A stretch of 64,000 bases of DNA from Oscillospiraceae bacterium. Its GTDB lineage: Bacteria; Bacillota; Clostridia; Oscillospirales; Ruminococcaceae. The position numbers and the translations under genes were made by a program. Numbering within the stretch: position 1 is the first letter of the stretch; every line of letters begins with the position of its first letter. The notes under the pieces were generated by a model. It had not been told where the DNA came from. It saw nothing but the letters and a program-made list of their open reading frames with translations, and did no database searches. This document shows, in pieces, positions 1 through 64,000 of the stretch. Where the stretch lies: positions 1 to 64,000 of the forward strand of contig JAAVIC010000002.1 of the NCBI GenBank assembly GCA_014799385.1. Direction: 5' to 3'.

Positions 1-330
1 TCGCGCAGCGAAAAATGCAAAGGCTTGGCACAAACAGGATGTTTGTGCTGTCGTCCCAAAAGGCGGCACGGATGCCGCCAACAGAGGACGACAGGCAACA
101 ACGCTCTGCGCCGCAGGCGCAGCAAGCGTTGTCCAAGACTTAGCCTGCCCCCGAAGGGTTGTCCCCCGTTCTTGGGGGCGTAGGGGGTTGCTCCCACATT
201 AAGGGCGGCGGGAGTTCCCCACACACTTTAAGCGTAAGGTAATGCTTTTTTCAAACTATTTTCCCCGAATATGTAAGATTCGGAGATAAAATTTGTCTAT
301 AATAGTGAAAGATCTTTTGGAGGTGATTAC

Positions 331-900
331 GTGCCGTTTATGGAGGACACCGAAATAATCCGTAAATTTATGGAGCGCAGTGACACCGCAGTGAGCGAAC
401 TTCAACTCAAGTACAAAAACTACTGCGGCAAAATCGCGATGAATATACTAAACTCTCATGAAGAATCCGAGGAGTGTGTAAATGACGCTATGATGCGTAT
501 CTGGGAGCTGATTCCGCCGCACGAGCCGAAATCTTTGCGCGCGTTTCTGGGAAAAGTAACCAGAAACCTCGCCCTTAACCGCCTGAAAAAGCTAACCGCC
601 GAAAAGCGCGGAAGCGGTGAGATTACTTCGGTGTATGAGGAATTATCTGAGCTGATTTCCGGAAAAGCCGATATTGAGCAGCAATACGAGCGTTCGGAGA
701 TAATCCGCGAGATAAACGCTTTCTTGGGTTCGCTGTCGGAGCAGAATCGGAATATATTCGTCTTGCGGTATTGGTACTGCGAGAGCGTCAAGTCAATCGC
801 CGAAACACTCGGAACAAATGAGAACAATGTGTCCGTCACGCTTTCACGAGTTCGCAAAAAACTAAAGACGCATTTACGAAAGAGAGGTTATGAGATATGA
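331..900 (+). CDS. ECF-type RNA polymerase sigma factor (true start possibly the ATG at 340)
   Basis: Sigma-70 region 2/4-like protein (ECVNDAMMRIWELIP...SLRAFLGKVTRNLALN...RNIFVLRYWYCESVKSIAETLGTNENNVSVTLSRVRKKLK). Confidence 0.9.
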   Translation: MPFMEDTEIIRKFMERSDTAVSELQLKYKNYCGKIAMNILNSHEESEECVNDAMMRIWELIPPHEPKSLRAFLGKVTRNLALNRLKKLTAEKRGSGEITSVYEELSELISGKADIEQQYERSEIIREINAFLGSLSEQNRNIFVLRYWYCESVKSIAETLGTNENNVSVTLSRVRKKLKTHLRKRGYEI

Positions 901-2654
901 AATCAGAAGAAATCTTTGAAATGTTTAACGATATTGACGATAGCTTTGTAGACGCGGCATTTCCCAACGCGGAGAAATCGGAGGTGGTTCAGCCGCAGGA
1001 GATCCATATGACCAAGCGTCGCTTGCCGTGGGGAATCGCGGCGGCTGCGGCGGCTTGTCTGGCGGTTTGCGCGGCGGTGGGTGCCGTTATCGCCGTGAAT
1101 ACGGGCAAGAGCAAAATCCCGGTTGAATCAAATTCTCCGCTGCAGTCGGGTTTGAATGCCATTGCCGCCGAGTGCGTTTTCGATTCGAGCGACTATGGAC
1201 AAACGGATGATAAACCATATCCCGAAATTAAAGAGATGTTCTGCGAGTTCACAATGGACGAATATCCCGAATTGACGTTTCGTGTAATTCGTCTGAGCGG
1301 CGGAGAGGGCGGTCCTACTTTGTATTGTGTTGAGGAGGGCGTTGAATATCGGCTGCTCAGCGGACACCAGATTTATTTGTGTGACTTTGACAGCGATGGT
1401 AAGCGTGAAATCTGCTTAAACCGTTCGATAGGATCGGGGATAGTTCACAAATTAGTATTGGGATATGATCCAGAGGACAGAACCGCATATTATTACGATA
1501 GTCATTTTAGTAGTGACAATGAAGAACAGTGCCGCTTGATAATAGTGGACGGAGTGCTGAAGGTTCAGGTAAGCCCTGCGTGGTGCTATACTCCGGAAAT
1601 CTGGGAAGCCGATGACGTTGAAATTCGACCGTTGGAGCTTGTAAAATCCGAGACTTTAACCGTCTACAATTCCGTTACCGAGTATGGGGACGAGCTTACA
1701 ATACAGGTAAAGCCGTCAAAATTCGAGTATAAAGTCGGTGAAATGATTCCTGTCGATGTGGAAATCACGAACGTTTCCGGAAGACCGATTTACCTATATC
1801 AGGGATTTCAGGCGATGTACAACGATGGAACATCCGATGAGGATAAATACTACATCGTTGACGGAAATATTACAAGAAACGATCTATCGCTTGAAAACAA
1901 GAGCCATCCTTTTATTGGCAATGATGCGATTTATACCCTGCAGCTTGAACAAGGCGAAACATACACCGCCCGACTGAACTTCGAGGCGACCGCCGGCGAA
2001 AATACACCGTTCGGAATGTATCAGGGCGTTATCACCGTGGCAACGGCTTTCGACCCGCATTACTACGAATCGCTGACAACGCATACGGTAAAATTCCCGA
2101 TTAGAATCTCCGACTCCAAACTTGTCACCCCCGATGACTCCGGCGTATCCACCGAACCTAATACCCCCGAAGACCCCGGCGAATCCACAGAACCAGAACC
2201 GCTATACTCTTTCTTTGAAAACGACAAGCTCAGATTACAGGTAGATTTGGAAAAGTCCGCGTACAAAAAGGGCGATATAATCACCGTTGACGCGGAGGTA
2301 ACCAACAAGTCCGACAAGAAGTTCTATATTTTTGTTCCGACTGCGACCGCGGATACCCATACGGAAATCCGCACCTACATCAGCCTTGACGGAAGAAGAT
2401 TGAACGATATTGACGCGGTACAGTACTGGGACGACGCGATAACACTAATTCCCCTTGAGCCGGGCGAATCCTTTACGCTGAAGAAAGTGCGGTTTGATAC
2501 CACTTATACGGGTGATGAATCTCTGGGCATAAGCAAACAGCCCGTACAGTCGGGAATATATCAGGGTACCACCGAGATAACCATTATGGAAAGTACCGAT
2601 TTTCAAACACCCGCTGAGAGCTACTACACGAGCTTCGCAATCGAAATTATGTAA
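897..2654 (+). CDS. Putative membrane-anchored anti-sigma-like protein with large extracellular domain
   Basis: ATGA overlap with the sigma gene; short N-terminal cytosolic segment, single TM (WGIAAAAAACLAVCAAVGAVIAV), Ser/Pro/Thr-rich linker, two related extracellular segments. Confidence 0.65.
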   Translation: MKSEEIFEMFNDIDDSFVDAAFPNAEKSEVVQPQEIHMTKRRLPWGIAAAAAACLAVCAAVGAVIAVNTGKSKIPVESNSPLQSGLNAIAAECVFDSSDYGQTDDKPYPEIKEMFCEFTMDEYPELTFRVIRLSGGEGGPTLYCVEEGVEYRLLSGHQIYLCDFDSDGKREICLNRSIGSGIVHKLVLGYDPEDRTAYYYDSHFSSDNEEQCRLIIVDGVLKVQVSPAWCYTPEIWEADDVEIRPLELVKSETLTVYNSVTEYGDELTIQVKPSKFEYKVGEMIPVDVEITNVSGRPIYLYQGFQAMYNDGTSDEDKYYIVDGNITRNDLSLENKSHPFIGNDAIYTLQLEQGETYTARLNFEATAGENTPFGMYQGVITVATAFDPHYYESLTTHTVKFPIRISDSKLVTPDDSGVSTEPNTPEDPGESTEPEPLYSFFENDKLRLQVDLEKSAYKKGDIITVDAEVTNKSDKKFYIFVPTATADTHTEIRTYISLDGRRLNDIDAVQYWDDAITLIPLEPGESFTLKKVRFDTTYTGDESLGISKQPVQSGIYQGTTEITIMESTDFQTPAESYYTSFAIEIM

Positions 2655-2667
2655 CAGGGGGTAAGCA

Positions 2668-3624
2668 ATGAAAGTCAATATCAGAAAAGCAATATTTGCC
2701 GCCGCTATCGCGTTGATGTTCGCGTTTGGCTCATTCGGTGCGGCAGCGGTAAAAGCGGCGGAAGCGTCTGCGGAATCCACACAACGGGAATATAACATTA
2801 TTGTGGATACCATTTATGCGGACGTAATCATCGAGGGTTGGGATTCCACTGTTTCGGATATAGTCGTCAAATCAAAATTCAAAGCCGGTGAAATGGTTTT
2901 TGTAACCGCAACCGCAAAACCCGCTTATTCGATTATTACAATCAATCATTCCGGCGGCGGAGTATCGGGACAAATACTCGGATTAAAAGGTGTATTCAGA
3001 ATGCCTGAGGGTGATGTTACTATTACCGTGAATGCAGCAAGCGCGTTTAGTGTATCTTCGCACGCAGGCGACCATGTAACCGTTAGTATCAGCGGAACAG
3101 GCAAAGGGACTAAAAAAAATTTTGCACGATACGAAGATTCTATATCTGTAACTGCCACTCCCGATTCGGGATATATTCTCACCAAGCTTGAGGTAAGGAG
3201 TTATGGTGACGACACTGTTATAGCGTCATTTTCCGGCAGCAGCGGAACGTTTTCAATGCCCGCAAAGCCCGTTATAGTAGTTGCGGAGGCAGAACCCGCG
3301 CCGCCAACTGCTCCAACAGACCCAACAACGCCCACTACACCAACAGAACCCATAACACCGACTACCCCGACAGAACCTGTTGTGCCAACCACTCCGACAG
3401 AACCCATTGCTCCGCAGTACAAGAAAGGCGATGTCAACGGCGACGGCATAGTCAGCGCAAAAGACGCAACCCTGATTCTCAAACACGCGGTAGAGCTTAT
3501 AACGCTTGATTCCGAGCAGCTCGACAGAGCCGATGTGAACGGTGACGGGAGAGTAAATGCCGCAGACGCAACGATGATTCTCAAGGTAGCCGTTGGACTT
3601 ATTCCTCCGCCAATTATCAATTAA
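2668..3624 (+). CDS. Secreted protein with C-terminal type I dockerin domain and Pro/Thr linker
   Basis: Signal peptide; PTTPTEP linker repeats; duplicated Ca-binding loops DVNGDGIVSAKDATLILK and DVNGDGRVNAADATMILK. Confidence 0.88.
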   Translation: MKVNIRKAIFAAAIALMFAFGSFGAAAVKAAEASAESTQREYNIIVDTIYADVIIEGWDSTVSDIVVKSKFKAGEMVFVTATAKPAYSIITINHSGGGVSGQILGLKGVFRMPEGDVTITVNAASAFSVSSHAGDHVTVSISGTGKGTKKNFARYEDSISVTATPDSGYILTKLEVRSYGDDTVIASFSGSSGTFSMPAKPVIVVAEAEPAPPTAPTDPTTPTTPTEPITPTTPTEPVVPTTPTEPIAPQYKKGDVNGDGIVSAKDATLILKHAVELITLDSEQLDRADVNGDGRVNAADATMILKVAVGLIPPPIIN

Positions 3625-3642
3625 CCGTATACAAACTAAATT

Positions 3643-3663
3643 CGCCCCCGAATCTCGGGGGCG
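3643..3663. terminator. Intrinsic bidirectional terminator hairpin
   Basis: CGCCCCCG-AATCT-CGGGGGCG followed by ATAAATTTTAATT, between convergent genes. Confidence 0.8.
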
Positions 3664-3674
3664 ATAAATTTTAA

Positions 3675-3956
3675 TTATCCCTTTTGTCCTCTGGACTGTC
3701 TTACCATATCCTCGACCACGATGTCGTAAATCTCGCCGAGGGAGCGGCAGTATTCGAGGATTTTCCAAGGCTCGTTGGTGTGGAAATGCAGCTTTGCGGT
3801 GGTAATGCCGTTTTCGTCCTCGTCCGCGATCACCAACAGCGAATCACCCTCAAAATGAGTGCGGATATACTCGTCAAGCGAATCCTCCACATCATCGCCC
3901 GGATTCTCCACGTCCAAAAGCAGTTGCGTATCGTATCTGAACTCAATATCTTCCAT
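3675..3956 (-). CDS. Small FakA/YloV (DAK2-associated) C-terminal-domain-like protein
   Basis: Motif KLHFHTNEPWKILEYCRSLGEIYDIVVEDMVRQSRG resembles the C-terminal region of FakA/YloV-type proteins. Confidence 0.5.
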   Translation of the reverse strand: MEDIEFRYDTQLLLDVENPGDDVEDSLDEYIRTHFEGDSLLVIADEDENGITTAKLHFHTNEPWKILEYCRSLGEIYDIVVEDMVRQSRGQKG

Positions 3957-3959
3957 TGT

Positions 3960-4799
3960 TCACTTTCTCCATTTCATTGAAATATCAAACGCGGAGACGC
4001 TGTGCGTCAGCGCGCCCAGACTGATTATATCCACACCGGTTTCCGCAACGGAGCGGATATTTTCGAGTGTAACATTTCCCGAAGCCTCCGCCTTTGCGCG
4101 GTGATTGATAAGCTCACACGCGGACTTCATCTCGTCAACGCTCATATTGTCCAGCATAATCACGTTCACGCCACAGTCCAGAGCCTCTTTCACCTCATCG
4201 AGATTCCGCGTCTCCACTTCGATTTGCAGCATATGACCCGCCTTTTGACGGAGCGCGTTCACCGCGCCGGTGATAGAACCGTAAGCGTCAATGTGGTTGT
4301 CCTTCAGCATTGCCGCGTCCGTGAGGTTGTAGCGGTGATTGCGCCCGCCGCCTACGGTAACGGCGTACTTTTGCAGCGCGCGAAGTCCCGGGAGAGTTTT
4401 CCGAGTATCGGCAATAGACGCGCCCGTACCCTCAATCGCGTCCACACATTTGCGTGTGTAGGTCGCGATTCCGCTCATATGCTGAAGAATGTTCAGCGCG
4501 GTGCGCTCCGCTTTCAGCATAAGCCGCGTGTGTCCGTGAAACTCCGCGATAAGGTCGCCGCTTTTCAAGCGTTCGCCGTCCTTAATGTGATTTGTGATTT
4601 GGATTTCGGGATCAAGGATTGTAAACACACGCTCCGCAATTTCCAACCCGCACAAAACACCGTCCGCCTTGGACACGAAATACGCGTCCGAAACGCTCTC
4701 CTCCGAAATCAGCAGGTCGGCGGTGCTGTCGATGTAGTTGATGTCCTCGCTGAGCGCGGTTTTGATGATGTCGTCCACATAAAACGGAAGTAAAATCAT
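3960..4799 (-). CDS. nadC: Nicotinate-nucleotide pyrophosphorylase (carboxylating)
   Basis: QPRTase motifs (RTALNILQHMSGIATYTRKCVDAI, DTRKTLPGLRALQKYAVTVGGGRNHRYNLTDAAMLKDNH); ATGA overlap with nadB. Confidence 0.95.
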   Translation of the reverse strand: MILLPFYVDDIIKTALSEDINYIDSTADLLISEESVSDAYFVSKADGVLCGLEIAERVFTILDPEIQITNHIKDGERLKSGDLIAEFHGHTRLMLKAERTALNILQHMSGIATYTRKCVDAIEGTGASIADTRKTLPGLRALQKYAVTVGGGRNHRYNLTDAAMLKDNHIDAYGSITGAVNALRQKAGHMLQIEVETRNLDEVKEALDCGVNVIMLDNMSVDEMKSACELINHRAKAEASGNVTLENIRSVAETGVDIISLGALTHSVSAFDISMKWRK

Positions 4800-6286
4800 T
4801 TCTCGTCTTTCCTTTCAAGTATTTCTTTCAAGATGATGTACGCGCAAGTTACAATGGATTTCGTTTCCACGAAATCGGGAGTAACCGCCCATTCATTGCT
4901 GTTAAGCATGTCCTTTAGCTCGGTAATTCTCTTCAAGCCTTTTTCCGCCTCGTCATAATCGGGATATATGAAATACGCTTTCTGCATAATATGCCGAATC
5001 TCGGTGCGGATTCCGTGCGGGAGCGGTTTGCCATCGGGTTCTCTCATTGAATATTCCACGTAATCTATGTTGTCGGGAACACGGCTGATTTGGTTGATCC
5101 GTTCGGCAATCAGCCGCGAGAACACCAGAGCCTCCAACAGGGAATTGGACGCAAGGCGGTTCGCCCCGTGAACTCCCGTATGCGAGCATTCTCCCGCCGC
5201 GTACAGTCCCGCGATGTTTGTCGCGCCGCTGCCGTCCACATTGATTCCGCCCATCAGATAGTGCTGACACGGATAAATCGGAATCGGCTCTTTGGTCATA
5301 TCGTAGCCCTTTTCAAGTACCTTGTTGTAAATCATCGGAAAACGCTTCTTGATAAATTCGGAATCCTTGTGCGAGATGTCCAGCCAGAACTCGTCCGAGC
5401 CTGTTGCTTTCTGCTCCTCCATAATGCACTTTGAAACCACATCACGCGGAGCAAGCTCTTTTCGCTCCGGTTCGTAGCGCGGCATAAACCGCTCCTTGCG
5501 GCAGTTGAGCAGGTATGCGCCCTCGCCGCGCACCGCCTCGGAAATCAAAAAACTCTCCCGATTTTTCTTGTCCGCGAACGCAGTCGGGTGGAATTGAATA
5601 TAGCTGAGATTCTTGATTTCAGCACCGAGATTATACGCAAGCCGGATTCCATCGCCCGTGGCAATCGCGGAGTTGGTGGTGTAGTCATACACGCGCCCGA
5701 TTCCGCCCGTTGCGAGTATCACAGAATCGGCGCAGTAATAATCGTAGTTATTCGGCTCGGTGAAAACTTCAGCGAAAAATATGCCGTTTTCCCGTTCAAG
5801 TCTGCACAGAACGGAGTTATTGATGACCGTGACATTTTGGAGATTTTGAACCTGTTCGATAAGGCAAGTTTCGATTTCAAAGCCCGTTGTGTCCTTGTGG
5901 TGAGCGATTCTGCGGCGGGAGTGTCCGCCTTCAAGCGTCAAGGCAAGACTTCCGTCCTCCTTGCGGTCGAAATCCACGCCGTATTTCTCCACAAGCCGCT
6001 CCACATCGCGCGGACCTTGCTCCACAAGGATTTTCACGTTGTCGAGGTTGTTCTTATATTGCCCCGCAATCAGTGTGTCCTTGATGTGCAGCTCGTAGTC
6101 ATCGTTGGTGGGGTCCATAACCGCCGCCACTCCGCCTTGCGCCAACGCGGAGTTACACAAGGTAAGCTCCTTTTTGGACAGCATAAGAATAGACAGAGAG
6201 CTGTCGAGATTAAGCGCGGCATAGATTCCCGAAATGCCCGTGCCGACTATCAGAACGTCAAATTTCTTGAATTTCATAATATTCAC
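4796..6286 (-). CDS. nadB: L-aspartate oxidase
   Basis: FAD-binding GTGISGIYAALNL, HSRRRIAHHKDTTGFEI, YIQFHPTAF, GLYAAGECSHTGVHGANRLASNSLLEALVF. Confidence 0.95.
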   Translation of the reverse strand: MNIMKFKKFDVLIVGTGISGIYAALNLDSSLSILMLSKKELTLCNSALAQGGVAAVMDPTNDDYELHIKDTLIAGQYKNNLDNVKILVEQGPRDVERLVEKYGVDFDRKEDGSLALTLEGGHSRRRIAHHKDTTGFEIETCLIEQVQNLQNVTVINNSVLCRLERENGIFFAEVFTEPNNYDYYCADSVILATGGIGRVYDYTTNSAIATGDGIRLAYNLGAEIKNLSYIQFHPTAFADKKNRESFLISEAVRGEGAYLLNCRKERFMPRYEPERKELAPRDVVSKCIMEEQKATGSDEFWLDISHKDSEFIKKRFPMIYNKVLEKGYDMTKEPIPIYPCQHYLMGGINVDGSGATNIAGLYAAGECSHTGVHGANRLASNSLLEALVFSRLIAERINQISRVPDNIDYVEYSMREPDGKPLPHGIRTEIRHIMQKAYFIYPDYDEAEKGLKRITELKDMLNSNEWAVTPDFVETKSIVTCAYIILKEILERKDEK

Positions 6287-6744
6287 CCCTTATCTTGTTG
6301 GTGGTTTTTACGGAAAGACTCCTCATCAATAAACCTGTTCGGCGGCATAAACTTGTCAAACAGCCAATTTTCCAGTGTCTTCACAATTTCATCTTTATTT
6401 CTTGATGAGAACGAAAGCAGCGGATTTTCCCAATTATCGTTCAAAATTGCTTGTAATTTGAAGCTGCCGTTCGGGTCGCCTTCGGGATACCAGCCGAGGT
6501 CAATACCCAGGGTTTGGATTTCCGTTTGTTCGTTCCGCTTGCGGGTTATTTCCGTGGAAATATAAAGCAGATCCTCGCTGAAATAAAACAGCCATTTGTC
6601 ATCGTCCTCATCTGAGATTTTTGAGGGGTCAATATCCATAAAATCATTGAAATTGACCGTCCACCCGCCCGGGATTCGGAGCGGCTGTAATTTTCGCATT
6701 TCCATCTCAATCACCCTTGTCCCAATCATCGGGAATGTTGTCAA
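6283..6744 (-). CDS. Hypothetical protein, possible immunity-type family (start may be internal)
   Basis: Continuous ORF overlapping nadB start by 4 nt; style of small acidic immunity-like proteins (LGWYPEGDPNGSFKLQAI). Confidence 0.6.
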   Translation of the reverse strand: MTTFPMIGTRVIEMEMRKLQPLRIPGGWTVNFNDFMDIDPSKISDEDDDKWLFYFSEDLLYISTEITRKRNEQTEIQTLGIDLGWYPEGDPNGSFKLQAILNDNWENPLLSFSSRNKDEIVKTLENWLFDKFMPPNRFIDEESFRKNHQQDKG

Positions 6745-6763
6745 ACACGAACATAACCCCCCA

Positions 6764-7243
6764 TTATTCCATTCGGCGGTATTTCTGTAATTCCAGCATA
6801 TCGAACTCGTCTTTGTCGGGAGTTCGCCAAACTCCTAACTCTTTTAACAGAGCGTTTATAGTCCCCTCGCCGCTTTTCGGAGCTATCGCAACCTTACCGT
6901 TTTCGTACAGAACACCCGATTGCGTTCCGTTTCCGCCGAAATAGTCGGTTTCGATATAGGCGAGTTTGGTTCGGAATGAGTACTGCTCCATAAGCTCCTT
7001 TACCGATATGTCGAAGTAGTCAAGCTCGGGAAAGCAAGGTTCGCCGGATTCGTTCTCGGTTTCCATAAGCTCGGCGATGTCATCTAAAAGCCTGTTCGTA
7101 CAGAGAATCATTCCAAACCCTTGCGGAAGTTGGATTTCATTCGCTTGAAACCAGTCGTCCGCAATCTTATGGATTGATTCGTGATTTCCGATTATAGCGT
7201 GTATACAGTGACCCATTTTTTCCTCTATTCCGTCCATTCCCAA
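6764..7243 (-). CDS. Hypothetical protein
   Basis: ORF in compact co-directional cluster, good coding character. Confidence 0.6.
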   Translation of the reverse strand: MGMDGIEEKMGHCIHAIIGNHESIHKIADDWFQANEIQLPQGFGMILCTNRLLDDIAELMETENESGEPCFPELDYFDISVKELMEQYSFRTKLAYIETDYFGGNGTQSGVLYENGKVAIAPKSGEGTINALLKELGVWRTPDKDEFDMLELQKYRRME

Positions 7244-7575
7244 CCGTCGCGCCGCCCTATGAAATCATTCTGCATTCCCTCGAATTTGTCGGTCGGCAGC
7301 GTTTCGCCCTCAATCGAAATTTTCATTTTTCCGCATGACGTGTACCACTCAAGCAAATCCAGAACATCGAAAATCGCTGATGAGTACGCTCCGAGAATAA
7401 ACTCCGACACAATCTCTCTGTCCTTGTCCGATAGCTTTTGCAGAACCGCGTTGATTTCTTCGGAGTCCGAATATGGCACTGAGCCTTTTTTCACATTGTT
7501 CGCATCAACGCATTCGCGTGACATTTTTACAAGCTCATCTATCAGATCCTGATATAATTTTGTTCCTTTATCCAT
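7225..7575 (-). CDS. Hypothetical protein, possibly DUF6547-like
   Basis: ORF with FIGRRDGWEWTE C-terminus; overlaps next gene; family name from memory only. Confidence 0.6.
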   Translation of the reverse strand: MDKGTKLYQDLIDELVKMSRECVDANNVKKGSVPYSDSEEINAVLQKLSDKDREIVSEFILGAYSSAIFDVLDLLEWYTSCGKMKISIEGETLPTDKFEGMQNDFIGRRDGWEWTE

Positions 7576-7615
7576 TAAATCCTCCGAATTTCACCGAAAT
7601 CGATTTGCTTGCTTC

Positions 7616-8056
7616 CTATTGAACGGTAAACCCCGTCCATTCAATGTGGTTATATTGCATTACATCATTTGCCTTTTCCATTCCGAGTTTTTCATAAAAC
7701 GGAATCGCGTTTTCATTCGCAATCAGATATACGGCGATATTCTTTTCGCCGCCCGCTTTATCATGAGCGGCTTTCATAAGCTGCGTTCCGATTCCTTGTC
7801 CCTCATAATCTCGGCTCACTCCTAAATCCGTCACATATAGCCAATACGCATAATCTGTCAACCCAAATAAAACGCCGATAATCAAGCCATTCTCGTTCCT
7901 TGCAATGAGGCTTATTGAAGCATTGTTCACGAGTTTGCGGATTCTTTCCAAAAACCGTTCCTTTGGATATTGCGAACCCAAATCCGTTCTCTTTAAGAAG
8001 TCAATATATTCCTCCGCGGATACCCGTTCTTCTTTAATTTTGACTTTTTCATTCAT
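7616..8056 (-). CDS. GNAT family N-acetyltransferase
   Basis: GNAT motif A: LYVTDLGVSRDYEGQGIGTQLMKAAHDKA...IPFYEKLGMEK. Confidence 0.9.
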   Translation of the reverse strand: MNEKVKIKEERVSAEEYIDFLKRTDLGSQYPKERFLERIRKLVNNASISLIARNENGLIIGVLFGLTDYAYWLYVTDLGVSRDYEGQGIGTQLMKAAHDKAGGEKNIAVYLIANENAIPFYEKLGMEKANDVMQYNHIEWTGFTVQ

Positions 8057-8086
8057 AAGAAACCTCTGTCTTGAATTTATATCTCT

Positions 8087-8235
8087 CTTTTCAGATTATG
8101 GTTGCTGACTCTCTGTTTTCTAAATTCTTCGTCAAAGTGACGAAACAAAGTGAATAAAATACAGGGTGCTCCCTTTTCAGATTAGGGTTACTGATGCGCT
8201 GCTTTCCAAGTTTTTCGTCAAAGTGCCAGGACAAA
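8087..8235. repeat. Degenerate tandem direct repeat, ~62-nt unit, offset 86 nt (two copies)
   Basis: CTTTTCAGATTATGGTTGCTGACTCTCTGTTTTCTAAATTCTTCGTCAAAGTGACGAAACAAA vs CTTTTCAGATTAGGGTTACTGATGCGCTGCTTTCCAAGTTTTTCGTCAAAGTGCCAGGACAAA. Confidence 0.8.
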
Positions 8236-8257
8236 CAGCTCAATAACTCGGAATTTG

Positions 8258-8659
8258 TCACATTCTTATCTTCTCAAACGTACAACCGATATCATTTCTT
8301 GCTCCGTTAAATTTCGGCCATGCATCAATCTCATCATTCTGTTGTCTGGGAATAATATGAATATGGAAATGGGGAACCGATTGACCTGCGCTTTCATCGC
8401 TGGCATTAAGCAGATTGACCCCGTCATACCCGCATTTTTCAGTTAGATGCAGAGAAACATTTTTTACCGTTTTCATAACGGCATATAATGTGTCAAGTTC
8501 ACAATCCAGAACATTCTTACAATGCTTTTTCGGGATTACCACTATATGACCGTCAACATCTTTGGCAATATCCATAAATGCAATCGTTTCTTCATCCTCA
8601 TAGACTTTCATACTTGGAATATTCCCTGCTACAATTTTACAAAAAATACAATCACACAT
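8258..8659 (-). CDS. HIT family protein (histidine triad hydrolase)
   Basis: CIFCKIVAGNIPSMKVYEDEETIAFMDI and HFHIHIIPR histidine triad. Confidence 0.95.
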   Translation of the reverse strand: MCDCIFCKIVAGNIPSMKVYEDEETIAFMDIAKDVDGHIVVIPKKHCKNVLDCELDTLYAVMKTVKNVSLHLTEKCGYDGVNLLNASDESAGQSVPHFHIHIIPRQQNDEIDAWPKFNGARNDIGCTFEKIRM

Positions 8660-8797
8660 TTTTTACCTCCAAAAATCTTGATTTGGTGCTCTGAATATTA
8701 TCATTGGCATCCAGCACATTCAATATGAGTACGGTGAAATTGCCGGAGTTTTATCCCAGCAACCACCATCTTATAAAGGGACATTTATATTTGACGG

Positions 8798-8826
8798 TTG
8801 ACAAATCCACGATTATGTGTTATAAT
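8798..8826 (+). promoter_or_regulatory. Sigma-A promoter for hflX
   Basis: TTGACA - 17 nt - TATAAT. Confidence 0.85.
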
Positions 8827-8865
8827 ATATGGGTTACTCACTCCTATTTACGAAAGGAGAATTTT

Positions 8866-10098
8866 ATGGAAGAAAAACAACTCGAAAAAGCAATTTTAGT
8901 TTCCGCCGACATTGGCGAATACGACTGTGAAGCGTCCGTGGACGAGCTTTCTGAGCTTGCCAAGACCGCCGGCGCGGAGGAAATCGCCCGCGTGATTCAA
9001 AAGCGTGACGCTTACGAATCCGCGACCGTAATCGGTGAGGGGAAGCTCACCGAGGTAAAAGAACTCTGCCAAAATCTGGGGGCAACGCTGCTGATTTTCG
9101 ACTGCGAGCTTACCGCCTCGCAAATCCGCAACATAGAGGACGAAACGGAAGTCCGCGTAATCGACCGCACAATGCTGATTCTGGACATCTTCGCCGCCCG
9201 TGCCGTATCGCGCGAGGGTAAGATTCAGGTCGAGCTGGCTCAACTGAAATATCGCCTGCCGCGCCTGATGGGAATCGGCGCGAGTCTGGATAAGCTCGGC
9301 GGCGGAATCGGCACGCGCGGACCGGGTGAAACGCAGCTAGAAACCGACCGTCGCCACATTCGCCGCCGTATTGACAAGCTTTCCGCAGAACTTAAAGAAC
9401 TGGAGGAGCGCCGCGGTTACTCGCGTGAACGCCGCAAAAAGGACAACGTTCAAGTCGGCGCGATTGTCGGCTATACCAATGCGGGGAAATCCACACTGTT
9501 GAATCTGCTGACAGGCGCGGACGTTCTCGCCGAGGACAAGCTGTTCGCAACGCTTGACCCGACTTCCCGCGCGATTGAGCTTCCGGACGGACGCAGCTTG
9601 ACGATTGTTGACACCGTAGGACTTATCCGCCGTCTGCCGCATCACCTTGTGGAGGCGTTCAAGTCCACACTTGAAGAGGCGGCTTGCGCGGACATAATTC
9701 TGCATGTGTGCGACGCTTCCGACCCCGAAGCCGCCGAAAAAGCCGAGGTCACGCTTTCCACACTCGCTGAGCTTGGCGCGGCGGAAATCCCGACCGTGAC
9801 GATTTTCAACAAGTGTGACAAAATTGCCGAGCAAATACCGACAGATGACAAAACCGCAAAAATCAGTGCGCTGAAAGGGGAGGGAATCGAGGAGCTTCTG
9901 GAAAAGATTTCCAAGAATCTTCCGCAAACATCTCGCCGAATGAAGCTGCTGCTGCCGTATGACAAGGCGGGATTAACCGCGCAGATCCGCGTGAACGGCA
10001 AGGTGTTCTCCGAGGAGTACACCGAGCGTGGAATCGCTGTGGACGCGTTGGTCGACATTATGCTAATCAAGCAGATGACAGAATATGAGGAGAGGTAA
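8866..10098 (+). CDS. hflX: GTPase HflX
   Basis: GTRGPGETQLETDRRHIRRRI, GYTNAGKSTLLN, FATLDPTSR, DTVGLIRRLPHHLVEAF; start at 8866 chosen because the strong promoter lies at 8798-8826, downstream of the ORF-track start at 8704. Confidence 0.95.
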   Translation: MEEKQLEKAILVSADIGEYDCEASVDELSELAKTAGAEEIARVIQKRDAYESATVIGEGKLTEVKELCQNLGATLLIFDCELTASQIRNIEDETEVRVIDRTMLILDIFAARAVSREGKIQVELAQLKYRLPRLMGIGASLDKLGGGIGTRGPGETQLETDRRHIRRRIDKLSAELKELEERRGYSRERRKKDNVQVGAIVGYTNAGKSTLLNLLTGADVLAEDKLFATLDPTSRAIELPDGRSLTIVDTVGLIRRLPHHLVEAFKSTLEEAACADIILHVCDASDPEAAEKAEVTLSTLAELGAAEIPTVTIFNKCDKIAEQIPTDDKTAKISALKGEGIEELLEKISKNLPQTSRRMKLLLPYDKAGLTAQIRVNGKVFSEEYTERGIAVDALVDIMLIKQMTEYEER

Positions 10099-10118
10099 TT
10101 TTACCTCTCTTTTTTCTC
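10091..10118. terminator. Bidirectional hairpin containing the stop codons of hflX and galK
   Basis: AGAGGTAATTTTACCTCT followed by CTTTTTTCT. Confidence 0.8.
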
Positions 10119-11363
10119 CATCAGCACCTCGCACGCTCCCGTGGGGCGAATCGTAAGCACATGGCAAGTTCCGACACCGAAAGCGCGCTCGGTATTCATT
10201 TTGAACTGTTTGAGCATATCCATCGGAACAAACGCTTGAATTGTTCCTTGAAAGCCCGCGCCGTGAATTTTGCACGCTCCCTTACGATGGAGCGTATTCT
10301 CGGCGAGGATCAGCGCGACTGAAATGCTTTGATTGCGGACGTCCGAGCTATTATACACGTTCTGGAGATATTTGAATGAGCTTTCTCCGCTTTCGCGCGC
10401 GGCGGTCAGAAAATCATCGAAATTCTTATGCTTCAGCGCGTGAACAGCACGTTCCACGCGTTCATTCTCGTTGAAGAAGTGAAGCGCTCTCAGCACCGCG
10501 CGATCTCCCAGCTTGAACCGCAGTCCGCCTATGTTCAGCGTTATGTCTGCAAGAGAAAGTGAGCGAAGAGTTGTACAATCGAAAAATTCCGCGACCATGC
10601 GCATTTCCTTGTCGATCTGCTCAATTTCGGATTGCATATCTTTTTGTTCGGCTTTGGGATCAACTATGCACAGCGCGTGACCGCAAGACGCGAAATCGAA
10701 TGGAATCCCCTCGATAATCGGCGTGTCATCGTCCTTGAAATCAACCGACACGAATCCGCCGACCGAGCAAGCAAGCTGGCTCATCATACCGCATTTTCTG
10801 CCGAAATACGTATTTTCGGCGGTTTGTGCGATTTGCGCGACCTTTACCGGAGAAATTTGTCCGCCATTGTACAAATGTGACAAAATCGTCCCGACAAGCA
10901 CCTCGAATGCCGCCGCGCGGGATAATCCGCCGTTCTCGATAATCGTGGAGGTCGTGTACGCGCGGAATCCGCCGATTTTGTGTCCGCTCTTCTTGAATCC
11001 GCGCACAACACCGCGAATCAAAGCCGCAGCACTGTTTTTTTCGTCCTCGTGGATTTCCAAATCCGAAAGCTCTATTCTGTCTGAGGGAAATCCCTCGGAC
11101 TTTATCTCGATGAAGTCCTCGTCAATCGGTTCGGCGATGGCGATCGTATCCAGATCCACTGACGCGGCAAGCACCTTGCCGTTGTTGTGGTAGGTGTGAT
11201 TTCCGCAAATCTCGGTCTGTCCCGGCGCTCTGAAAAAACGGTGTTCGCCTAACGTACCGAAATGCTCCGCGAAGCCGACCTCGGCGGCGCGATAGCGTTG
11301 AATTTGCCGTTCAAGCTGCTCTGCGGGGTAAATAATGTTTAAGTCGCGTACAATAGGCTTCAT
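10101..11363 (-). CDS. galK: Galactokinase-like GHMP kinase
   Basis: APGQTEICGNHTYHNNGKVLAASVDLDTIAIA, NGGLSRAAAFEVLVGTILSHL, KIHGAGFQGTIQAFV; start at 11363 next to AATAAGGAGG. Confidence 0.85.
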   Translation of the reverse strand: MKPIVRDLNIIYPAEQLERQIQRYRAAEVGFAEHFGTLGEHRFFRAPGQTEICGNHTYHNNGKVLAASVDLDTIAIAEPIDEDFIEIKSEGFPSDRIELSDLEIHEDEKNSAAALIRGVVRGFKKSGHKIGGFRAYTTSTIIENGGLSRAAAFEVLVGTILSHLYNGGQISPVKVAQIAQTAENTYFGRKCGMMSQLACSVGGFVSVDFKDDDTPIIEGIPFDFASCGHALCIVDPKAEQKDMQSEIEQIDKEMRMVAEFFDCTTLRSLSLADITLNIGGLRFKLGDRAVLRALHFFNENERVERAVHALKHKNFDDFLTAARESGESSFKYLQNVYNSSDVRNQSISVALILAENTLHRKGACKIHGAGFQGTIQAFVPMDMLKQFKMNTERAFGVGTCHVLTIRPTGACEVLMEKKER

Positions 11364-11492
11364 GGAATCCTCCTTATTTGAATAAAAATCCAAAATTTCC
11401 GAATGTTTAGGCTCCGTTCGCTGCGCTCACTCCGCCAACATTCGGAAACCGCTCAAAATTCGCTTGCGCGAATTTTGAGTCTTTTTGGATTT
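11364..11492 (-). repeat. Type II structured upstream repeat (galK copy)
   Basis: Gene sense: AAATCCAAAAA-GACTCAAAATTCGC/GCGAATTTTGAGC-GGTTTCCGAATGTT.../AACATTCGGAAA-TTTTGGATTT...AATAAGGAGG-ATTCC-ATG. Confidence 0.75.
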
Positions 11493-11643
11493 TACGATAC
11501 ACCGTGAGGTTGTCGAAATTTCGGAATGCTTAACCTCCACTGCACTTTCGCAATTTGCACGAATCACCAAAAACCTTCTTTGAATCAAAATGTGCTATAT
11601 CCGCACTCCGAAAACGTTTAATGTTTTTGGATATTTTGGTTCA

Positions 11644-12786
11644 CTAATCCTTTTCGGTATAGAACATATGCTTTTCCTTTTCCTTATGTGCGGAAACGCT
11701 CAGCACCAATCCCATACACGCGTGCATCATCAGCATAGCCGTGCCTCCCGTGCTGATAAACGGCAGTGGGATACCGATTACGGGAACTACCGAAAGAACC
11801 ATTCCTATATTTATCACGCAGTGAAAGAACAGCAACGCGAACACGCCCGTGCAAATCATCTTGCCGAGCTTATCCTGCGCGCCCGAAGCGTCCGACAGAA
11901 TCTTCAGACACAGAACCATCAGCACCAATACAACCGCCATACAGCCGATAAATCCCATTGTCATACCGATATACGAAAACACGTAATCGTTGTTTATCTC
12001 AAACGTCCAGTGGTAGTTGTCCGTGTTGGTAAAGCCCAGACCTTTGAGCTGTCCCGAGCCAAGACAAATCGTTCCGTTATATTGCTGCATATAGGCGTCG
12101 AGAATCTCCTGTTCCTGCATTTCCTTGTCGAACAGTATTAAAATGCGCTTGCGGTGGTGATCCTGCATTATGAAATTCCACGCAACGTATAAAATCGGCG
12201 GAACACACGCAATCCCCGCAACGATGTATTTCCACGAAATCCCCGCTGAGAACAGCATTACCACGAAGATGAACACAAATACCAATCCCGAACCTGCATC
12301 ACCCTGTATCATAATCAGCCCGGCAGGGAACAGTCCATGCGCGAGCAGCGGCAGCAGATGCTTCGGGGAGTTTATCTTGTCGCCGATCTTGTGGATATGC
12401 GTGGCGAGCGTGATGATGAACACGAATTTCAGGATTTCGGATGGTTGAATGGAGAGCGGTCCGATTTCCAGCCATGCAAGGTCATCGTCGCGCCGTACAC
12501 CAAGCGGCGTCCATACAAGCAGTTGTAAAATCAACGCAATCGGCGCGATAACAAACCAACATTTCGAGATGAACTTGTAGTCGATAAGGCTTATTACTCC
12601 CGCCGCGCAAATTCCGAGAATCGCCGCCGCAAGCTGAACCTTCACCGCGTGCTCGTCAACGAACCCGGGCTTTACCATTGAATTTACGAGAAATATGTCG
12701 AACACCGTCAATCCAATACAAATCACCGGAATCACCTTATCCATATGCTTAAGGTGATTTCCGAAGAATTTCAGAACTCTTTTCAT
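11644..12786 (-). CDS. FtsW/RodA/SpoVE family protein
   Basis: LEIGPLSIQPSEILKFVFI, GDAGSGLVFVFIF, LSVVPVIGIPLPFISTGGTAMLM. Confidence 0.92.
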   Translation of the reverse strand: MKRVLKFFGNHLKHMDKVIPVICIGLTVFDIFLVNSMVKPGFVDEHAVKVQLAAAILGICAAGVISLIDYKFISKCWFVIAPIALILQLLVWTPLGVRRDDDLAWLEIGPLSIQPSEILKFVFIITLATHIHKIGDKINSPKHLLPLLAHGLFPAGLIMIQGDAGSGLVFVFIFVVMLFSAGISWKYIVAGIACVPPILYVAWNFIMQDHHRKRILILFDKEMQEQEILDAYMQQYNGTICLGSGQLKGLGFTNTDNYHWTFEINNDYVFSYIGMTMGFIGCMAVVLVLMVLCLKILSDASGAQDKLGKMICTGVFALLFFHCVINIGMVLSVVPVIGIPLPFISTGGTAMLMMHACMGLVLSVSAHKEKEKHMFYTEKD

Positions 12787-13051
12787 TTTTCTCCTATATG
12801 ACGAAAAATTATCAATCGTTTAGTGCGGAATATTGCGCGTTTCCCGTGCCGATAGCATGGAACCCGCAGATAATAAACTTCCGCACTTCTATTATATACC
12901 ATTTTTTTACCTTTTTCAATACTATTTCGGTGAAATATCGCCGATTTTGAAATTTCGCCAAAACGACCAAAAAGCCGAAGATTAATGTAAAAATCTTCGG
13001 CTATTTTGATTACAAATTATTCGTTGGTAATTTGCATACGGACGGTTGATT

Positions 13052-15586
13052 TTACTTGCGAACCGCCTTCACCATTTTTTTGAGGAACTCCGTTGAATGG
13101 AGCGGTCTTCCGTTTATAATTCCCTGAACCGCATCCGCGCCGAAATTATGCGCGCGTTCCTGAGCTTCGGGGGTGTCCACGCCCTTGACTGTCACATCAA
13201 TGCCCTTGTCATGGGAGCGATTGATAAGGCTCTTTACGAATGCTGCAGTGATTACATCGTCCGAAAGCCGCCGCGAACGCATCTTTATCGCGGTTATGTA
13301 CGGATTATCTTGTAATGCGGATGTGAAGAAGTTTCCCCCGCGGTCATCGGCGGTTATACCCATTCCCATATCGTTGATTTGCTTCAGGGTTTTCGCGGAA
13401 AGCCCCATCGTGCCATCGCTCTCTTGGATCAGTATGGTAAGCGCATCGGGCGGCAATGAGTATTCCAACACCGCGTTGCGTAGAATCAACATACTTTCAT
13501 TATCGTTCAGCGTATACTCCGGGAATGAAAATTCTACGCGGAAGTCCGGAAGTCCCGACTCACGAATCATCGTACAGAAATTGCAAATCTTATCCGCCAC
13601 AAAACGAAACAGATTTATAGATTTGTCAAGCTGCTGAATTATAGGCTGGAATCGTTCGCGCGAGATGATAATATCACCGTTTGTCCAGTAAAGGTGCGCC
13701 TCGCACGAATAAAGCTCGCCGGTTTCGGCATCGGTTATCGGGGTATAGAGAATGTAGAATCCCTTGAATCCGTTCTCGGCGGATTCGGCAATCAGCTTAC
13801 GGACGCGCTGATTGTCATTCAGACGCTCCTCCAGACCCTCCGAGTAGCACACCGCGTCATGGAGCTTTCTGTCCTTGGCAAGACGCAGAGTCCGTGTTGC
13901 CACGCGAACGCAGTCTGCGATGTCATCGGCATTTTCGGGGAACATTCCTATGCCGGCATAGATGTCCAGTCTGTTTTCGCTGTCGTTCAAGAACCACGGG
14001 GACTTGAATTTCGCAAGTATCGTCTGTGTGAAGCTCATAGCCTCATCACGCGAGAAGTCCTCAATCAGCACAAACAGTACGTCATTGGAAAAACGGTAAA
14101 CTTTTTTCGGAGCTTCGGTTGGGATTGCGCCGATGTATTCCGCGATGCTTTTCACAATATCGTCCGCGTACTGAGTAGAATGAATCTCCGTTAAGTGTTT
14201 GAGATTCGCGATTTCTATGGAGATTACGGCACCCGAATTTCCCTCGGTTATTTCGTCGCGGAAATCCCGCTCGAAAGCGCTTCTGTTCGGAATCCCCGTG
14301 GTGGTATTGTAATAAGCCAGCCGCATAAGGCTCTCCTGAGACGCGGCAAGCTGATTTTCCACAAAGGAGCGGTAAATCACCGTACTGATGATCTGCGTAA
14401 TGGTGCGTATCACCTTACGGTCGCGGTTTGTCCAGAGGCGGTCGGATTTGGGCGAAATGAACACGATAACCCCTTGCGATGTGCCGTTTTCGTAAATCCT
14501 TGACATTGCGAAGCTCCTGTTTCCCGTTCCGCAAACCTCGCTTTCGGGCAGGCACAGCACGGAATTGTTATTAAGCTCGCGGTCAATCTTGGGGATTGCG
14601 GCAGACTTCACCTGAGATGGCATAATACTGCCGTTTTTATCCCACCGATATATGGTGACCGGGTCTGTGGTATCAAGGCAGAACAGAATGTCATCAAGAT
14701 CAAAGTATTCCTTAATCAGCGGAATTACGCACCCGAATGAACTTTCGGTATCCTTGCTCTGCAAAATCATCGAATAGATGTTGTTGATAAGTATCTGATC
14801 CTCGAAATTCTGCCCGAGCAGCTTGTTTGCTTTCTGAGAGTTCTCCATCTCCTCGCTGATAACGAGGTAACTGTTCGCCATTCCCGATACGGTCTGAACC
14901 ATTACATCAAGCAGCGGCGCGGAATTATTGATGTTGTCGGGACTATCGCCGGCGATGATCCATGACGCAACGTTCTGATGCTTGATTCTGATATCCTTTT
15001 TACGTTGATAGTTCATCTTATTGATGTTGATTTCCGAATCCTGACCCTCTGCGGCGGCGATAAGCTGCCCGTCAGAGCCGACAATTATCGAATACAACCC
15101 GTCAATATGCGCAAACGGCTCTTGAATGTGCTCCAGATACTCTGCGCCGAGGATATCCAAAAGCCTGGGCGGATGTTCTACGGAATCCACAGTTGCTCTA
15201 ACGTGCTTGCGGTAGCCGAGCATAACGGAATCTTCGGCGTCGCCCGAGAAATACTGCGTCACATCGAACATCATTCCCGAAATCGCCGCAACGGAACCGT
15301 CCGCGCGGGTTTCCGGCGCGGCGGATACGTAGAACCACTTGTAAGTGCCGTTTACCATCAGGCGTGCGTGCGCCTTGAACTTGTCTTGTCTGTCATTGAT
15401 AACCTCGCCGATTACCTCGCAAAACGGGCTGTAGTCATCGGGATAGATGATTTCTCCCAAGGTTACCGTGTCCATATCGCAGAACGGATTATCTCCGCAC
15501 AGAAACTCAATCGGAAAATCCGGTCTGTATTTCATTCGGAACGAAATAAATTCACTGTTGTTGATTGCTGTTTCAAGTCTAGTCAT
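13052..15586 (-). CDS. PAS-like/GGDEF-EAL domain protein with apparently degenerate catalytic motifs
   Basis: YYNTTTGIPNRSAFERDF (GGDEF-domain start), GGDEF site reads RFSNDVLF, EAL site reads CEAHLYW; C-terminal GADAVQGIINGRPL. Confidence 0.85.
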   Translation of the reverse strand: MTRLETAINNSEFISFRMKYRPDFPIEFLCGDNPFCDMDTVTLGEIIYPDDYSPFCEVIGEVINDRQDKFKAHARLMVNGTYKWFYVSAAPETRADGSVAAISGMMFDVTQYFSGDAEDSVMLGYRKHVRATVDSVEHPPRLLDILGAEYLEHIQEPFAHIDGLYSIIVGSDGQLIAAAEGQDSEININKMNYQRKKDIRIKHQNVASWIIAGDSPDNINNSAPLLDVMVQTVSGMANSYLVISEEMENSQKANKLLGQNFEDQILINNIYSMILQSKDTESSFGCVIPLIKEYFDLDDILFCLDTTDPVTIYRWDKNGSIMPSQVKSAAIPKIDRELNNNSVLCLPESEVCGTGNRSFAMSRIYENGTSQGVIVFISPKSDRLWTNRDRKVIRTITQIISTVIYRSFVENQLAASQESLMRLAYYNTTTGIPNRSAFERDFRDEITEGNSGAVISIEIANLKHLTEIHSTQYADDIVKSIAEYIGAIPTEAPKKVYRFSNDVLFVLIEDFSRDEAMSFTQTILAKFKSPWFLNDSENRLDIYAGIGMFPENADDIADCVRVATRTLRLAKDRKLHDAVCYSEGLEERLNDNQRVRKLIAESAENGFKGFYILYTPITDAETGELYSCEAHLYWTNGDIIISRERFQPIIQQLDKSINLFRFVADKICNFCTMIRESGLPDFRVEFSFPEYTLNDNESMLILRNAVLEYSLPPDALTILIQESDGTMGLSAKTLKQINDMGMGITADDRGGNFFTSALQDNPYITAIKMRSRRLSDDVITAAFVKSLINRSHDKGIDVTVKGVDTPEAQERAHNFGADAVQGIINGRPLHSTEFLKKMVKAVRK

Positions 15587-15944
15587 TTGATCACCGGCTT
15601 TTATATGTCGTTCATCTTTGCGACGGAAATCAACGCTTTAATTTGCAAAAGCAACGAGAACGCTTCAATCCGTGCAAATTGTTACCCGTTAATTGTATTT
15701 TCAACAGATGTAAAAAATGCGGAATTACACACTTTTACTTATCTGCTATATACATTATAACACAAAATTTTCAACAATGCAAGCGGTTTTTTGTGATTTT
15801 TTTAAAATTTTCATATTTTTTTCAAAATAAGGGAGAATTTGACAAAGACAATATAAACCTTGCGGTTCACTCTGCTTGTGGCAAGGTGAACCGCGAGGCT
15901 AGAGCGTTAAATTATCATATTCGAGTGGTGAGTTAGTCGCTCAC

Positions 15945-16841
15945 TCATAATGTTCGGTCAAAAAAGTCCAGGATTCGCTGTTTGCTGTCTGAAATGCACT
16001 CACGGCATTCTTGCGGGTGGTCGGACCACGCTTTCATCATTTTTTGCAGCTTTTTTGCTCTCTTGCCGTCAACAAGCATATCTCCACCCATATTATGGCA
16101 GCCCTTTTCATAAATGCGGCTTTCCACGATGTGGGCATATCCGCAGGTTTTCAGTCTGTTTTCTATGCGGATTGCCGCAACGTCCGACGGCCAGCAGTCA
16201 TCATTTGCGGAAGCCAAAAGCAGCACGTCGGCGTTCATATTTTCAACCGCGATAGCCGATTGTTCGGTTACGGGATTGTTGTCATAGGCAAACCGCAGCA
16301 TTCTGCTCAATCCGTATTTCTTATCCCTTACACATCGTATAAGTAGCTTGGGCAAGCCGGTATTCAACAGTTCCCATTGAGAAAACGGCAGCGCCTCGCC
16401 GTGCCAGGTATACGAGGATTTTCCCGTTCTCTTGAAGGACGATGTCGTACCCTCCATCACATAATCAAACGGAGAAGCCAACGCGATTGTTGAAATTTCA
16501 GGAATTTTTGACGCGCACGCAAGAGTATATAAAGCCCCTTGAGAAATGCCCGTCATTCCTATTTTGAGGTTGGGGTTGCCCGAGCATTGCTTCAGCCGGT
16601 GAATTGCCTTTTCAACATAGTCCAAGGGAATCTCGCTGACAACATTTCCCAATCCGCTCCATAAATAATATCCAAGAAATAACACACTGTAACCCGCGTC
16701 GACAAGAAATTGACCGCTGGCTATTACGCGCTCTTTTTCCGCACCGCTGCCGCCTACGCGTATAATTACCGCATTTTGTTTTCTGCTTCCTTGATGAAAG
16801 CAGGCGGCGAAACCATCTTTTTCAACCGTAAACTCCTGCAT
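15945..16841 (-). CDS. Alpha/beta hydrolase, BAAT C-terminal-like acyl-CoA thioester hydrolase family
   Basis: GMTGISQGALYTLACAS nucleophile elbow; MNADVLLLASANDDCWPSDVAAIRIENRL; GCHNMGGDM. Confidence 0.75.
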   Translation of the reverse strand: MQEFTVEKDGFAACFHQGSRKQNAVIIRVGGSGAEKERVIASGQFLVDAGYSVLFLGYYLWSGLGNVVSEIPLDYVEKAIHRLKQCSGNPNLKIGMTGISQGALYTLACASKIPEISTIALASPFDYVMEGTTSSFKRTGKSSYTWHGEALPFSQWELLNTGLPKLLIRCVRDKKYGLSRMLRFAYDNNPVTEQSAIAVENMNADVLLLASANDDCWPSDVAAIRIENRLKTCGYAHIVESRIYEKGCHNMGGDMLVDGKRAKKLQKMMKAWSDHPQECRECISDSKQRILDFFDRTL

Positions 16842-16851
16842 TTTGTACCCC

Positions 16852-17691
16852 TCAAATTATCTCCTCCGCGTGGCGCGTTACGTGACAGCCCATATTCACC
16901 GCCACAGGTAATCCCGCAATATGTGTGGGAGCTTGCTCGATATTGACATAGAGTGCTGTCACTGTGCCGCCGAAGCCCTGAGAGCCGATTCCCAGACGAT
17001 TTATGCCGTCCAGCATTTCGCGCTCCAGTTCCGCATAGAGCGGCTTGGGATTGCGCACACTCAAATCGCGGCAGAGAGCCTTTTTCGCAAGGAGCGCGCA
17101 CTGCTCGAAATCACCGCCGATACCCACTCCGACCACGATCGGCGGGCACGGATTCGACCCCGCGATTGAAGCCGTTTCCACCACAAAATTCACAATATCC
17201 TCGCGCGTTGCGGACGGTGTGAACATCTTCAGGCGGCTCATATTCTCGCTCCCAAAGCCCTTGGGAGCAACGGTCAAGCGTATTTTGTCCCCAGGAACCA
17301 ACCGCGTGTGAATAATCGCGGGGGTGTTATCTCCGCTGTTCACGCGTTCGAGCGGATCCGAAACAACGGACAGCCGCAGTTTTCCGTCCACATAACCGCG
17401 CGCCACTCCTTGATTTACAGCATTCTCGAAATCGCCGTCTATATGAACTTCTTGACCGATTTCCGCGAAAATCACCGCCATTCCCGTATCCTGACAGATG
17501 GGAACGCCCAGCTCTGCGGCGCAGTCGAGATTAGCGGTGATGTCGCCCAGAACCGACTTACAAATCGGACTTTTCTCGGATTCTGCCGCGCCCTCAATGC
17601 ACTCGCGCATTCCGCACGGCAGCCGCAGATTTGCCTCCACGCACAACCGCGCCACAACCTCCGTAATAGTTTCAGCCTTTATTTCACGCAT
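16852..17691 (-). CDS. Fumarate hydratase class I, alpha-subunit type
   Basis: QDTGMAVIFAEIGQEVHIDGDFENAVNQGVARGY, NTPAIIHTRLVPGDKIRLTVAPKGFGSENMS, ANPCPPIVVGVGIGG-like, GSQGFGGTVTALYVNIEQAPTHIAGLPVAVNMGCHVTRHAE. Confidence 0.93.
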   Translation of the reverse strand: MREIKAETITEVVARLCVEANLRLPCGMRECIEGAAESEKSPICKSVLGDITANLDCAAELGVPICQDTGMAVIFAEIGQEVHIDGDFENAVNQGVARGYVDGKLRLSVVSDPLERVNSGDNTPAIIHTRLVPGDKIRLTVAPKGFGSENMSRLKMFTPSATREDIVNFVVETASIAGSNPCPPIVVGVGIGGDFEQCALLAKKALCRDLSVRNPKPLYAELEREMLDGINRLGIGSQGFGGTVTALYVNIEQAPTHIAGLPVAVNMGCHVTRHAEEII

Positions 17692-17698
17692 CTTTTTC

Positions 17699-17832
17699 TC
17701 CTTATTTTAATAGCAAATCCGAAACCGCACAGACGAAATCCGCTTCGCGGATTTCGTCTGTGCTTGCCGAGCGACCCACTGCACGCGCAGCGTGCAGTGC
17801 GCCGCTCGCATTTCGGATTTGCACTAGTCGCC
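17699..17832 (-). repeat. Type I three-stem upstream repeat (fumarase alpha copy)
   Basis: GCAAATCCGAAA at 17713 pairs with TTTCGGATTTGC at 17811; inner stems GCACAGACGAAATCCGC-GAA-GCGGATTTCGTCTGTGC and CACTGCACGC/GCGTGCAGTG; adjoins CTCCTTATTTTAA (SD on minus strand). Confidence 0.85.
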
Positions 17833-17911
17833 AAAGCCCTTGTTTTGAATTAAAACAGCAAAGACACTGCGTTGTTCAAATTCGCCTTGGTTGGCAATGC
17901 CTTACTTTGAA

Positions 17912-19090
17912 TTAAAACCGCCGTTTTCCGTCTATGAACACCATATCGGGCATAACCGTCACGTCCAGCGGATCTCCCGCGAACAGCGCAAAGTCCGCGT
18001 CCTTGCCGACCTCGATACTCCCCAGGCGGTTTGAGATTCCCAGAATTTCCGCTGCGTTAATCGTGATGGATTTCAGTGCCTCATCGCGCGAAAGTCCCCC
18101 TCGCACCGCAACTGCCGCCGTCAGCGGTAGGTATTGTATCGGTGTTTCGGGGTGGTCCGTGCAGACCGAGAGCTTGATTCCGTGGGAGTTCAGCGCGGCG
18201 GGCGCGGAAATATCGTGATTTATAAGCTCCGGCTTGCCGCGGTCGCCGATAAGCGGACCCATAACCACGCACGGCGCGTCCTCGGCAAGTTCATCGGCAA
18301 TCAGCGCACCTTCGGTGCAGTGAATCAGCACATAATTCAGCCCAAATTCACGCGCTATACGTACCGCCGTGAAAATATCGTCCGCGCGGTGACAGTGAAA
18401 ATGCGCCTGAAGCGGCTCTTCCTTATTAAACAGCGGGAGCATTGCATCGCATTTCGCGTCAAAATCGGGCTTGGAAACCTCATCGTCCGTGCCCTTTAGC
18501 CGATTGTACTCGTCCCAATCCTCCTTGTAACGCAGAGTTTTTCGGAGCTGCTCACGGATAAGCGCGGCAGTCGCCATTCGCGTAATCGGAGTTTCATCGC
18601 GGTCGTTGTACGTGTTTTTGGGATTTTCACCCAGTGCGAATTTAATGCACGCTGGATTCTTGACGACCAGCTTATCCACACGCTTTGAACCTGCGGTTTT
18701 GAGTATCGCGAAGTTTCCTCCAATGGGATTCGCGCTGCCGACTCCCGTGCACACAGCAGTAACTCCCGCCCGCGCCGCGTCCTCAAAGCACCTGTCCATC
18801 GCGTTTATGCTGTCTATCGCGCGGAGCTGCGGAGTAACGGGGTCGGTGCATTCGTTGCCGTCATCGCCTTCAAGCTGCATGGAATAACCATCACTCCACA
18901 TTCCGAGGTGGCAGTGCGCGTCAATAAACCCGGGGTAGAGCGTCCGCCCGTCACCGTTGATCACGTCCTCATCGACCTCAACATATTCGCTCATATCGCC
19001 GATTTCAGTGATTATCTCTCCAAAACGGACAAAGCCGTTATCGTAGTCCTTGGCGGACATTGTTCTTATTCTGACATTCTTAATGACCAT
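17912..19090 (-). CDS. Amidohydrolase (imidazolonepropionase-like)
   Basis: LYPGFIDAHCHLGMW, ALNSHGIKLSVCTDHPETP, GSIEVGKDADFALFAGDPLDV. Confidence 0.9.
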   Translation of the reverse strand: MVIKNVRIRTMSAKDYDNGFVRFGEIITEIGDMSEYVEVDEDVINGDGRTLYPGFIDAHCHLGMWSDGYSMQLEGDDGNECTDPVTPQLRAIDSINAMDRCFEDAARAGVTAVCTGVGSANPIGGNFAILKTAGSKRVDKLVVKNPACIKFALGENPKNTYNDRDETPITRMATAALIREQLRKTLRYKEDWDEYNRLKGTDDEVSKPDFDAKCDAMLPLFNKEEPLQAHFHCHRADDIFTAVRIAREFGLNYVLIHCTEGALIADELAEDAPCVVMGPLIGDRGKPELINHDISAPAALNSHGIKLSVCTDHPETPIQYLPLTAAVAVRGGLSRDEALKSITINAAEILGISNRLGSIEVGKDADFALFAGDPLDVTVMPDMVFIDGKRRF

Positions 19091-19096
19091 TTAGAT

Positions 19097-19603
19097 TTAA
19101 TGCTCCTCGAAATATTTCACCAGCTTCGCGATTTCGTCCGCAATAACGAAATCGGAGGTGTTTCCGTTGACCATATAGGTCGCGTTCTTTCGGTAAATAT
19201 CGGCGCGTTTGCTGTACAGCTCACGGAGCTGTTCGGGGGTATTGTTCACCACAAGCGGACGGTTGGAATCTCCCTTGATACGCTCATAGCAGACCTCAAA
19301 CGCGGTGTTGATATACACGGACAGACCGACCTCCCGCGCGAATCTCGCGGTTTCATCGTTAAGCAGTGCGCCGCCGCCTGTTGCGACAATGCTCCCGCCG
19401 GACAGTTCGCGAATATATTTCGCTTCAAGCTGCCTGAAATGCGGTTCGCCGAACCGATCAAAAATTTCGGGTATCTGCATATTCTCCGCTGTGACAATGT
19501 ATTTGTCCAAGTCCACGAACCGCCGATTCATAGCGGTTGACAACATTCGCCCGATGTGACTTTTTCCGCAGCCCATAAACCCGCATAAATAAACGCTTTT
19601 CAT
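19097..19603 (-). CDS. aroK: Shikimate kinase
   Basis: YLCGFMGCGKSHIGRMLS, FVDLDKYIV, IFDRFGEPHFRQLEAKYIREL, IVATGGGALL; 4-nt overlap with aroE. Confidence 0.95.
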   Translation of the reverse strand: MKSVYLCGFMGCGKSHIGRMLSTAMNRRFVDLDKYIVTAENMQIPEIFDRFGEPHFRQLEAKYIRELSGGSIVATGGGALLNDETARFAREVGLSVYINTAFEVCYERIKGDSNRPLVVNNTPEQLRELYSKRADIYRKNATYMVNGNTSDFVIADEIAKLVKYFEEH

Positions 19604-20445
19604 ACCAGATTCTCCATATCCGCAATGAGTTTGTCAATATCTTCCTTTTTGTAGCTTGCGTTATCCCAGATTTCGTGCGCCGCAACCGCTTGAAGCACCA
19701 ACATAGCCATACCCGTCATTGCCGTGCAGCCGCGTTCCCGCGCGGTTTTCGCCAGAAGCGTTTCTTTGGGGTTGTAAATCGCGTCAAACACGTACTTTAC
19801 ATTGTCCAACACCTCGGGCAGGCAGGGCATTCTGTCCACTTTCGGGAACATTCCCACGGGGCAGGCGTTCAGCAGCAAATCAAATTTTTCACCGCCCAAA
19901 TCCGCGTTACTAAGCCCTTTTTCGCCGATTTCCGCGATTTTCACCTTTGTATCGGGATTCAGAGCGGTAATTTCCTCGACAGCCTTCTTCGCCAGCGGCA
20001 AATCGCTCGGCAGCGCGGCAATGGTAAGCTCTCCGCCCTCCAGAGCGGTTTCGATTGCCATCATACGACCTACTCCGCCGCAGCCGATAAGCAGCACCTT
20101 GGATTTCAGCGACGCCCCCAACATCTCAACCGATTTGGTGAACCCGATACAATCGGTGTTGTGACCGACCTTGCGGGTACCGTTTTTAACGCAGTTTACC
20201 GAACGGTAACGCTTTGCGCCGTCCGAAAGCTCATCACAATAATCAATAATTCCCATTTTGTGAGGAATTGTGATATTAAATCCGTCAAATTCCGACAGGA
20301 AATCAAATTTTGATTCCAACTCCGAAGGATCAATATCCTCCAACGTATATTCCACCTTTTCCCCGGACAGCTCAAACAGCCGCGCGTGAATCTGCGGCGA
20401 AAGCGAATGCCCCAAGGGATGTCCAATCAAACAAAACTTACGCAT
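19600..20445 (-). CDS. aroE: Shikimate dehydrogenase
   Basis: LIGHPLGHSLSPQIHARLFEL, FNITIPHKMGIIDYCDELS, GHNTDCIGF, LLIGCGGVGRMMAIE. Confidence 0.95.
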   Translation of the reverse strand: MRKFCLIGHPLGHSLSPQIHARLFELSGEKVEYTLEDIDPSELESKFDFLSEFDGFNITIPHKMGIIDYCDELSDGAKRYRSVNCVKNGTRKVGHNTDCIGFTKSVEMLGASLKSKVLLIGCGGVGRMMAIETALEGGELTIAALPSDLPLAKKAVEEITALNPDTKVKIAEIGEKGLSNADLGGEKFDLLLNACPVGMFPKVDRMPCLPEVLDNVKYVFDAIYNPKETLLAKTARERGCTAMTGMAMLVLQAVAAHEIWDNASYKKEDIDKLIADMENLV

Positions 20446-20452
20446 ATCTTCT

Positions 20453-20660
20453 CCTTATTTTAAAAGCAAATTGCGAACCGCACAGATGAAAATTGCAAAG
20501 CAATTTTCATCTGTGCTAGCTGAGCGACGCGGCACACCGCTTCGCGGAGTGACCGCCTCTGTTGCGCGGCATCCTTGCCGCGCTTTGGGCGGTCACCCTG
20601 CGACTTCGTGTCGCGGTATGCCGCGCCGCTCGCTTTCGCAATTTGCACGAGTTTCCAATA
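20453..20660 (-). repeat. Type I three-stem upstream repeat (aroE copy, expanded P2 arm)
   Basis: GCAAATTGCGAA at 20466 pairs with TTCGCAATTTGC at 20635; P3 GCACAGATGAAAATTGC/GCAATTTTCATCTGTGC; adjoins CTCCTTATTTTAA. Confidence 0.82.
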
Positions 20661-20729
20661 GGTTTTTTTGGTTATAGCGCAATTGATTTCACCCCGAACA
20701 GGGGATTATGGTTATAACCCATATAACTT

Positions 20730-21653
20730 TCAACCGTTAATCGCCGCGAGTGCCTTGTCAAGCGTTTCGGCATTCTCCACATAGGTGTTTACTGCGGGTT
20801 TGAGAGTCTTGCGAACCAGCCCCGAAAGCACCTTGCCCGGACCAAGCTCCACATACGCTTCAACTCCCGCTTCATTCATTGCGTTAAGCTCGTCCGTGAA
20901 TTTCACGGGATTGCAGATATGCGCGGCGAGATAACTCGGCATATCCGCGAAATCCGTCATTTTTGCTCCATACAGATTTGAGTAGAAATCGCAATTCGGC
21001 TTTCCGAATGCAAACCCCGCGATTTGCTCCTTGAACTCCGCCGCCGCGGATTCCATATGCTTGGTATGGAATGCCGCAGACACCGCGAGCTTCACACATC
21101 TGATTTTCCGCTCGGTGAACGCGTTTACTGCCTCGTCCACCGCCGCCGAATCCCCGGCAATGACCGTCTGAACGGGACAATTATAATTCGCGGGAACGCA
21201 GTATCCGTTAACGCCCGCGCAGACCTCCTCGATTGCCGCGCTGTCTGCGCCGATAACCGCCGCCATCGCGCCGTGAGTGCTTTCCGCTGCCTTTGCCATC
21301 GCCGCCGAGCGCAGCTTGATCGCCTTAAACGCGTCCTCAAGCGTGAGCATTCCGGCTGCGTACATCGCCGCGTACTCGCCCAGCGAGTGTCCCGCAACGG
21401 CGCAGTTTTCCACGCCGTTCTCGCGGACGGTGTTCAGTGCCAGCAGTGACACCGTGAAAATCGCGGGCTGTGACAGCCGCGTTTGTGCAAGCTCCTCCGC
21501 AGTGCTGTCCGTCAGCTTTTTGAGCAAATCATAGCCCAGAATGTCCGAGCCGCACTCCAGAATCATCTTTGCGCTGTCGAATTTCGCCGCAAGCTCCGCG
21601 CCCATGCCCGGATACTGCGACCCCTGTCCCGAAAATAAAAATGCTGTCTTCAT
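20730..21653 (-). CDS. fabD: Malonyl-CoA:ACP transacylase
   Basis: MKTAFLFSGQGSQYPGMGAEL, AVAGHSLGEYAAMYAAGML, ISAAFHTKHM-like; start 21653 chosen next to repeat/SD. Confidence 0.96.
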   Translation of the reverse strand: MKTAFLFSGQGSQYPGMGAELAAKFDSAKMILECGSDILGYDLLKKLTDSTAEELAQTRLSQPAIFTVSLLALNTVRENGVENCAVAGHSLGEYAAMYAAGMLTLEDAFKAIKLRSAAMAKAAESTHGAMAAVIGADSAAIEEVCAGVNGYCVPANYNCPVQTVIAGDSAAVDEAVNAFTERKIRCVKLAVSAAFHTKHMESAAAEFKEQIAGFAFGKPNCDFYSNLYGAKMTDFADMPSYLAAHICNPVKFTDELNAMNEAGVEAYVELGPGKVLSGLVRKTLKPAVNTYVENAETLDKALAAING

Positions 21654-21659
21654 AAAAAA

Positions 21660-21780
21660 CTCCTTATCTAAATTTGCAAATCCGAAACCGCGCAAATGCT
21701 TTTCATTTGCGCTTGCTGAGCGACCCATATCATCGCTGCGCGATGATATGCGCCGCTCACATTTCAGATTTGCGCTTCAT
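21660..21780 (-). repeat. Type I three-stem upstream repeat (fabD copy)
   Basis: GCAAATCCGAAA at 21676 pairs with TTTCAGATTTGC at 21762; inner CATATCATCGC/GCGATGATATG and GCGCAAATG/CATTTGCGC; adjoins CTCCTTATCTAAAT. Confidence 0.85.
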
Positions 21781-22054
21781 CCCAAGCTGTTGCTGTGAAA
21801 TACAACGTACTGACTCCTCACTCCACAGCGTTGTTCCGCGCCGCTCGCGTTTTGATTTTGCATTAATCACCGGTTTGTTGCTTGGGGATATAACGCGCAA
21901 AACTTCATTCAAATCTGTTTCCATGAACGATAATGCGTCTGAAATTCTCCCAGAACAGCAGATTGTGAATATAACTCAAATAACTGTCAACTGAATTTTT
22001 GCACTAAAATCTTGAAATTTTGATAAAAAATTCACAAGTTATCCAAAAATACGG

Positions 22055-22083
22055 TTGACAAATTGGATAAAATAGGTTAAAAT
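22055..22083 (+). promoter_or_regulatory. Sigma-A promoter of the fabH operon
   Basis: TTGACA - 17 nt - TAAAAT. Confidence 0.75.
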
Positions 22084-22173
22084 AATAAGTGTATGTATTT
22101 ACAATGTTCGGGATTTATATCCCCCACGTTTCATTATACATTATTTTCAAAATAAAATCAAGGAGTTTTTTCA

Positions 22174-23172
22174 ATGAGCGGTATAGAATTTTTGGGAACG
22201 GGCAGTTATGTCCCCGAATTTGTTGCGGATAACGACAAATTTTCGGAGATTCTCGATACGTCCGATGAGTGGATTTTCCCTCGGACTGGTATTAAACAGC
22301 GTCACATCGCAACCGACAAGCCGAACTACTATATGGGGGCGCAAGCGGCGAAACGCGCCTTGGAATCCGCGAAGTTCAACCCCGAGGACGTCAATCTCAT
22401 CATAGTTTCCACTTGCACGCCCGACTTTTTCTATCCCGCGATGAGCTGCCTGATTCAGAAGCTCATCGGCGCGAAGAATGCCGCGTGTTTTGACGTGAAC
22501 AGCGCGTGTACGGGGTTCATCACCTCGATGGACATCGCGCAAAAGTTCCTTGATACCGGAAAATATGAAAACGTCCTGATCGTAAGTACCGAGAAGCTCT
22601 CAAATCAAACCGACTACACCGACCGTGCGTCCAGTATCCTGTTCGGTGACGCGGCGGGCGCGGTACTTATCAAAAGGAGCGACAAGACATATACATCGTT
22701 TCTGGGCGCGGAGGGGGACGAATTTGAGGCACTTTACTGCAAAGTCCACTACCACCCGAATTGCCCGTGGTTCGGCGATATAGACGAGTATTACGAGCAC
22801 CGTTTCGACACCGAGGGCAAGCAGAATTACCTCGTTCAGGACGGCAAGGCGGTGTACAAGTTTGCTGTTAACGCAATGGCGAATGCCGTTAAAACTGCGG
22901 CAGAGCAGATTGGACTGGATATTTCGGAGCTGGATTTGGTGATTCCGCACCAGGCGAATCTGCGAATCATCGAGAAGGCCGCTGAAAATATGGGAATTCC
23001 GCCCGAAAAGCTGTTCACCAATATCAAGCATATGGGAAATGTTTCCAGTGCGTGCATTCCAGTTGGCTTGGACGAGATGTTCAAGGCGGGGAAGATAAAA
23101 CCCAGTATGAAGATATGCTTTGTAGGGTTCGGTGCGGGGCTGACTTACGGCTCTATTATTATGGAAGTATAA
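22174..23172 (+). CDS. fabH: 3-oxoacyl-ACP synthase III
   Basis: TGIKQRHIA, FDVNSACTGFITSMDIA, IPHQANLRIIEKAAENMGI, NIKHMGNVSSACIPVGLDEM, GFGAGLTYG. Confidence 0.97.
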   Translation: MSGIEFLGTGSYVPEFVADNDKFSEILDTSDEWIFPRTGIKQRHIATDKPNYYMGAQAAKRALESAKFNPEDVNLIIVSTCTPDFFYPAMSCLIQKLIGAKNAACFDVNSACTGFITSMDIAQKFLDTGKYENVLIVSTEKLSNQTDYTDRASSILFGDAAGAVLIKRSDKTYTSFLGAEGDEFEALYCKVHYHPNCPWFGDIDEYYEHRFDTEGKQNYLVQDGKAVYKFAVNAMANAVKTAAEQIGLDISELDLVIPHQANLRIIEKAAENMGIPPEKLFTNIKHMGNVSSACIPVGLDEMFKAGKIKPSMKICFVGFGAGLTYGSIIMEV

Positions 23173-23225
23173 ATTACAATTATTGGTAAAAATATTTTGA
23201 GCTGTATGATAATTCCACATCAACT

Positions 23226-23349
23226 TTAAGGTGACTAACGCAAATTCAAAACGCGAGTGAGGCATGTCATCGCTCAGCGATGATATGGCTCGCTCAGCGA
23301 ACGCAAATGCGAAGCATTTGCGTGGTTTTGGATTTGCCATTCAAATAAG
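23226..23349 (+). repeat. Type I three-stem upstream repeat, tandem copy 1 before fabG
   Basis: GCAAATTCAAAACG/GGTTTTGGATTTGC; TCATCGC-TCA-GCGATGA; ACGCAAATGC-GAA-GCATTTGCGT. Confidence 0.9.
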
Positions 23350-23471
23350 GTGATTAACGCAAATTCAAAACGCGAGTGAGGCACGTCATTGCGCAGCGAT
23401 GATATGGCTCGCTCAGCGAACGCAAATGCGAAGCATTTGCGTGGTTTTGGATTTGCCATTTAAATAAGGAG
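23345..23471 (+). repeat. Type I three-stem upstream repeat, tandem copy 2 before fabG, carries fabG SD
   Basis: Near-identical to copy 1 with 119-nt period; ends ATTTAAATAAGGAG then ATG at 23480. Confidence 0.9.
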
Positions 23472-23479
23472 TATTAAAG

Positions 23480-24223
23480 ATGGCTAAGACTGCAATTATA
23501 ACTGGTTCGGGGCGTGGAATCGGCGCGGCAATCGCGAAGCGCCTTGCAAAGGACGGATTCAACATCGTGATTAACGAGGTATCGCAGGAAGCTCTCGACA
23601 GCTACGGAAACGCGACCGCAGAGGAATGCCGCGCGTTCGGTGTTCAGGCGGAGTGCATTGCCGCGGACGTTTCGGATTATTCGCAATGCGAGGAAATGGT
23701 GAAGAAAGTCAAGGAGATTTTCGGAACTATTGACGTTCTCGTGAATAACGCGGGAATCACGCGTGACGGCTTGCTGCTGCGAATGGCGGAGGAAAATTAC
23801 GATGATGTGATTCGCATAAATCAGAAATCTGTGTTCAATATGACCAAGCACGTAGGAATGGTTATGCTGCGTCAAAAGAGCGGCAAAATCGTCAATCTCG
23901 CGTCTGTGGCGGGCCTGTACGGAAATCCGGGGCAGATGAATTATTCCGCGTCAAAGGGTGCGGTTATCGCGATGACAAGGACCGCCGCCAAAGAGCTTGG
24001 TTCTCGCGGAATCAACGTGAACGCGGTCGCACCGGGATTCATTAAGACGCCAATGACAGATAAGCTGACCGATGAGCAGCGTGATGCAATGCTCGCGCAA
24101 ATCGCTATGAAGCGTTATGGAGAGCCTGAGGAGGTTGCCTCTGTGGTATCGTTCCTGTGCAGCGATGACGCGTCTTACATCACCGGACAGATTATCGAAA
24201 TCAGCGGCGGATTGAGTATGTAA
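23480..24223 (+). CDS. fabG: 3-oxoacyl-ACP reductase
   Basis: SDR: GSGRGIGAAIAKRL, LVNNAGITRDGLLLRM, YSASKGAVIAMTRTAAKELGSRGINVNAVAPGFIKTPMT. Confidence 0.96.
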   Translation: MAKTAIITGSGRGIGAAIAKRLAKDGFNIVINEVSQEALDSYGNATAEECRAFGVQAECIAADVSDYSQCEEMVKKVKEIFGTIDVLVNNAGITRDGLLLRMAEENYDDVIRINQKSVFNMTKHVGMVMLRQKSGKIVNLASVAGLYGNPGQMNYSASKGAVIAMTRTAAKELGSRGINVNAVAPGFIKTPMTDKLTDEQRDAMLAQIAMKRYGEPEEVASVVSFLCSDDASYITGQIIEISGGLSM

Positions 24224-24251
24224 TGCAGTACTTTACGGAGGATTATTTAAT

Positions 24252-25496
24252 ATGATGGGAAATGAAAAACGAGTGGTGATAACGGGGCTTGGGTGCGTTA
24301 CACCATGCGGAAATTCGCCTGAGGAGCTTTGGGCGAATCTGCTTGCCGGCAAGCACGGCTTCGAGTTGGGGAACTGGTTTCCCGAAGAGCCCGAATCACG
24401 CAATATCGTGGCTAAGGTAAAGAATTTCGACCCTGGGGAGCTGTTCGATAAGAAAGAGCAGCGCCGCAACGATGTTATTGTTCAGTATGCCGTGTACTGC
24501 ACCATGCAGGCGCTGAAGGACGCGGGGACAGACTTTAAGGACCTTGACCCTTACAGAGTCGGCTGTGTTATCGGCAGCGGAATCGGCGGTATTTGTACCA
24601 CCGAACAGGAGCTTGACAACTACCGTGAAAAAGGAAACAAGCGCGTATCTGTGTTTACGATTACCAAGATGATTGGAAATATGGCGGCGGGCGAGGTTGC
24701 TATCCGCACGGGATTTAAGGGCACGAACTTCTGCGTGACTACCGCGTGCGCGTCCGGTACGCAGTCAATCGGCGAGGCATTCCGCGCTATCAAGCACGGG
24801 TATATTGACGCGGCAGTCGCGGGCGGCACGGAGCATTCCGACATCGGATTCTGCTATGCGGCGTTCAACAATATGAAAGCCATCACACGCTCTCAAGACC
24901 CCGACCGCGCGTCCGTTCCGTTTGACGCGGAGAGAAGCGGATTCGTGCTTGCGGACGGCTGCGGAATCCTGATTCTTGAGGAATACGAGCACGCAAAAGC
25001 GCGCGGAGCGAAAATCTACGCGGAGATATGCGGCTACGGCTCGACCTGTGACGCTCATCACGAAACCAGTCCCGACCCCGAGGGAAAGGGCGGCGCGAAA
25101 GCTATGGAGCTGGCAGTACAAGAGGCGGGAATCGACCCGAGCAGTGTGAATTACATCAACGCTCACGGAACGTCCACACATATGAATGACGCGACCGAAA
25201 CAATGGCAATCAAGCTGGCATTCGGCGACCACGCGCGCAATATCGCGATTAATTCCACCAAGTCGATGACGGGACATCTGCTCGGTGCGGCGGGCGGCGT
25301 AGAGGCAATCGTTACCGCGCTTTCCATCAAGAACGGAAAAATTCACCGCACGCTTGGATATAAAGTTCCCGACCCCGAGTGCGATTTGGATTACGTAACC
25401 GAGGGTACACGCGAGCTGAAAATCACTGCCGCGCTGTCCAATTCTCTCGGATTCGGCGGACACAACGGATGCATTTGTTTGAAGCCCGTTGATTAA
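24252..25496 (+). CDS. fabF: 3-oxoacyl-ACP synthase II
   Basis: [59 protein letters not shown]. Confidence 0.97.
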
Positions 25497-25533
25497 GTTT
25501 AACCGTTTTAACAATTCGGAAAGGAAATGGAAA

Positions 25534-26013
25534 ATGAACTTAAAAGATAAAATAGAAACTCCGATCGAGGACACCGTGGAGTGCGTTGAGGCGCTCGCGA
25601 GAATCGTCAAGGAGAACGACCTTGGCAAAATCAAAATCAGCACTGCAGATATTGATATTGTGATCGAGGGCAGAAAGCAGCAGTCCGCGGTGATTCCGCC
25701 TATGACGGCAGTGGCGTCTGTGGCGGCTCCCACAGCGGCAGAACCCGCGGAGGCTGTAAAGTCTGCGGAGCCTGTAACGGGGAATTTCATCACCAGTCCG
25801 ATTATCGGAACGTTTTACAGCTCTCCCAGTCCCGAAAAGCCCGCGTACGTAAAACTCGGCGACACCGTTAATGTCGGCGATGTGGTGTGCATTATCGAGA
25901 GTATGAAGCTGATGAACGAGATAAACAGCGAGTTCTCGGGCCGTGTAGCGGAGATTTACGTGAATAACGGCGATTCCGTGGAATACGGGCAGAAATTGTT
26001 CAGGATTGAGTAA
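25534..26013 (+). CDS. accB: Acetyl-CoA carboxylase biotin carboxyl carrier protein
   Basis: Biotinylation motif [11 protein letters not shown]; start at 25534. Confidence 0.95.
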
Positions 26014-26027
26014 CGGGGGGATGTATT

Positions 26028-26462
26028 ATGACGCTGAATTTGGAGCAAATCAAGGAAATCATTCCGCACCGCGACCCGTTTTTGTTGATTGACGAGGTAA
26101 CGGAGCTTGAACCGGGTGTGAGCGTTAAGGCGAAAAAGTACCTCAAGCCCGATGAATACTGGTTTAAGGGGCATTTCCCGGGGCAGCCGGTCACTCCCGG
26201 AGTGCTGATGATTGAGATGTTGGCGCAGGCGGGCGCGGTATGCGCGTTGTCGCTCCCCGAAAATAAGGGTAAAATCGCTTTTTTCGCGGGAATAGACAAG
26301 GCTCGTTTTAGAGGACAGGTTCTGCCGGGGGATACATTGGAGCTGTCGGTTACAATTACGAAACAAATGGGCGCAATTGGCTTTGGAAGGGCAGTTGCGA
26401 CTGTAAACGGAAAAAAGGTTGTTACCGGTGAAATTAGCTTTGCGGTTGCGGATCCGAAATAA
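26028..26462 (+). CDS. fabZ: 3-hydroxyacyl-ACP dehydratase
   Basis: IIPHRDPFLLIDEV, YWFKGHFPGQPVTPGVLMIEMLAQAGAV. Confidence 0.96.
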   Translation: MTLNLEQIKEIIPHRDPFLLIDEVTELEPGVSVKAKKYLKPDEYWFKGHFPGQPVTPGVLMIEMLAQAGAVCALSLPENKGKIAFFAGIDKARFRGQVLPGDTLELSVTITKQMGAIGFGRAVATVNGKKVVTGEISFAVADPK

Positions 26463-26578
26463 TAATTGAAATAGTGCGGTGCGTGAAAACACTCCGACAG
26501 GTTTTCTTCGGGCGAGATTGAATTTCAAAAACCTATCGGAGAGTAGTGACGGGGCGTTATAATTCACTGCAAGTTTAT

Positions 26579-26715
26579 GGTGATTCGTGCAAATTCAAAA
26601 CGTGAGCGTTACATCTTACCGCGCAGCGGTGAGATGTAACGCTCAGCGAGCACAAACGAAAATTGCAAAGCAATTTTCGTTTGCGCGTTTTTGAATTTGC
26701 CATTAAAATAAGGAG
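26579..26715 (+). repeat. Type I three-stem upstream repeat (accC copy)
   Basis: GCAAATTCAAAACG/CGTTTTTGAATTTGC; GAGCGTTACATCTTACCGC-GCA-GCGGTGAGATGTAACGCTC; ACGAAAATTGC-AAA-GCAATTTTCGT; ends AAAATAAGGAG before ATG 26721. Confidence 0.88.
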
Positions 26716-26720
26716 CAGAG

Positions 26721-28070
26721 ATGTTTAACAAGATACTTATTGCCAATCGCGGCGAAATCGCGATTCGTATTATGAGAGCCTGCCGCGAGCTTGGAATTAA
26801 GACCGTGGCTGTGTATTCCACGGCGGACAAGTCGGCGCTCCACGCGCAAATCGCGGACGAGGCTATATGCATAGGCGCTGCGCCCTCGAAGGACAGCTAT
26901 CTGAACACCAAGTCGATTATCGCCGCGTGCGAGATTACCGGCGCGAACGCGATTCACCCGGGTTTCGGGTTTCTGTCCGAGAACGCGGATTTTGCGCGGT
27001 TATGCGAAAAATGCGGAATCACATTTATCGGTCCGACACCTAAGACCATGGACGAAATGGGAGATAAGGCGCACGCGCGGCAGACGATGATTGACGCGGG
27101 TGTGCCTGTAATCCCCGGTTCGGACGGAATCGTCAAAACGCTTGAGGACGCGAAAGCTGTCTGCCGCGAAATCGGCTATCCCGTTATGGTAAAGGCAACG
27201 GCGGGCGGCGGCGGACGTGGAATCCGCCTTGTTGAGAACGAATCCGATTTGGAGGCGAAGTTCAATGAGGCTTCCGCGGAGGCGGCGGCGAATTTCGGCA
27301 ACGGGGATTTGTATATTGAGAAGTTTGTCGTAAATCCGCGCCATATTGAGGTTCAGCTTTTGGCGGACGATTACGGAAACGTGGTACATCTCGGAGAACG
27401 TGATTGTTCGCTTCAGCGGCGGAATCAAAAGGTTCTCGAGGAAAGCCCGAGCCCGATTATGACCGATGAGCTGCGCGCGAAGATGGGCGCGGCGGCGGTC
27501 GCGGCGGCAAAGGCTTGCGGATACCGAAACGCGGGTACGATTGAGTTCCTTGTTGATAAGGACAGAAATTTCTATTTTATGGAAATGAACACACGCATTC
27601 AGGTTGAACACCCAGTTACGGAGTTTGTTACGGGAATCGACCTTGTGAAAGCGCAAATCCGTATTGCAAGCGGCGAGAAGCTGTGGTTCACGCAGGACGA
27701 TGTTCACGTTACGGGGCACGCTATCGAGTGCCGTATCAATGCCGAAGACCCGCGCAGCAATTTCCGTCCGTGCCCCGGAGTGATAAGGTCTATACACGTT
27801 CCGGGCGGCTTTAATGTGCGTATCGACAGCGCGGCATATGTGGGATACGAAATTCCCCCGTATTACGACAGCATGATAGCCAAGCTGATTGTAAAGGGTA
27901 TGGACAGGGAAGAGGCGATCGCTAAAATGCGTGTGGCACTCGCGGAGTTCATCATTGACGGTGTGGAAACGAATATTGATTTCCATCTGCGTTTGATACG
28001 CAACGAGAACTTTGAAAGCGGCGAGTTCGACAACGGCTTCTTAAACCGCGTAAACATTATGGAGGATTGA
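26721..28070 (+). CDS. accC: Acetyl-CoA carboxylase biotin carboxylase subunit
   Basis: [59 protein letters not shown]. Confidence 0.97.
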
Positions 28071-28074
28071 CTAA

Positions 28075-28959
28075 ATGGCGTCTATTGAGGATTTGTTCAA
28101 GGTTGTAAAGTCGCGGTTTATGGACGACAACCAACACACACCCGCGACAAAAGACGTGGAGATTCCGCGCGATTTGCTGTTCAAGTGTCCGCGCTGCGGC
28201 GGAGTGTTTTATAATGAGGAGTTCGTGAACGCGCTGAAGGTTTGTCCGAAGTGCAATTATCACGCGCGCCTAACGTGGCAGGAGCGGTTGTCGCTCACTG
28301 CGGACGATGGCAGTTTTATTGAGTTGGACGCGGGTATGAAATCTCTTAATCCGATAGGTTTTCCGCGTTACGAGGATAAAGTGGAAAAGTGCGCCGAGCA
28401 GTGCGATACCAACGAGGCAATCGTGACGGGCGAGTGCACGATTCGCGGATACCGCACGGTTATCGGCATTATGGACAGTCACTTTATGATGGCGAGTATG
28501 GGCAGCGTGGTGGGCGAGAAAATCACCCGCGCGTTTGAATACGCGACCGAAAAGGGTCTGCCGGTAGTTATGTTCACAAGCTCCGGCGGAGCGCGAATGC
28601 AGGAGGGAATCATCTCGCTTATGCAGATGGCAAAGACCTCAGGCGCGGTAAAGCGGCACAACGACGCGGGCGGACTGTACATCACGGTTATGACTGACCC
28701 GACCACGGGCGGTGTTACGGCTTCATTTGCGAGTCTGGGCGACATTATAATTGCCGAGCCAAAAGTGCTTATCGGGTTCGCGGGGCGGCGCGTTATTCAG
28801 GATACGATTCGTCAGCGGCTGCCGGACGACTTCCAGTCGGCGGAGTTCCAGTTGGACTGCGGTTTCGTGGATACTATCGTAGAGCGCGGAATGATGCGTA
28901 AGGCATTGTCCGGTATACTTAAGCTGCACGGATTCCCGAAAGAAACAATCGCGAGGTAA
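28075..28959 (+). CDS. accD: Acetyl-CoA carboxylase carboxyltransferase beta subunit
   Basis: Zinc motif CPRCGGVFYNEEF...CPKCNYHARL; FTSSGGARMQEGIISLMQM. Confidence 0.96.
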   Translation: MASIEDLFKVVKSRFMDDNQHTPATKDVEIPRDLLFKCPRCGGVFYNEEFVNALKVCPKCNYHARLTWQERLSLTADDGSFIELDAGMKSLNPIGFPRYEDKVEKCAEQCDTNEAIVTGECTIRGYRTVIGIMDSHFMMASMGSVVGEKITRAFEYATEKGLPVVMFTSSGGARMQEGIISLMQMAKTSGAVKRHNDAGGLYITVMTDPTTGGVTASFASLGDIIIAEPKVLIGFAGRRVIQDTIRQRLPDDFQSAEFQLDCGFVDTIVERGMMRKALSGILKLHGFPKETIAR

Positions 28960-29016
28960 TTATAGAGAACGGAGAAAGTCCGATTTCGAGAACGATATTC
29001 CGGTGGGAGTATAAGA

Positions 29017-29649
29017 ATGAGCGTTGAATTTATACAAAAGTGGATTGAAAGCGCAGTCTGCGGGCTGCTCGGCAAGGACGCGGTCGACGAGAGTGATCTC
29101 GCAAAAATAAAGTATCTTGCCGTAGGCGAAAGCTTTCAAAACGATTTCTTTATCGAGATGTCGCTTGAACAGCCGCCTAAGCCATTTGTCAATTTCGATG
29201 GCGGTGATGAATGGACTTACTGTCTGCGCGGAGCGGATATAAAGCCTTTGATAGAGAAATTTAAGGGCAAAACAGACGTTGAGCTTTCGATGTTCGGTCT
29301 TGATAAAGAAGACGAGGAGTGGGAAGAAATCATTTTCACGGAGGAGTCGGAGAGCCTTTGGAAGAAGTTCTCAAAGTGTGTTTTCAAAGATAGACACTAC
29401 GAGAAGCATACCGACCTCGATGAATGGGATGCGTGGTATGATGGAGTCAGTGCTTCGCTGTGGCGGGATATATCGCTGTTTACGGGCGTTGAGGTCTTGC
29501 GTATACAGGGGCTGGATATACCCGACCTTACGTTTTTGGATAATTTCCCCGATCTGAGGGCATTGGAGCTTGTCGAAACGAAGTTCGCCAAGACGGACGG
29601 CATCGAGAAGCTGGAGCGTCTTGAACAGTTGGCTTGTTGGTTGGATTAA
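29017..29649 (+). CDS. Hypothetical protein with C-terminal LRR-like segment (paralog 1)
   Basis: VEVLRIQGLDIPDLTFLDNFPDLRALELVETKFAKTDGIEKLERLEQLACWLD; clear paralog of next ORF. Confidence 0.75.
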   Translation: MSVEFIQKWIESAVCGLLGKDAVDESDLAKIKYLAVGESFQNDFFIEMSLEQPPKPFVNFDGGDEWTYCLRGADIKPLIEKFKGKTDVELSMFGLDKEDEEWEEIIFTEESESLWKKFSKCVFKDRHYEKHTDLDEWDAWYDGVSASLWRDISLFTGVEVLRIQGLDIPDLTFLDNFPDLRALELVETKFAKTDGIEKLERLEQLACWLD

Positions 29650-29678
29650 AGTGAGGTAAAAAGGGAGGTCAAGTCGAA

Positions 29679-30272
29679 ATGACAAAATGGGTTGCAGACG
29701 CAGTGGGGAATCCCGAAGACGCAGCGCGGATAAAGTACCTCGTAATCGGGGAGACTTTCGACTGCGATTTCTTTATTGAGTTATCGCGCGAGATTCCGCC
29801 AAAACCGTTTGTTAATACGGACGGCGGAGATGAGTGGGCGTGCTGTCTGAGAAACGGCGATATTGCGAAACTAGTTGAGAAATATCGAGGCAAAACAGAT
29901 AATCAGATGTCCTGTTTCGGAATTGATCGTCCCGATGACGCAGACTGGCGGAATTATTGCTTTTCCGATGAGGCGAGGGCGAAGTGGAATGAATTTCGTG
30001 AGAGTATTTCCGATGCGCTGTATTACGAAGAACTTCCCGATTCCGAGTTCGAGCGTTGGTATGACGGTGTTCGCGAGAACACTTGGCGCGATATTGCGCT
30101 GTTCACCGGGGTTGAGGTGCTGAGAATCCAAGGACTTGTAATTCCCGATTTTACGATATTGGGCAATTTTCCCAATCTGCGTGCTGCGGAATTTGTTGAA
30201 ACAGTGTTCACGTCCGCAGATGGGATTGAAAATCTGCTTAATCTCGAACAGTTAAGTTGTTGGCTGGATTAA
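29679..30272 (+). CDS. Hypothetical protein with C-terminal LRR-like segment (paralog 2)
   Basis: VEVLRIQGLVIPDFTILGNFPNLRAAEFVETVFTSADGIENLLNLEQLSCWLD. Confidence 0.75.
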   Translation: MTKWVADAVGNPEDAARIKYLVIGETFDCDFFIELSREIPPKPFVNTDGGDEWACCLRNGDIAKLVEKYRGKTDNQMSCFGIDRPDDADWRNYCFSDEARAKWNEFRESISDALYYEELPDSEFERWYDGVRENTWRDIALFTGVEVLRIQGLVIPDFTILGNFPNLRAAEFVETVFTSADGIENLLNLEQLSCWLD

Positions 30273-30297
30273 GCGTTCAATAGCGTGTTGTGCAAAT

Positions 30298-30478
30298 CAA
30301 GGCTTTGGCGATTCGTGCAAATTGCGAAAGCGAGCGGTGCGGTGCGCACAGTGGCAACCAAAGATAATCCAAAAAGACTCAAAATTCCCGAAGGAAATTT
30401 TGAGCGGTTTTGGAATGCTGGCGAAGCGAAGCGGAGCCCAGGCATTCCAAAATTTGGATTTTAATTTAGAATAAGGAG
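30298..30478 (+). repeat. Truncated type I element followed by type II element (accA copy)
   Basis: Type I 5' end GGCGATTCGTGCAAATTGCGAAAGCGAGCGG then AATCCAAAAAGACTCAAAATTC...GAATTTTGAGCGGTTTTGGAATGC...GGCATTCCAAAATTTGGATTTTAATTTAGAATAAGGAG (inner arm shown schematically; read CCCGAAGGAAATTTTGAG). Confidence 0.75.
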
Positions 30479-30483
30479 TAAAG

Positions 30484-31287
30484 ATGAGTAATTTAACGGC
30501 TTGGGAGCGTATGGAAGTTGTTCACCACAAGAACCGTCCGACAGTGAATGACTACATTCCCGCTCTGTTTACGCGGTTTATGGAGTTTCACGGCGACCGC
30601 TGTTTCGGTGACGATGCGGCGATTATCGGCGGAATCGGGCTGCTGTCGTCAACTCCCGTGACGGTATTGGCACAGGTAAAGGGGCGCAATCTTGAGGAGA
30701 ACAAACGTTCGAATTTCTCGATGCCGCACCCCGAGGGATATCGCAAGGCTTTAAGACTTGCGAAACAGGCGGAGAAGTTTCGGCGACCTATAATCTGTCT
30801 TGTGGACACGCCCGGCGCATATTGCGGGATAGAGGCGGAAAAGCGCGGTCAAGGTGAGGCAATCGCGCGGAATCTGTACGAGTTTATGACAATAAAGACG
30901 CCGATTATTTCAATTGTGCTCGGAGAGGGCGGAAGCGGCGGCGCGCTTGCGCTGGCGGTGTGCGATGAGCTGGCGATGATGGAGAACGCACTGTACAGCG
31001 CGATTTCCCCGCGCGGAGCAGCTTCCATTTTGTGGAAAGATGGTTCAAAAGAACGTGAAGCGTGTGAAATCCTGAAAATCACTGCCGAAGATCTGACAAA
31101 TTTCGGCGTGTGCGACAAAATTATCAAAGAGCCGGAGGGCGGCGCGCACAACGCTCCCGAACAGGCGGCTGACAGCCTTTACGAGTACCTTACGGAGGCG
31201 GTTGGGCGACTAAGCTCGGTGGACGAAAAGTCCCTGTTGGAGCGCCGATATAACAAATTCAGGAAAATCGGAATGTTTACGGAATAA
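30484..31287 (+). CDS. accA: Acetyl-CoA carboxylase carboxyltransferase alpha subunit
   Basis: FMEFHGDRCFGDDAAIIGGIG, MPHPEGYRKALRLAKQAEKF, VDTPGAYCGIEAEKRGQGEAIARNL, GEGGSGGALALAV. Confidence 0.97.
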   Translation: MSNLTAWERMEVVHHKNRPTVNDYIPALFTRFMEFHGDRCFGDDAAIIGGIGLLSSTPVTVLAQVKGRNLEENKRSNFSMPHPEGYRKALRLAKQAEKFRRPIICLVDTPGAYCGIEAEKRGQGEAIARNLYEFMTIKTPIISIVLGEGGSGGALALAVCDELAMMENALYSAISPRGAASILWKDGSKEREACEILKITAEDLTNFGVCDKIIKEPEGGAHNAPEQAADSLYEYLTEAVGRLSSVDEKSLLERRYNKFRKIGMFTE

Positions 31288-31328
31288 AATTTTGTGCAAA
31301 ATCACTAAAAGATTTTTTCCGTAAGCAC

Positions 31329-31357
31329 TTGATTATTTCAAAATAATGTTTTATAAT
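31329..31357 (+). promoter_or_regulatory. Sigma-A promoter for acpP
   Basis: TTGATT - 17 nt - TATAAT. Confidence 0.75.
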
Positions 31358-31409
31358 AGTACTTGATAATGCTGTATAAATACGGCAAGAAAAATGGAGG
31401 ATATTGAGC

Positions 31410-31643
31410 ATGGATATTTTTGAAGAGGTAAAGAAGCTCATCGCTGAAAATCTTGACGTTGCGGATGTTGATTCGATAACCGAGGGTACTTCAATCACCG
31501 ATGACCTTGGCGCGGATTCGCTGGACGTTGTTGATCTGGTTGTTGCTGTCAACGACAAGTTCAACGTTGAGATTCCCGATGACGAGGTTGAGAACATCAA
31601 GACCGTCGGCGACATCGTAAAGTACATTGAGGACAAGATGTAA
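31410..31643 (+). CDS. acpP: Acyl carrier protein
   Basis: Phosphopantetheine site LGADSLDVVDLVVAV; RBS GGAGG upstream of 31410. Confidence 0.97.
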   Translation: MDIFEEVKKLIAENLDVADVDSITEGTSITDDLGADSLDVVDLVVAVNDKFNVEIPDDEVENIKTVGDIVKYIEDKM

Positions 31644-31665
31644 GTTTGTCAGAACACAAAGAATC

Positions 31666-31700
31666 AGCGGAGAACCGAAAGGTTCTCCGCTTTGATTTTA
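31666..31700 (+). terminator. Intrinsic terminator after acpP
   Basis: AGCGGAGAACC-GAAA-GGTTCTCCGCT then TTGATTTTA. Confidence 0.85.
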
Positions 31701-31848
31701 GGTTTCCTGTTCCGTAGAGAGCGCGATTTTATCCAGCAGTTCAACGATTTCCTCTTTGGTGTATTCCTTTTTTTTCGCCGTTGGTGAAAAGCAGGCGAAG
31801 TTCGTACAGTGTTGCCATTTTGGTGTCTTGTCTTTCCTTTTCGGTCAT
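31698..31848 (-). pseudogene. Frameshifted small ORF (49 aa if A8 tract is read as A7)
   Basis: Reads MTEKERQDTKMATLYELRLLFTNGEKK then +1 shift at GGCGAAAAAAAAGG; with 7 A's continues EYTKEEIVELLDKIALSTEQET*. Confidence 0.6.
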
Positions 31849-31938
31849 AGGAATCACGCTCCTTTCGTTAATTCAATTATAATATATTCCGTGTAATTTG
31901 TCAAGTAAAAAAATTTTATATAATTTGGCAAAAAATAC

Positions 31939-31967
31939 TTGAAAAATCTTTGGAAATATTGTACAAT
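31939..31967 (+). promoter_or_regulatory. Sigma-A promoter for pgk
   Basis: TTGAAA - 17 nt - TACAAT. Confidence 0.75.
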
Positions 31968-32032
31968 ATATAGTGTAGAGGTTTGAGATTCTCTCAAACA
32001 AATATTTCACATAACGAAAGGAAATGTTTACC

Positions 32033-33253
32033 ATGGCTAAGCTCAACAAGAAAAATGTAGAAGATTTGAACGTAAAGGGCAAATTCGTCCTCGTGCGCGT
32101 TGATTTCAACGTTCCGCTGAAGGACGGCAAAATCACCAACGATAACCGTATCACTGCGGCTCTTCCGACCATTAACAAGCTCACCGAAAACGGCGCAAAG
32201 GTAGTTCTTTGCTCGCACCTCGGCAAGCCGAAGAACGGTCCCGAGGCTAAGTTCTCGCTTAAGCCCGCGGCGGACAGACTCGCGGAGCTGGTTAAGTCTA
32301 AGGTTACATTCGCTCCCGATGATACCGTAGTCGGCGATAACGCGAAGAAGGCTGTTGCGGAGATGGCTGACGGCGATATCGTTGTTCTTGAGAACACACG
32401 TTTCCGCGGCGCTGACGAGACCAAGAACGGCGAGGGCTTCTCGAAGGAGCTTGCAGACCTCGTTCACGGCGAGATTTTCGTTATGGACGCGTTCGGTTCC
32501 TCTCACAGAGCGCACGCTTCCACCGTTGGCGTAACAAAGTTCGTTAAGGAAACCGCTGTCGGCTACCTGATGAACAAGGAGATCGAGTTCCTCGGCAACG
32601 CTGTCGAGAATCCCACACGTCCGTTTGTTGCGGTTCTGGGCGGCGCAAAGGTTGCGGATAAGCTGAATGTAATCTCCAATCTGCTCGACAAGTGCGATAC
32701 GCTGATTATCGGCGGCGGTATGGCTTATACCTTCCTTAAGGCTAAGGGCTGCGAGGTAGGCAAATCGTTGGTTGACGATGAAAAGCTCGATTACTGCAAG
32801 GAGATGATAGCAAAGGCTGAAAAGAACGGCAAGAAGCTGCTCCTGCCCGTTGACACCACCATTGCTAAGGCATTCCCCGACCCGATTGACGCGGATATCG
32901 AGGTTTCCGTTGTGGATTCGGACAAGATTCCTGCGGATATGATGGGTCTGGACATCGGCGAAAAGACCATGGAGCTGTTCGCGAACGAGGTTAAGTCCGC
33001 AAAGACCGTTGTATGGAACGGACCGATGGGCGTATTCGAGAACCCGACTCTCGCAAAGGGAACGATCGCGGTTGCTAAGGGTATGGCAGAGGCTGACGCT
33101 ACCACGATTATCGGCGGCGGCGACTCTGCGGCGGCTGTTGTTCAGCTCGGTTTCGCGGATAAGATGAGCCACATCTCCACCGGCGGCGGAGCGTCTCTTG
33201 AGTATCTGGAGGGTAAGGGTCTGCCCGGAATTGACGCTATTCAGGATAAGTAA
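32033..33253 (+). CDS. pgk: Phosphoglycerate kinase
   Basis: [66 protein letters not shown]. Confidence 0.97.
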
Positions 33254-33303
33254 TAGTTGACAGTTATGGTATGCCGCCGCGGCGCGGCGGCATACTTTTG
33301 TTA

Positions 33304-34422
33304 ATGGAGGCTAAGTTGGGCAAAAGAAAATATTTCATTGATAATCTGAGAATTTTGGCAATTCTGATGTTGTTTCCGTTTCACGCGTCAATGTGTTTTC
33401 TGTCAGGCGGCTATTACAGCTTTTACGTTTATGGAGGGGAAATTCCCGCGCTTCGGTATATCGATCTCTCGGTGTATCCATGGTGGATGTCCTTGATGTT
33501 CGCGCTTGCGGGAGCGTCGACCTTCTTTGCGCTGAAAAAACGAACGGCTGCTGAATACGCAAAGGAGCGTGTTCTCAGGCTGCTTGTTCCGTTCGTGAGC
33601 GGGCTTCTGCTTTGGATACCGATTCAGAGCTTTATCGCGGACGTTTTCTACAACGATTATCAAGGCGGATTTTTTAGGCACTATTCGGTTTTTTTCACCA
33701 AATGGGGCGACCTCACGGGCTATGACGGCGGGTTTACTCCCGGTCACTTGTGGTTTATATTGTTCCTGTTTGTGTATTCGTTGGTGTTCTTACCGTTGAA
33801 TATTTGGTACGTTAAGAGGGACAAAAAACCCGATATGTCGAAAATACCCGTTGTGGTGATGATAATCGGCGGATTTGCGCTGCTTTGCGCGGGCGGTCTT
33901 GTTGCGAATGTTGGCGGAAAAGGTGTGCTTGAATTTGCTCTCTGCTTTCTGTTGGGGTTCTTTTTATTCACCGATGACAAGGTGATTGAAAAGCTCAAAC
34001 GCAATTGGATTCTGCTTGGCGGTTTGTGGCTTGCAATGATGATATTCCGTTGCGTTATGTGGAATATCGGCATTGAAAGCAATCTCTTTTGGTATCTCGA
34101 TTTCAGAGCCTTAGAGTGGACGGGAATCCTTGGCGCAGTGGCAGTCGGAGCGAGGTTCTTGGACTTCAAAAGCGGATTCACGAGTTACTTCTCGCCCGCA
34201 TGCTTCCCGATTTATTGGCTGCATCAAACCGTACTTGCAGCGGTCGCGTTCTTTATCGTAAAGATCGATTGCGCCAACTTCGCGCAGTTTGTCTTGATAA
34301 CGGTCGTCAGCTTTGCTGTTACCGTGGGGCTGTACGAAATCTGTAAAAGAATAGCTCCGCTTAGGTTTATTACAGGAATCAAAAAGCCGGAAAAATCGCG
34401 CGGTGATACTACCGTAAAATGA
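33304..34422 (+). CDS. Acyltransferase 3 family membrane protein
   Basis: Multi-TM; YFIDNLRILAILMLFPFHASMCF; PGHLWFILFLFVYSLVFLPL; FPIYWLHQTVLAAVAFF. Confidence 0.85.
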   Translation: MEAKLGKRKYFIDNLRILAILMLFPFHASMCFLSGGYYSFYVYGGEIPALRYIDLSVYPWWMSLMFALAGASTFFALKKRTAAEYAKERVLRLLVPFVSGLLLWIPIQSFIADVFYNDYQGGFFRHYSVFFTKWGDLTGYDGGFTPGHLWFILFLFVYSLVFLPLNIWYVKRDKKPDMSKIPVVVMIIGGFALLCAGGLVANVGGKGVLEFALCFLLGFFLFTDDKVIEKLKRNWILLGGLWLAMMIFRCVMWNIGIESNLFWYLDFRALEWTGILGAVAVGARFLDFKSGFTSYFSPACFPIYWLHQTVLAAVAFFIVKIDCANFAQFVLITVVSFAVTVGLYEICKRIAPLRFITGIKKPEKSRGDTTVK

Positions 34423-34459
34423 TTTGAGATGTTTTCTCAATTGAAAGGAATGTTTTACT

Positions 34460-35233
34460 ATGAAGAAGAATGTAAGAAAGGCAATTATTGCCGGAAACTG
34501 GAAGATGAACAAGACACGCCCCGAGGCGAAGGCTCTGCTTGAGGAACTCAAGCCGCTGGTTGCGGACGTTAAGGGTGTGGAAATCGTTGCGTGTGTGCCG
34601 TTCACCAACCTTGAAACGGCTCTGGAAGCGACCAAGGGCACGAACATCAAAATCGGCGCGGAGAACTGCCACTTTGAGAAGAGCGGCGCGTTCACGGGAG
34701 AGATTTCCGCGGATATGCTCGCTGAGATGGGCGTGGAGTATGTAGTGCTTGGTCACTCCGAGCGCCGTCAGTACTTCAACGAAACAGACGAAACTGTAAA
34801 CAAGCGTACCAAGGCGGCTTTGGCAGCGGGTTTGAAGCCCATCGTGTGCGTGGGCGAGCTTCTCTGGGAGCGTGAGTGCAACATCACCGAGGAGGTTATC
34901 GCGCGCCAGATCAAGCTGGATTTCTTCGCGATCTCCAAGGAGGACGTTAAGAAGTGCGTTATCGCTTATGAGCCTGTATGGGCTATCGGCACGGGCAAGA
35001 CCGCTACCGCCGACCAGGCGGAGGAAGTTTGCGCGTTTATCCGCGCTCAGCTCGCTAAGCTGTACGATAACGACACTGCGGAGTCCATCACGATTCAGTA
35101 CGGCGGCTCGATGAACGCGGGTAATGCCGAGGAGCTGGTTTCCAAGACCAATGTAGACGGCGGACTTATCGGCGGCGCTTCCTTGAAGGCAGGAGATTTC
35201 ACCACTATCATCAAGGCGGCAGAGAACGGTTGA
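34460..35233 (+). CDS. tpiA: Triosephosphate isomerase
   Basis: IAGNWKMNKT, VLGHSERRQYFNETDE, AYEPVWAIGTGKTAT, IQYGGSMNAGNAEEL, GLIGGASLK. Confidence 0.97.
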   Translation: MKKNVRKAIIAGNWKMNKTRPEAKALLEELKPLVADVKGVEIVACVPFTNLETALEATKGTNIKIGAENCHFEKSGAFTGEISADMLAEMGVEYVVLGHSERRQYFNETDETVNKRTKAALAAGLKPIVCVGELLWERECNITEEVIARQIKLDFFAISKEDVKKCVIAYEPVWAIGTGKTATADQAEEVCAFIRAQLAKLYDNDTAESITIQYGGSMNAGNAEELVSKTNVDGGLIGGASLKAGDFTTIIKAAENG

Positions 35234-35251
35234 TTTTGGGGAGCAAAGTGT

Positions 35252-35848
35252 ATGTATAGTGCGTTTCTCTTGTCGAGCGTAAGGGATTACTTCAGAAACA
35301 AGGAGTTTCATAAAATCCCCGGGGAAGTTTTCCGCGATTTGAAATGCTGCGTTCAGCGAATCAAAAAGGGCTTCTGTTACAGGGATATTTGGAATATCAA
35401 CAGTTGGTTTTTGTGTGTGATTTCCGATATGCTTGATGAGCTTAAACGCACAACACACGGCTTTCCATCAAGGTTTTTGAAGAATGACGGTTCCGATACG
35501 GACGAGGAGATAGACAGGGCTTCCGCGAAATGGAAAGCAATTCTTTCGCGAATGGCGTTCTTATTCCGCGAGGCAAACGAGGAAACCTGTCAAAAGAAAA
35601 ATCCTTACGATGAGGAATACAGTATAGTTTTACACAAGTTTATAGAGTGTTTCGGTATTAACGGAAAATGGGTGAAAAAGAAAGACGGAACACGCGTTTT
35701 TATTCACGATTTAAGCGATATACCGAAATACAGAAGGCTTGATGAAAATTACCATAGAGTTGAAAAAGAGCTTTACGAATACAGAAGTAACTGCCTGAAA
35801 AAGGCGATGTCGATGTTCGTGGAGTATTTCAACGATTTATGGGATTAA
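35252..35848 (+). CDS. Hypothetical protein, resembles phage-associated hypothetical families
   Basis: ORF RGFC..DIWNINSWFLCVISDMLDELKRTTHGFPSRF pattern; C-terminus overlaps ORF-track start of gpmI. Confidence 0.7.
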   Translation: MYSAFLLSSVRDYFRNKEFHKIPGEVFRDLKCCVQRIKKGFCYRDIWNINSWFLCVISDMLDELKRTTHGFPSRFLKNDGSDTDEEIDRASAKWKAILSRMAFLFREANEETCQKKNPYDEEYSIVLHKFIECFGINGKWVKKKDGTRVFIHDLSDIPKYRRLDENYHRVEKELYEYRSNCLKKAMSMFVEYFNDLWD

Positions 35849-35865
35849 GAAAGAAGGTATATAAA

Positions 35866-37437
35866 ATGGCAAAACCTGTTTTATTGGTTGTAATGGACGG
35901 TGTTGGCTACTCCAAGACGGGGCTGGGCGACGCTGTTACCGAGGCGAACACCCCCACTCTGGACTGGCTGCTTGCCAACTGTCCGAATACGCGTCTTAAG
36001 GCACACGGTGACGCGGTAGGTCTGCCCACCGATGACGATATGGGCAACTCCGAGGTCGGACATAACGCGCTCGGCTGCGGTCAGATTTATTCGCAGGGCG
36101 CAAAGCTCGTGAATGAGTCCATCGAGAGCGGCAAGATGTACGATTCCTCCGCTTGGAAAGAGATCGTTGCGAATGTCAAGGCGAAAGACAGCACACTGCA
36201 TTTTATCGGCTTGCTGTCGGACGGAAACGTTCACTCGAACATCTCCCACCTGTTCAATATGCTCCGCAAGGCGAAGTCCGAGGGAGTTAAAAAGGCTCGT
36301 GTTCACGTTCTGTTGGACGGACGTGATGTTCCGTCCGATTCCGCGCTGACTTATGTTCAGCAGCTTGAGGATGTTCTCAAGGAACTGAACGATGGTTCGT
36401 TTGACGGCAAAATCGCCAGCGGCGGCGGACGTATGACCATCACAATGGATCGCTATCAAGCCGATTGGCCGATGGTAGAGCGCGGTTGGAATATCCACGT
36501 TAAGGGCGAGGGACGGCAGTTTGCTTCGGCAACCGAGGCTGTTCAGACCTACCGTACCGAGCTTGGCAAGGCGGACGACCAGAATCTCCCCGGATTTGTT
36601 ATCGCCGAGAACGGTGTTCCCGTAGGTAAAATCGTTGACGGTGACAGCGTGGTTCTGTACAATTTCCGCGGCGACAGAGCAATCGAGCTTTCAATGGCAT
36701 TCGATATGGACGAGTTCAATCATTTCAACCGCGGTAAGAAGCCCGATGTATGCTACGCAGGTATGCTGCAGTATGACGGCGATTTGAAGCTCCCGGCGAG
36801 ATTCCTTGTAAATCCACCGGAGATTCACGATACGCTTTCCGAGGTGCTTGTCAAGGCAGGTCTGCGGCAGTACGCGGTATCCGAAACGCAGAAGTACGGT
36901 CACGTTACCTATTTCTGGAACGGCAACCGCAGCGGCAAGTTCTCCGAGGAGCTTGAAACATTCAAGGAGATTCCCTCCGATAACGTTTCGTTTGACCAGC
37001 GTCCGTGGATGAAGTCTGCGGATATTGTGGACGATTTGATTGAAGCAATCAAGTCCAAGAAGTATGACTTCCTGCGCTGCAACTTCCCGAACGGCGATAT
37101 GGTAGGGCATACCGGCTCGATGGAGGCAACGATTATCGGTATGGAGAGCGTTGACATCGGACTTGCGCGGCTTAAAAAGGTATGCGATGAGGAGGGCGTT
37201 ACAATGCTTGTAACCGCCGACCACGGCAACGCCGATGAGATGCTCGAAAAGAACAAGAAGGGCGAGGTTCAGGTTCGTACCGCGCACTCGCTGAATCCCG
37301 TTCCGTTCATCATCTATGACAAGGACGTGAAGTACACCATCAAGGACGGCAATTACGGACTTTCCAATGTCGCTCCGACTGTTGTCAAGATGTTCGGTCT
37401 TGAAGCTCCGGCAAGCTGGCAGGAGTCGATGATTTAA
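35866..37437 (+). CDS. gpmI: 2,3-bisphosphoglycerate-independent phosphoglycerate mutase
   Basis: VMDGVGYSKTGLGDAVTEANTPTLD, DDDMGNSEVGHNALGCGQIYSQGAKLV, HVLLDGRDVPSDSAL, CNFPNGDMVGHTGSMEA, TADHGNADEML. Confidence 0.97.
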   Translation: MAKPVLLVVMDGVGYSKTGLGDAVTEANTPTLDWLLANCPNTRLKAHGDAVGLPTDDDMGNSEVGHNALGCGQIYSQGAKLVNESIESGKMYDSSAWKEIVANVKAKDSTLHFIGLLSDGNVHSNISHLFNMLRKAKSEGVKKARVHVLLDGRDVPSDSALTYVQQLEDVLKELNDGSFDGKIASGGGRMTITMDRYQADWPMVERGWNIHVKGEGRQFASATEAVQTYRTELGKADDQNLPGFVIAENGVPVGKIVDGDSVVLYNFRGDRAIELSMAFDMDEFNHFNRGKKPDVCYAGMLQYDGDLKLPARFLVNPPEIHDTLSEVLVKAGLRQYAVSETQKYGHVTYFWNGNRSGKFSEELETFKEIPSDNVSFDQRPWMKSADIVDDLIEAIKSKKYDFLRCNFPNGDMVGHTGSMEATIIGMESVDIGLARLKKVCDEEGVTMLVTADHGNADEMLEKNKKGEVQVRTAHSLNPVPFIIYDKDVKYTIKDGNYGLSNVAPTVVKMFGLEAPASWQESMI

Positions 37438-37477
37438 CGAGGAATAGTGTTGACTGTTCCTTGTGTAGTAGAATTGA

Positions 37478-37503
37478 AATCCCCCTCCGAAAAGAGGGGG
37501 ATT
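37478..37503 (+). terminator. Terminator-like hairpin after gpmI
   Basis: AATCCCCCTC-CGAAAA-GAGGGGGATT. Confidence 0.75.
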
Positions 37504-37634
37504 CAGACTGTCGATAAACCCTCGCACCGCCCCGCCGCAAAGCGGCGGGGCTTACTTCGTCAAAGCCCTAACGGCAGGCATAAAGTCTAGCCGTTAGGGC
37601 TTTTCCTCGTCTGCGAGTGTTTCTCGACAGTCTG
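37504..37634. repeat. Third structured repeat family (CAGACTGTCGATAAACCC type), complete copy
   Basis: Outer arms CAGACTGTCGATAAACCCTCGCA (37504) vs TGCGAGTGTTTCTCGACAGTCTG (37612); inner CCCCGCCGC-AAA-GCGGCGGGG and GCCCTAACGGC/GCCGTTAGGGC. Confidence 0.85.
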
Positions 37635-37678
37635 AGAAATGCGAATTAAATTGACTTTTTCTACAGTCTGTTCGTTTG

Positions 37679-39022
37679 TTAATCATCAAAGTGGTATAGA
37701 ATAACCTCTGACATATCCGCGCCGCAGCCGGGACACCAGCTGTCAACCTTAAACGCGGATTTACCATCGTTTATATAGTCGTAGGATTCGGCAATCATTC
37801 TTCCGTACTCATCTTTTCCGGATATGATGAACGATGATATTATCATTCCATCGTGAGGGCAGTATACAAATGCCATATCTCCCGCTTTGGCGTAATCCGG
37901 GAGAATAACCGTGCGGTCGGCGCGAACCGACAGCGACTCCGCCGCGCCGAGGTGAGTTTTCAAAAGCTGAATGAACACCGCCGACTGATTGGGATAACCC
38001 ACAGAACACCCGCCCGCGCGAAGAATCCTTGAGGTGTGGTTTGCGCCGAATGCTCCAACACCGTCCGCCGGATTGGATTTCGCGTATTCCAGTGCCGCCG
38101 CGCGGTCGAATTTCTCGTCCGGGAGAGTGTAACCGCGCTCCTCCAACAATACAACGTCTTTGTTATTTACCACCTCTTCGGGAAGTCCCTTGTCATCATC
38201 GCGGTAAAAGTGGTAGTAGAAAATCTCCGCAGTATCGGCTTTACAGCACCAGCACGGATCGTTGAGGTAGTCAACAAGGAACGTGTTTTCGCCACTGTTG
38301 CGCAGATTGTGGGCAACAGCGCGCATTCTGCCCTTGTCGTCCGTACCTACAACCAATGTCGAGTGCATCATTACGCCCTCATATGTGCAATAAAGCTGTA
38401 CTACATCTCCGGGACGCGCATATGACGGCAGTGTGATGGTGTGGTCTTCCTTGCTGTACGGCAGAAACTGACCGAATCCCAGACGCGAGTGGAGCAGCAT
38501 AAGCGTGATCGCCGTGGAGCTGTCGGTGTAGTTGGTTATATTGCCGCCTTGCGTCAGACAACTGGACAGGAACTCCGCACATAAGCCTATCCCGTTATTC
38601 CAGTTTGCTTTTCCGTATGTAACCGCTCCGTCCGCATTGTAAGGGCTCCACGGGGTTTCATTAATGGTGCTTGTCCAGAGAACCTTTCGCTCGTTTGTCC
38701 AGTTGAAATCGCCGTCATAACGCTGCCTGTTTGACGTATCCAACGCATTGGGATTATAAATGTAATTTCCCGTGGAAAAGTCATGAGCACCGTATACCTC
38801 TTCGGGGATGTCCTCAATGACAGGCAGCTTGACCGTTGTGCTTGTGGATTCGGTGCTTGTGGAGCTGCCTTCCGTACTGCTGTCGGTAGAAGAGCTTTCC
38901 GATACGATAATGGTGAGTTCGCTTGATTGTGTAAAATCGGACGTGCGCTCGTCTGTGACGCTGCACCCGGCGATAACCGAGATAAAGATTGCCAGAGCTG
39001 TAATTGACGCAAATTTCTTCAT
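37679..39022 (-). CDS. Lipoprotein with two tandem amidase/NlpC-like domains, second lacking putative catalytic residues
   Basis: Lipobox IAGCS; WNNGIGLCAEFLSSCL...MMHSTLVVG vs DGVGAFGANHTSRIL...GMIISSFIISG. Confidence 0.75.
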   Translation of the reverse strand: MKKFASITALAIFISVIAGCSVTDERTSDFTQSSELTIIVSESSSTDSSTEGSSTSTESTSTTVKLPVIEDIPEEVYGAHDFSTGNYIYNPNALDTSNRQRYDGDFNWTNERKVLWTSTINETPWSPYNADGAVTYGKANWNNGIGLCAEFLSSCLTQGGNITNYTDSSTAITLMLLHSRLGFGQFLPYSKEDHTITLPSYARPGDVVQLYCTYEGVMMHSTLVVGTDDKGRMRAVAHNLRNSGENTFLVDYLNDPCWCCKADTAEIFYYHFYRDDDKGLPEEVVNNKDVVLLEERGYTLPDEKFDRAAALEYAKSNPADGVGAFGANHTSRILRAGGCSVGYPNQSAVFIQLLKTHLGAAESLSVRADRTVILPDYAKAGDMAFVYCPHDGMIISSFIISGKDEYGRMIAESYDYINDGKSAFKVDSWCPGCGADMSEVILYHFDD

Positions 39023-39133
39023 AAAAACCCCTTATTACAAAAATATATTTTCCATACTACATTATAAATCAATTGAAAAATAATTTCAATAATTATTAAT
39101 AAATTGTAATAATTTGTAATATTTTGTAACCTT

Positions 39134-40489
39134 TTAATCGAAGTGGCAAAGAATTACCTCGTCGATTGCCGCGCCGCAGCCGGGGCAGATTTCGTCCGTG
39201 TGGAACGCGGAAGTGCCATTGTTCACGTTGTCGTATGACAGCGCGATCATTTGACCATTTTCGTCCGCGCCGTCAATAATGAACGAGCTTAGCATCATTC
39301 CATCGTTTCGACAGTAGATAAATCCCACATCACCCGCACAGTCATATTCGGGCAGCGTAATGGTATGGTTTTCATTTACTGTAAGGCACTGAGCCGAGCA
39401 AAGCCGCGATTTGACCAACTGGAAGAACAACGCCGACTGGAATGAATGCTCTACGGGGATTCCGCCCGCGACAAGTGCCGCGGAAGTGCTTATCGCGCCG
39501 CGCTCTCCGATTCCGTCTGCGGGATGGTTTTTCGCGTAAGAAACAGCGTTTTGGCGGTTGTACGCGGCAGAGAGCCGATAACCGCCGGATTCGTACATCA
39601 TAACCCGAGAGTTGCTCAATGCAGTATCGGTAACTTCGGTGGGGAGATTCTCATCGGATTCATCATAAAAGTGAAAAAAGAATACATCTCTTATCGGCGT
39701 GCCGCAACTGTGGCAGTGTTCCCAGACTTTATACGCGCTTTCGGCATTCACTGCGGGATTGTGCGAACAGCCGAGCATTTGCCCGTCCTCATCGTTGCCT
39801 ATGTATATAATTGTATGCGGCATAGCGTCATACGGGCAGAAATATTGAACAATATCTCCCGGAGCGGCATATTCGGGAAGACTTACGGTGTGGTTGTCAT
39901 TAACGGGGACGAACTGCCCGAAACCTGCGTTGGTGTGCATCAGCTTTAACGCAAGTGCCGTGGAGCTTGTGGAATAGACGTTTGCGCCGCCCGCGTTCAG
40001 ACACGTTGAGGCAAATTGAGCGCACAGTCCCACGTTGTCGTTCCAGTGTGCTTTGGCATATTCCGTTATCTTTTCGCGGTCGATAGATAAACTTACCGGG
40101 CTGCCGATTCCGCTGAACAGTACAGCGGGGGTGCTGTTGGTGCTTAAATTCGCGTAATATTGCCGATTGACGGGATAAACCGTATTGCTGTTATACAACA
40201 CATTTCCGGTTGTGAAATCGTGGATTCCCGTATCATATTTCGGTGTCCATATGTAGACCTCGGGTTCGGTAATCTCCTCGGAGCTTGATGTTTGCATTAT
40301 TTCGTTTGTGCTTGTGGAGGTTGTTGTGGATTGGCTGATTGAGCTTGTATAGCTTGTGGAGCTTGTAGATTCGGATTCCGGAATAGAAATCGAATACGGC
40401 AGTTCTCTCGATTCATTTGCCGCGCAAGAACTTAAAAGTATCGCGCAAATCCCCATTAAAGCCACAAGCGTGTATTTATATTTCCTCAT
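39134..40489 (-). CDS. Lipoprotein paralog of 37679..39022, same two-domain layout
   Basis: Lipobox LSSCA; WNDNVGLCAQFASTCL...MPHTIIYIG vs DGIGERGAISTSAAL...GMMLSSFIIDG. Confidence 0.75.
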   Translation of the reverse strand: MRKYKYTLVALMGICAILLSSCAANESRELPYSISIPESESTSSTSYTSSISQSTTTSTSTNEIMQTSSSEEITEPEVYIWTPKYDTGIHDFTTGNVLYNSNTVYPVNRQYYANLSTNSTPAVLFSGIGSPVSLSIDREKITEYAKAHWNDNVGLCAQFASTCLNAGGANVYSTSSTALALKLMHTNAGFGQFVPVNDNHTVSLPEYAAPGDIVQYFCPYDAMPHTIIYIGNDEDGQMLGCSHNPAVNAESAYKVWEHCHSCGTPIRDVFFFHFYDESDENLPTEVTDTALSNSRVMMYESGGYRLSAAYNRQNAVSYAKNHPADGIGERGAISTSAALVAGGIPVEHSFQSALFFQLVKSRLCSAQCLTVNENHTITLPEYDCAGDVGFIYCRNDGMMLSSFIIDGADENGQMIALSYDNVNNGTSAFHTDEICPGCGAAIDEVILCHFD

Positions 40490-40552
40490 AAAATCCTCCA
40501 CAAATTTCGACACTAAATTTATTATACTCCAAAATGGGGATTTTGTCAAGTC

Positions 40553-41413
40553 TTAGAATAAGGTAAATTGCTGTGGCTCGGGAAATTCAGACATATATTG
40601 GAAAATGCGTTCTTGGCGAAATTCAATGTTGTATCGCTCACATTCATTAATGAATGCCGCCCATAATTTTTCGCCGTTCGGTGAGGGTATCTCGTACTGC
40701 TCGCCGAAAGTACGGATATAACGCTGTTTTACCCCCGGAAAGTGCTTGTCCAGAGCCGTGTAAAAGTACTCGCGGTCGCCGCTGCGGAGCGTCATACCGA
40801 TTCCGAATGTAATTATTCCCTGCACACCTGCCTCCGCGCCGATTTGAACCAACTTCCGAATGTTGGATTCCGTATCGTTGATGAACGGCAGAATCGGTGT
40901 AAGCCACATAACTGTGGGGATTCCGCGCTTTTTCATCTCCATAAGGACCTCCGCGCGCCGCGCCGTGGAGCAGACGTTCGGCTCCACGATTCGGCACAGG
41001 CTCTCGTCGGCGGTAGTAAGCGTCATCTGCACAACCGCTTTCGCGGAGGTGTTAATTTCTTCCAGCAAGTCAATATCGCGCATTACAAGGTCGGATTTGG
41101 TCAGCACCGCCGCTCCGAATCCGTACTTCGCGATAAGCTCCAGGCACTGCCGCGTGAGCTTCAATTCGCGTTCGGGAGTGCAGTAGGGGTCGCTCATTGC
41201 GCCTGTACCTATCATACACAGCCGCCGTTTGGATTTCAGAGCGGCTTCCAAAAGCTGCGGTGCGTTGATTTTCACCTCGATGTCCTCAAACGCGTGATTC
41301 ATCTGATAGCAGTCCGAACGCGCGTCACAGTAGATACACCCGTGTGAACAGCCGCGGTAGATGTTCATTCCGTTATTCGCGCTGAGAATGGATTTTGCTT
41401 GTACAATGTGCAA
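40553..41413 (-). CDS. Radical SAM protein (SPL-like)
   Basis: IYRGCSHGCIYCDARSDCYQM with CxxxCxxC cluster; AVLTKSDLVMRDIDLLEEI. Confidence 0.9.
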   Translation of the reverse strand: MHIVQAKSILSANNGMNIYRGCSHGCIYCDARSDCYQMNHAFEDIEVKINAPQLLEAALKSKRRLCMIGTGAMSDPYCTPERELKLTRQCLELIAKYGFGAAVLTKSDLVMRDIDLLEEINTSAKAVVQMTLTTADESLCRIVEPNVCSTARRAEVLMEMKKRGIPTVMWLTPILPFINDTESNIRKLVQIGAEAGVQGIITFGIGMTLRSGDREYFYTALDKHFPGVKQRYIRTFGEQYEIPSPNGEKLWAAFINECERYNIEFRQERIFQYMSEFPEPQQFTLF

Positions 41414-41611
41414 ATTCCCCGCCTCCTCTGTTCATAGTTTTTGGACATATGGAATATTATAGCACTTTTTTCACTTTTTGTCAACTAAAAATCCCTTAAA
41501 AATGCGGAATATAGCAATAATGAACAATAAATCGGGGAAAATAGTACAATATTTTGTGTACATTTTTTTGAAAAACACTTGACAAACTAAAATAAATATG
41601 ATAAATTATAA

Positions 41612-41638
41612 CTAGCACTCAAAGTAATTGAGTGCTAA
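41612..41638 (+). promoter_or_regulatory. CIRCE operator (HrcA binding site)
   Basis: CTAGCACTC-AAAGTAATT-GAGTGCTAA, close to TTAGCACTC-N9-GAGTGCTAA; preceded by TTGACA at 41579. Confidence 0.96.
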
Positions 41639-41668
41639 CACTGAAATTGATTTCACCGTGTAGAATAA

Positions 41669-42738
41669 TGAAAGGCGGCGAGAGGGTGGATCAGCGAAGC
41701 GAAAAGATACTTGCGGCGATTGTTGATGAGTTTATCCGAACAGGCGAGCCTGTTGGTTCTAAGGCTCTGGCGGCGCGTCCCGAAATGGGCGTTTCGTCAG
41801 CTACGATACGCAATCATATGGCGGCTCTCGAACAAGAGGGCTACCTCGACCACCCTCATACCTCTGCCGGGCGCGTGCCGACTTACAAGGGATTTCAGTA
41901 CTATGTCGAGAATCTGATGTCCCCCGAACCGATAAACGCGGAGAAAATCGGCGAAATCGATCGAATGCTGGACAGCAGCGTGGGAAGTGACGAGTCGATC
42001 ATCGAGTGCGCGTCAACCGCGTTGGCGGAAATCACCAAATGCGCGGCAGTTTCCACCAATCACGCGTCCAAGTATTCCGTAATTTCCAAGGTGGATGTTG
42101 TTCCCGCGGGGCGGAGAATGTATGTTCTGCTGATGATCACCTCCAACGGCACGATTAAAAACAAGGTCTGCCGTATGGAATTCGACCTGACGGACGAGCA
42201 GATGTCGGGATTCACCGAGTTTATGAACGACCACCTTAAAGGTGTGAATCTTGAGGAGATGTCCGAGGAGTATATCAGCGGTCTGGCGTCCGCGCTTGGG
42301 AGCTATATGCTGTCGCTTGCGCCGCTGCTGCACGCGGTTTACGAGCTTTCCGAGGAGATGATGCGCGATTCGGTGGAGGTCAAGGGCGAGGCAAATTTAC
42401 TTGCGTGCGCGGAGTTCCCGACCAATGATGTGCTGAAATTCATCGAGCGTAAGTCGGAACTTTCGGATCTGCTGAATGACGCGTTATCGGGAATCAATAT
42501 CCGCTTCGGCGGGGAGAACGGCACGTTCGCGATTTCAAACGGCGCAATGATAAGCGCCGGCTATTACAAGGACGGAAAACCCGCGGGGACTCTCGGAATT
42601 GTTGGTCCTATGCGGTTGGATTACCGAAAGGTTATTCCGTATATAGAATATTTAAGCAAAAAGGTGACGATCATGCTGTCGGAATCCGACAATTTGCCGC
42701 CTTTGGGAAGCGAGGGAGATGACAAAGATGATGAATGA
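41669..42738 (+). CDS. hrcA: Heat-inducible transcription repressor HrcA
   Basis: RSEKILAAIVDEFIRTGEPVGSKAL, VSSATIRNHMAALEQEGYLDHPHTSAGRVPTYKGF; start 41669 preferred over 41632 because the CIRCE overlaps the longer start. Confidence 0.96.
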
Positions 42739-43246
42739 TGAAGATGTGCTGAACGAGGAATCCGAGGAGATCATCGAGGAAACCGAACAGCCCGAAACCG
42801 AGGTCGAATCCGAGGATGACAAGACGGCAAACGAGCTAGCCGAGATCAAGGATCAACTGTTGAGAACCATGGCGGAGTATGACAACTTCCGAAAGCGTTC
42901 GGCGCGTGAAAAGGAGGCTCTGCGAGCGGAAATTATCACGGACATTACCGCGAAATTCCTGCCCGTGATGGACAACCTGGACCGCGCGTTGTCTGCGGAT
43001 TGCATGGACGAGAGCTTCAAAAAAGGTGTTCAGATGATTTCCGACAGCTTTACAGAAACCTTGAAGAGCCTGGGTGTTGAGGAAATCACGAGTGACGGCG
43101 AGGCGTTCAATCCGAGCTTCCATCAGGCGGTTCAGCGTGTGGACAATTCCGACGCGGAGAGCGGCACGGTGGTGCAGACATTCGCCAAGGGCTACAAAAT
43201 CGGCGATAAGGTAATAAGATTCGCGATGGTTGCAGTCGCGAATTGA
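42728..43246 (+). CDS. grpE: Nucleotide exchange factor GrpE
   Basis: LLRTMAEYDNFRKRSAREKEAL, FLPVMDNLDRAL, FNPSFHQAVQRV. Confidence 0.95.
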   Translation: MMNDEDVLNEESEEIIEETEQPETEVESEDDKTANELAEIKDQLLRTMAEYDNFRKRSAREKEALRAEIITDITAKFLPVMDNLDRALSADCMDESFKKGVQMISDSFTETLKSLGVEEITSDGEAFNPSFHQAVQRVDNSDAESGTVVQTFAKGYKIGDKVIRFAMVAVAN

Positions 43247-43267
43247 TTCAAATTTGTTGAGTATACA

Positions 43268-43340
43268 GTCTGACGAGAAATATTCGCAGACGAAGTAAGT
43301 GCCGCCTCAGGCGGCACGGTGCGGATATTTATCGTCAGAC
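43268..43340 (+). repeat. Structured element upstream of dnaK, related to the CAGACTGTCGATAAACCC family
   Basis: GTCTGACGAGAAATATTCGCA pairs with TGCGGATATTTATCGTCAGAC; internal GTGCCGCC-TCA-GGCGGCAC (43299-43317). Confidence 0.8.
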
Positions 43341-43367
43341 GAGGAGAACATTTAGGAGGATACAACT

Positions 43368-45203
43368 ATGAGCAAGATTATTGGTATTGACTTGGGTACA
43401 ACTAACAGCTGCGTATCGGTTATCGAGGGCGGCGAACCCGTGGTAATCACAAATTCCGAGGGCAGCAGAACTACTCCGTCCGTTGTGGCATTCACCAAGG
43501 ACGGCGAGAGATTGGTAGGTCAGCTTGCAAAGAACCAGGCGGTTCAGAATCCCGAAAAGACGGTTATTTCTATCAAGCGTCATATGGGCAGCGATTACAA
43601 GGTTGACATTGACGGCAAGAAGTACACCCCGCAGGAGATTTCCGCGATGATACTCACCAAGCTGAAGAATGACGCAGAGGGTTATCTCGGCGAGAAGGTT
43701 ACGGACGCGGTTATCACTGTTCCCGCGTACTTCACCGACTCTCAGCGTCAAGCAACCAAGGACGCGGGACAAATCGCGGGACTGAACGTTCAGCGTATCA
43801 TCAACGAGCCGACAGCGGCTGCGCTGGCTTACGGCGTTGATAAAGAGGAAGACCAGAACATCGTGGTTTACGACCTCGGCGGCGGTACGTTCGATGTATC
43901 GGTAATCAATATCGGTGACGGCGTTCAGGAGGTTCTTGCGACTGCCGGAAACAACCACCTCGGCGGTGACGACTTCGACCAGAGAATCATTGACTTCCTC
44001 AGAGAGGAGTTCAAGAAATCGGACGGAATCGACCTGTCCACAGATAAGTTCGCAATGCAGCGTTTGAAGGACGAGGCGGAAAAGACGAAAATCGCGCTGT
44101 CAAATTCCACTTCGGTAAATGTTTCGATTCCGTATATCACTGCGGACGCTTCCGGCGCAAAGCACCTGAATGTAACCATTTCGCGCGCTAAGTTCAACGA
44201 GCTTACCGCCGACCTCGTAGAGATGACAATGGGTCCGCTGAAGCAGGCAATCGCCGATTCGGGTCTGGATAAGAGCGAGATTCACAAGATTCTGCTGGTG
44301 GGCGGTTCCACCAGAATCCCCGCAGTTCAAGAGGCGGTTAAGGGATTCCTCGGCAAAGACCCGTTCAAGGGCATTAACCCCGATGAGTGCGTAGCGATCG
44401 GCGCTTCTATTCAGGGCGGCGTTCTGAACAAAGAGGTTCAGGGAATCGTTCTTCTGGACGTTACTCCGTTGTCGCTCGGTATCGAAACCGCAGGCGGCGT
44501 TTGCCACAAGATGATCGAGCGCAACACCACCATTCCGTGCAAGGAAACTCAGGTATTCACCACCTATTCGGACAATCAGCCGTCCGTTGATGTTAACATT
44601 CTCCAGGGTGAGCGCGAGTTCGCCAAGGACAACAAGTCCATCGGAAACTTCCGCCTGGACGGAATCGCTCCCGCGCCGCGCGGAATCCCGCAGATCGAGG
44701 TTACGTTCAACATTGACGCGAACGGCATTGTAAACGTATCCGCGATGGATAAGGGCACGGGCAAGGAGCAGCACATCTCCATCACAGCCTCCACCAATAT
44801 GAGCAAGGAGGACATTGATAAGGCGGTTCGCGAGGCTGAGGCATACGCTGCCGAGGACAAGAAGCGCAAGGAAGAGGTTGACGCGCGCAACGAGGCGGAT
44901 TCGATGGTTTACCAGATTGAGAAGTCGATGAACGAGTTCGGCGACAAGGTTACTCAAGAGGATAAGGATAAGGTTCAGCCCAAGCTAGACGCGCTGAAGG
45001 AAGCTCTCAAGGGTACGGATATCGAAGCTATCAAGAAGGCGAAAGAGGAACTTCAGAACGCGTTCTATGAGGTTGCGGGCAAGGTTTACCAAGCTCAGGG
45101 CGGCGACCCCAACGCGGCGGCAGATGTTTCCGGCGCGGCGGACAATTCCAATGATGGCAACGGCGATGACGGCGCGGTTGATGTGGAGTTCACGGAGAAA
45201 TAA
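43368..45203 (+). CDS. dnaK: Chaperone protein DnaK
   Basis: [39 protein letters not shown]. Confidence 0.98.
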
Positions 45204-45296
45204 TAACAGTTACGGTTGGCGATTAGGCGCGTTATAATCCACAGCAACCTACCCACAGCGCAGTTTGGCGCGTTGTAATCCAAAACAACCTATCCG

Positions 45297-45431
45297 CGAC
45301 TAGTGCAAATCCGAAATGCGAGCGTTGCCTCACACCGCGAAGCTGTGTGAGGTAACGCTCAGCAAGTGCAGATGAAATCCGCAAAGCGGATTTCATCTGC
45401 ACGGTTTCGGATTTGCTTTCAAAATAAGGAG
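45297..45431 (+). repeat. Type I three-stem upstream repeat (DUF4241 copy)
   Basis: GCAAATCCGAAA/TTTCGGATTTGC; GCGTTGCCTCACACC/GTGTGAGGTAACGC; GTGCAGATGAAATCCGC-AAA-GCGGATTTCATCTGCAC; ends AAAATAAGGAG. Confidence 0.9.
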
Positions 45432-45437
45432 TTGTAA

Positions 45438-46490
45438 ATGAATACAAAACAGGCGGAAGTGGCAATTAATGATTTGTCGGAATGGCTTGTCGATTCGGAG
45501 ATTCTGGATAAGCCGCCCGTTGCGGTCGAGTGTACCGGAGATTTCGAGAAAGACGGACTTGTCTATTATATCTTGAAGTACCGAAAGAAAAGGCTCGGGA
45601 AGTGGTATATCGGCGTGTGCGGAGGTTTCGAGGGCGATTCCGAGGTGCATTGCGGGCATATCTTCAGCGGCGGAGAGGATCTGTACGAGGAGGAAAACGC
45701 GCAGGAGCTGGCTTGGCATATGGCTGAGTTTATCAAGGGGTATCTTGAGCGTGAGGCGTTCCAGAGCGTGGCTCAAGACGCGTTCAAGGAGAATCTCGAA
45801 TACATCAGCCAAACCGAGGTTGACGCGGAGAAAATCGACGCTCAGTTCGTTAGAAACGAAACGCGTTTCTGTTTGCCGATAGGAACGGCGGATATTCCGA
45901 GCGGACGCGTGGTGGTTGCCGACCCGCTGTGTTATATGGCGGGAAGTGAAGTGACTGCTCCCGTGTTGAAGCGCGAGATCCCTGCGGGGAGCTATCCCGT
46001 TGAGGTTGCGATTTGCCGCAGCGAGATGGTTGGAATCAGAATGTGTACCGCGCGGCTTAAAATAAAGCCTACCAAGGCAGTCAGCTACGAGCTTGCCGAG
46101 CCGACGCACGAGACCGCCGCGTATCAGGCGAGTGACGGCGATGTGACGGGATTCCCCGTGGACGCGGGTATGATGTGCTTTTGCGACGCCGAGGGCGCGA
46201 AAGACTATGAGAACTTCATTATGAATTGGCATAAGGAGAATCCGGACGGGAATCACTATGATGATTATTTCGCGGCATTTTTTGCGGAAAGCGAAAAGGA
46301 GCTGCCTGCGTATCAGCGTGACGGCGGGGATTTCATCGAGTGGAAAAATCCCGATAACGGACAGCGAATCGTGATGATTTCCTCGGGAATGGGCGACGGA
46401 TTTTATCAGTGCTTTTGGGGAATTGACGACAGCGGAGAGATTTGCGAGTTGATTTGCCCGATGGTAGACCCCGAGCTGTTTGACGCATAA
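45438..46490 (+). CDS. DUF4241-like protein
   Basis: LPIGTADIPSGRVVVADPLCYMAGSEVTAPVLKREIPAGSYPVEVAI; GMGDGFYQCFWGIDDSGEICELI. Confidence 0.75.
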   Translation: MNTKQAEVAINDLSEWLVDSEILDKPPVAVECTGDFEKDGLVYYILKYRKKRLGKWYIGVCGGFEGDSEVHCGHIFSGGEDLYEEENAQELAWHMAEFIKGYLEREAFQSVAQDAFKENLEYISQTEVDAEKIDAQFVRNETRFCLPIGTADIPSGRVVVADPLCYMAGSEVTAPVLKREIPAGSYPVEVAICRSEMVGIRMCTARLKIKPTKAVSYELAEPTHETAAYQASDGDVTGFPVDAGMMCFCDAEGAKDYENFIMNWHKENPDGNHYDDYFAAFFAESEKELPAYQRDGGDFIEWKNPDNGQRIVMISSGMGDGFYQCFWGIDDSGEICELICPMVDPELFDA

Positions 46491-46572
46491 TTACAATCGC
46501 ACAACTGTCCGCGCATAATGTGCGGACAGGTTTTGCGTATATAATATATGGGCAATTGAGAGGATTGAGAAT

Positions 46573-47724
46573 ATGGATAAACGCGATTATTATGAGGTGC
46601 TGGGAGTTCAGAAGGGCGCAACGGACGCCGAAATAAAGAAGGCATACCGCAAGCTGGCAAAACAGTATCACCCCGATTTGAACCCCGACAATCCCGAAGC
46701 CGAGGAGAAGTTTAAGGAGATAAACGAGGCGAATCAGGTGCTGTCAGACCCCGATAAGCGCGCCAAGTATGACCAGTTCGGGTTTGCGGGTGTGGATTCG
46801 AGCTATGGCGGCGGAGCGAACTTTACCGGCGGATTTGAGGGCGTGGATCTTAGCGATCTGTTCGGGGATATTTTCGGCGGCGGATTCGGATTCGGCGGCG
46901 GGGGAAGAACGTCCTCGCCGAATGCTCCGCGGCGCGGCGCGGATATCACCGTTCAGCTTGAAATCGGCTTTATGGAGGCGTGCAAGGGCGTTACGCAGGA
47001 CATCACCGTGAATGTTACCGACTCTTGCCCCGACTGCGGCGGTTCGGGCGCAAAGGCGGGAACTTCCGCGAAAACCTGCTCCGAATGTAACGGCAGGGGA
47101 TCGGTTACTGTTCAGCAGCGCGGTCTTTTCGGTATGATGCAGACGCAGCGTCCGTGCTCGAAATGCGGCGGAAAGGGAAAAATTATCGAAAGTCCGTGCT
47201 CAAAGTGCAGCGGTTCGGGCAGAGTGAACACGCGCAAGACCGTATCGGTCAAAGTCCCGGCGGGTATTGACGAGGGCTTGACGCTCAACGTGCGCGGTCA
47301 GGGAAATGTTGGTGTTAACGGCGGACAGCGCGGCGACCTTAAAGTGCGTATCGCGGTTCGGCGCGACCCCGTATTCGAGCGCAACGATTACGATATTCTC
47401 ATTGATTTTCCGATTACTTATACGCAGGCGGCGCTCGGCGCGGAGATTGAAGTCCCGACAATTGACGGTATGGTGAGCTATAAAGTTCCCGCGGGTACTC
47501 AGCCGGGGACGGTGTTCAGGCTGCGCGGAAAGGGTGTTCAGCGGCTTCAAAGACCCGAGGGCGAACGCGGCGATCAGCTTGTAAAGGTTTCCGTAGAAGT
47601 GCCCAAAAAGCTCAACAAGAAGCAGAAAGAGGCTCTCGAAGCGTTTGAATCCACACTGGAGGAGGGCAACTACGAGAAGCGTAAGTCGTTCTTTGACAAG
47701 ATTAAAGAGCGATTTTCAAAATGA
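46573..47724 (+). CDS. dnaJ: Chaperone protein DnaJ
   Basis: J domain [31 protein letters not shown]; four CxxCxGxG repeats. Confidence 0.97.
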
Positions 47725-48030
47725 ATGACGATTGATCCAATCTTGCAGATTTCGTGATAAAATGTGTGAAATTCGCGCGAAAATGAAATGTTTCGGATAT
47801 CGAAATTGCAAGATGTTGTGCAAGGTGCTGTAATTTTCGCAAAATGCATATCAATGTTTGTTGAAATTAACAGTAGACAAATCGGAATTTATCGGCTATA
47901 ATAGTAAATGTAAGGAACAACGGCGTTTCTGTACAGGGATTACTGTGCAAAAATGCCGTTTTTTGTTTGCGTAAATTTCGATTACGTTTCGGAAACGTAC
48001 AAAATTCCGGCAACGCATTCGGAGAGTAAG

Positions 48031-48139
48031 GAAATTTTGAAATGCGAGTGAAAGTGACGGAGCGAAGCGGAGTCAATTTCGCTCGGCAAGTGCGGACGAA
48101 GTCCGCACGTTTTCAAAATTTCAAATTAAGATCAGGAGG
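48031..48139 (+). repeat. Type I three-stem upstream repeat (glnN copy)
   Basis: GAAATTTTGAAA/TTTTCAAAATTTC; GCGAGTGAAA/TTTCGCTC; GTGCGGAC-GAA-GTCCGCAC; ends AAATTAAGATCAGGAGG. Confidence 0.82.
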
Positions 48140-48147
48140 AAAGGGAA

Positions 48148-50247
48148 ATGGCAGAAAATTTTAATGTGGTAGAACAGTTCGGTATTGACGTGTTCAACGA
48201 GGAGACAATGAAGCAGCGTTTGCCGAAGAACGTGTTCAAGGCACTGAAAAAGACTATCGCGGAGGGCAAGGAGCTGGACAGCTCAATTGCGGACGTCGTT
48301 GCAGCGGCAATGAAAGACTGGGCGATTGAAAAGGGCGCGACCCACTACACTCACTGGTTCCAGCCGATGACGGGAATCACCGCCGAGAAGCACGACAGCT
48401 TTATCTCGCCGATGGGCGATGGCACGGTGATTATGGAGTTCTCGGGCAAGGAGCTTATCAAGGGCGAACCGGATGCGTCGAGCTTCCCCTCGGGCGGAAT
48501 CAGAGCGACATTCGAGGCTCGCGGATACACTGCATGGGATCCTACTTCTTATGCATTTGTAAAGGGCGGCTCGTTGTACATTCCGACCGCGTTCTATTCC
48601 TATTCGGGCGAGGCTCTCGATAAGAAAACCCCGCTGCTGCGTTCGATGGACGTGGTTTCCGACGCGGCACTGAGAATCCTCAAGTTGTTCGGAAATACCA
48701 CCACAAAGCGCGTTGTTGCAACTGTTGGCGCAGAGCAGGAGTACTTCCTCGTAAACAGAGAAACCTACAACAAGCGCAAGGACTTGATTTTCACGGGCAG
48801 AACGCTGTTCGGTGCGCCCGCTCCCAAGGGTCAGGAGCTTGAGGATCACTACTTCGGTTCGATTAAGGAGCGCGTTGCGGCATATATGAAAGACCTTGAC
48901 GAGCATTTGTGGAGATTGGGAATTACCTCTAAGACCAAGCACAACGAGGTTGCTCCCTCGCAGCACGAGAACGCTCCGATTTTCGCCCCCGCGAATCTCG
49001 CTACCGACCAGAATCAGCTCACTATGGAGCTGATGAAGAAAATCGCGTTGGATCACGATTTGGTGTGCTTGCTGCACGAGAAGCCCTTTGCGGGAATCAA
49101 CGGTTCGGGTAAGCACGACAACTGGAGCTTGTCTACCGATGACGGGCAGAATCTGCTCGACCCGGGACGTTCTCCGATGCAGAACGCGCAGTTCCTCACA
49201 TTTTTGGCGGCGATCATCAAGGCGGTTGACGAGTATTCCGACCTGTTGAGATTGTCCGTGGCAAGCCCCGGAAACGACCACCGTCTGGGCGCGAACGAGG
49301 CACCTCCCGCTATTATCTCTATCTTCCTCGGCGAGGAGCTTCAGGCGGTTGTTGACGCGTTGGTTGAGGGCAAGGAGTACACCTCCGAGGGTCGTCAGAT
49401 GTTCAATGTTGGTGTAAGCTCGCTCCCCGACTTCCCGAAAGATTCCACCGACCGCAACAGAACATCTCCGTTCGCGTTCACCGGTAATAAGTTTGAGTTC
49501 CGTATGGTAGGATCGAATCTCAATGTTGCAGGTCCGAACACTGTTCTGAACACCATCGTTGCAAATTCGCTCACCGAGTTTGCGGACGCGCTTGATGGAG
49601 TAGGCGAAGATAAGTTCAACGAAGCACTTCACGATTTGCTTGTAAACACCATCAAGGAACACAAGCGCGTTATCTTCAACGGCAACGGCTACGGCGACGA
49701 GTGGAAAGTGGAGGCGGAGAAGCGCGGCTTGCTGAACCTCGTTTCAACCGTTGACGCGATTCCGTGCTTTACTGCGGAGAAAAATATCGCGCTGTTCAAG
49801 AAGTTTGGCGTGTATAGCGAGGTTGAGATGCACGCTCGTCAAGAGATTCTGTTGGAGAACTACTCCAAGGTTATCAACATCGAGGCTCTGACTGCCGCGG
49901 ATATGGCGAAAACCGAGATTCTGCCCGCAGTTATGAAATTCGGCAAGGACATTTCCGATATTGCCGCTTCCAAGAAAGCAATCGGAATCGAGCCGACAGT
50001 GGAGCTTTCGATAGCCAAGAAAGTAAATGATCTTACCGCGCAGCTTTCCGAGAAGGCGAACACGTTGTCGGACGCTGTTGTAAAGGCACAGGGAATCTCC
50101 GAGGCCGAGGCGCAGGCGCGCTGCTATCACGATGAGGTATTCGCAGATATGCAAGGTCTCCGCGCGATCGCCGATGAGCTTGAAACCATTGTCGGCGAGG
50201 ATTATTGGCCTTATCCGACATATGATGAGCTGCTGTTCAACGTTTGA
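48148..50247 (+). CDS. glnN: Glutamine synthetase type III
   Basis: GSIII-type sequence: [59 protein letters not shown]. Confidence 0.96.
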
Positions 50248-50376
50248 TATATGTATATAAAATCGCGGCTCTCACCCGCGAACGCGGATGAGAGTTGTAT
50301 AAATAAAGATTTTTATACAGATTAATTTGATTTAGAGCGGTAATACGCTTCTAAATAATCCCGCTCCCTTTCCTTT

Positions 50377-50419
50377 GGGCTGCCAATGCGAACTTATGTT
50401 CGTGCGGCAGCCCGTTTTT
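50377..50419 (+). terminator. Strong terminator-like hairpin
   Basis: GGGCTGCCAATGCGAACTTATGTTCGTGCGGCAGCCC then GTTTTTG. Confidence 0.8.
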
Positions 50420-50444
50420 GTCGAAATTTCACAAGCGATAATGG

Positions 50445-50473
50445 TTGACAAGCGAACAAATCTATGGTATAAT
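50445..50473 (+). promoter_or_regulatory. Sigma-A promoter for 50605 CDS
   Basis: TTGACA - 17 nt - TATAAT. Confidence 0.8.
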
Positions 50474-50604
50474 AAAAATACAGTGTAATGTCCTTACAGA
50501 AAATAATGTTTGATTAAAGTCAACATAATATTGGGAACTGAAAATATGGTATAATGAAATAAAGATTTTTTGGTACTTCAATAAATTCACAGGGCGGTGA
50601 TTAA

Positions 50605-51144
50605 ATGAAGGAAATCTACATAGTAATAAGCAAGACAGGCACGATTTTATGCAAAATGCTGCGTCTTTTTACTCACGAGGAGTATAACCATGCCTCGCTG
50701 AGTCTGGACGGCGAGCTGAACAGTATGTTCTCGTTCGGGAGGATATATCCGTACATACCGTGGCTGGGCGGTTTCGTGGAGGAAAGTCCTCACTTTGGCA
50801 CGATGAAGCGTTTCTCGGAGACAGAGGTTCGCGTGTTGACCGTATCCGTAAGCGACGAGGTTTATGACAAGCTGAACAATGAACTTCATCAGATGCTCTC
50901 CGATAAGTGCAGCTATCATTACGATGTGTTCGGGCTGATTTGCGCGGCATTCAACAAGGTTTACCGCCGCAAGAATTACTATTACTGCTCCGCCTTTGTG
51001 CGCGATGTACTAGTGAAGCACGGAATCGAAAGCCCGGATTTATTCCCGGAGATCGTCCGCCCGACCGATTTCTTGGAAATTCCCGATTGCAGTGAGATTT
51101 ACAACGGAAAGCTCCGCGAATTTGCCGGCGCGGTCAATACATAA
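50605..51144 (+). CDS. Permuted NlpC/P60 (YiiX-like) family protein
   Basis: EEYNHASLSLDGELNSMFSFGR and YYYCSAFVRDVLVKHGI (His before Cys order). Confidence 0.65.
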   Translation: MKEIYIVISKTGTILCKMLRLFTHEEYNHASLSLDGELNSMFSFGRIYPYIPWLGGFVEESPHFGTMKRFSETEVRVLTVSVSDEVYDKLNNELHQMLSDKCSYHYDVFGLICAAFNKVYRRKNYYYCSAFVRDVLVKHGIESPDLFPEIVRPTDFLEIPDCSEIYNGKLREFAGAVNT

Positions 51145-51173
51145 TAAGTTACTTAATTTGGAAAGAGGTTGGT

Positions 51174-51653
51174 ATGGTCGGCATTTATAAAATCAGAAGT
51201 TTTCAAACGGAAGACGCGGAAGAAGTATCTGCATTAATAGCCAAGACTTTGCGAACGGTAAATATTAAAGATTATTCGGCGGAGTATATTGAGGACAATG
51301 TTTCCTCACATTCGGCAGATGTACTGATCGAATGCGCAGAACACGGACATATGTATGTTGTCTGCGATGATTCGCGGATTATCGGGTGCGGCGCGATTGC
51401 CGGTTATTGGGGAAGTACAACCGAGAGCATTCTGCTTACGATTTTCGTATTGCCCGAGTATCATGGCAAGGGGATTGGAAGATCGATCATTCAAACGCTT
51501 GAACAAGATGAATTCTTTTTAAGGGCAAAACGAATCGAAATCCCCGCGTCAATTACGGCGGTAGAGTTTTATAAGAAAATGGGATATGACTATAAAAACG
51601 GTATTGCCGAAATAGATGATGAACAAGTTTATCGATTAGAGAAGTTTAGATAA
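51174..51653 (+). CDS. GNAT family N-acetyltransferase
   Basis: LTIFVLPEYHGKGIGRSIIQTLEQDE...AVEFYKKMGYDY. Confidence 0.9.
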   Translation: MVGIYKIRSFQTEDAEEVSALIAKTLRTVNIKDYSAEYIEDNVSSHSADVLIECAEHGHMYVVCDDSRIIGCGAIAGYWGSTTESILLTIFVLPEYHGKGIGRSIIQTLEQDEFFLRAKRIEIPASITAVEFYKKMGYDYKNGIAEIDDEQVYRLEKFR

Positions 51654-51666
51654 ATTAAATCCCCCT

Positions 51667-51756
51667 CAGACTGTCGATAAACCCTTATCTACTTTGTCAA
51701 CCGCACACGCGGCAGCCACAAAGGCTAGCCGCAGCGAATAGTAGAAGTATAAGAGA
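51667..51756 (+). repeat. Truncated copy of CAGACTGTCGATAAACCC repeat family
   Basis: AAATCCCCCTCAGACTGTCGATAAACCC joins half a terminator stem directly to the element start seen intact at 37478-37521. Confidence 0.65.
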
Positions 51757-52490
51757 TGATGAATATGGAAGAATTATATCAAAAGGGAATGGAACTGTGG
51801 GAAATGTCTGAACAGATAAGAAAAAGTAGTCAAGTCAATGTTTCAGAATCCCGCAAACAAATGGTCTTTTATGAGAAACAAGCTGTTGAATATTGGAAAC
51901 AAGCTGCCGAGCAAGGGTATGCAAAAGCACAGTATCAATTGGGCTACTATTATTATAACTATGGGTATGGGAGATATAATAACAAAAATAAAAAGGCATT
52001 TGAATGGTACAGCAAGGCTGCTGAACAGGGATATGCTTTAGCACAATATGAATTGGGGTCCTTATATGCCTCCGGAGCAGGTGTACCAATGAATCTTAAA
52101 ATAGGCGATTATTGGTACGAAAAAGCTGCTGAGGGCGGTGTAGCATCTGCCGCAGCTATACTTGGAGATAGGTATAGTGAAGGTAAATCCCGAAATTATA
52201 AAAAGGCAATCTATTGGTACACTAAAGCAGTGGAGCTGGGGTATCAATCATCAGCGGAGCATAGAATCGGATGGTGTTATGAAAAACTCGGAGATTTTGA
52301 TCATGCCGTGGAATGGTATATCAAGGGGGCAGAAAAGGGCATCGGCAATACAGCCTATCACCTTGCAGAACTGTATGAAACCGGAGTAGGTGTACCTAAG
52401 GACATCAAAAAAGCTATAGAATGGTATCGAATATCTGCAAAACAAGGTTTTCCCGCTGCCGATTTGTGGTTGAAAGAAAATGGATTTTAA
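51756..52490 (+). CDS. Sel1-like repeat protein
   Basis: Repeated AEQGYAKAQYQLGYYYY, AEQGYALAQYELGSLYASGAGVPMN, AEKGIGNTAYHLAELYETGVGVPKDIKKAIEWY. Confidence 0.92.
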   Translation: MMNMEELYQKGMELWEMSEQIRKSSQVNVSESRKQMVFYEKQAVEYWKQAAEQGYAKAQYQLGYYYYNYGYGRYNNKNKKAFEWYSKAAEQGYALAQYELGSLYASGAGVPMNLKIGDYWYEKAAEGGVASAAAILGDRYSEGKSRNYKKAIYWYTKAVELGYQSSAEHRIGWCYEKLGDFDHAVEWYIKGAEKGIGNTAYHLAELYETGVGVPKDIKKAIEWYRISAKQGFPAADLWLKENGF

Positions 52491-52686
52491 TTTTTGGGGA
52501 AGATGGGCGGCAGGCAGTTTTCATTCCTAACTGCCGATTTCGACCACGAAAAACGCGTGAAATCGAAATTTACTAATCCCTTGTTGGGAAAATTTTCAAT
52601 GATGGTGAGTCGATTGAGGTTTTATATCATGCTCCGAGGCTAAAATCGGTCATAAGGGTTATTATAGCTTGAGTAGTATAATAAAA

Positions 52687-52712
52687 ATCCCCCTCAAATT
52701 GAGGGGGATTCA
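52687..52712 (+). terminator. Terminator-like hairpin
   Basis: AATCCCCCTC-AAATT-GAGGGGGATT. Confidence 0.7.
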
Positions 52713-52796
52713 TACTGTATAAAAAAGTTAATAAACACTATAACCGTACAGCGAAAAGGTATGAAACCTAATCACACAGTATTGGGAATCGGGATT

Positions 52797-52847
52797 CTTA
52801 AGGGGCATAGCCCCTTAAGCGGGGGTGTGGGGGCAGTGCCCCCACAC
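52797..52847 (-). terminator. Two adjacent hairpins 3' of the AICAR transformylase gene
   Basis: CTTAAGGGGCATAGCCCCTTAAG and GTGTGGGGGCAGTGCCCCCACAC. Confidence 0.65.
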
Positions 52848-52849
52848 TA

Positions 52850-54028
52850 TTAGTGATGGAACAGGCGGATTCCCGTAAATGCCATCGCGATTCCGTACTT
52901 GTCGCAGGTTTCGATTACGTTGTCATCACGGATTGAACCGCCGGGCTGCGCGATGAATTCCACGCCGCTCTTGTGTGCGCGCTCGATGTTGTCTCCGAAC
53001 GGGAAGAACGCGTCCGAGCCGAGCGCAACGCCCTTCATTGTGTCGAGCCACTCGCGCTTCTTTTCACGGGTGAATACCTCGGGCTTAACCTTGAAAATCC
53101 TCTGCCACTCGCCCTCGGCAAGCACGTCCATATAGTCATCGCCGATGTACAAGTCAATCGCGTTGTCGCGGTCGGCGCGGCGAATATCGTCCACAAATTG
53201 CAGATTCATTACGGTAGGGGACTGGCGCAGATACCAGTTGTCCGCCTTTGTTCCCGCAAGACGCGTGCAGTGGATTCGTGACTGCTGACCCGCGCCGATT
53301 CCGATTGCCTGACCTCCGCACGCGTAAGCCACGGAATTGGACTGCGTGTATTTCAGCGTGATCATTGCGATTGCAAGGTCGTGAATTGCGCTTTCGGGAA
53401 TCTCCTTGTTCTTGGTGGGGCGGTTCGCGAACAGCGCGTCATTGATAACAAGTTCGTTTCTGCCTTGCTCGAAGGTGATTCCAAAAACCTGTTTGCGCTC
53501 AATCGGGTCGGGAACGTAATTCTCGTCAATCTTGATGATGTTGTATGTTCCCTTGCGCTTGGATTTGAGAATCTCCAGTGCCTCGGGCTCGTAATCGGGC
53601 GCGATAACTCCGTCCGATACCTCGCGCTGAATGATTTTCGCCGTGGGAACATCGCACTTATCGGACAGCGCAATGAAATCCCCGTAGCTGGACATTCTGT
53701 CCGCGCCGCGCGCTCTCGCATATGCGCAGGCAAGAGGGGAGAGTTCCCCAAGGTCGTCCACCCAGTAGATTTTCGCGAGGGTTTCCGTCAGCGGAAGTCC
53801 GATTGCCGCGCCCGCCGGGGAAACGTGCTTAAAGGAAGTCGCCGCGGGGTAGCCCGTTGCGGCTTTAAGCTCCTTTACAAGCTGCCAGCCGTTGAACGCG
53901 TCCATAAAGTTGATGTAGCCGGGCTTGCCGTTCAACACCTCGATGGGCAGTTCTTTGCCGCCCTCCATAAAGATACGTGACGGCTTTTGGTTCGGGTTGC
54001 ACCCGTACTTGAGTTCCAGTTCGTTCAT
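52850..54028 (-). CDS. purH: Phosphoribosylaminoimidazolecarboxamide (AICAR) formyltransferase, stand-alone (no IMP cyclohydrolase domain)
   Basis: ELKYGCNPNQKPSRIF, TSFKHVSPAGAAIGLPL, SDGVIAPDYEPEALEILKSKRKG, GIGAGQQSRIHCTRLAGTKA; only 392 aa. Confidence 0.92.
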   Translation of the reverse strand: MNELELKYGCNPNQKPSRIFMEGGKELPIEVLNGKPGYINFMDAFNGWQLVKELKAATGYPAATSFKHVSPAGAAIGLPLTETLAKIYWVDDLGELSPLACAYARARGADRMSSYGDFIALSDKCDVPTAKIIQREVSDGVIAPDYEPEALEILKSKRKGTYNIIKIDENYVPDPIERKQVFGITFEQGRNELVINDALFANRPTKNKEIPESAIHDLAIAMITLKYTQSNSVAYACGGQAIGIGAGQQSRIHCTRLAGTKADNWYLRQSPTVMNLQFVDDIRRADRDNAIDLYIGDDYMDVLAEGEWQRIFKVKPEVFTREKKREWLDTMKGVALGSDAFFPFGDNIERAHKSGVEFIAQPGGSIRDDNVIETCDKYGIAMAFTGIRLFHH

Positions 54029-54065
54029 ATTTTTTCCTCCTGTAAAAATTTATATTGCTTAAAAA

Positions 54066-54371
54066 CTAAAGCCAACTTTCAAAGCAATTTATCACCGTAT
54101 ATTTGCCTTGAAGTTCATCTTGAAGCCTTTTCCCGGCGATAACCGCTCTGCGGTTGAAATCTTCTTCCTGTTCCTCCGTCCAACCAACAGACGAACCCGG
54201 GTCGCTCCAATCTATCCGATTATCATATTCATCACATAGAGCGCGCAGTTCTTCCATAAGGCTGTTTGACACCGGCAAAGAATTGTATTTCATACCGCCG
54301 CCGTCAACCCAAGCGCAAGCCCCGAAGTAATCAAACCTAAATTCCAGCTTAGGAAGTTCCGTTTCGTTCAT
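54066..54371 (-). CDS. Small hypothetical protein
   Basis: ORF in a compact co-directional cluster with immunity-like genes. Confidence 0.6.
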   Translation of the reverse strand: MNETELPKLEFRFDYFGACAWVDGGGMKYNSLPVSNSLMEELRALCDEYDNRIDWSDPGSSVGWTEEQEEDFNRRAVIAGKRLQDELQGKYTVINCFESWL

Positions 54372-54383
54372 AAAGTCCCCCTG

Positions 54384-54857
54384 TTATATCGTATTTTTGA
54401 GTTGCCCCGTTAACGTCCAGTAGACGTCAATGTCGGACAACTCATAATTATCAAATTCGTCCTTGCCGCCGAGAAAAAGTGGGACTTTGTACCCTACGCA
54501 ACTGCCCGCAGAGGGCTTTGCACCGCCGTTTTGGAGCCACTTTTCGTATACCCCGGCGGCAATCAGATCGTCAGCATATTCCGAAAGTTCGTTTTGAAAA
54601 TCGCGGATATTCACAATCTCAAAGATCTCATTGGTCGCCACATCGTACATCTTGACAGTCAGATCCGCGTTCACCGCGAAAATTCTGCCAAGCCAGTCAT
54701 ATCCGAACGGAATCACATTACAGTTATTCGGGAACGCATCGCGGATAAGCTGTTGATACTTCTGCGCGTCCTCGCGCGGAATGTTCCTGTACCCGCCGTT
54801 TTCGAGGTCGGCGGGGCGATACTTGTCAATCTCGTTGAAAAACGCTGATATTGTCAT
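54384..54857 (-). CDS. Hypothetical protein, possibly DUF1851/SMI1-type immunity-like
   Basis: VIPFGYDWLGRIFAVNADLTVKMYDVATNEIFEI pattern. Confidence 0.6.
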   Translation of the reverse strand: MTISAFFNEIDKYRPADLENGGYRNIPREDAQKYQQLIRDAFPNNCNVIPFGYDWLGRIFAVNADLTVKMYDVATNEIFEIVNIRDFQNELSEYADDLIAAGVYEKWLQNGGAKPSAGSCVGYKVPLFLGGKDEFDNYELSDIDVYWTLTGQLKNTI

Positions 54858-54869
54858 AAAATATCATCC

Positions 54870-55367
54870 TCAAATAATATCGTCCGAATTCCACTTGTCG
54901 GGTTCGTCCTCAAAACCGTAGTAAACCTCGTCCACAAGCCATTCTCCGTCAACGTTCTTAATCACGAACTTGTGCTTTTCATCAACGCCTCGTGAAAAGT
55001 GTGTTTCCACAACAGCTTTTTTGGCAGTCTTCATAATGAAGTTTATCGTGCATTCGCCGTCAATATAGCTGTATTTCTGCGGATTGCCGAACGAGTTGCT
55101 GTAACCGCGCTCGAATAGCTTGTCGGTAACATAATCCTCGGTAAGCTCGTCCAGACGTTCCTCAAACTCGTCAAAAAGCGCTGTTTTTCCGGGAGCAATC
55201 TGACTTTTCGGGATTCCAATCTCCTCTTTTTTTCTTTCAAGCTCTTGACCGCGTTCAAAAACCTCTTTTTCAAGAGCGTTGAGCTTCCTCAAAAAACCAA
55301 ACAGAAAATCGCATATCTCGTCCTGCTTATCCTTGAATTTCTCGTTTGCCTCGTTAATGATTTTCAT
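54870..55367 (-). CDS. NTF2-fold immunity-like protein, paralog 1
   Basis: YSYIDGECTINFIMKTAKKAVVETHFSRGVDEKHKFVIKNVDGEWLVDEVYYGFEDEPDKWNSDDI; paralogous to next two ORFs. Confidence 0.7.
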   Translation of the reverse strand: MKIINEANEKFKDKQDEICDFLFGFLRKLNALEKEVFERGQELERKKEEIGIPKSQIAPGKTALFDEFEERLDELTEDYVTDKLFERGYSNSFGNPQKYSYIDGECTINFIMKTAKKAVVETHFSRGVDEKHKFVIKNVDGEWLVDEVYYGFEDEPDKWNSDDII

Positions 55368-55859
55368 TTATATGCCTCCCCTATGCCACACCTCGTCATA
55401 CGTTGACCAATGGTTGAACGCGTCAACAAGCCATTCCTCGCCTTGCTTTATCAGCGTGAACCTGTGCTTGGTATCCAGCGTTCCGACTTTGAAGCTCGCC
55501 TCGACAATCGCCCTTTTGGGCTTGTCCATTCGGAAAATTAACACGCAGTCCTCCGCGTCCACCCACCGGTATTTCACGGGTTTGTGAATGCAGTTTCCAT
55601 AACCCTTTGCAAGCAGCTTTTCGGTGCATTTTCCCGAAACTATCCGTTCGTATTCATCGTGAAAATCACTCCACAATGCATCAAATTCGGAGGAGATCTG
55701 TTCGCTGTCAAGCTCGGAGATTTTTTCCTTGATTAGAGTATCACGCTTTCCGAACTTCATTTCGAGAGCGTTGATCTCCCTCAGCAAATCCAAAAGCAGT
55801 TCGCAAACGGTATCTTGAAGATAGCGGAAACGCGGTTCGGCTTGGTTTATGATTTCCAT
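55368..55859 (-). CDS. NTF2-fold immunity-like protein, paralog 2
   Basis: YRWVDAEDCVLIFRMDKPKRAIVEASFKVGTLDTKHRFTLIKQGEEWLVDAF. Confidence 0.7.
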   Translation of the reverse strand: MEIINQAEPRFRYLQDTVCELLLDLLREINALEMKFGKRDTLIKEKISELDSEQISSEFDALWSDFHDEYERIVSGKCTEKLLAKGYGNCIHKPVKYRWVDAEDCVLIFRMDKPKRAIVEASFKVGTLDTKHRFTLIKQGEEWLVDAFNHWSTYDEVWHRGGI

Positions 55860-55867
55860 TGTTCACC

Positions 55868-56353
55868 TCAATTTATGTTGCTGATATGCCACTTGTCGGG
55901 CTTGATTGCAAACCCATAGTAAAACTCGTCTAGGAACCATTTCCCGTCTTTGTTTATAATGACAAATTTGTTTTGTTCGTCAATTCCATTGTTGAAGTGC
56001 GTTTCCACAACCGCTTTTTTTGCGGATTTCATTATGAAATTCACTCTGCAATCGCCGTCAATGTAGCTATATTTCCCATGCTTGGAGAAAGACATACCGT
56101 AACCGCGTGTTAAGAGTTTTTCGGTGCAGCAAGACTTTAGGATTTCTTTGACACGCTCTCCGTATTCATCCCACAACTCGTCCTCTCCGGGAGCCATGAT
56201 GTGAGGTTCGGGACGGTCTTTCTTCAATTCCTCGGAACGTTCGTAGACCTCGCTCTCAAGCTCATTAAGCTGCCGCAGGATACCGAAAAGGAATTCGCAC
56301 ACCTCGTCCTGCATATCCCGAAATTTTTCGCTCGCTTCGTTGATTATTTCCAT
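55868..56353 (-). CDS. NTF2-fold immunity-like protein, paralog 3
   Basis: YSYIDGDCRVNFIMKSAKKAVVETHFNNGIDEQNKFVIINKDGKWFLDEFYYGFAIKPDKWHISNI. Confidence 0.7.
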   Translation of the reverse strand: MEIINEASEKFRDMQDEVCEFLFGILRQLNELESEVYERSEELKKDRPEPHIMAPGEDELWDEYGERVKEILKSCCTEKLLTRGYGMSFSKHGKYSYIDGDCRVNFIMKSAKKAVVETHFNNGIDEQNKFVIINKDGKWFLDEFYYGFAIKPDKWHISNIN

Positions 56354-56358
56354 ATTGC

Positions 56359-57018
56359 CTAATCTCCAAAATCAATCTTTACCTTGTTTTCGATAATGGT
56401 ACGGAAATCCGAGGGATTCAGCATCTGAAAGCGTCCATATTCATTTGCGGCGTCTCCGCCCGACATAAGGCTTTCGTAGCTTTCTCTGAACTCCGCGCGA
56501 ACTGTTTCGTTCTCACTTTCGTAACACTTCCGCGCCGCTTCCTCAGCTAGCTCCGGTGTGCCGAACTGCAAAATGAAATCCATATTGACGATGTAGCCTT
56601 TCCACGGATAAAATCCCTCTTTAGCTACTCGTTTCACAAATTCGTCAAGGTTGTTGAGGCATTCGTCCATCATAGGCATTCCCATTTTGTCGAGCCATTC
56701 CGTGAACTCCTCGACGGTTTTATCCCACGTATCCTCACTCGCAACGTTCCAATCAAGCTCCCCGTTGGGTTTGCAGTCTTGGGAACAGAGCGCGGTGAAA
56801 CAGCGTTTGGTCTTTGTGGAATAAATTGCGAATGAGCCGTAAAAGGTTACGTTTACATCGCTTATGTTGTTCCAACTCGTGTAAAACAGAACCTTAAAGG
56901 TGAAATCCTTGTCCTTTTTTGTCATCCAATGTTTTGATTTTGCGTACTTCCAACCCTTGTCCGCGTACCTTTCAGCGACCTTGGCGCATACGCTGTCAAA
57001 CGCAACTTTTGAGTTCAT
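56359..57018 (-). CDS. Hypothetical protein, possibly DUF4304-like
   Basis: GWKYAKSKHWMTKKDKDFTFKVLFYTSWNNISDVNVTFYGSFAIYS; clustered with immunity-like genes. Confidence 0.6.
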   Translation of the reverse strand: MNSKVAFDSVCAKVAERYADKGWKYAKSKHWMTKKDKDFTFKVLFYTSWNNISDVNVTFYGSFAIYSTKTKRCFTALCSQDCKPNGELDWNVASEDTWDKTVEEFTEWLDKMGMPMMDECLNNLDEFVKRVAKEGFYPWKGYIVNMDFILQFGTPELAEEAARKCYESENETVRAEFRESYESLMSGGDAANEYGRFQMLNPSDFRTIIENKVKIDFGD

Positions 57019-57225
57019 TTATAATTCCTCCTTATTATACATACGGCATAGCGGTGCGCATTTCGCACCGCATTTGCCGACGTGAACAAATTGATACATT
57101 CATTATATCACTATATTTTGGAATTTTCAAGATTTAATGTCAATTTTCGTGATTATCAACAAATTTCGGAATTATATTTATGCAAGTTATACACTTAAGG
57201 AAATGCTGATTAAATCAGTATTTCC

Positions 57226-57753
<528 letters not shown>

Positions 57754-58470
57754 TCACTTGTTTTTGTTGATGATACGGCTCTCGAATTTACCCGTTTCAA
57801 GGTCGATGTAACGAGTGAACAGAGAAACCTTGTTGTCCGCGTTGAGGTTGTTCCACATGAAATCGGTGAACTCATTAAGGCTCATATCGGGAATAACAAC
57901 GTCCTTCGGCTCGCCGACAAAGCTCGGAAGCCTGCCGTTCTCCTCATCACCCGCGTATGTGTGAATAAAGCTGCCCTCGCCGCTTATCGGGTCGGAGTAA
58001 GCGAAGGTGAATCGGCGCGTGGATTTATCGTTTCCGTTCGCGGACTTGAGAATCGACATTGCGTAATTCATACTGTTGTCCTCGAGATGTACGATTCCCG
58101 AAATTCTCGGAGTGAAATTCGGAGCGTCGTCCTCAAATGTGCGGCAGCGCAGCGATTCCTCAAAGGTCATCTGCTTGTCCATTCCCGCGTAGATCGTGTC
58201 GGTCTGGTCGCCGTTGGTGACGATGGTCTTGTTGCCGAGAACCCGCACGGGCGCGTAAATAATCAGGTGCGGGTCGGTCATTTTGCTCTCGTCAAACGCT
58301 TGTGTGCGGATTCCGTCCCCGTCCCCAATAAAAACGCGGTTGCGGCTGTTCTCGCTGCGCCCCATAATAAAGTACGCGATAACCGCCTTTTTGCCGTTCG
58401 GCGACTTGCCGATAACGATTCCTCTGCCGTGATAAGCCAGAGAGTTGAGTTCCTTGTCTAATGTAATCAT
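57754..58470 (-). CDS. purO: IMP cyclohydrolase, archaeal PurO-like family
   Basis: LAYHGRGIVIGKSPNGKKAVIAYFIMGRSENSRNRVFIGDG; MGRSENSRNR motif region; start at 58470 next to GGAGG. Confidence 0.85.
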   Translation of the reverse strand: MITLDKELNSLAYHGRGIVIGKSPNGKKAVIAYFIMGRSENSRNRVFIGDGDGIRTQAFDESKMTDPHLIIYAPVRVLGNKTIVTNGDQTDTIYAGMDKQMTFEESLRCRTFEDDAPNFTPRISGIVHLEDNSMNYAMSILKSANGNDKSTRRFTFAYSDPISGEGSFIHTYAGDEENGRLPSFVGEPKDVVIPDMSLNEFTDFMWNNLNADNKVSLFTRYIDLETGKFESRIINKNK

Positions 58471-58490
58471 TTTGATTTCCTCCATAAATA

Positions 58491-58665
58491 AAGGCAACAC
58501 CGCACAAAGACCGCCTAACGGCTTTGCACGCATCTTGCTTGCATATTTTCCGTCATTTTCGCCCAAAACTCCTCGAAATACGTCAGTATTACTTCGTCGT
58601 TTTGGGCAATCTGACGAAAAATCTGACTGCGCAATATGCGCACAATCTTTGTGCGGTGTTGCCTT
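58491..58665. mobile_element. MITE-like non-coding element, 175 bp
   Basis: Perfect 20-bp terminal inverted repeats AAGGCAACACCGCACAAAGA / TCTTTGTGCGGTGTTGCCTT, flanked by AAATA on both sides (58486-58490, 58666-58670); internal GCCCAAAAC/GTTTTGGGC palindrome. Confidence 0.88.
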
Positions 58666-58731
58666 AAATACCTTAAAACCGTCCCGGATAACAAGACGTT
58701 TTGCACTTCACCGCCCGTAACTTACTGCGGA

Positions 58732-59247
58732 TTATACAATACCGGTCCTGTCAACGTCATTCACGAAATTCCACACTTTGTCGGGCGGGAAATTATCCCA
58801 CGCGCCGCAGCTCTCAAACGGACCGAGGTAGACGAGCTTTCCGTCAAGTATCGTAATTTCCAGACCGTGTTCGACTTCCCAAGTGCAGCCGCACTCCAGA
58901 TGAAATCCTATTCCATCGCCCTCGGGTTTGTCCACGATCAGCACCGACGGATAAATTTCCGTTTTGATTTCCTCGGCGGGCATATCCTCGGTGACATCAA
59001 TGCTCATCTCGTTCCAATCGTCCCATTCATCGCCGCAAATGTCGATGAAATATAAGCAATACCGCTTAGCCGCCTCCCAGATCGCCTGTACGGTTTCCTC
59101 CGGGAGATTTTGCAGGGATTCGGCGCACTTTTCGGCATACTCAATGTCCGCACCATCATACAGCTGAACCTCTATCACCTCGCCGAACAGTTCCCAATCG
59201 AACGAGCCTTCAAGCCCGTATTCGCCCTCAAAAACATCAGTAATCAT
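58732..59247 (-). CDS. Hypothetical protein, possibly DUF6985-like
   Basis: FEGEYGLEGSFDWELFGEVIEVQLYDGADIEYAEKCAESLQNLPEETVQAIWEAAKRY...GCTWEVEHGLEITILDGKLVYLGPF. Confidence 0.65.
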   Translation of the reverse strand: MITDVFEGEYGLEGSFDWELFGEVIEVQLYDGADIEYAEKCAESLQNLPEETVQAIWEAAKRYCLYFIDICGDEWDDWNEMSIDVTEDMPAEEIKTEIYPSVLIVDKPEGDGIGFHLECGCTWEVEHGLEITILDGKLVYLGPFESCGAWDNFPPDKVWNFVNDVDRTGIV

Positions 59248-59797
59248 ATTTCCTCCCAAGCTCTTTTATCCATTCGGGGGCATTTTCGCCGAATGTGATT
59301 ATTTCGCCGTTTTTGTATTCTCCGACTTCAACAAAGCCATTTTCGTTGTCTATAAAATGAACCTCGTCACAAAACGGAAGTATGCGTAAAACGTCCTCGA
59401 AACGCTTGTTAAACCGCCTTGTTACATCGTCCCTCGGAATATCGTGTCCGCCCTTACGCACACGGTTTTCAATTCGTGAAAGGCTTTCGGAAAGCTCGCC
59501 CACGGCGACATAATACAGCCGTACATAAAATCCGCGTTCTCTTGCGGTTTTTATTGTTCTGAGAGTTTTCGCCCCCGACAGCGTTGTTTCTTGCGTAAAG
59601 TTAATGCCGTTTTCAAGGCACTCGGAAATCCTTTTAACGGCTTCTTTACCACCCTGTAATTTATCGCCGCCAAGCCTTGCCGTTATGCGGTCGGCATCGA
59701 TTATAATCCCCAAATCCGTTCGCGATAAATTAAGAGAACCGTAAAGGCTGCTTTTTCCAACACCATTTACACCGCCTATAATCGTGTAGGTTTTCAT
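59237..59797 (-). CDS. P-loop kinase, zeta-toxin-like family
   Basis: YTIIGGVNGVGKSSLYGSL (Walker A), IIDADRITARLGG, FTQETTLSG, FYVRLYYVAVGELSESLSRIENRVRKGGHDIPRDDVTRRF. Confidence 0.85.
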   Translation of the reverse strand: MKTYTIIGGVNGVGKSSLYGSLNLSRTDLGIIIDADRITARLGGDKLQGGKEAVKRISECLENGINFTQETTLSGAKTLRTIKTARERGFYVRLYYVAVGELSESLSRIENRVRKGGHDIPRDDVTRRFNKRFEDVLRILPFCDEVHFIDNENGFVEVGEYKNGEIITFGENAPEWIKELGRKYDY

Positions 59798-60429
59798 TGT
59801 TCGCTGTCCTCAACGTATGCCTTACCGTCTCTAATCGTAATTCTGTCCTCGCAGAACAGCGAAACCGCCTTTGGCAGCAGCTTCCATTCAACATTTTCCA
59901 TTATTTTTTTCTGGAGAGATTCGGGAGTTTCGTCATTGGCAACGTTCACCGTACCTTGGAGGATAATCGCGCCCGCGTCCGCTTTTTCGTTGACAAAATG
60001 GATAGTCGCGCCCGATACCTTCACACCGTATTCCAACGCGGCTTGGTGAACCTTCAGTCCGTAGAATCCCTCGCCGCAGAAGCTCGGAATCAGAGCGGGG
60101 TGAACATTGATGATTTTGTATGGATACTCGCGTGTTACACATTCGTCCAGAATCGTCATAAATCCCGCAAGCACAATTAAATCAGCGTTTTGACGCTTTA
60201 ATTCCGCAAGGATCGCCTCGCTGTATGATTTGCTGTCGGTGTAATTCTTACGGGGAATTACAACGCTTGGGATTTCGTTCTGTTTCGCTCTTTCAAGCGC
60301 GTAAACATCGGGCTTGGAGCTTATCACACAGGTGATTTTTCCTCCCTTGATTTCTCCGCGCTTTTCCGCGTCAATAAGAGCCTGTAAATTGGTTCCGCCG
60401 CCCGAAACCAACGCGACAATGTTTTTCAT
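59794..60429 (-). CDS. purN: Phosphoribosylglycinamide formyltransferase
   Basis: VALVSGGGTNLQALIDA, DLIVLAGFMTIL, KIINVHPALIPSFCGEGFYG, GVKVSGATIHFVNEKADAGAII. Confidence 0.96.
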   Translation of the reverse strand: MKNIVALVSGGGTNLQALIDAEKRGEIKGGKITCVISSKPDVYALERAKQNEIPSVVIPRKNYTDSKSYSEAILAELKRQNADLIVLAGFMTILDECVTREYPYKIINVHPALIPSFCGEGFYGLKVHQAALEYGVKVSGATIHFVNEKADAGAIILQGTVNVANDETPESLQKKIMENVEWKLLPKAVSLFCEDRITIRDGKAYVEDSEQ

Positions 60430-60441
60430 ATGTTCTCCTTA

Positions 60442-61032
60442 TCAGTCCTCGTCATCATCGTTGGCATCCATAAGCTGAATCTCAAGACCCGTAAAGCTCG
60501 TCTTATCCCGCTCGGAATCGTCCACAAAGGGTTCGGTGTATTCCGCCGTCACAAGTATGGAGTCGCCAATTCCCAAGTCGCGGATAACGTCCTTGTCCAC
60601 GCCCATCATAACCGCCTCGAACCAGTCATCACCCATAATTGTTACCGTTCCGCCGAACAGCGTTTTGGGGTCTGACTCGATATAGAAATCCTTGGGATTA
60701 AGGCAGATTCCGAATGTGTTCACTACCTTGCCGTTGAGGGTGTAGCACATCAGACCCAAGTCGTCCCATGCGTAGTTTACCCGCTTGGTTACAGGCTCAT
60801 TGTGCATTTCCTCGAGGAACTCTTTGTCCTCTTTGTCGGTTTTGAATTTCACCGCGCGGGGCTTTCCAAGAACCGCCGCGAACGCGTCAATGTGCATCGG
60901 GATTTCCAGCTTTTTCCCATCGATTATGAATCCATCGTTCCGAATATCGATTTTCATACTCTTTGAACTCTCGGAAACCTCCGTTGAGGGTGTCTTATTA
61001 TTTTTGTTTAACAGTTTGTCAAAAAGTCCCAT
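60442..61032 (-). CDS. Hypothetical paralog family B, member 1
   Basis: SSKSMKIDIRNDGFIIDGKKLEIPMHIDAFAAVLGKPRAVKF...RVNYAWDDLGLMCYTLNGKVVNTFGICL. Confidence 0.75.
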   Translation of the reverse strand: MGLFDKLLNKNNKTPSTEVSESSKSMKIDIRNDGFIIDGKKLEIPMHIDAFAAVLGKPRAVKFKTDKEDKEFLEEMHNEPVTKRVNYAWDDLGLMCYTLNGKVVNTFGICLNPKDFYIESDPKTLFGGTVTIMGDDWFEAVMMGVDKDVIRDLGIGDSILVTAEYTEPFVDDSERDKTSFTGLEIQLMDANDDDED

Positions 61033-61050
61033 TTTGAAATCCTTTCATGC

Positions 61051-61695
61051 TTATTTTTGAGCGTTCGCCTTTTCCGCCAAAGACCTTTGGAGCATTTCAA
61101 GGGCAAGCGCGTCCGTTTTACTGCTCGAGGGCACATAATCGTCGTTAGCCGCGATATTGATTCTTTGGAAACTTGTTTCGTCTGTTTTGGAAATCCTTTG
61201 ATTGTAGTCGATAAGATTGGCTATTACCGAGTATTTTCCAATGATTGCTTTTTCCTTCTTTCCGCGTTTTATTACCGGCAGCCAATGCTGTTCGTTTATT
61301 GTGAGCGTGCCGCCGAACATCATACGGGGAGCAGCGTCTGATTCATGTTTGCTTGGACTAAGATACACGCAGAACGAGTTGACCGTTTTTCCGTCATATG
61401 TGTAGCATTCCAGCCCCAATTCGTCCCATGTATAGTTTGCGCGATTCGTCACAGGTTCGCCGCTTATTTCCTCCAGGAACTCGCGCATTGCGTCCGTTGT
61501 TTCACATTCCGTGACGCGCGGCTCTCCGAAAACGGCTTTGAACGCGTCAATATGAGACGGAATATCAAATTCCTTGCCGTTTATCATAAGGCGGTCATCG
61601 CGAATGTCGATAGTGATCCCTTTAGAACGCTCGGAAATCTCCACAGGTCTTAAATTGCTTGTATCCAATGTTTTCTTCTTGCCGAATAATCCCAT
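61051..61695 (-). CDS. Hypothetical paralog family B, member 2
   Basis: RSKGITIDIRDDRLMINGKEFDIPSHIDAFKAVFGEPRVTEC...RANYTWDELGLECYTYDGKTVNSFCVYL. Confidence 0.75.
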   Translation of the reverse strand: MGLFGKKKTLDTSNLRPVEISERSKGITIDIRDDRLMINGKEFDIPSHIDAFKAVFGEPRVTECETTDAMREFLEEISGEPVTNRANYTWDELGLECYTYDGKTVNSFCVYLSPSKHESDAAPRMMFGGTLTINEQHWLPVIKRGKKEKAIIGKYSVIANLIDYNQRISKTDETSFQRINIAANDDYVPSSSKTDALALEMLQRSLAEKANAQK

Positions 61696-61700
61696 TGATT

Positions 61701-62288
61701 TTAATCTCCTTTATAGAGTTGAATTTCAATCGCCGAAAAGCTCGTTTCATCGCGCGTGGAATCGTCCTGATAATAGTCGCTGTATGAGGCGGTCAGCGAG
61801 AGCTCGCCAAGAATAACGTCCCGCGATGTATCATCGTCATCACCCGACATTACTATCGGCAGCCAGTGCTGTCCGTTTATCGTGATTTTGCCGCCGAAAT
61901 GCATTTTGGGATTAGCAGGGGAGTTGTGGGTTTGCTGCCTGAGATGTATTCCGAACGCGTTTATGACCTTGCCGTTGAGGGTGTAACACATCAGACCCAA
62001 ATCGTCCCACGCGTAATTTACGCGGTTGGTTACAGGTGCGCCCTCCATTTCCTCCAAAAACGCTCTCATTTCGGGGGTAGTGTTGAACTTCACCGTGCGG
62101 GGATTTCCTAGAATCGCCGATAATGCGTCAACGTGCATCGGAATTTCAAACTTTTTTCCGTTGATTACAAAGCAGTCGCCTTGAATATCGATCGTCATAC
62201 TCTTTGAACGCTCGGAAATCCGCGCGGGTGTGTTCTTCTGTTTATTCTTGTTAAAAAGCCTATTAAACAGGTTGCCAAAAAATCCCAT
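61701..62288 (-). CDS. Hypothetical paralog family B, member 3
   Basis: RSKSMTIDIQGDCFVINGKKFEIPMHVDALSAILGNPRTVKF...RVNYAWDDLGLMCYTLNGKVINAFGIHL. Confidence 0.75.
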   Translation of the reverse strand: MGFFGNLFNRLFNKNKQKNTPARISERSKSMTIDIQGDCFVINGKKFEIPMHVDALSAILGNPRTVKFNTTPEMRAFLEEMEGAPVTNRVNYAWDDLGLMCYTLNGKVINAFGIHLRQQTHNSPANPKMHFGGKITINGQHWLPIVMSGDDDDTSRDVILGELSLTASYSDYYQDDSTRDETSFSAIEIQLYKGD

Positions 62289-63322
62289 TACTCGAAAACT
62301 ACCTCTCCTTCACCGGAAATCGTTTCGCCGATAACGAAAGCGTCCTCGCCGTTTGCCTTGAGGATCTCGACCGCCTTGTCCGCGTTTTCCTTATCTACGC
62401 AGATCGCCATTCCGACACCCATATTGAACGTGTTGAACATATCGTGCTCGGGGATATTGCCTTCTTTTTGCAGAAGTCCGAAGATAGGCGGGATATTCCA
62501 ACTTCCCTTGCGGATTTTCGCGGAGATTCCATCGGGGAGCATACGCGGGATATTCTCGTAAAATCCGCCCCCCGTGATATGCGAGATACCCTTGACATCC
62601 ACCTTGGAAATCAAGTCCAGAATAGGCTTTACATAGATTTTTGTGGGAGTGAGCAGCGCGTCGCCGAGGCTCATTCCAAGCTCGGGAACAAGTGTGCGGA
62701 GCTTTTGCTCGTTGATGTTGAACACGCGCCGAACCAACGAAAATCCGTTGGAGTGAACGCCGCTTGACGCAAGTCCGATAATCGCGTCACCCTCTTTGAT
62801 TTTCGTGTTGTCAAGAATCTTCGACTTATCCACGATTCCAGTGGAGTAGCCCGCGATGTCGTATTCGTCCTCTGCCATCATTCCGGGGTGTTCCGCCGTT
62901 TCGCCGCCGACCAGCGCGCAGCCCGCCATAACGCAGCCGTCCGCAACGCCCTTGACAATTTCGGCAACCTTTTCGGGAACGTTCTTCCCAATCGCAATAT
63001 AATCCAGGAAATACAGCGGTTTCGCGCCGCAGCAGATTATATCGTTTACGCACATCGCCACCGCGTCAATTCCGATAGTATCGTGCTTGTTCAGCAGCAT
63101 GGCGATTTTCAGCTTTGTGCCTACGCCGTCCGTGCCAGACACGAGAACCGGCTCGCTCATTCCTTTGAGGTCGAGCGCGAACAGTCCGCCGAATCCGCCG
63201 ATTCCTGAAATGCACCCCGGGATTTTAGTACGCTCCACATCATTCTTCATCAACCGCACGGACTCATAGCCCGCCGTTACGTCTACGCCTGCCGCCTTGT
63301 AGCTTTCACTGTAACTTTTCAT
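62288..63322 (-). CDS. purM: Phosphoribosylformylglycinamidine cyclo-ligase
   Basis: [83 protein letters not shown]. Confidence 0.97.
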
Positions 63323-63325
63323 CTT

Positions 63326-63455
63326 AACTCCTTATCTAAATGGCAAATCCAAAACCGCACAGATGAAATTTGGCTTCGCCAAATTTCATCTGTGCTCGCC
63401 TGCCTGTCACAACTCCGCTTACGCTCCGTTGCGACAGGCGCGTTTTGAATTTGCA
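63326..63455 (-). repeat. Type I three-stem upstream repeat (purM copy)
   Basis: Gene sense GCAAATTCAAAACGCG...CGGTTTTGGATTTGC; P3 GCACAGATGAAATTTGGC-GAA-GCCAAATTTCATCTGTGC; ends ATTTAGATAAGGAG before ATG 63322. Confidence 0.9.
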
Positions 63456-63469
63456 TGATATCTTGATTT

Positions 63470-63571
63470 GAAATTCCGAAACCGCTCAAATGAGCAAAGC
63501 TCATTTGAGCTAGCCGAGCGACCCGCTACACCGCAAAGCGGTATAGCGGCTCGCTCGCTTTTCGGAATTTC
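63470..63571 (-). repeat. Type I three-stem upstream repeat, second copy in tandem behind the purM copy
   Basis: GAAATTCCGAAA/TTTCGGAATTTC; GCTCAAATGAGC/GCTCATTTGAGC; CCGCTA..CCGC/GCGG..TAGCGG. Confidence 0.82.
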
Positions 63572-63669
63572 CTGCGATTTCCATACATTGTTTTGTATTA
63601 TAACGCTCAGAACTGCGCCTTTTATACGCTATCTTGGATTATATTGCGCCGAACCGCGCTAATAATGGA

Positions 63670-64000
63670 TTATGCCGAGTGAATCTCGTAATCCTTTTGC
63701 CTGTACTGCACAATCACTTGCTTGCCGACAATCGTAATCGCCTTTTTCGGACACTCCGAAAAACAGCGGTAACACATCGTGCACCTATCTCCCGAAATCG
63801 CCTTGCCGTCCGAGACCTTGATATTTCCCATCGGGCAAAGCCGTTCGCAAGCACCGCAGCCAACGCATTTTTCCACATTGATTTTCGGATTTTGCGTGTA
63901 GCTTTTGGTCTTGTTATAAAACCACAGTCGCTGCCCGAACAGTCCCGCAATACGATAGAACACGTTCAGACCGACTTGCGGAGGTTTGCCGTTGAGATAC
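63670..64000 (-). CDS. 4Fe-4S ferredoxin-domain protein (C-terminal part; runs off window, likely EFR1-like)
   Basis: CVGCGACERLCPMGNI and CTMCYRCFSECPKKAI; frame stays open to 64000 (YLNGKPPQVGLNV...). Confidence 0.85.
   Translation of the reverse strand, partial: YLNGKPPQVGLNVFYRIAGLFGQRLWFYNKTKSYTQNPKINVEKCVGCGACERLCPMGNIKVSDGKAISGDRCTMCYRCFSECPKKAITIVGKQVIVQYRQKDYEIHSA

Follow-up and report, generated by a model that had tools for sequence, protein, structure and literature searches.

A short repeat in the leader of purO is very probably a non-autonomous IS5-family MITE that inserted at this gene, carrying a selected hairpin core that occurs across a bacterial order and would have moved between several IS5 ends. 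The window, that is the whole stretch of DNA analysed, comprises 64,000 bp of an Oscillospiraceae genome. The features at the locus are as follows.

58493–58663, minus strand: MITE, 171 bp; the strand with the conserved fold is the purO sense strand; delimited by boundary and target duplication statistics (37 and 77 copies) and by the empty site of a sister species
58493–58510, plus strand: terminal inverted repeat (TIR) GGCAACACCGCACAAAGA, TIR type A; the same ends occur on the autonomous IS5-family elements L209, L473 and L477
58646–58663, minus strand: second TIR, the exact reverse complement of 58493–58510
58489–58492, no strand: 4-bp target duplication on the left, TAAA, differing from TTAA by one substitution; from duplication statistics and the empty site
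58664–58667, no strand: 4-bp target duplication on the right, TTAA; from duplication statistics and the empty site
58524–58645, minus strand: conserved structured core, model R1 (123 positions), common to elements with other ends; 131.5 bits, E = 2.2e-27, and covariation
57754–58470, minus strand: purO, IMP cyclohydrolase, PF07826; Pfam E = 2.4e-68
58470–58468, minus strand: purO start codon ATG, with a GGAGG ribosome-binding site at 58483–58479; from the sequence

The original prediction was of a 175-bp MITE-like element with perfect 20-bp inverted ends and a duplicated AAATA. The inverted repeat was confirmed, AAGGCAACACCGCACAAAGA at 58491–58510 being the exact reverse complement of 58646–58665; no match to this end with up to 3 mismatches was found elsewhere in the 64-kb window, and none in 100 shuffles of the window. 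The predicted length and true ends required correction. When every register was scanned over 37 copies, the family boundary was found to be GGCAACACC...GGTGTTGCC with a duplication of 4 bp, which was identical in 21 copies and agreed at 83% per base, while most other registers and lengths yielded 0–1 matching copies of the 37. Among 77 copies of 165–200 bp in a wider collection, 54 had an identical 4-bp duplication with the consensus TTAA, and 4-bp words taken from the remaining registers under test agreed at no more than 0.33 per base. The outer AA/TT of the 20-bp repeat therefore belongs to the target, leaving an element of 171 bp with an 18-bp TIR. AAATA does flank both sides at purO; the pair is coincidental, since the copy statistics and an empty site identify the duplication as TTAA. 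Assignment of TTAA to the TIR was considered and rejected, as other tetramers are duplicated at individual copies (ATAA at L062, TAAA at L064, TTTA at L011 and TTAG at L068), and their presence on both sides indicates a true duplication. The two duplicates at purO are equal at three of four bases, and the insertion lies 9 bp upstream of GGAGG.

The focal assembly (2.69 Mb) contains 13 full-length copies of the element at 78–100% identity, in addition to fragments, and a search for the 20-bp terminus yielded 46 matches at up to 3 mismatches, compared with 0–1 for the reversed pattern. Absence of other copies and of empty sites, which was to count against a mobile element, is thus not the case. 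By DNA similarity the MITE was detected in 27 of the 37 genomes from the host genus, against 0 of 24 belonging to other families within the same order. Named records with the same 20-bp end were mostly Ruminococcus, including R. flavefaciens FD-1 and R. albus AR67, on which basis the host is taken to be a Ruminococcus; a plasmid search gave no match. Minimal elements of 33–46 bp were also observed (L097, L100, L112, L127, L133, L137, L162, L189, L199, L308 and others), consisting of two fused TIRs with 4-bp duplications that were exact in 12 of 21 cases. The 46-bp form resembles a deletion between GCACAAAG and an inner GTGCAAAG repeat. Another dispersed repeat, containing GACTAGTGCAAATTCAAAACGC, adjoins the MITE copies L004 and L010 on contigs 3 and 1 of the focal genome.

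In the sister species G065, approximately 94% identical at the DNA level, the purO site is empty and has a single TTAA. It reads GATAT-TTAA-TTTGTGGAGG in the purO sense, against GGTAT-TTAA-[element]-TTTA-TTTATGGAGG in the focal genome, from which it follows that the duplication was TTAA with one later substitution. The sites of the copies at argR/recN and proB/proA are likewise empty in G065. The proposed check for empty sites was thus borne out at three loci, the one at purO with a single TTAA, not AAATA. Multiple copies, target duplications, the empty purO site and autonomous elements with the same ends all bear out the reading as a MITE. G065 has a methyltransferase-like gene directly upstream of purO (L297), the 3’ end of which was seen in many other Ruminococcus; in the focal genome (58668–58740) deletion has left roughly the final dozen codons of this gene, some 60 bp from the MITE. 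Within the purine gene cluster, a DUF6985 gene (58732–59247) and a zeta-toxin/AAA-like gene (59237–59797) are placed between a purN-like gene (59794–60429) and purO. The end steps of purine synthesis are apparently split between purO (57754–58470) and an AICAR-formyltransferase-like protein (52850–54028), with no fused PurH.

Its position in the leader, together with one terminator-like stem and T-run on the purO sense strand (58647–58625), could be taken to indicate that the element is a fixed cis-regulatory RNA of purO, such as a leader, attenuator or terminator. This is very improbable. The MITE was absent from all 29 other purO leaders of the host genus, inspected up to 240 nt from the start, and from that of G065; it is dispersed genome-wide and has no Rfam match. 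The alternative that orthologous loci retain a fixed structured RNA consequently fails, conservation of structure being found only at the level of the mobile family, and an ancestral purO regulatory element is refuted. Intergenic copies between tandem gene pairs were 20 sense and 21 antisense in the host genus, and 11 sense and 15 antisense beyond it. This lack of orientation preference argues against cis-regulation as the reason for conservation and leaves a cis-regulatory role at purO unsupported. A conserved intrinsic terminator was similarly rejected, as the stem lies inside the MITE and its sequence varies between copies. Peptide coding, after the manner of the Rickettsia palindromic elements, is hardly credible, even though the elements contain fewer stop codons than dinucleotide shuffles (8.5 against 12.3 per element) and more fully open frames (1.6 against 0.75). 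One-base indels between copies break the frame and the open frames are scattered over all six; the original prediction likewise saw no coding capacity. Changes in the apical stem track the base pairs, few of the copies fall within ORFs, and avoidance of TAA and TAG would also fit avoidance of the element's own target.

Autonomous partners were identified by a DDE_Tnp_1 search of the host genus. L209 (genome G023) is flanked on each side by TTAA, has type A ends and encodes a transposase that scores above cut-off against NF033581 of the IS5 family (E = 1.1e-81); it contains a run of N, so that its length is uncertain. L473 and L477 (genome G271, family f24) are whole contigs of 1133 and 1126 bp with type A TIRs at both ends, L473 possessing an intact InsH-like frame of 325 amino acids. 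A transposase gene with matching ends, which had been proposed as a check, therefore exists in relatives; the focal genome has decayed remnants only, as broken pieces of a type A transposase on contig 5. With no intact transposase in the focal assembly, the purO copy may now be immobile. Recurrent ORFs beside unpaired TIRs included no clear transposase. Genome G291 carries eight type D MITEs with exact 4-bp duplications, and an intact IS (L474) with type D-like (B/D) ends and an IS5 transposase (E = 4.2e-87). A type C-ended IS (L233, genome G015) encodes a transposase approximately 30% identical to that of type A. At least three distinct IS5-family transposons thus share ends with MITEs bearing the same core. 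Like the IS5 (InsH) group of the IS5 family, the cognate elements have NF033581/PF01609 transposases with an DSTIISAPSSTKN..KKGN..FG.KAHIGVD block, GG-type ends and TTAA-like 4-bp duplications; the focal MITE differs in having no transposase and an interior unrelated to that of the IS. The IS5 group uses YTAR targets, with which the TTAA-like 4-bp target and the GG ends agree.

The core extends further than the ends. A covariance model, R1, built from the core matched 31 of 43 genomes of the host genus, with up to 63 copies each and 30 in the focal genome, and 61 of 297 genomes of the order, representing 38 of 148 genera. A phylum-wide draw of 398 genomes gave 3 matches, all within the same order, with none among approximately 390 genomes outside it, which provides a strong specificity control for R1. 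In core-only matches the same hairpin is enclosed by different matched pairs of TIRs, GGAAGCACTGATTAAATC (type B) and GGTCACCTCTAAAAACC (type C), with TTAA-like flanks. Distant copies exhibited further end types, e.g. GGAACCTCTGAATAAATC, TGGTTCAGATGTCAAAAG, GGTGTATCTGAAAAC and GGGTACCTCTAAAAACCC; exact 4-bp duplications flank several of these copies. In all, five or more types of matched TIR enclose the core, and three of these types match IS5-family transposons in relatives.

Variants of the core were also encountered. Head-to-head pairs occur in genera g26 and g28 (L402, L414, L461 and the matches on C3 and C32 of G073), the copy at L461 having no recognisable TIRs, and in G011 three copies (L356, L357 and L358) contain extra sequence inside the core loops with both arms intact. 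The core was also present, at 75–79% identity, in the unannotated human faecal phage records MT835572.1 (24995–25105) and MT836531.1 (2960–3059); such phages could be a vehicle between hosts.

Symmetry in the interior of the element, noted in the original prediction, was substantiated by a predicted folding energy of -93.8 kcal/mol for the purO-sense strand (z = -11.8). Alignment of 48 full-length copies gave 55 pairs, 32 of them with compensatory double changes. Cells were paired at 96.6% compared with 83.9 after shuffling, double-change cells numbered 303 against 94 shuffled and at most 94 slid, and covariation was 0.373 against 0.146 ± 0.006 shuffled and at most 0.097 slid. Among 34 mostly distant copies, 35 of 36 pairs were compensatory and covariation was 0.665 against 0.185 ± 0.012 shuffled; this alignment was fitted to R1, which favours pairing, and it also supplied the shuffled and slid controls. 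The observed pairing and covariation values were reached by none of 500 shuffles for either set, and slid controls were far lower. Unpaired motifs are conserved, e.g. CGCAGG/CAAGG flanking the apical stem, and unmatched internal loops are kept across the order. No match to the element or core was found in Rfam.

The two strands are not equivalent. Mean folding energy was -88.7 for the purO-sense strand and -65.2 for the other, the former being lower in 48 of 48 copies, comparisons that are not independent owing to shared ancestry; DNA parameters gave the same preference in 48 of 48. Wobbles in the 48-copy set comprised 225 G-U and 26 A-C cells (32 and 6 columns, respectively), and in the distant set 134 and 11 cells. 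When pairs were chosen independently from both strands the excess shrank to 29 G-U against 9 A-C cells, the bias thus stemming partly from the choice of structure. Between close copies, 91 differences were Watson-Crick to G-U and 19 Watson-Crick to A-C. Retained changes were C>T (53) and A>G (37), compared with G>A (8) and T>C (12). Because C>T and A>G would not both be promoted by one directional bias in mutation, the pattern is read most simply as selection for folding of one strand. On sequence comparison, the prevalence of G-U on one strand implies such selection, acting on RNA or single-stranded DNA.

Several processes could have maintained the fold. One reading, a little short of probable, is that the core, moved as cargo by various IS5 ends, works as a structured RNA whose folded transcript is either recognised by some protein or undergoes RNase processing. 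Covariation, the G-U excess, the conserved unpaired motifs CGCAGG/CAAGG and the retention of both C>T and A>G on one strand all point in this direction; no promoter of its own is evident, pairing starts within the TIR, and the orientation of copies to genes is random. Random orientation would suit a role at the DNA level, and the same strand preference with DNA parameters (48 of 48) is consistent with a fold selected as single-stranded DNA, for example in replication or transposition. REPINs are hairpin elements moved as single-stranded DNA. Such selection is nonetheless unlikely here, given that both the ends and the 4-bp duplications are typical of DDE IS5 elements, which are not known to depend on single-stranded DNA hairpins, and the G-U excess would make RNA the more natural reading. 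Long inverted repeats do undergo quasi-palindrome correction, and cruciform extrusion or template-switch correction without any selected fold would also explain the matched replacement of TIRs at both ends. Maintenance solely by such DNA processes is quite unlikely, as these predict perfect palindromes and equal numbers of G-U and A-C mismatches, whereas unmatched internal loops are conserved across the order and G-U is in strong excess.

Within the open-access literature (subscription journals fell outside the search), no report was found of this element, of Ruminococcus MITEs, or of a structured core common to an order and carried by different ends. The MITEs of Porphyromonas gingivalis and BrickBuilt have TIRs that match full-length IS5-family elements (PMC4596501). 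They resemble the present family in these IS5-matched ends and differ in being confined to one species, neither an order-wide core nor different ends having been found reported (PMC4596501). ERIC, Correia/NEMIS, YPAL and RUP are small mobile repeats (~100–200 bp) whose transcripts form long stem-loops, those of NEMIS being proposed substrates of RNase III (PMC2229807). They share this size and form with the present family, with different sequences and hosts (PMC2229807); here, unlike in ERIC-type repeats, one core is retained under changing TIRs, and it shows covariation throughout the order and wobble specific to one strand. QMITE1 and QMITE2 of Coxiella are likewise MITEs whose hairpins are very stable, and some of them are transcribed into small RNAs; they have other target duplication lengths and are reported from one species, and no swapping of ends was found described for them (PMC5896051, PMC10969869).

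Taken together, the data favour a non-autonomous IS5-family MITE with a selected core over the alternatives above. The target duplication, empty site and cognate IS suggest that the transposase of an IS5-group element with the same GGCAACACCGCACAAA ends, acting in trans, placed the MITE in a TTAA between the stop codon of the upstream gene and the ribosome-binding site of purO, duplicating 4 bp. Insertion probably postdates the split from the nearest sequenced relative. The interior is not filler, since compensatory changes have preserved a hairpin core of ~123 nt throughout the order; this core appears to have moved among the ends of a number of distinct IS5-family transposons. One strand was probably selected to fold, most likely as RNA, and given the random orientation of copies to host genes, the fold most likely serves the spread or persistence of the element rather than regulation of purO. 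In the purO leader the element is predicted to be transcribed as a long hairpin, the effect of which is probably modest.

On balance, the core probably represents an undescribed family of ~123-nt structured RNA or single-stranded DNA that is multicopy throughout one order of gut and rumen bacteria and spreads as cargo, with TIRs repeatedly exchanged and different IS5-family transposases mobilising the same fold. MITEs are usually defined by their ends, the middle being regarded as leftover; here the middle would be the part that lasts and the ends the part that can be replaced. The selected component, the fold of one strand, would thus be separated from whatever moves the MITE, which may be any of several transposases, and the reason why bacterial MITEs fold becomes a testable question. 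The covariance model can be used to detect a structured element that is abundant in gut Clostridia and has gone unannotated.
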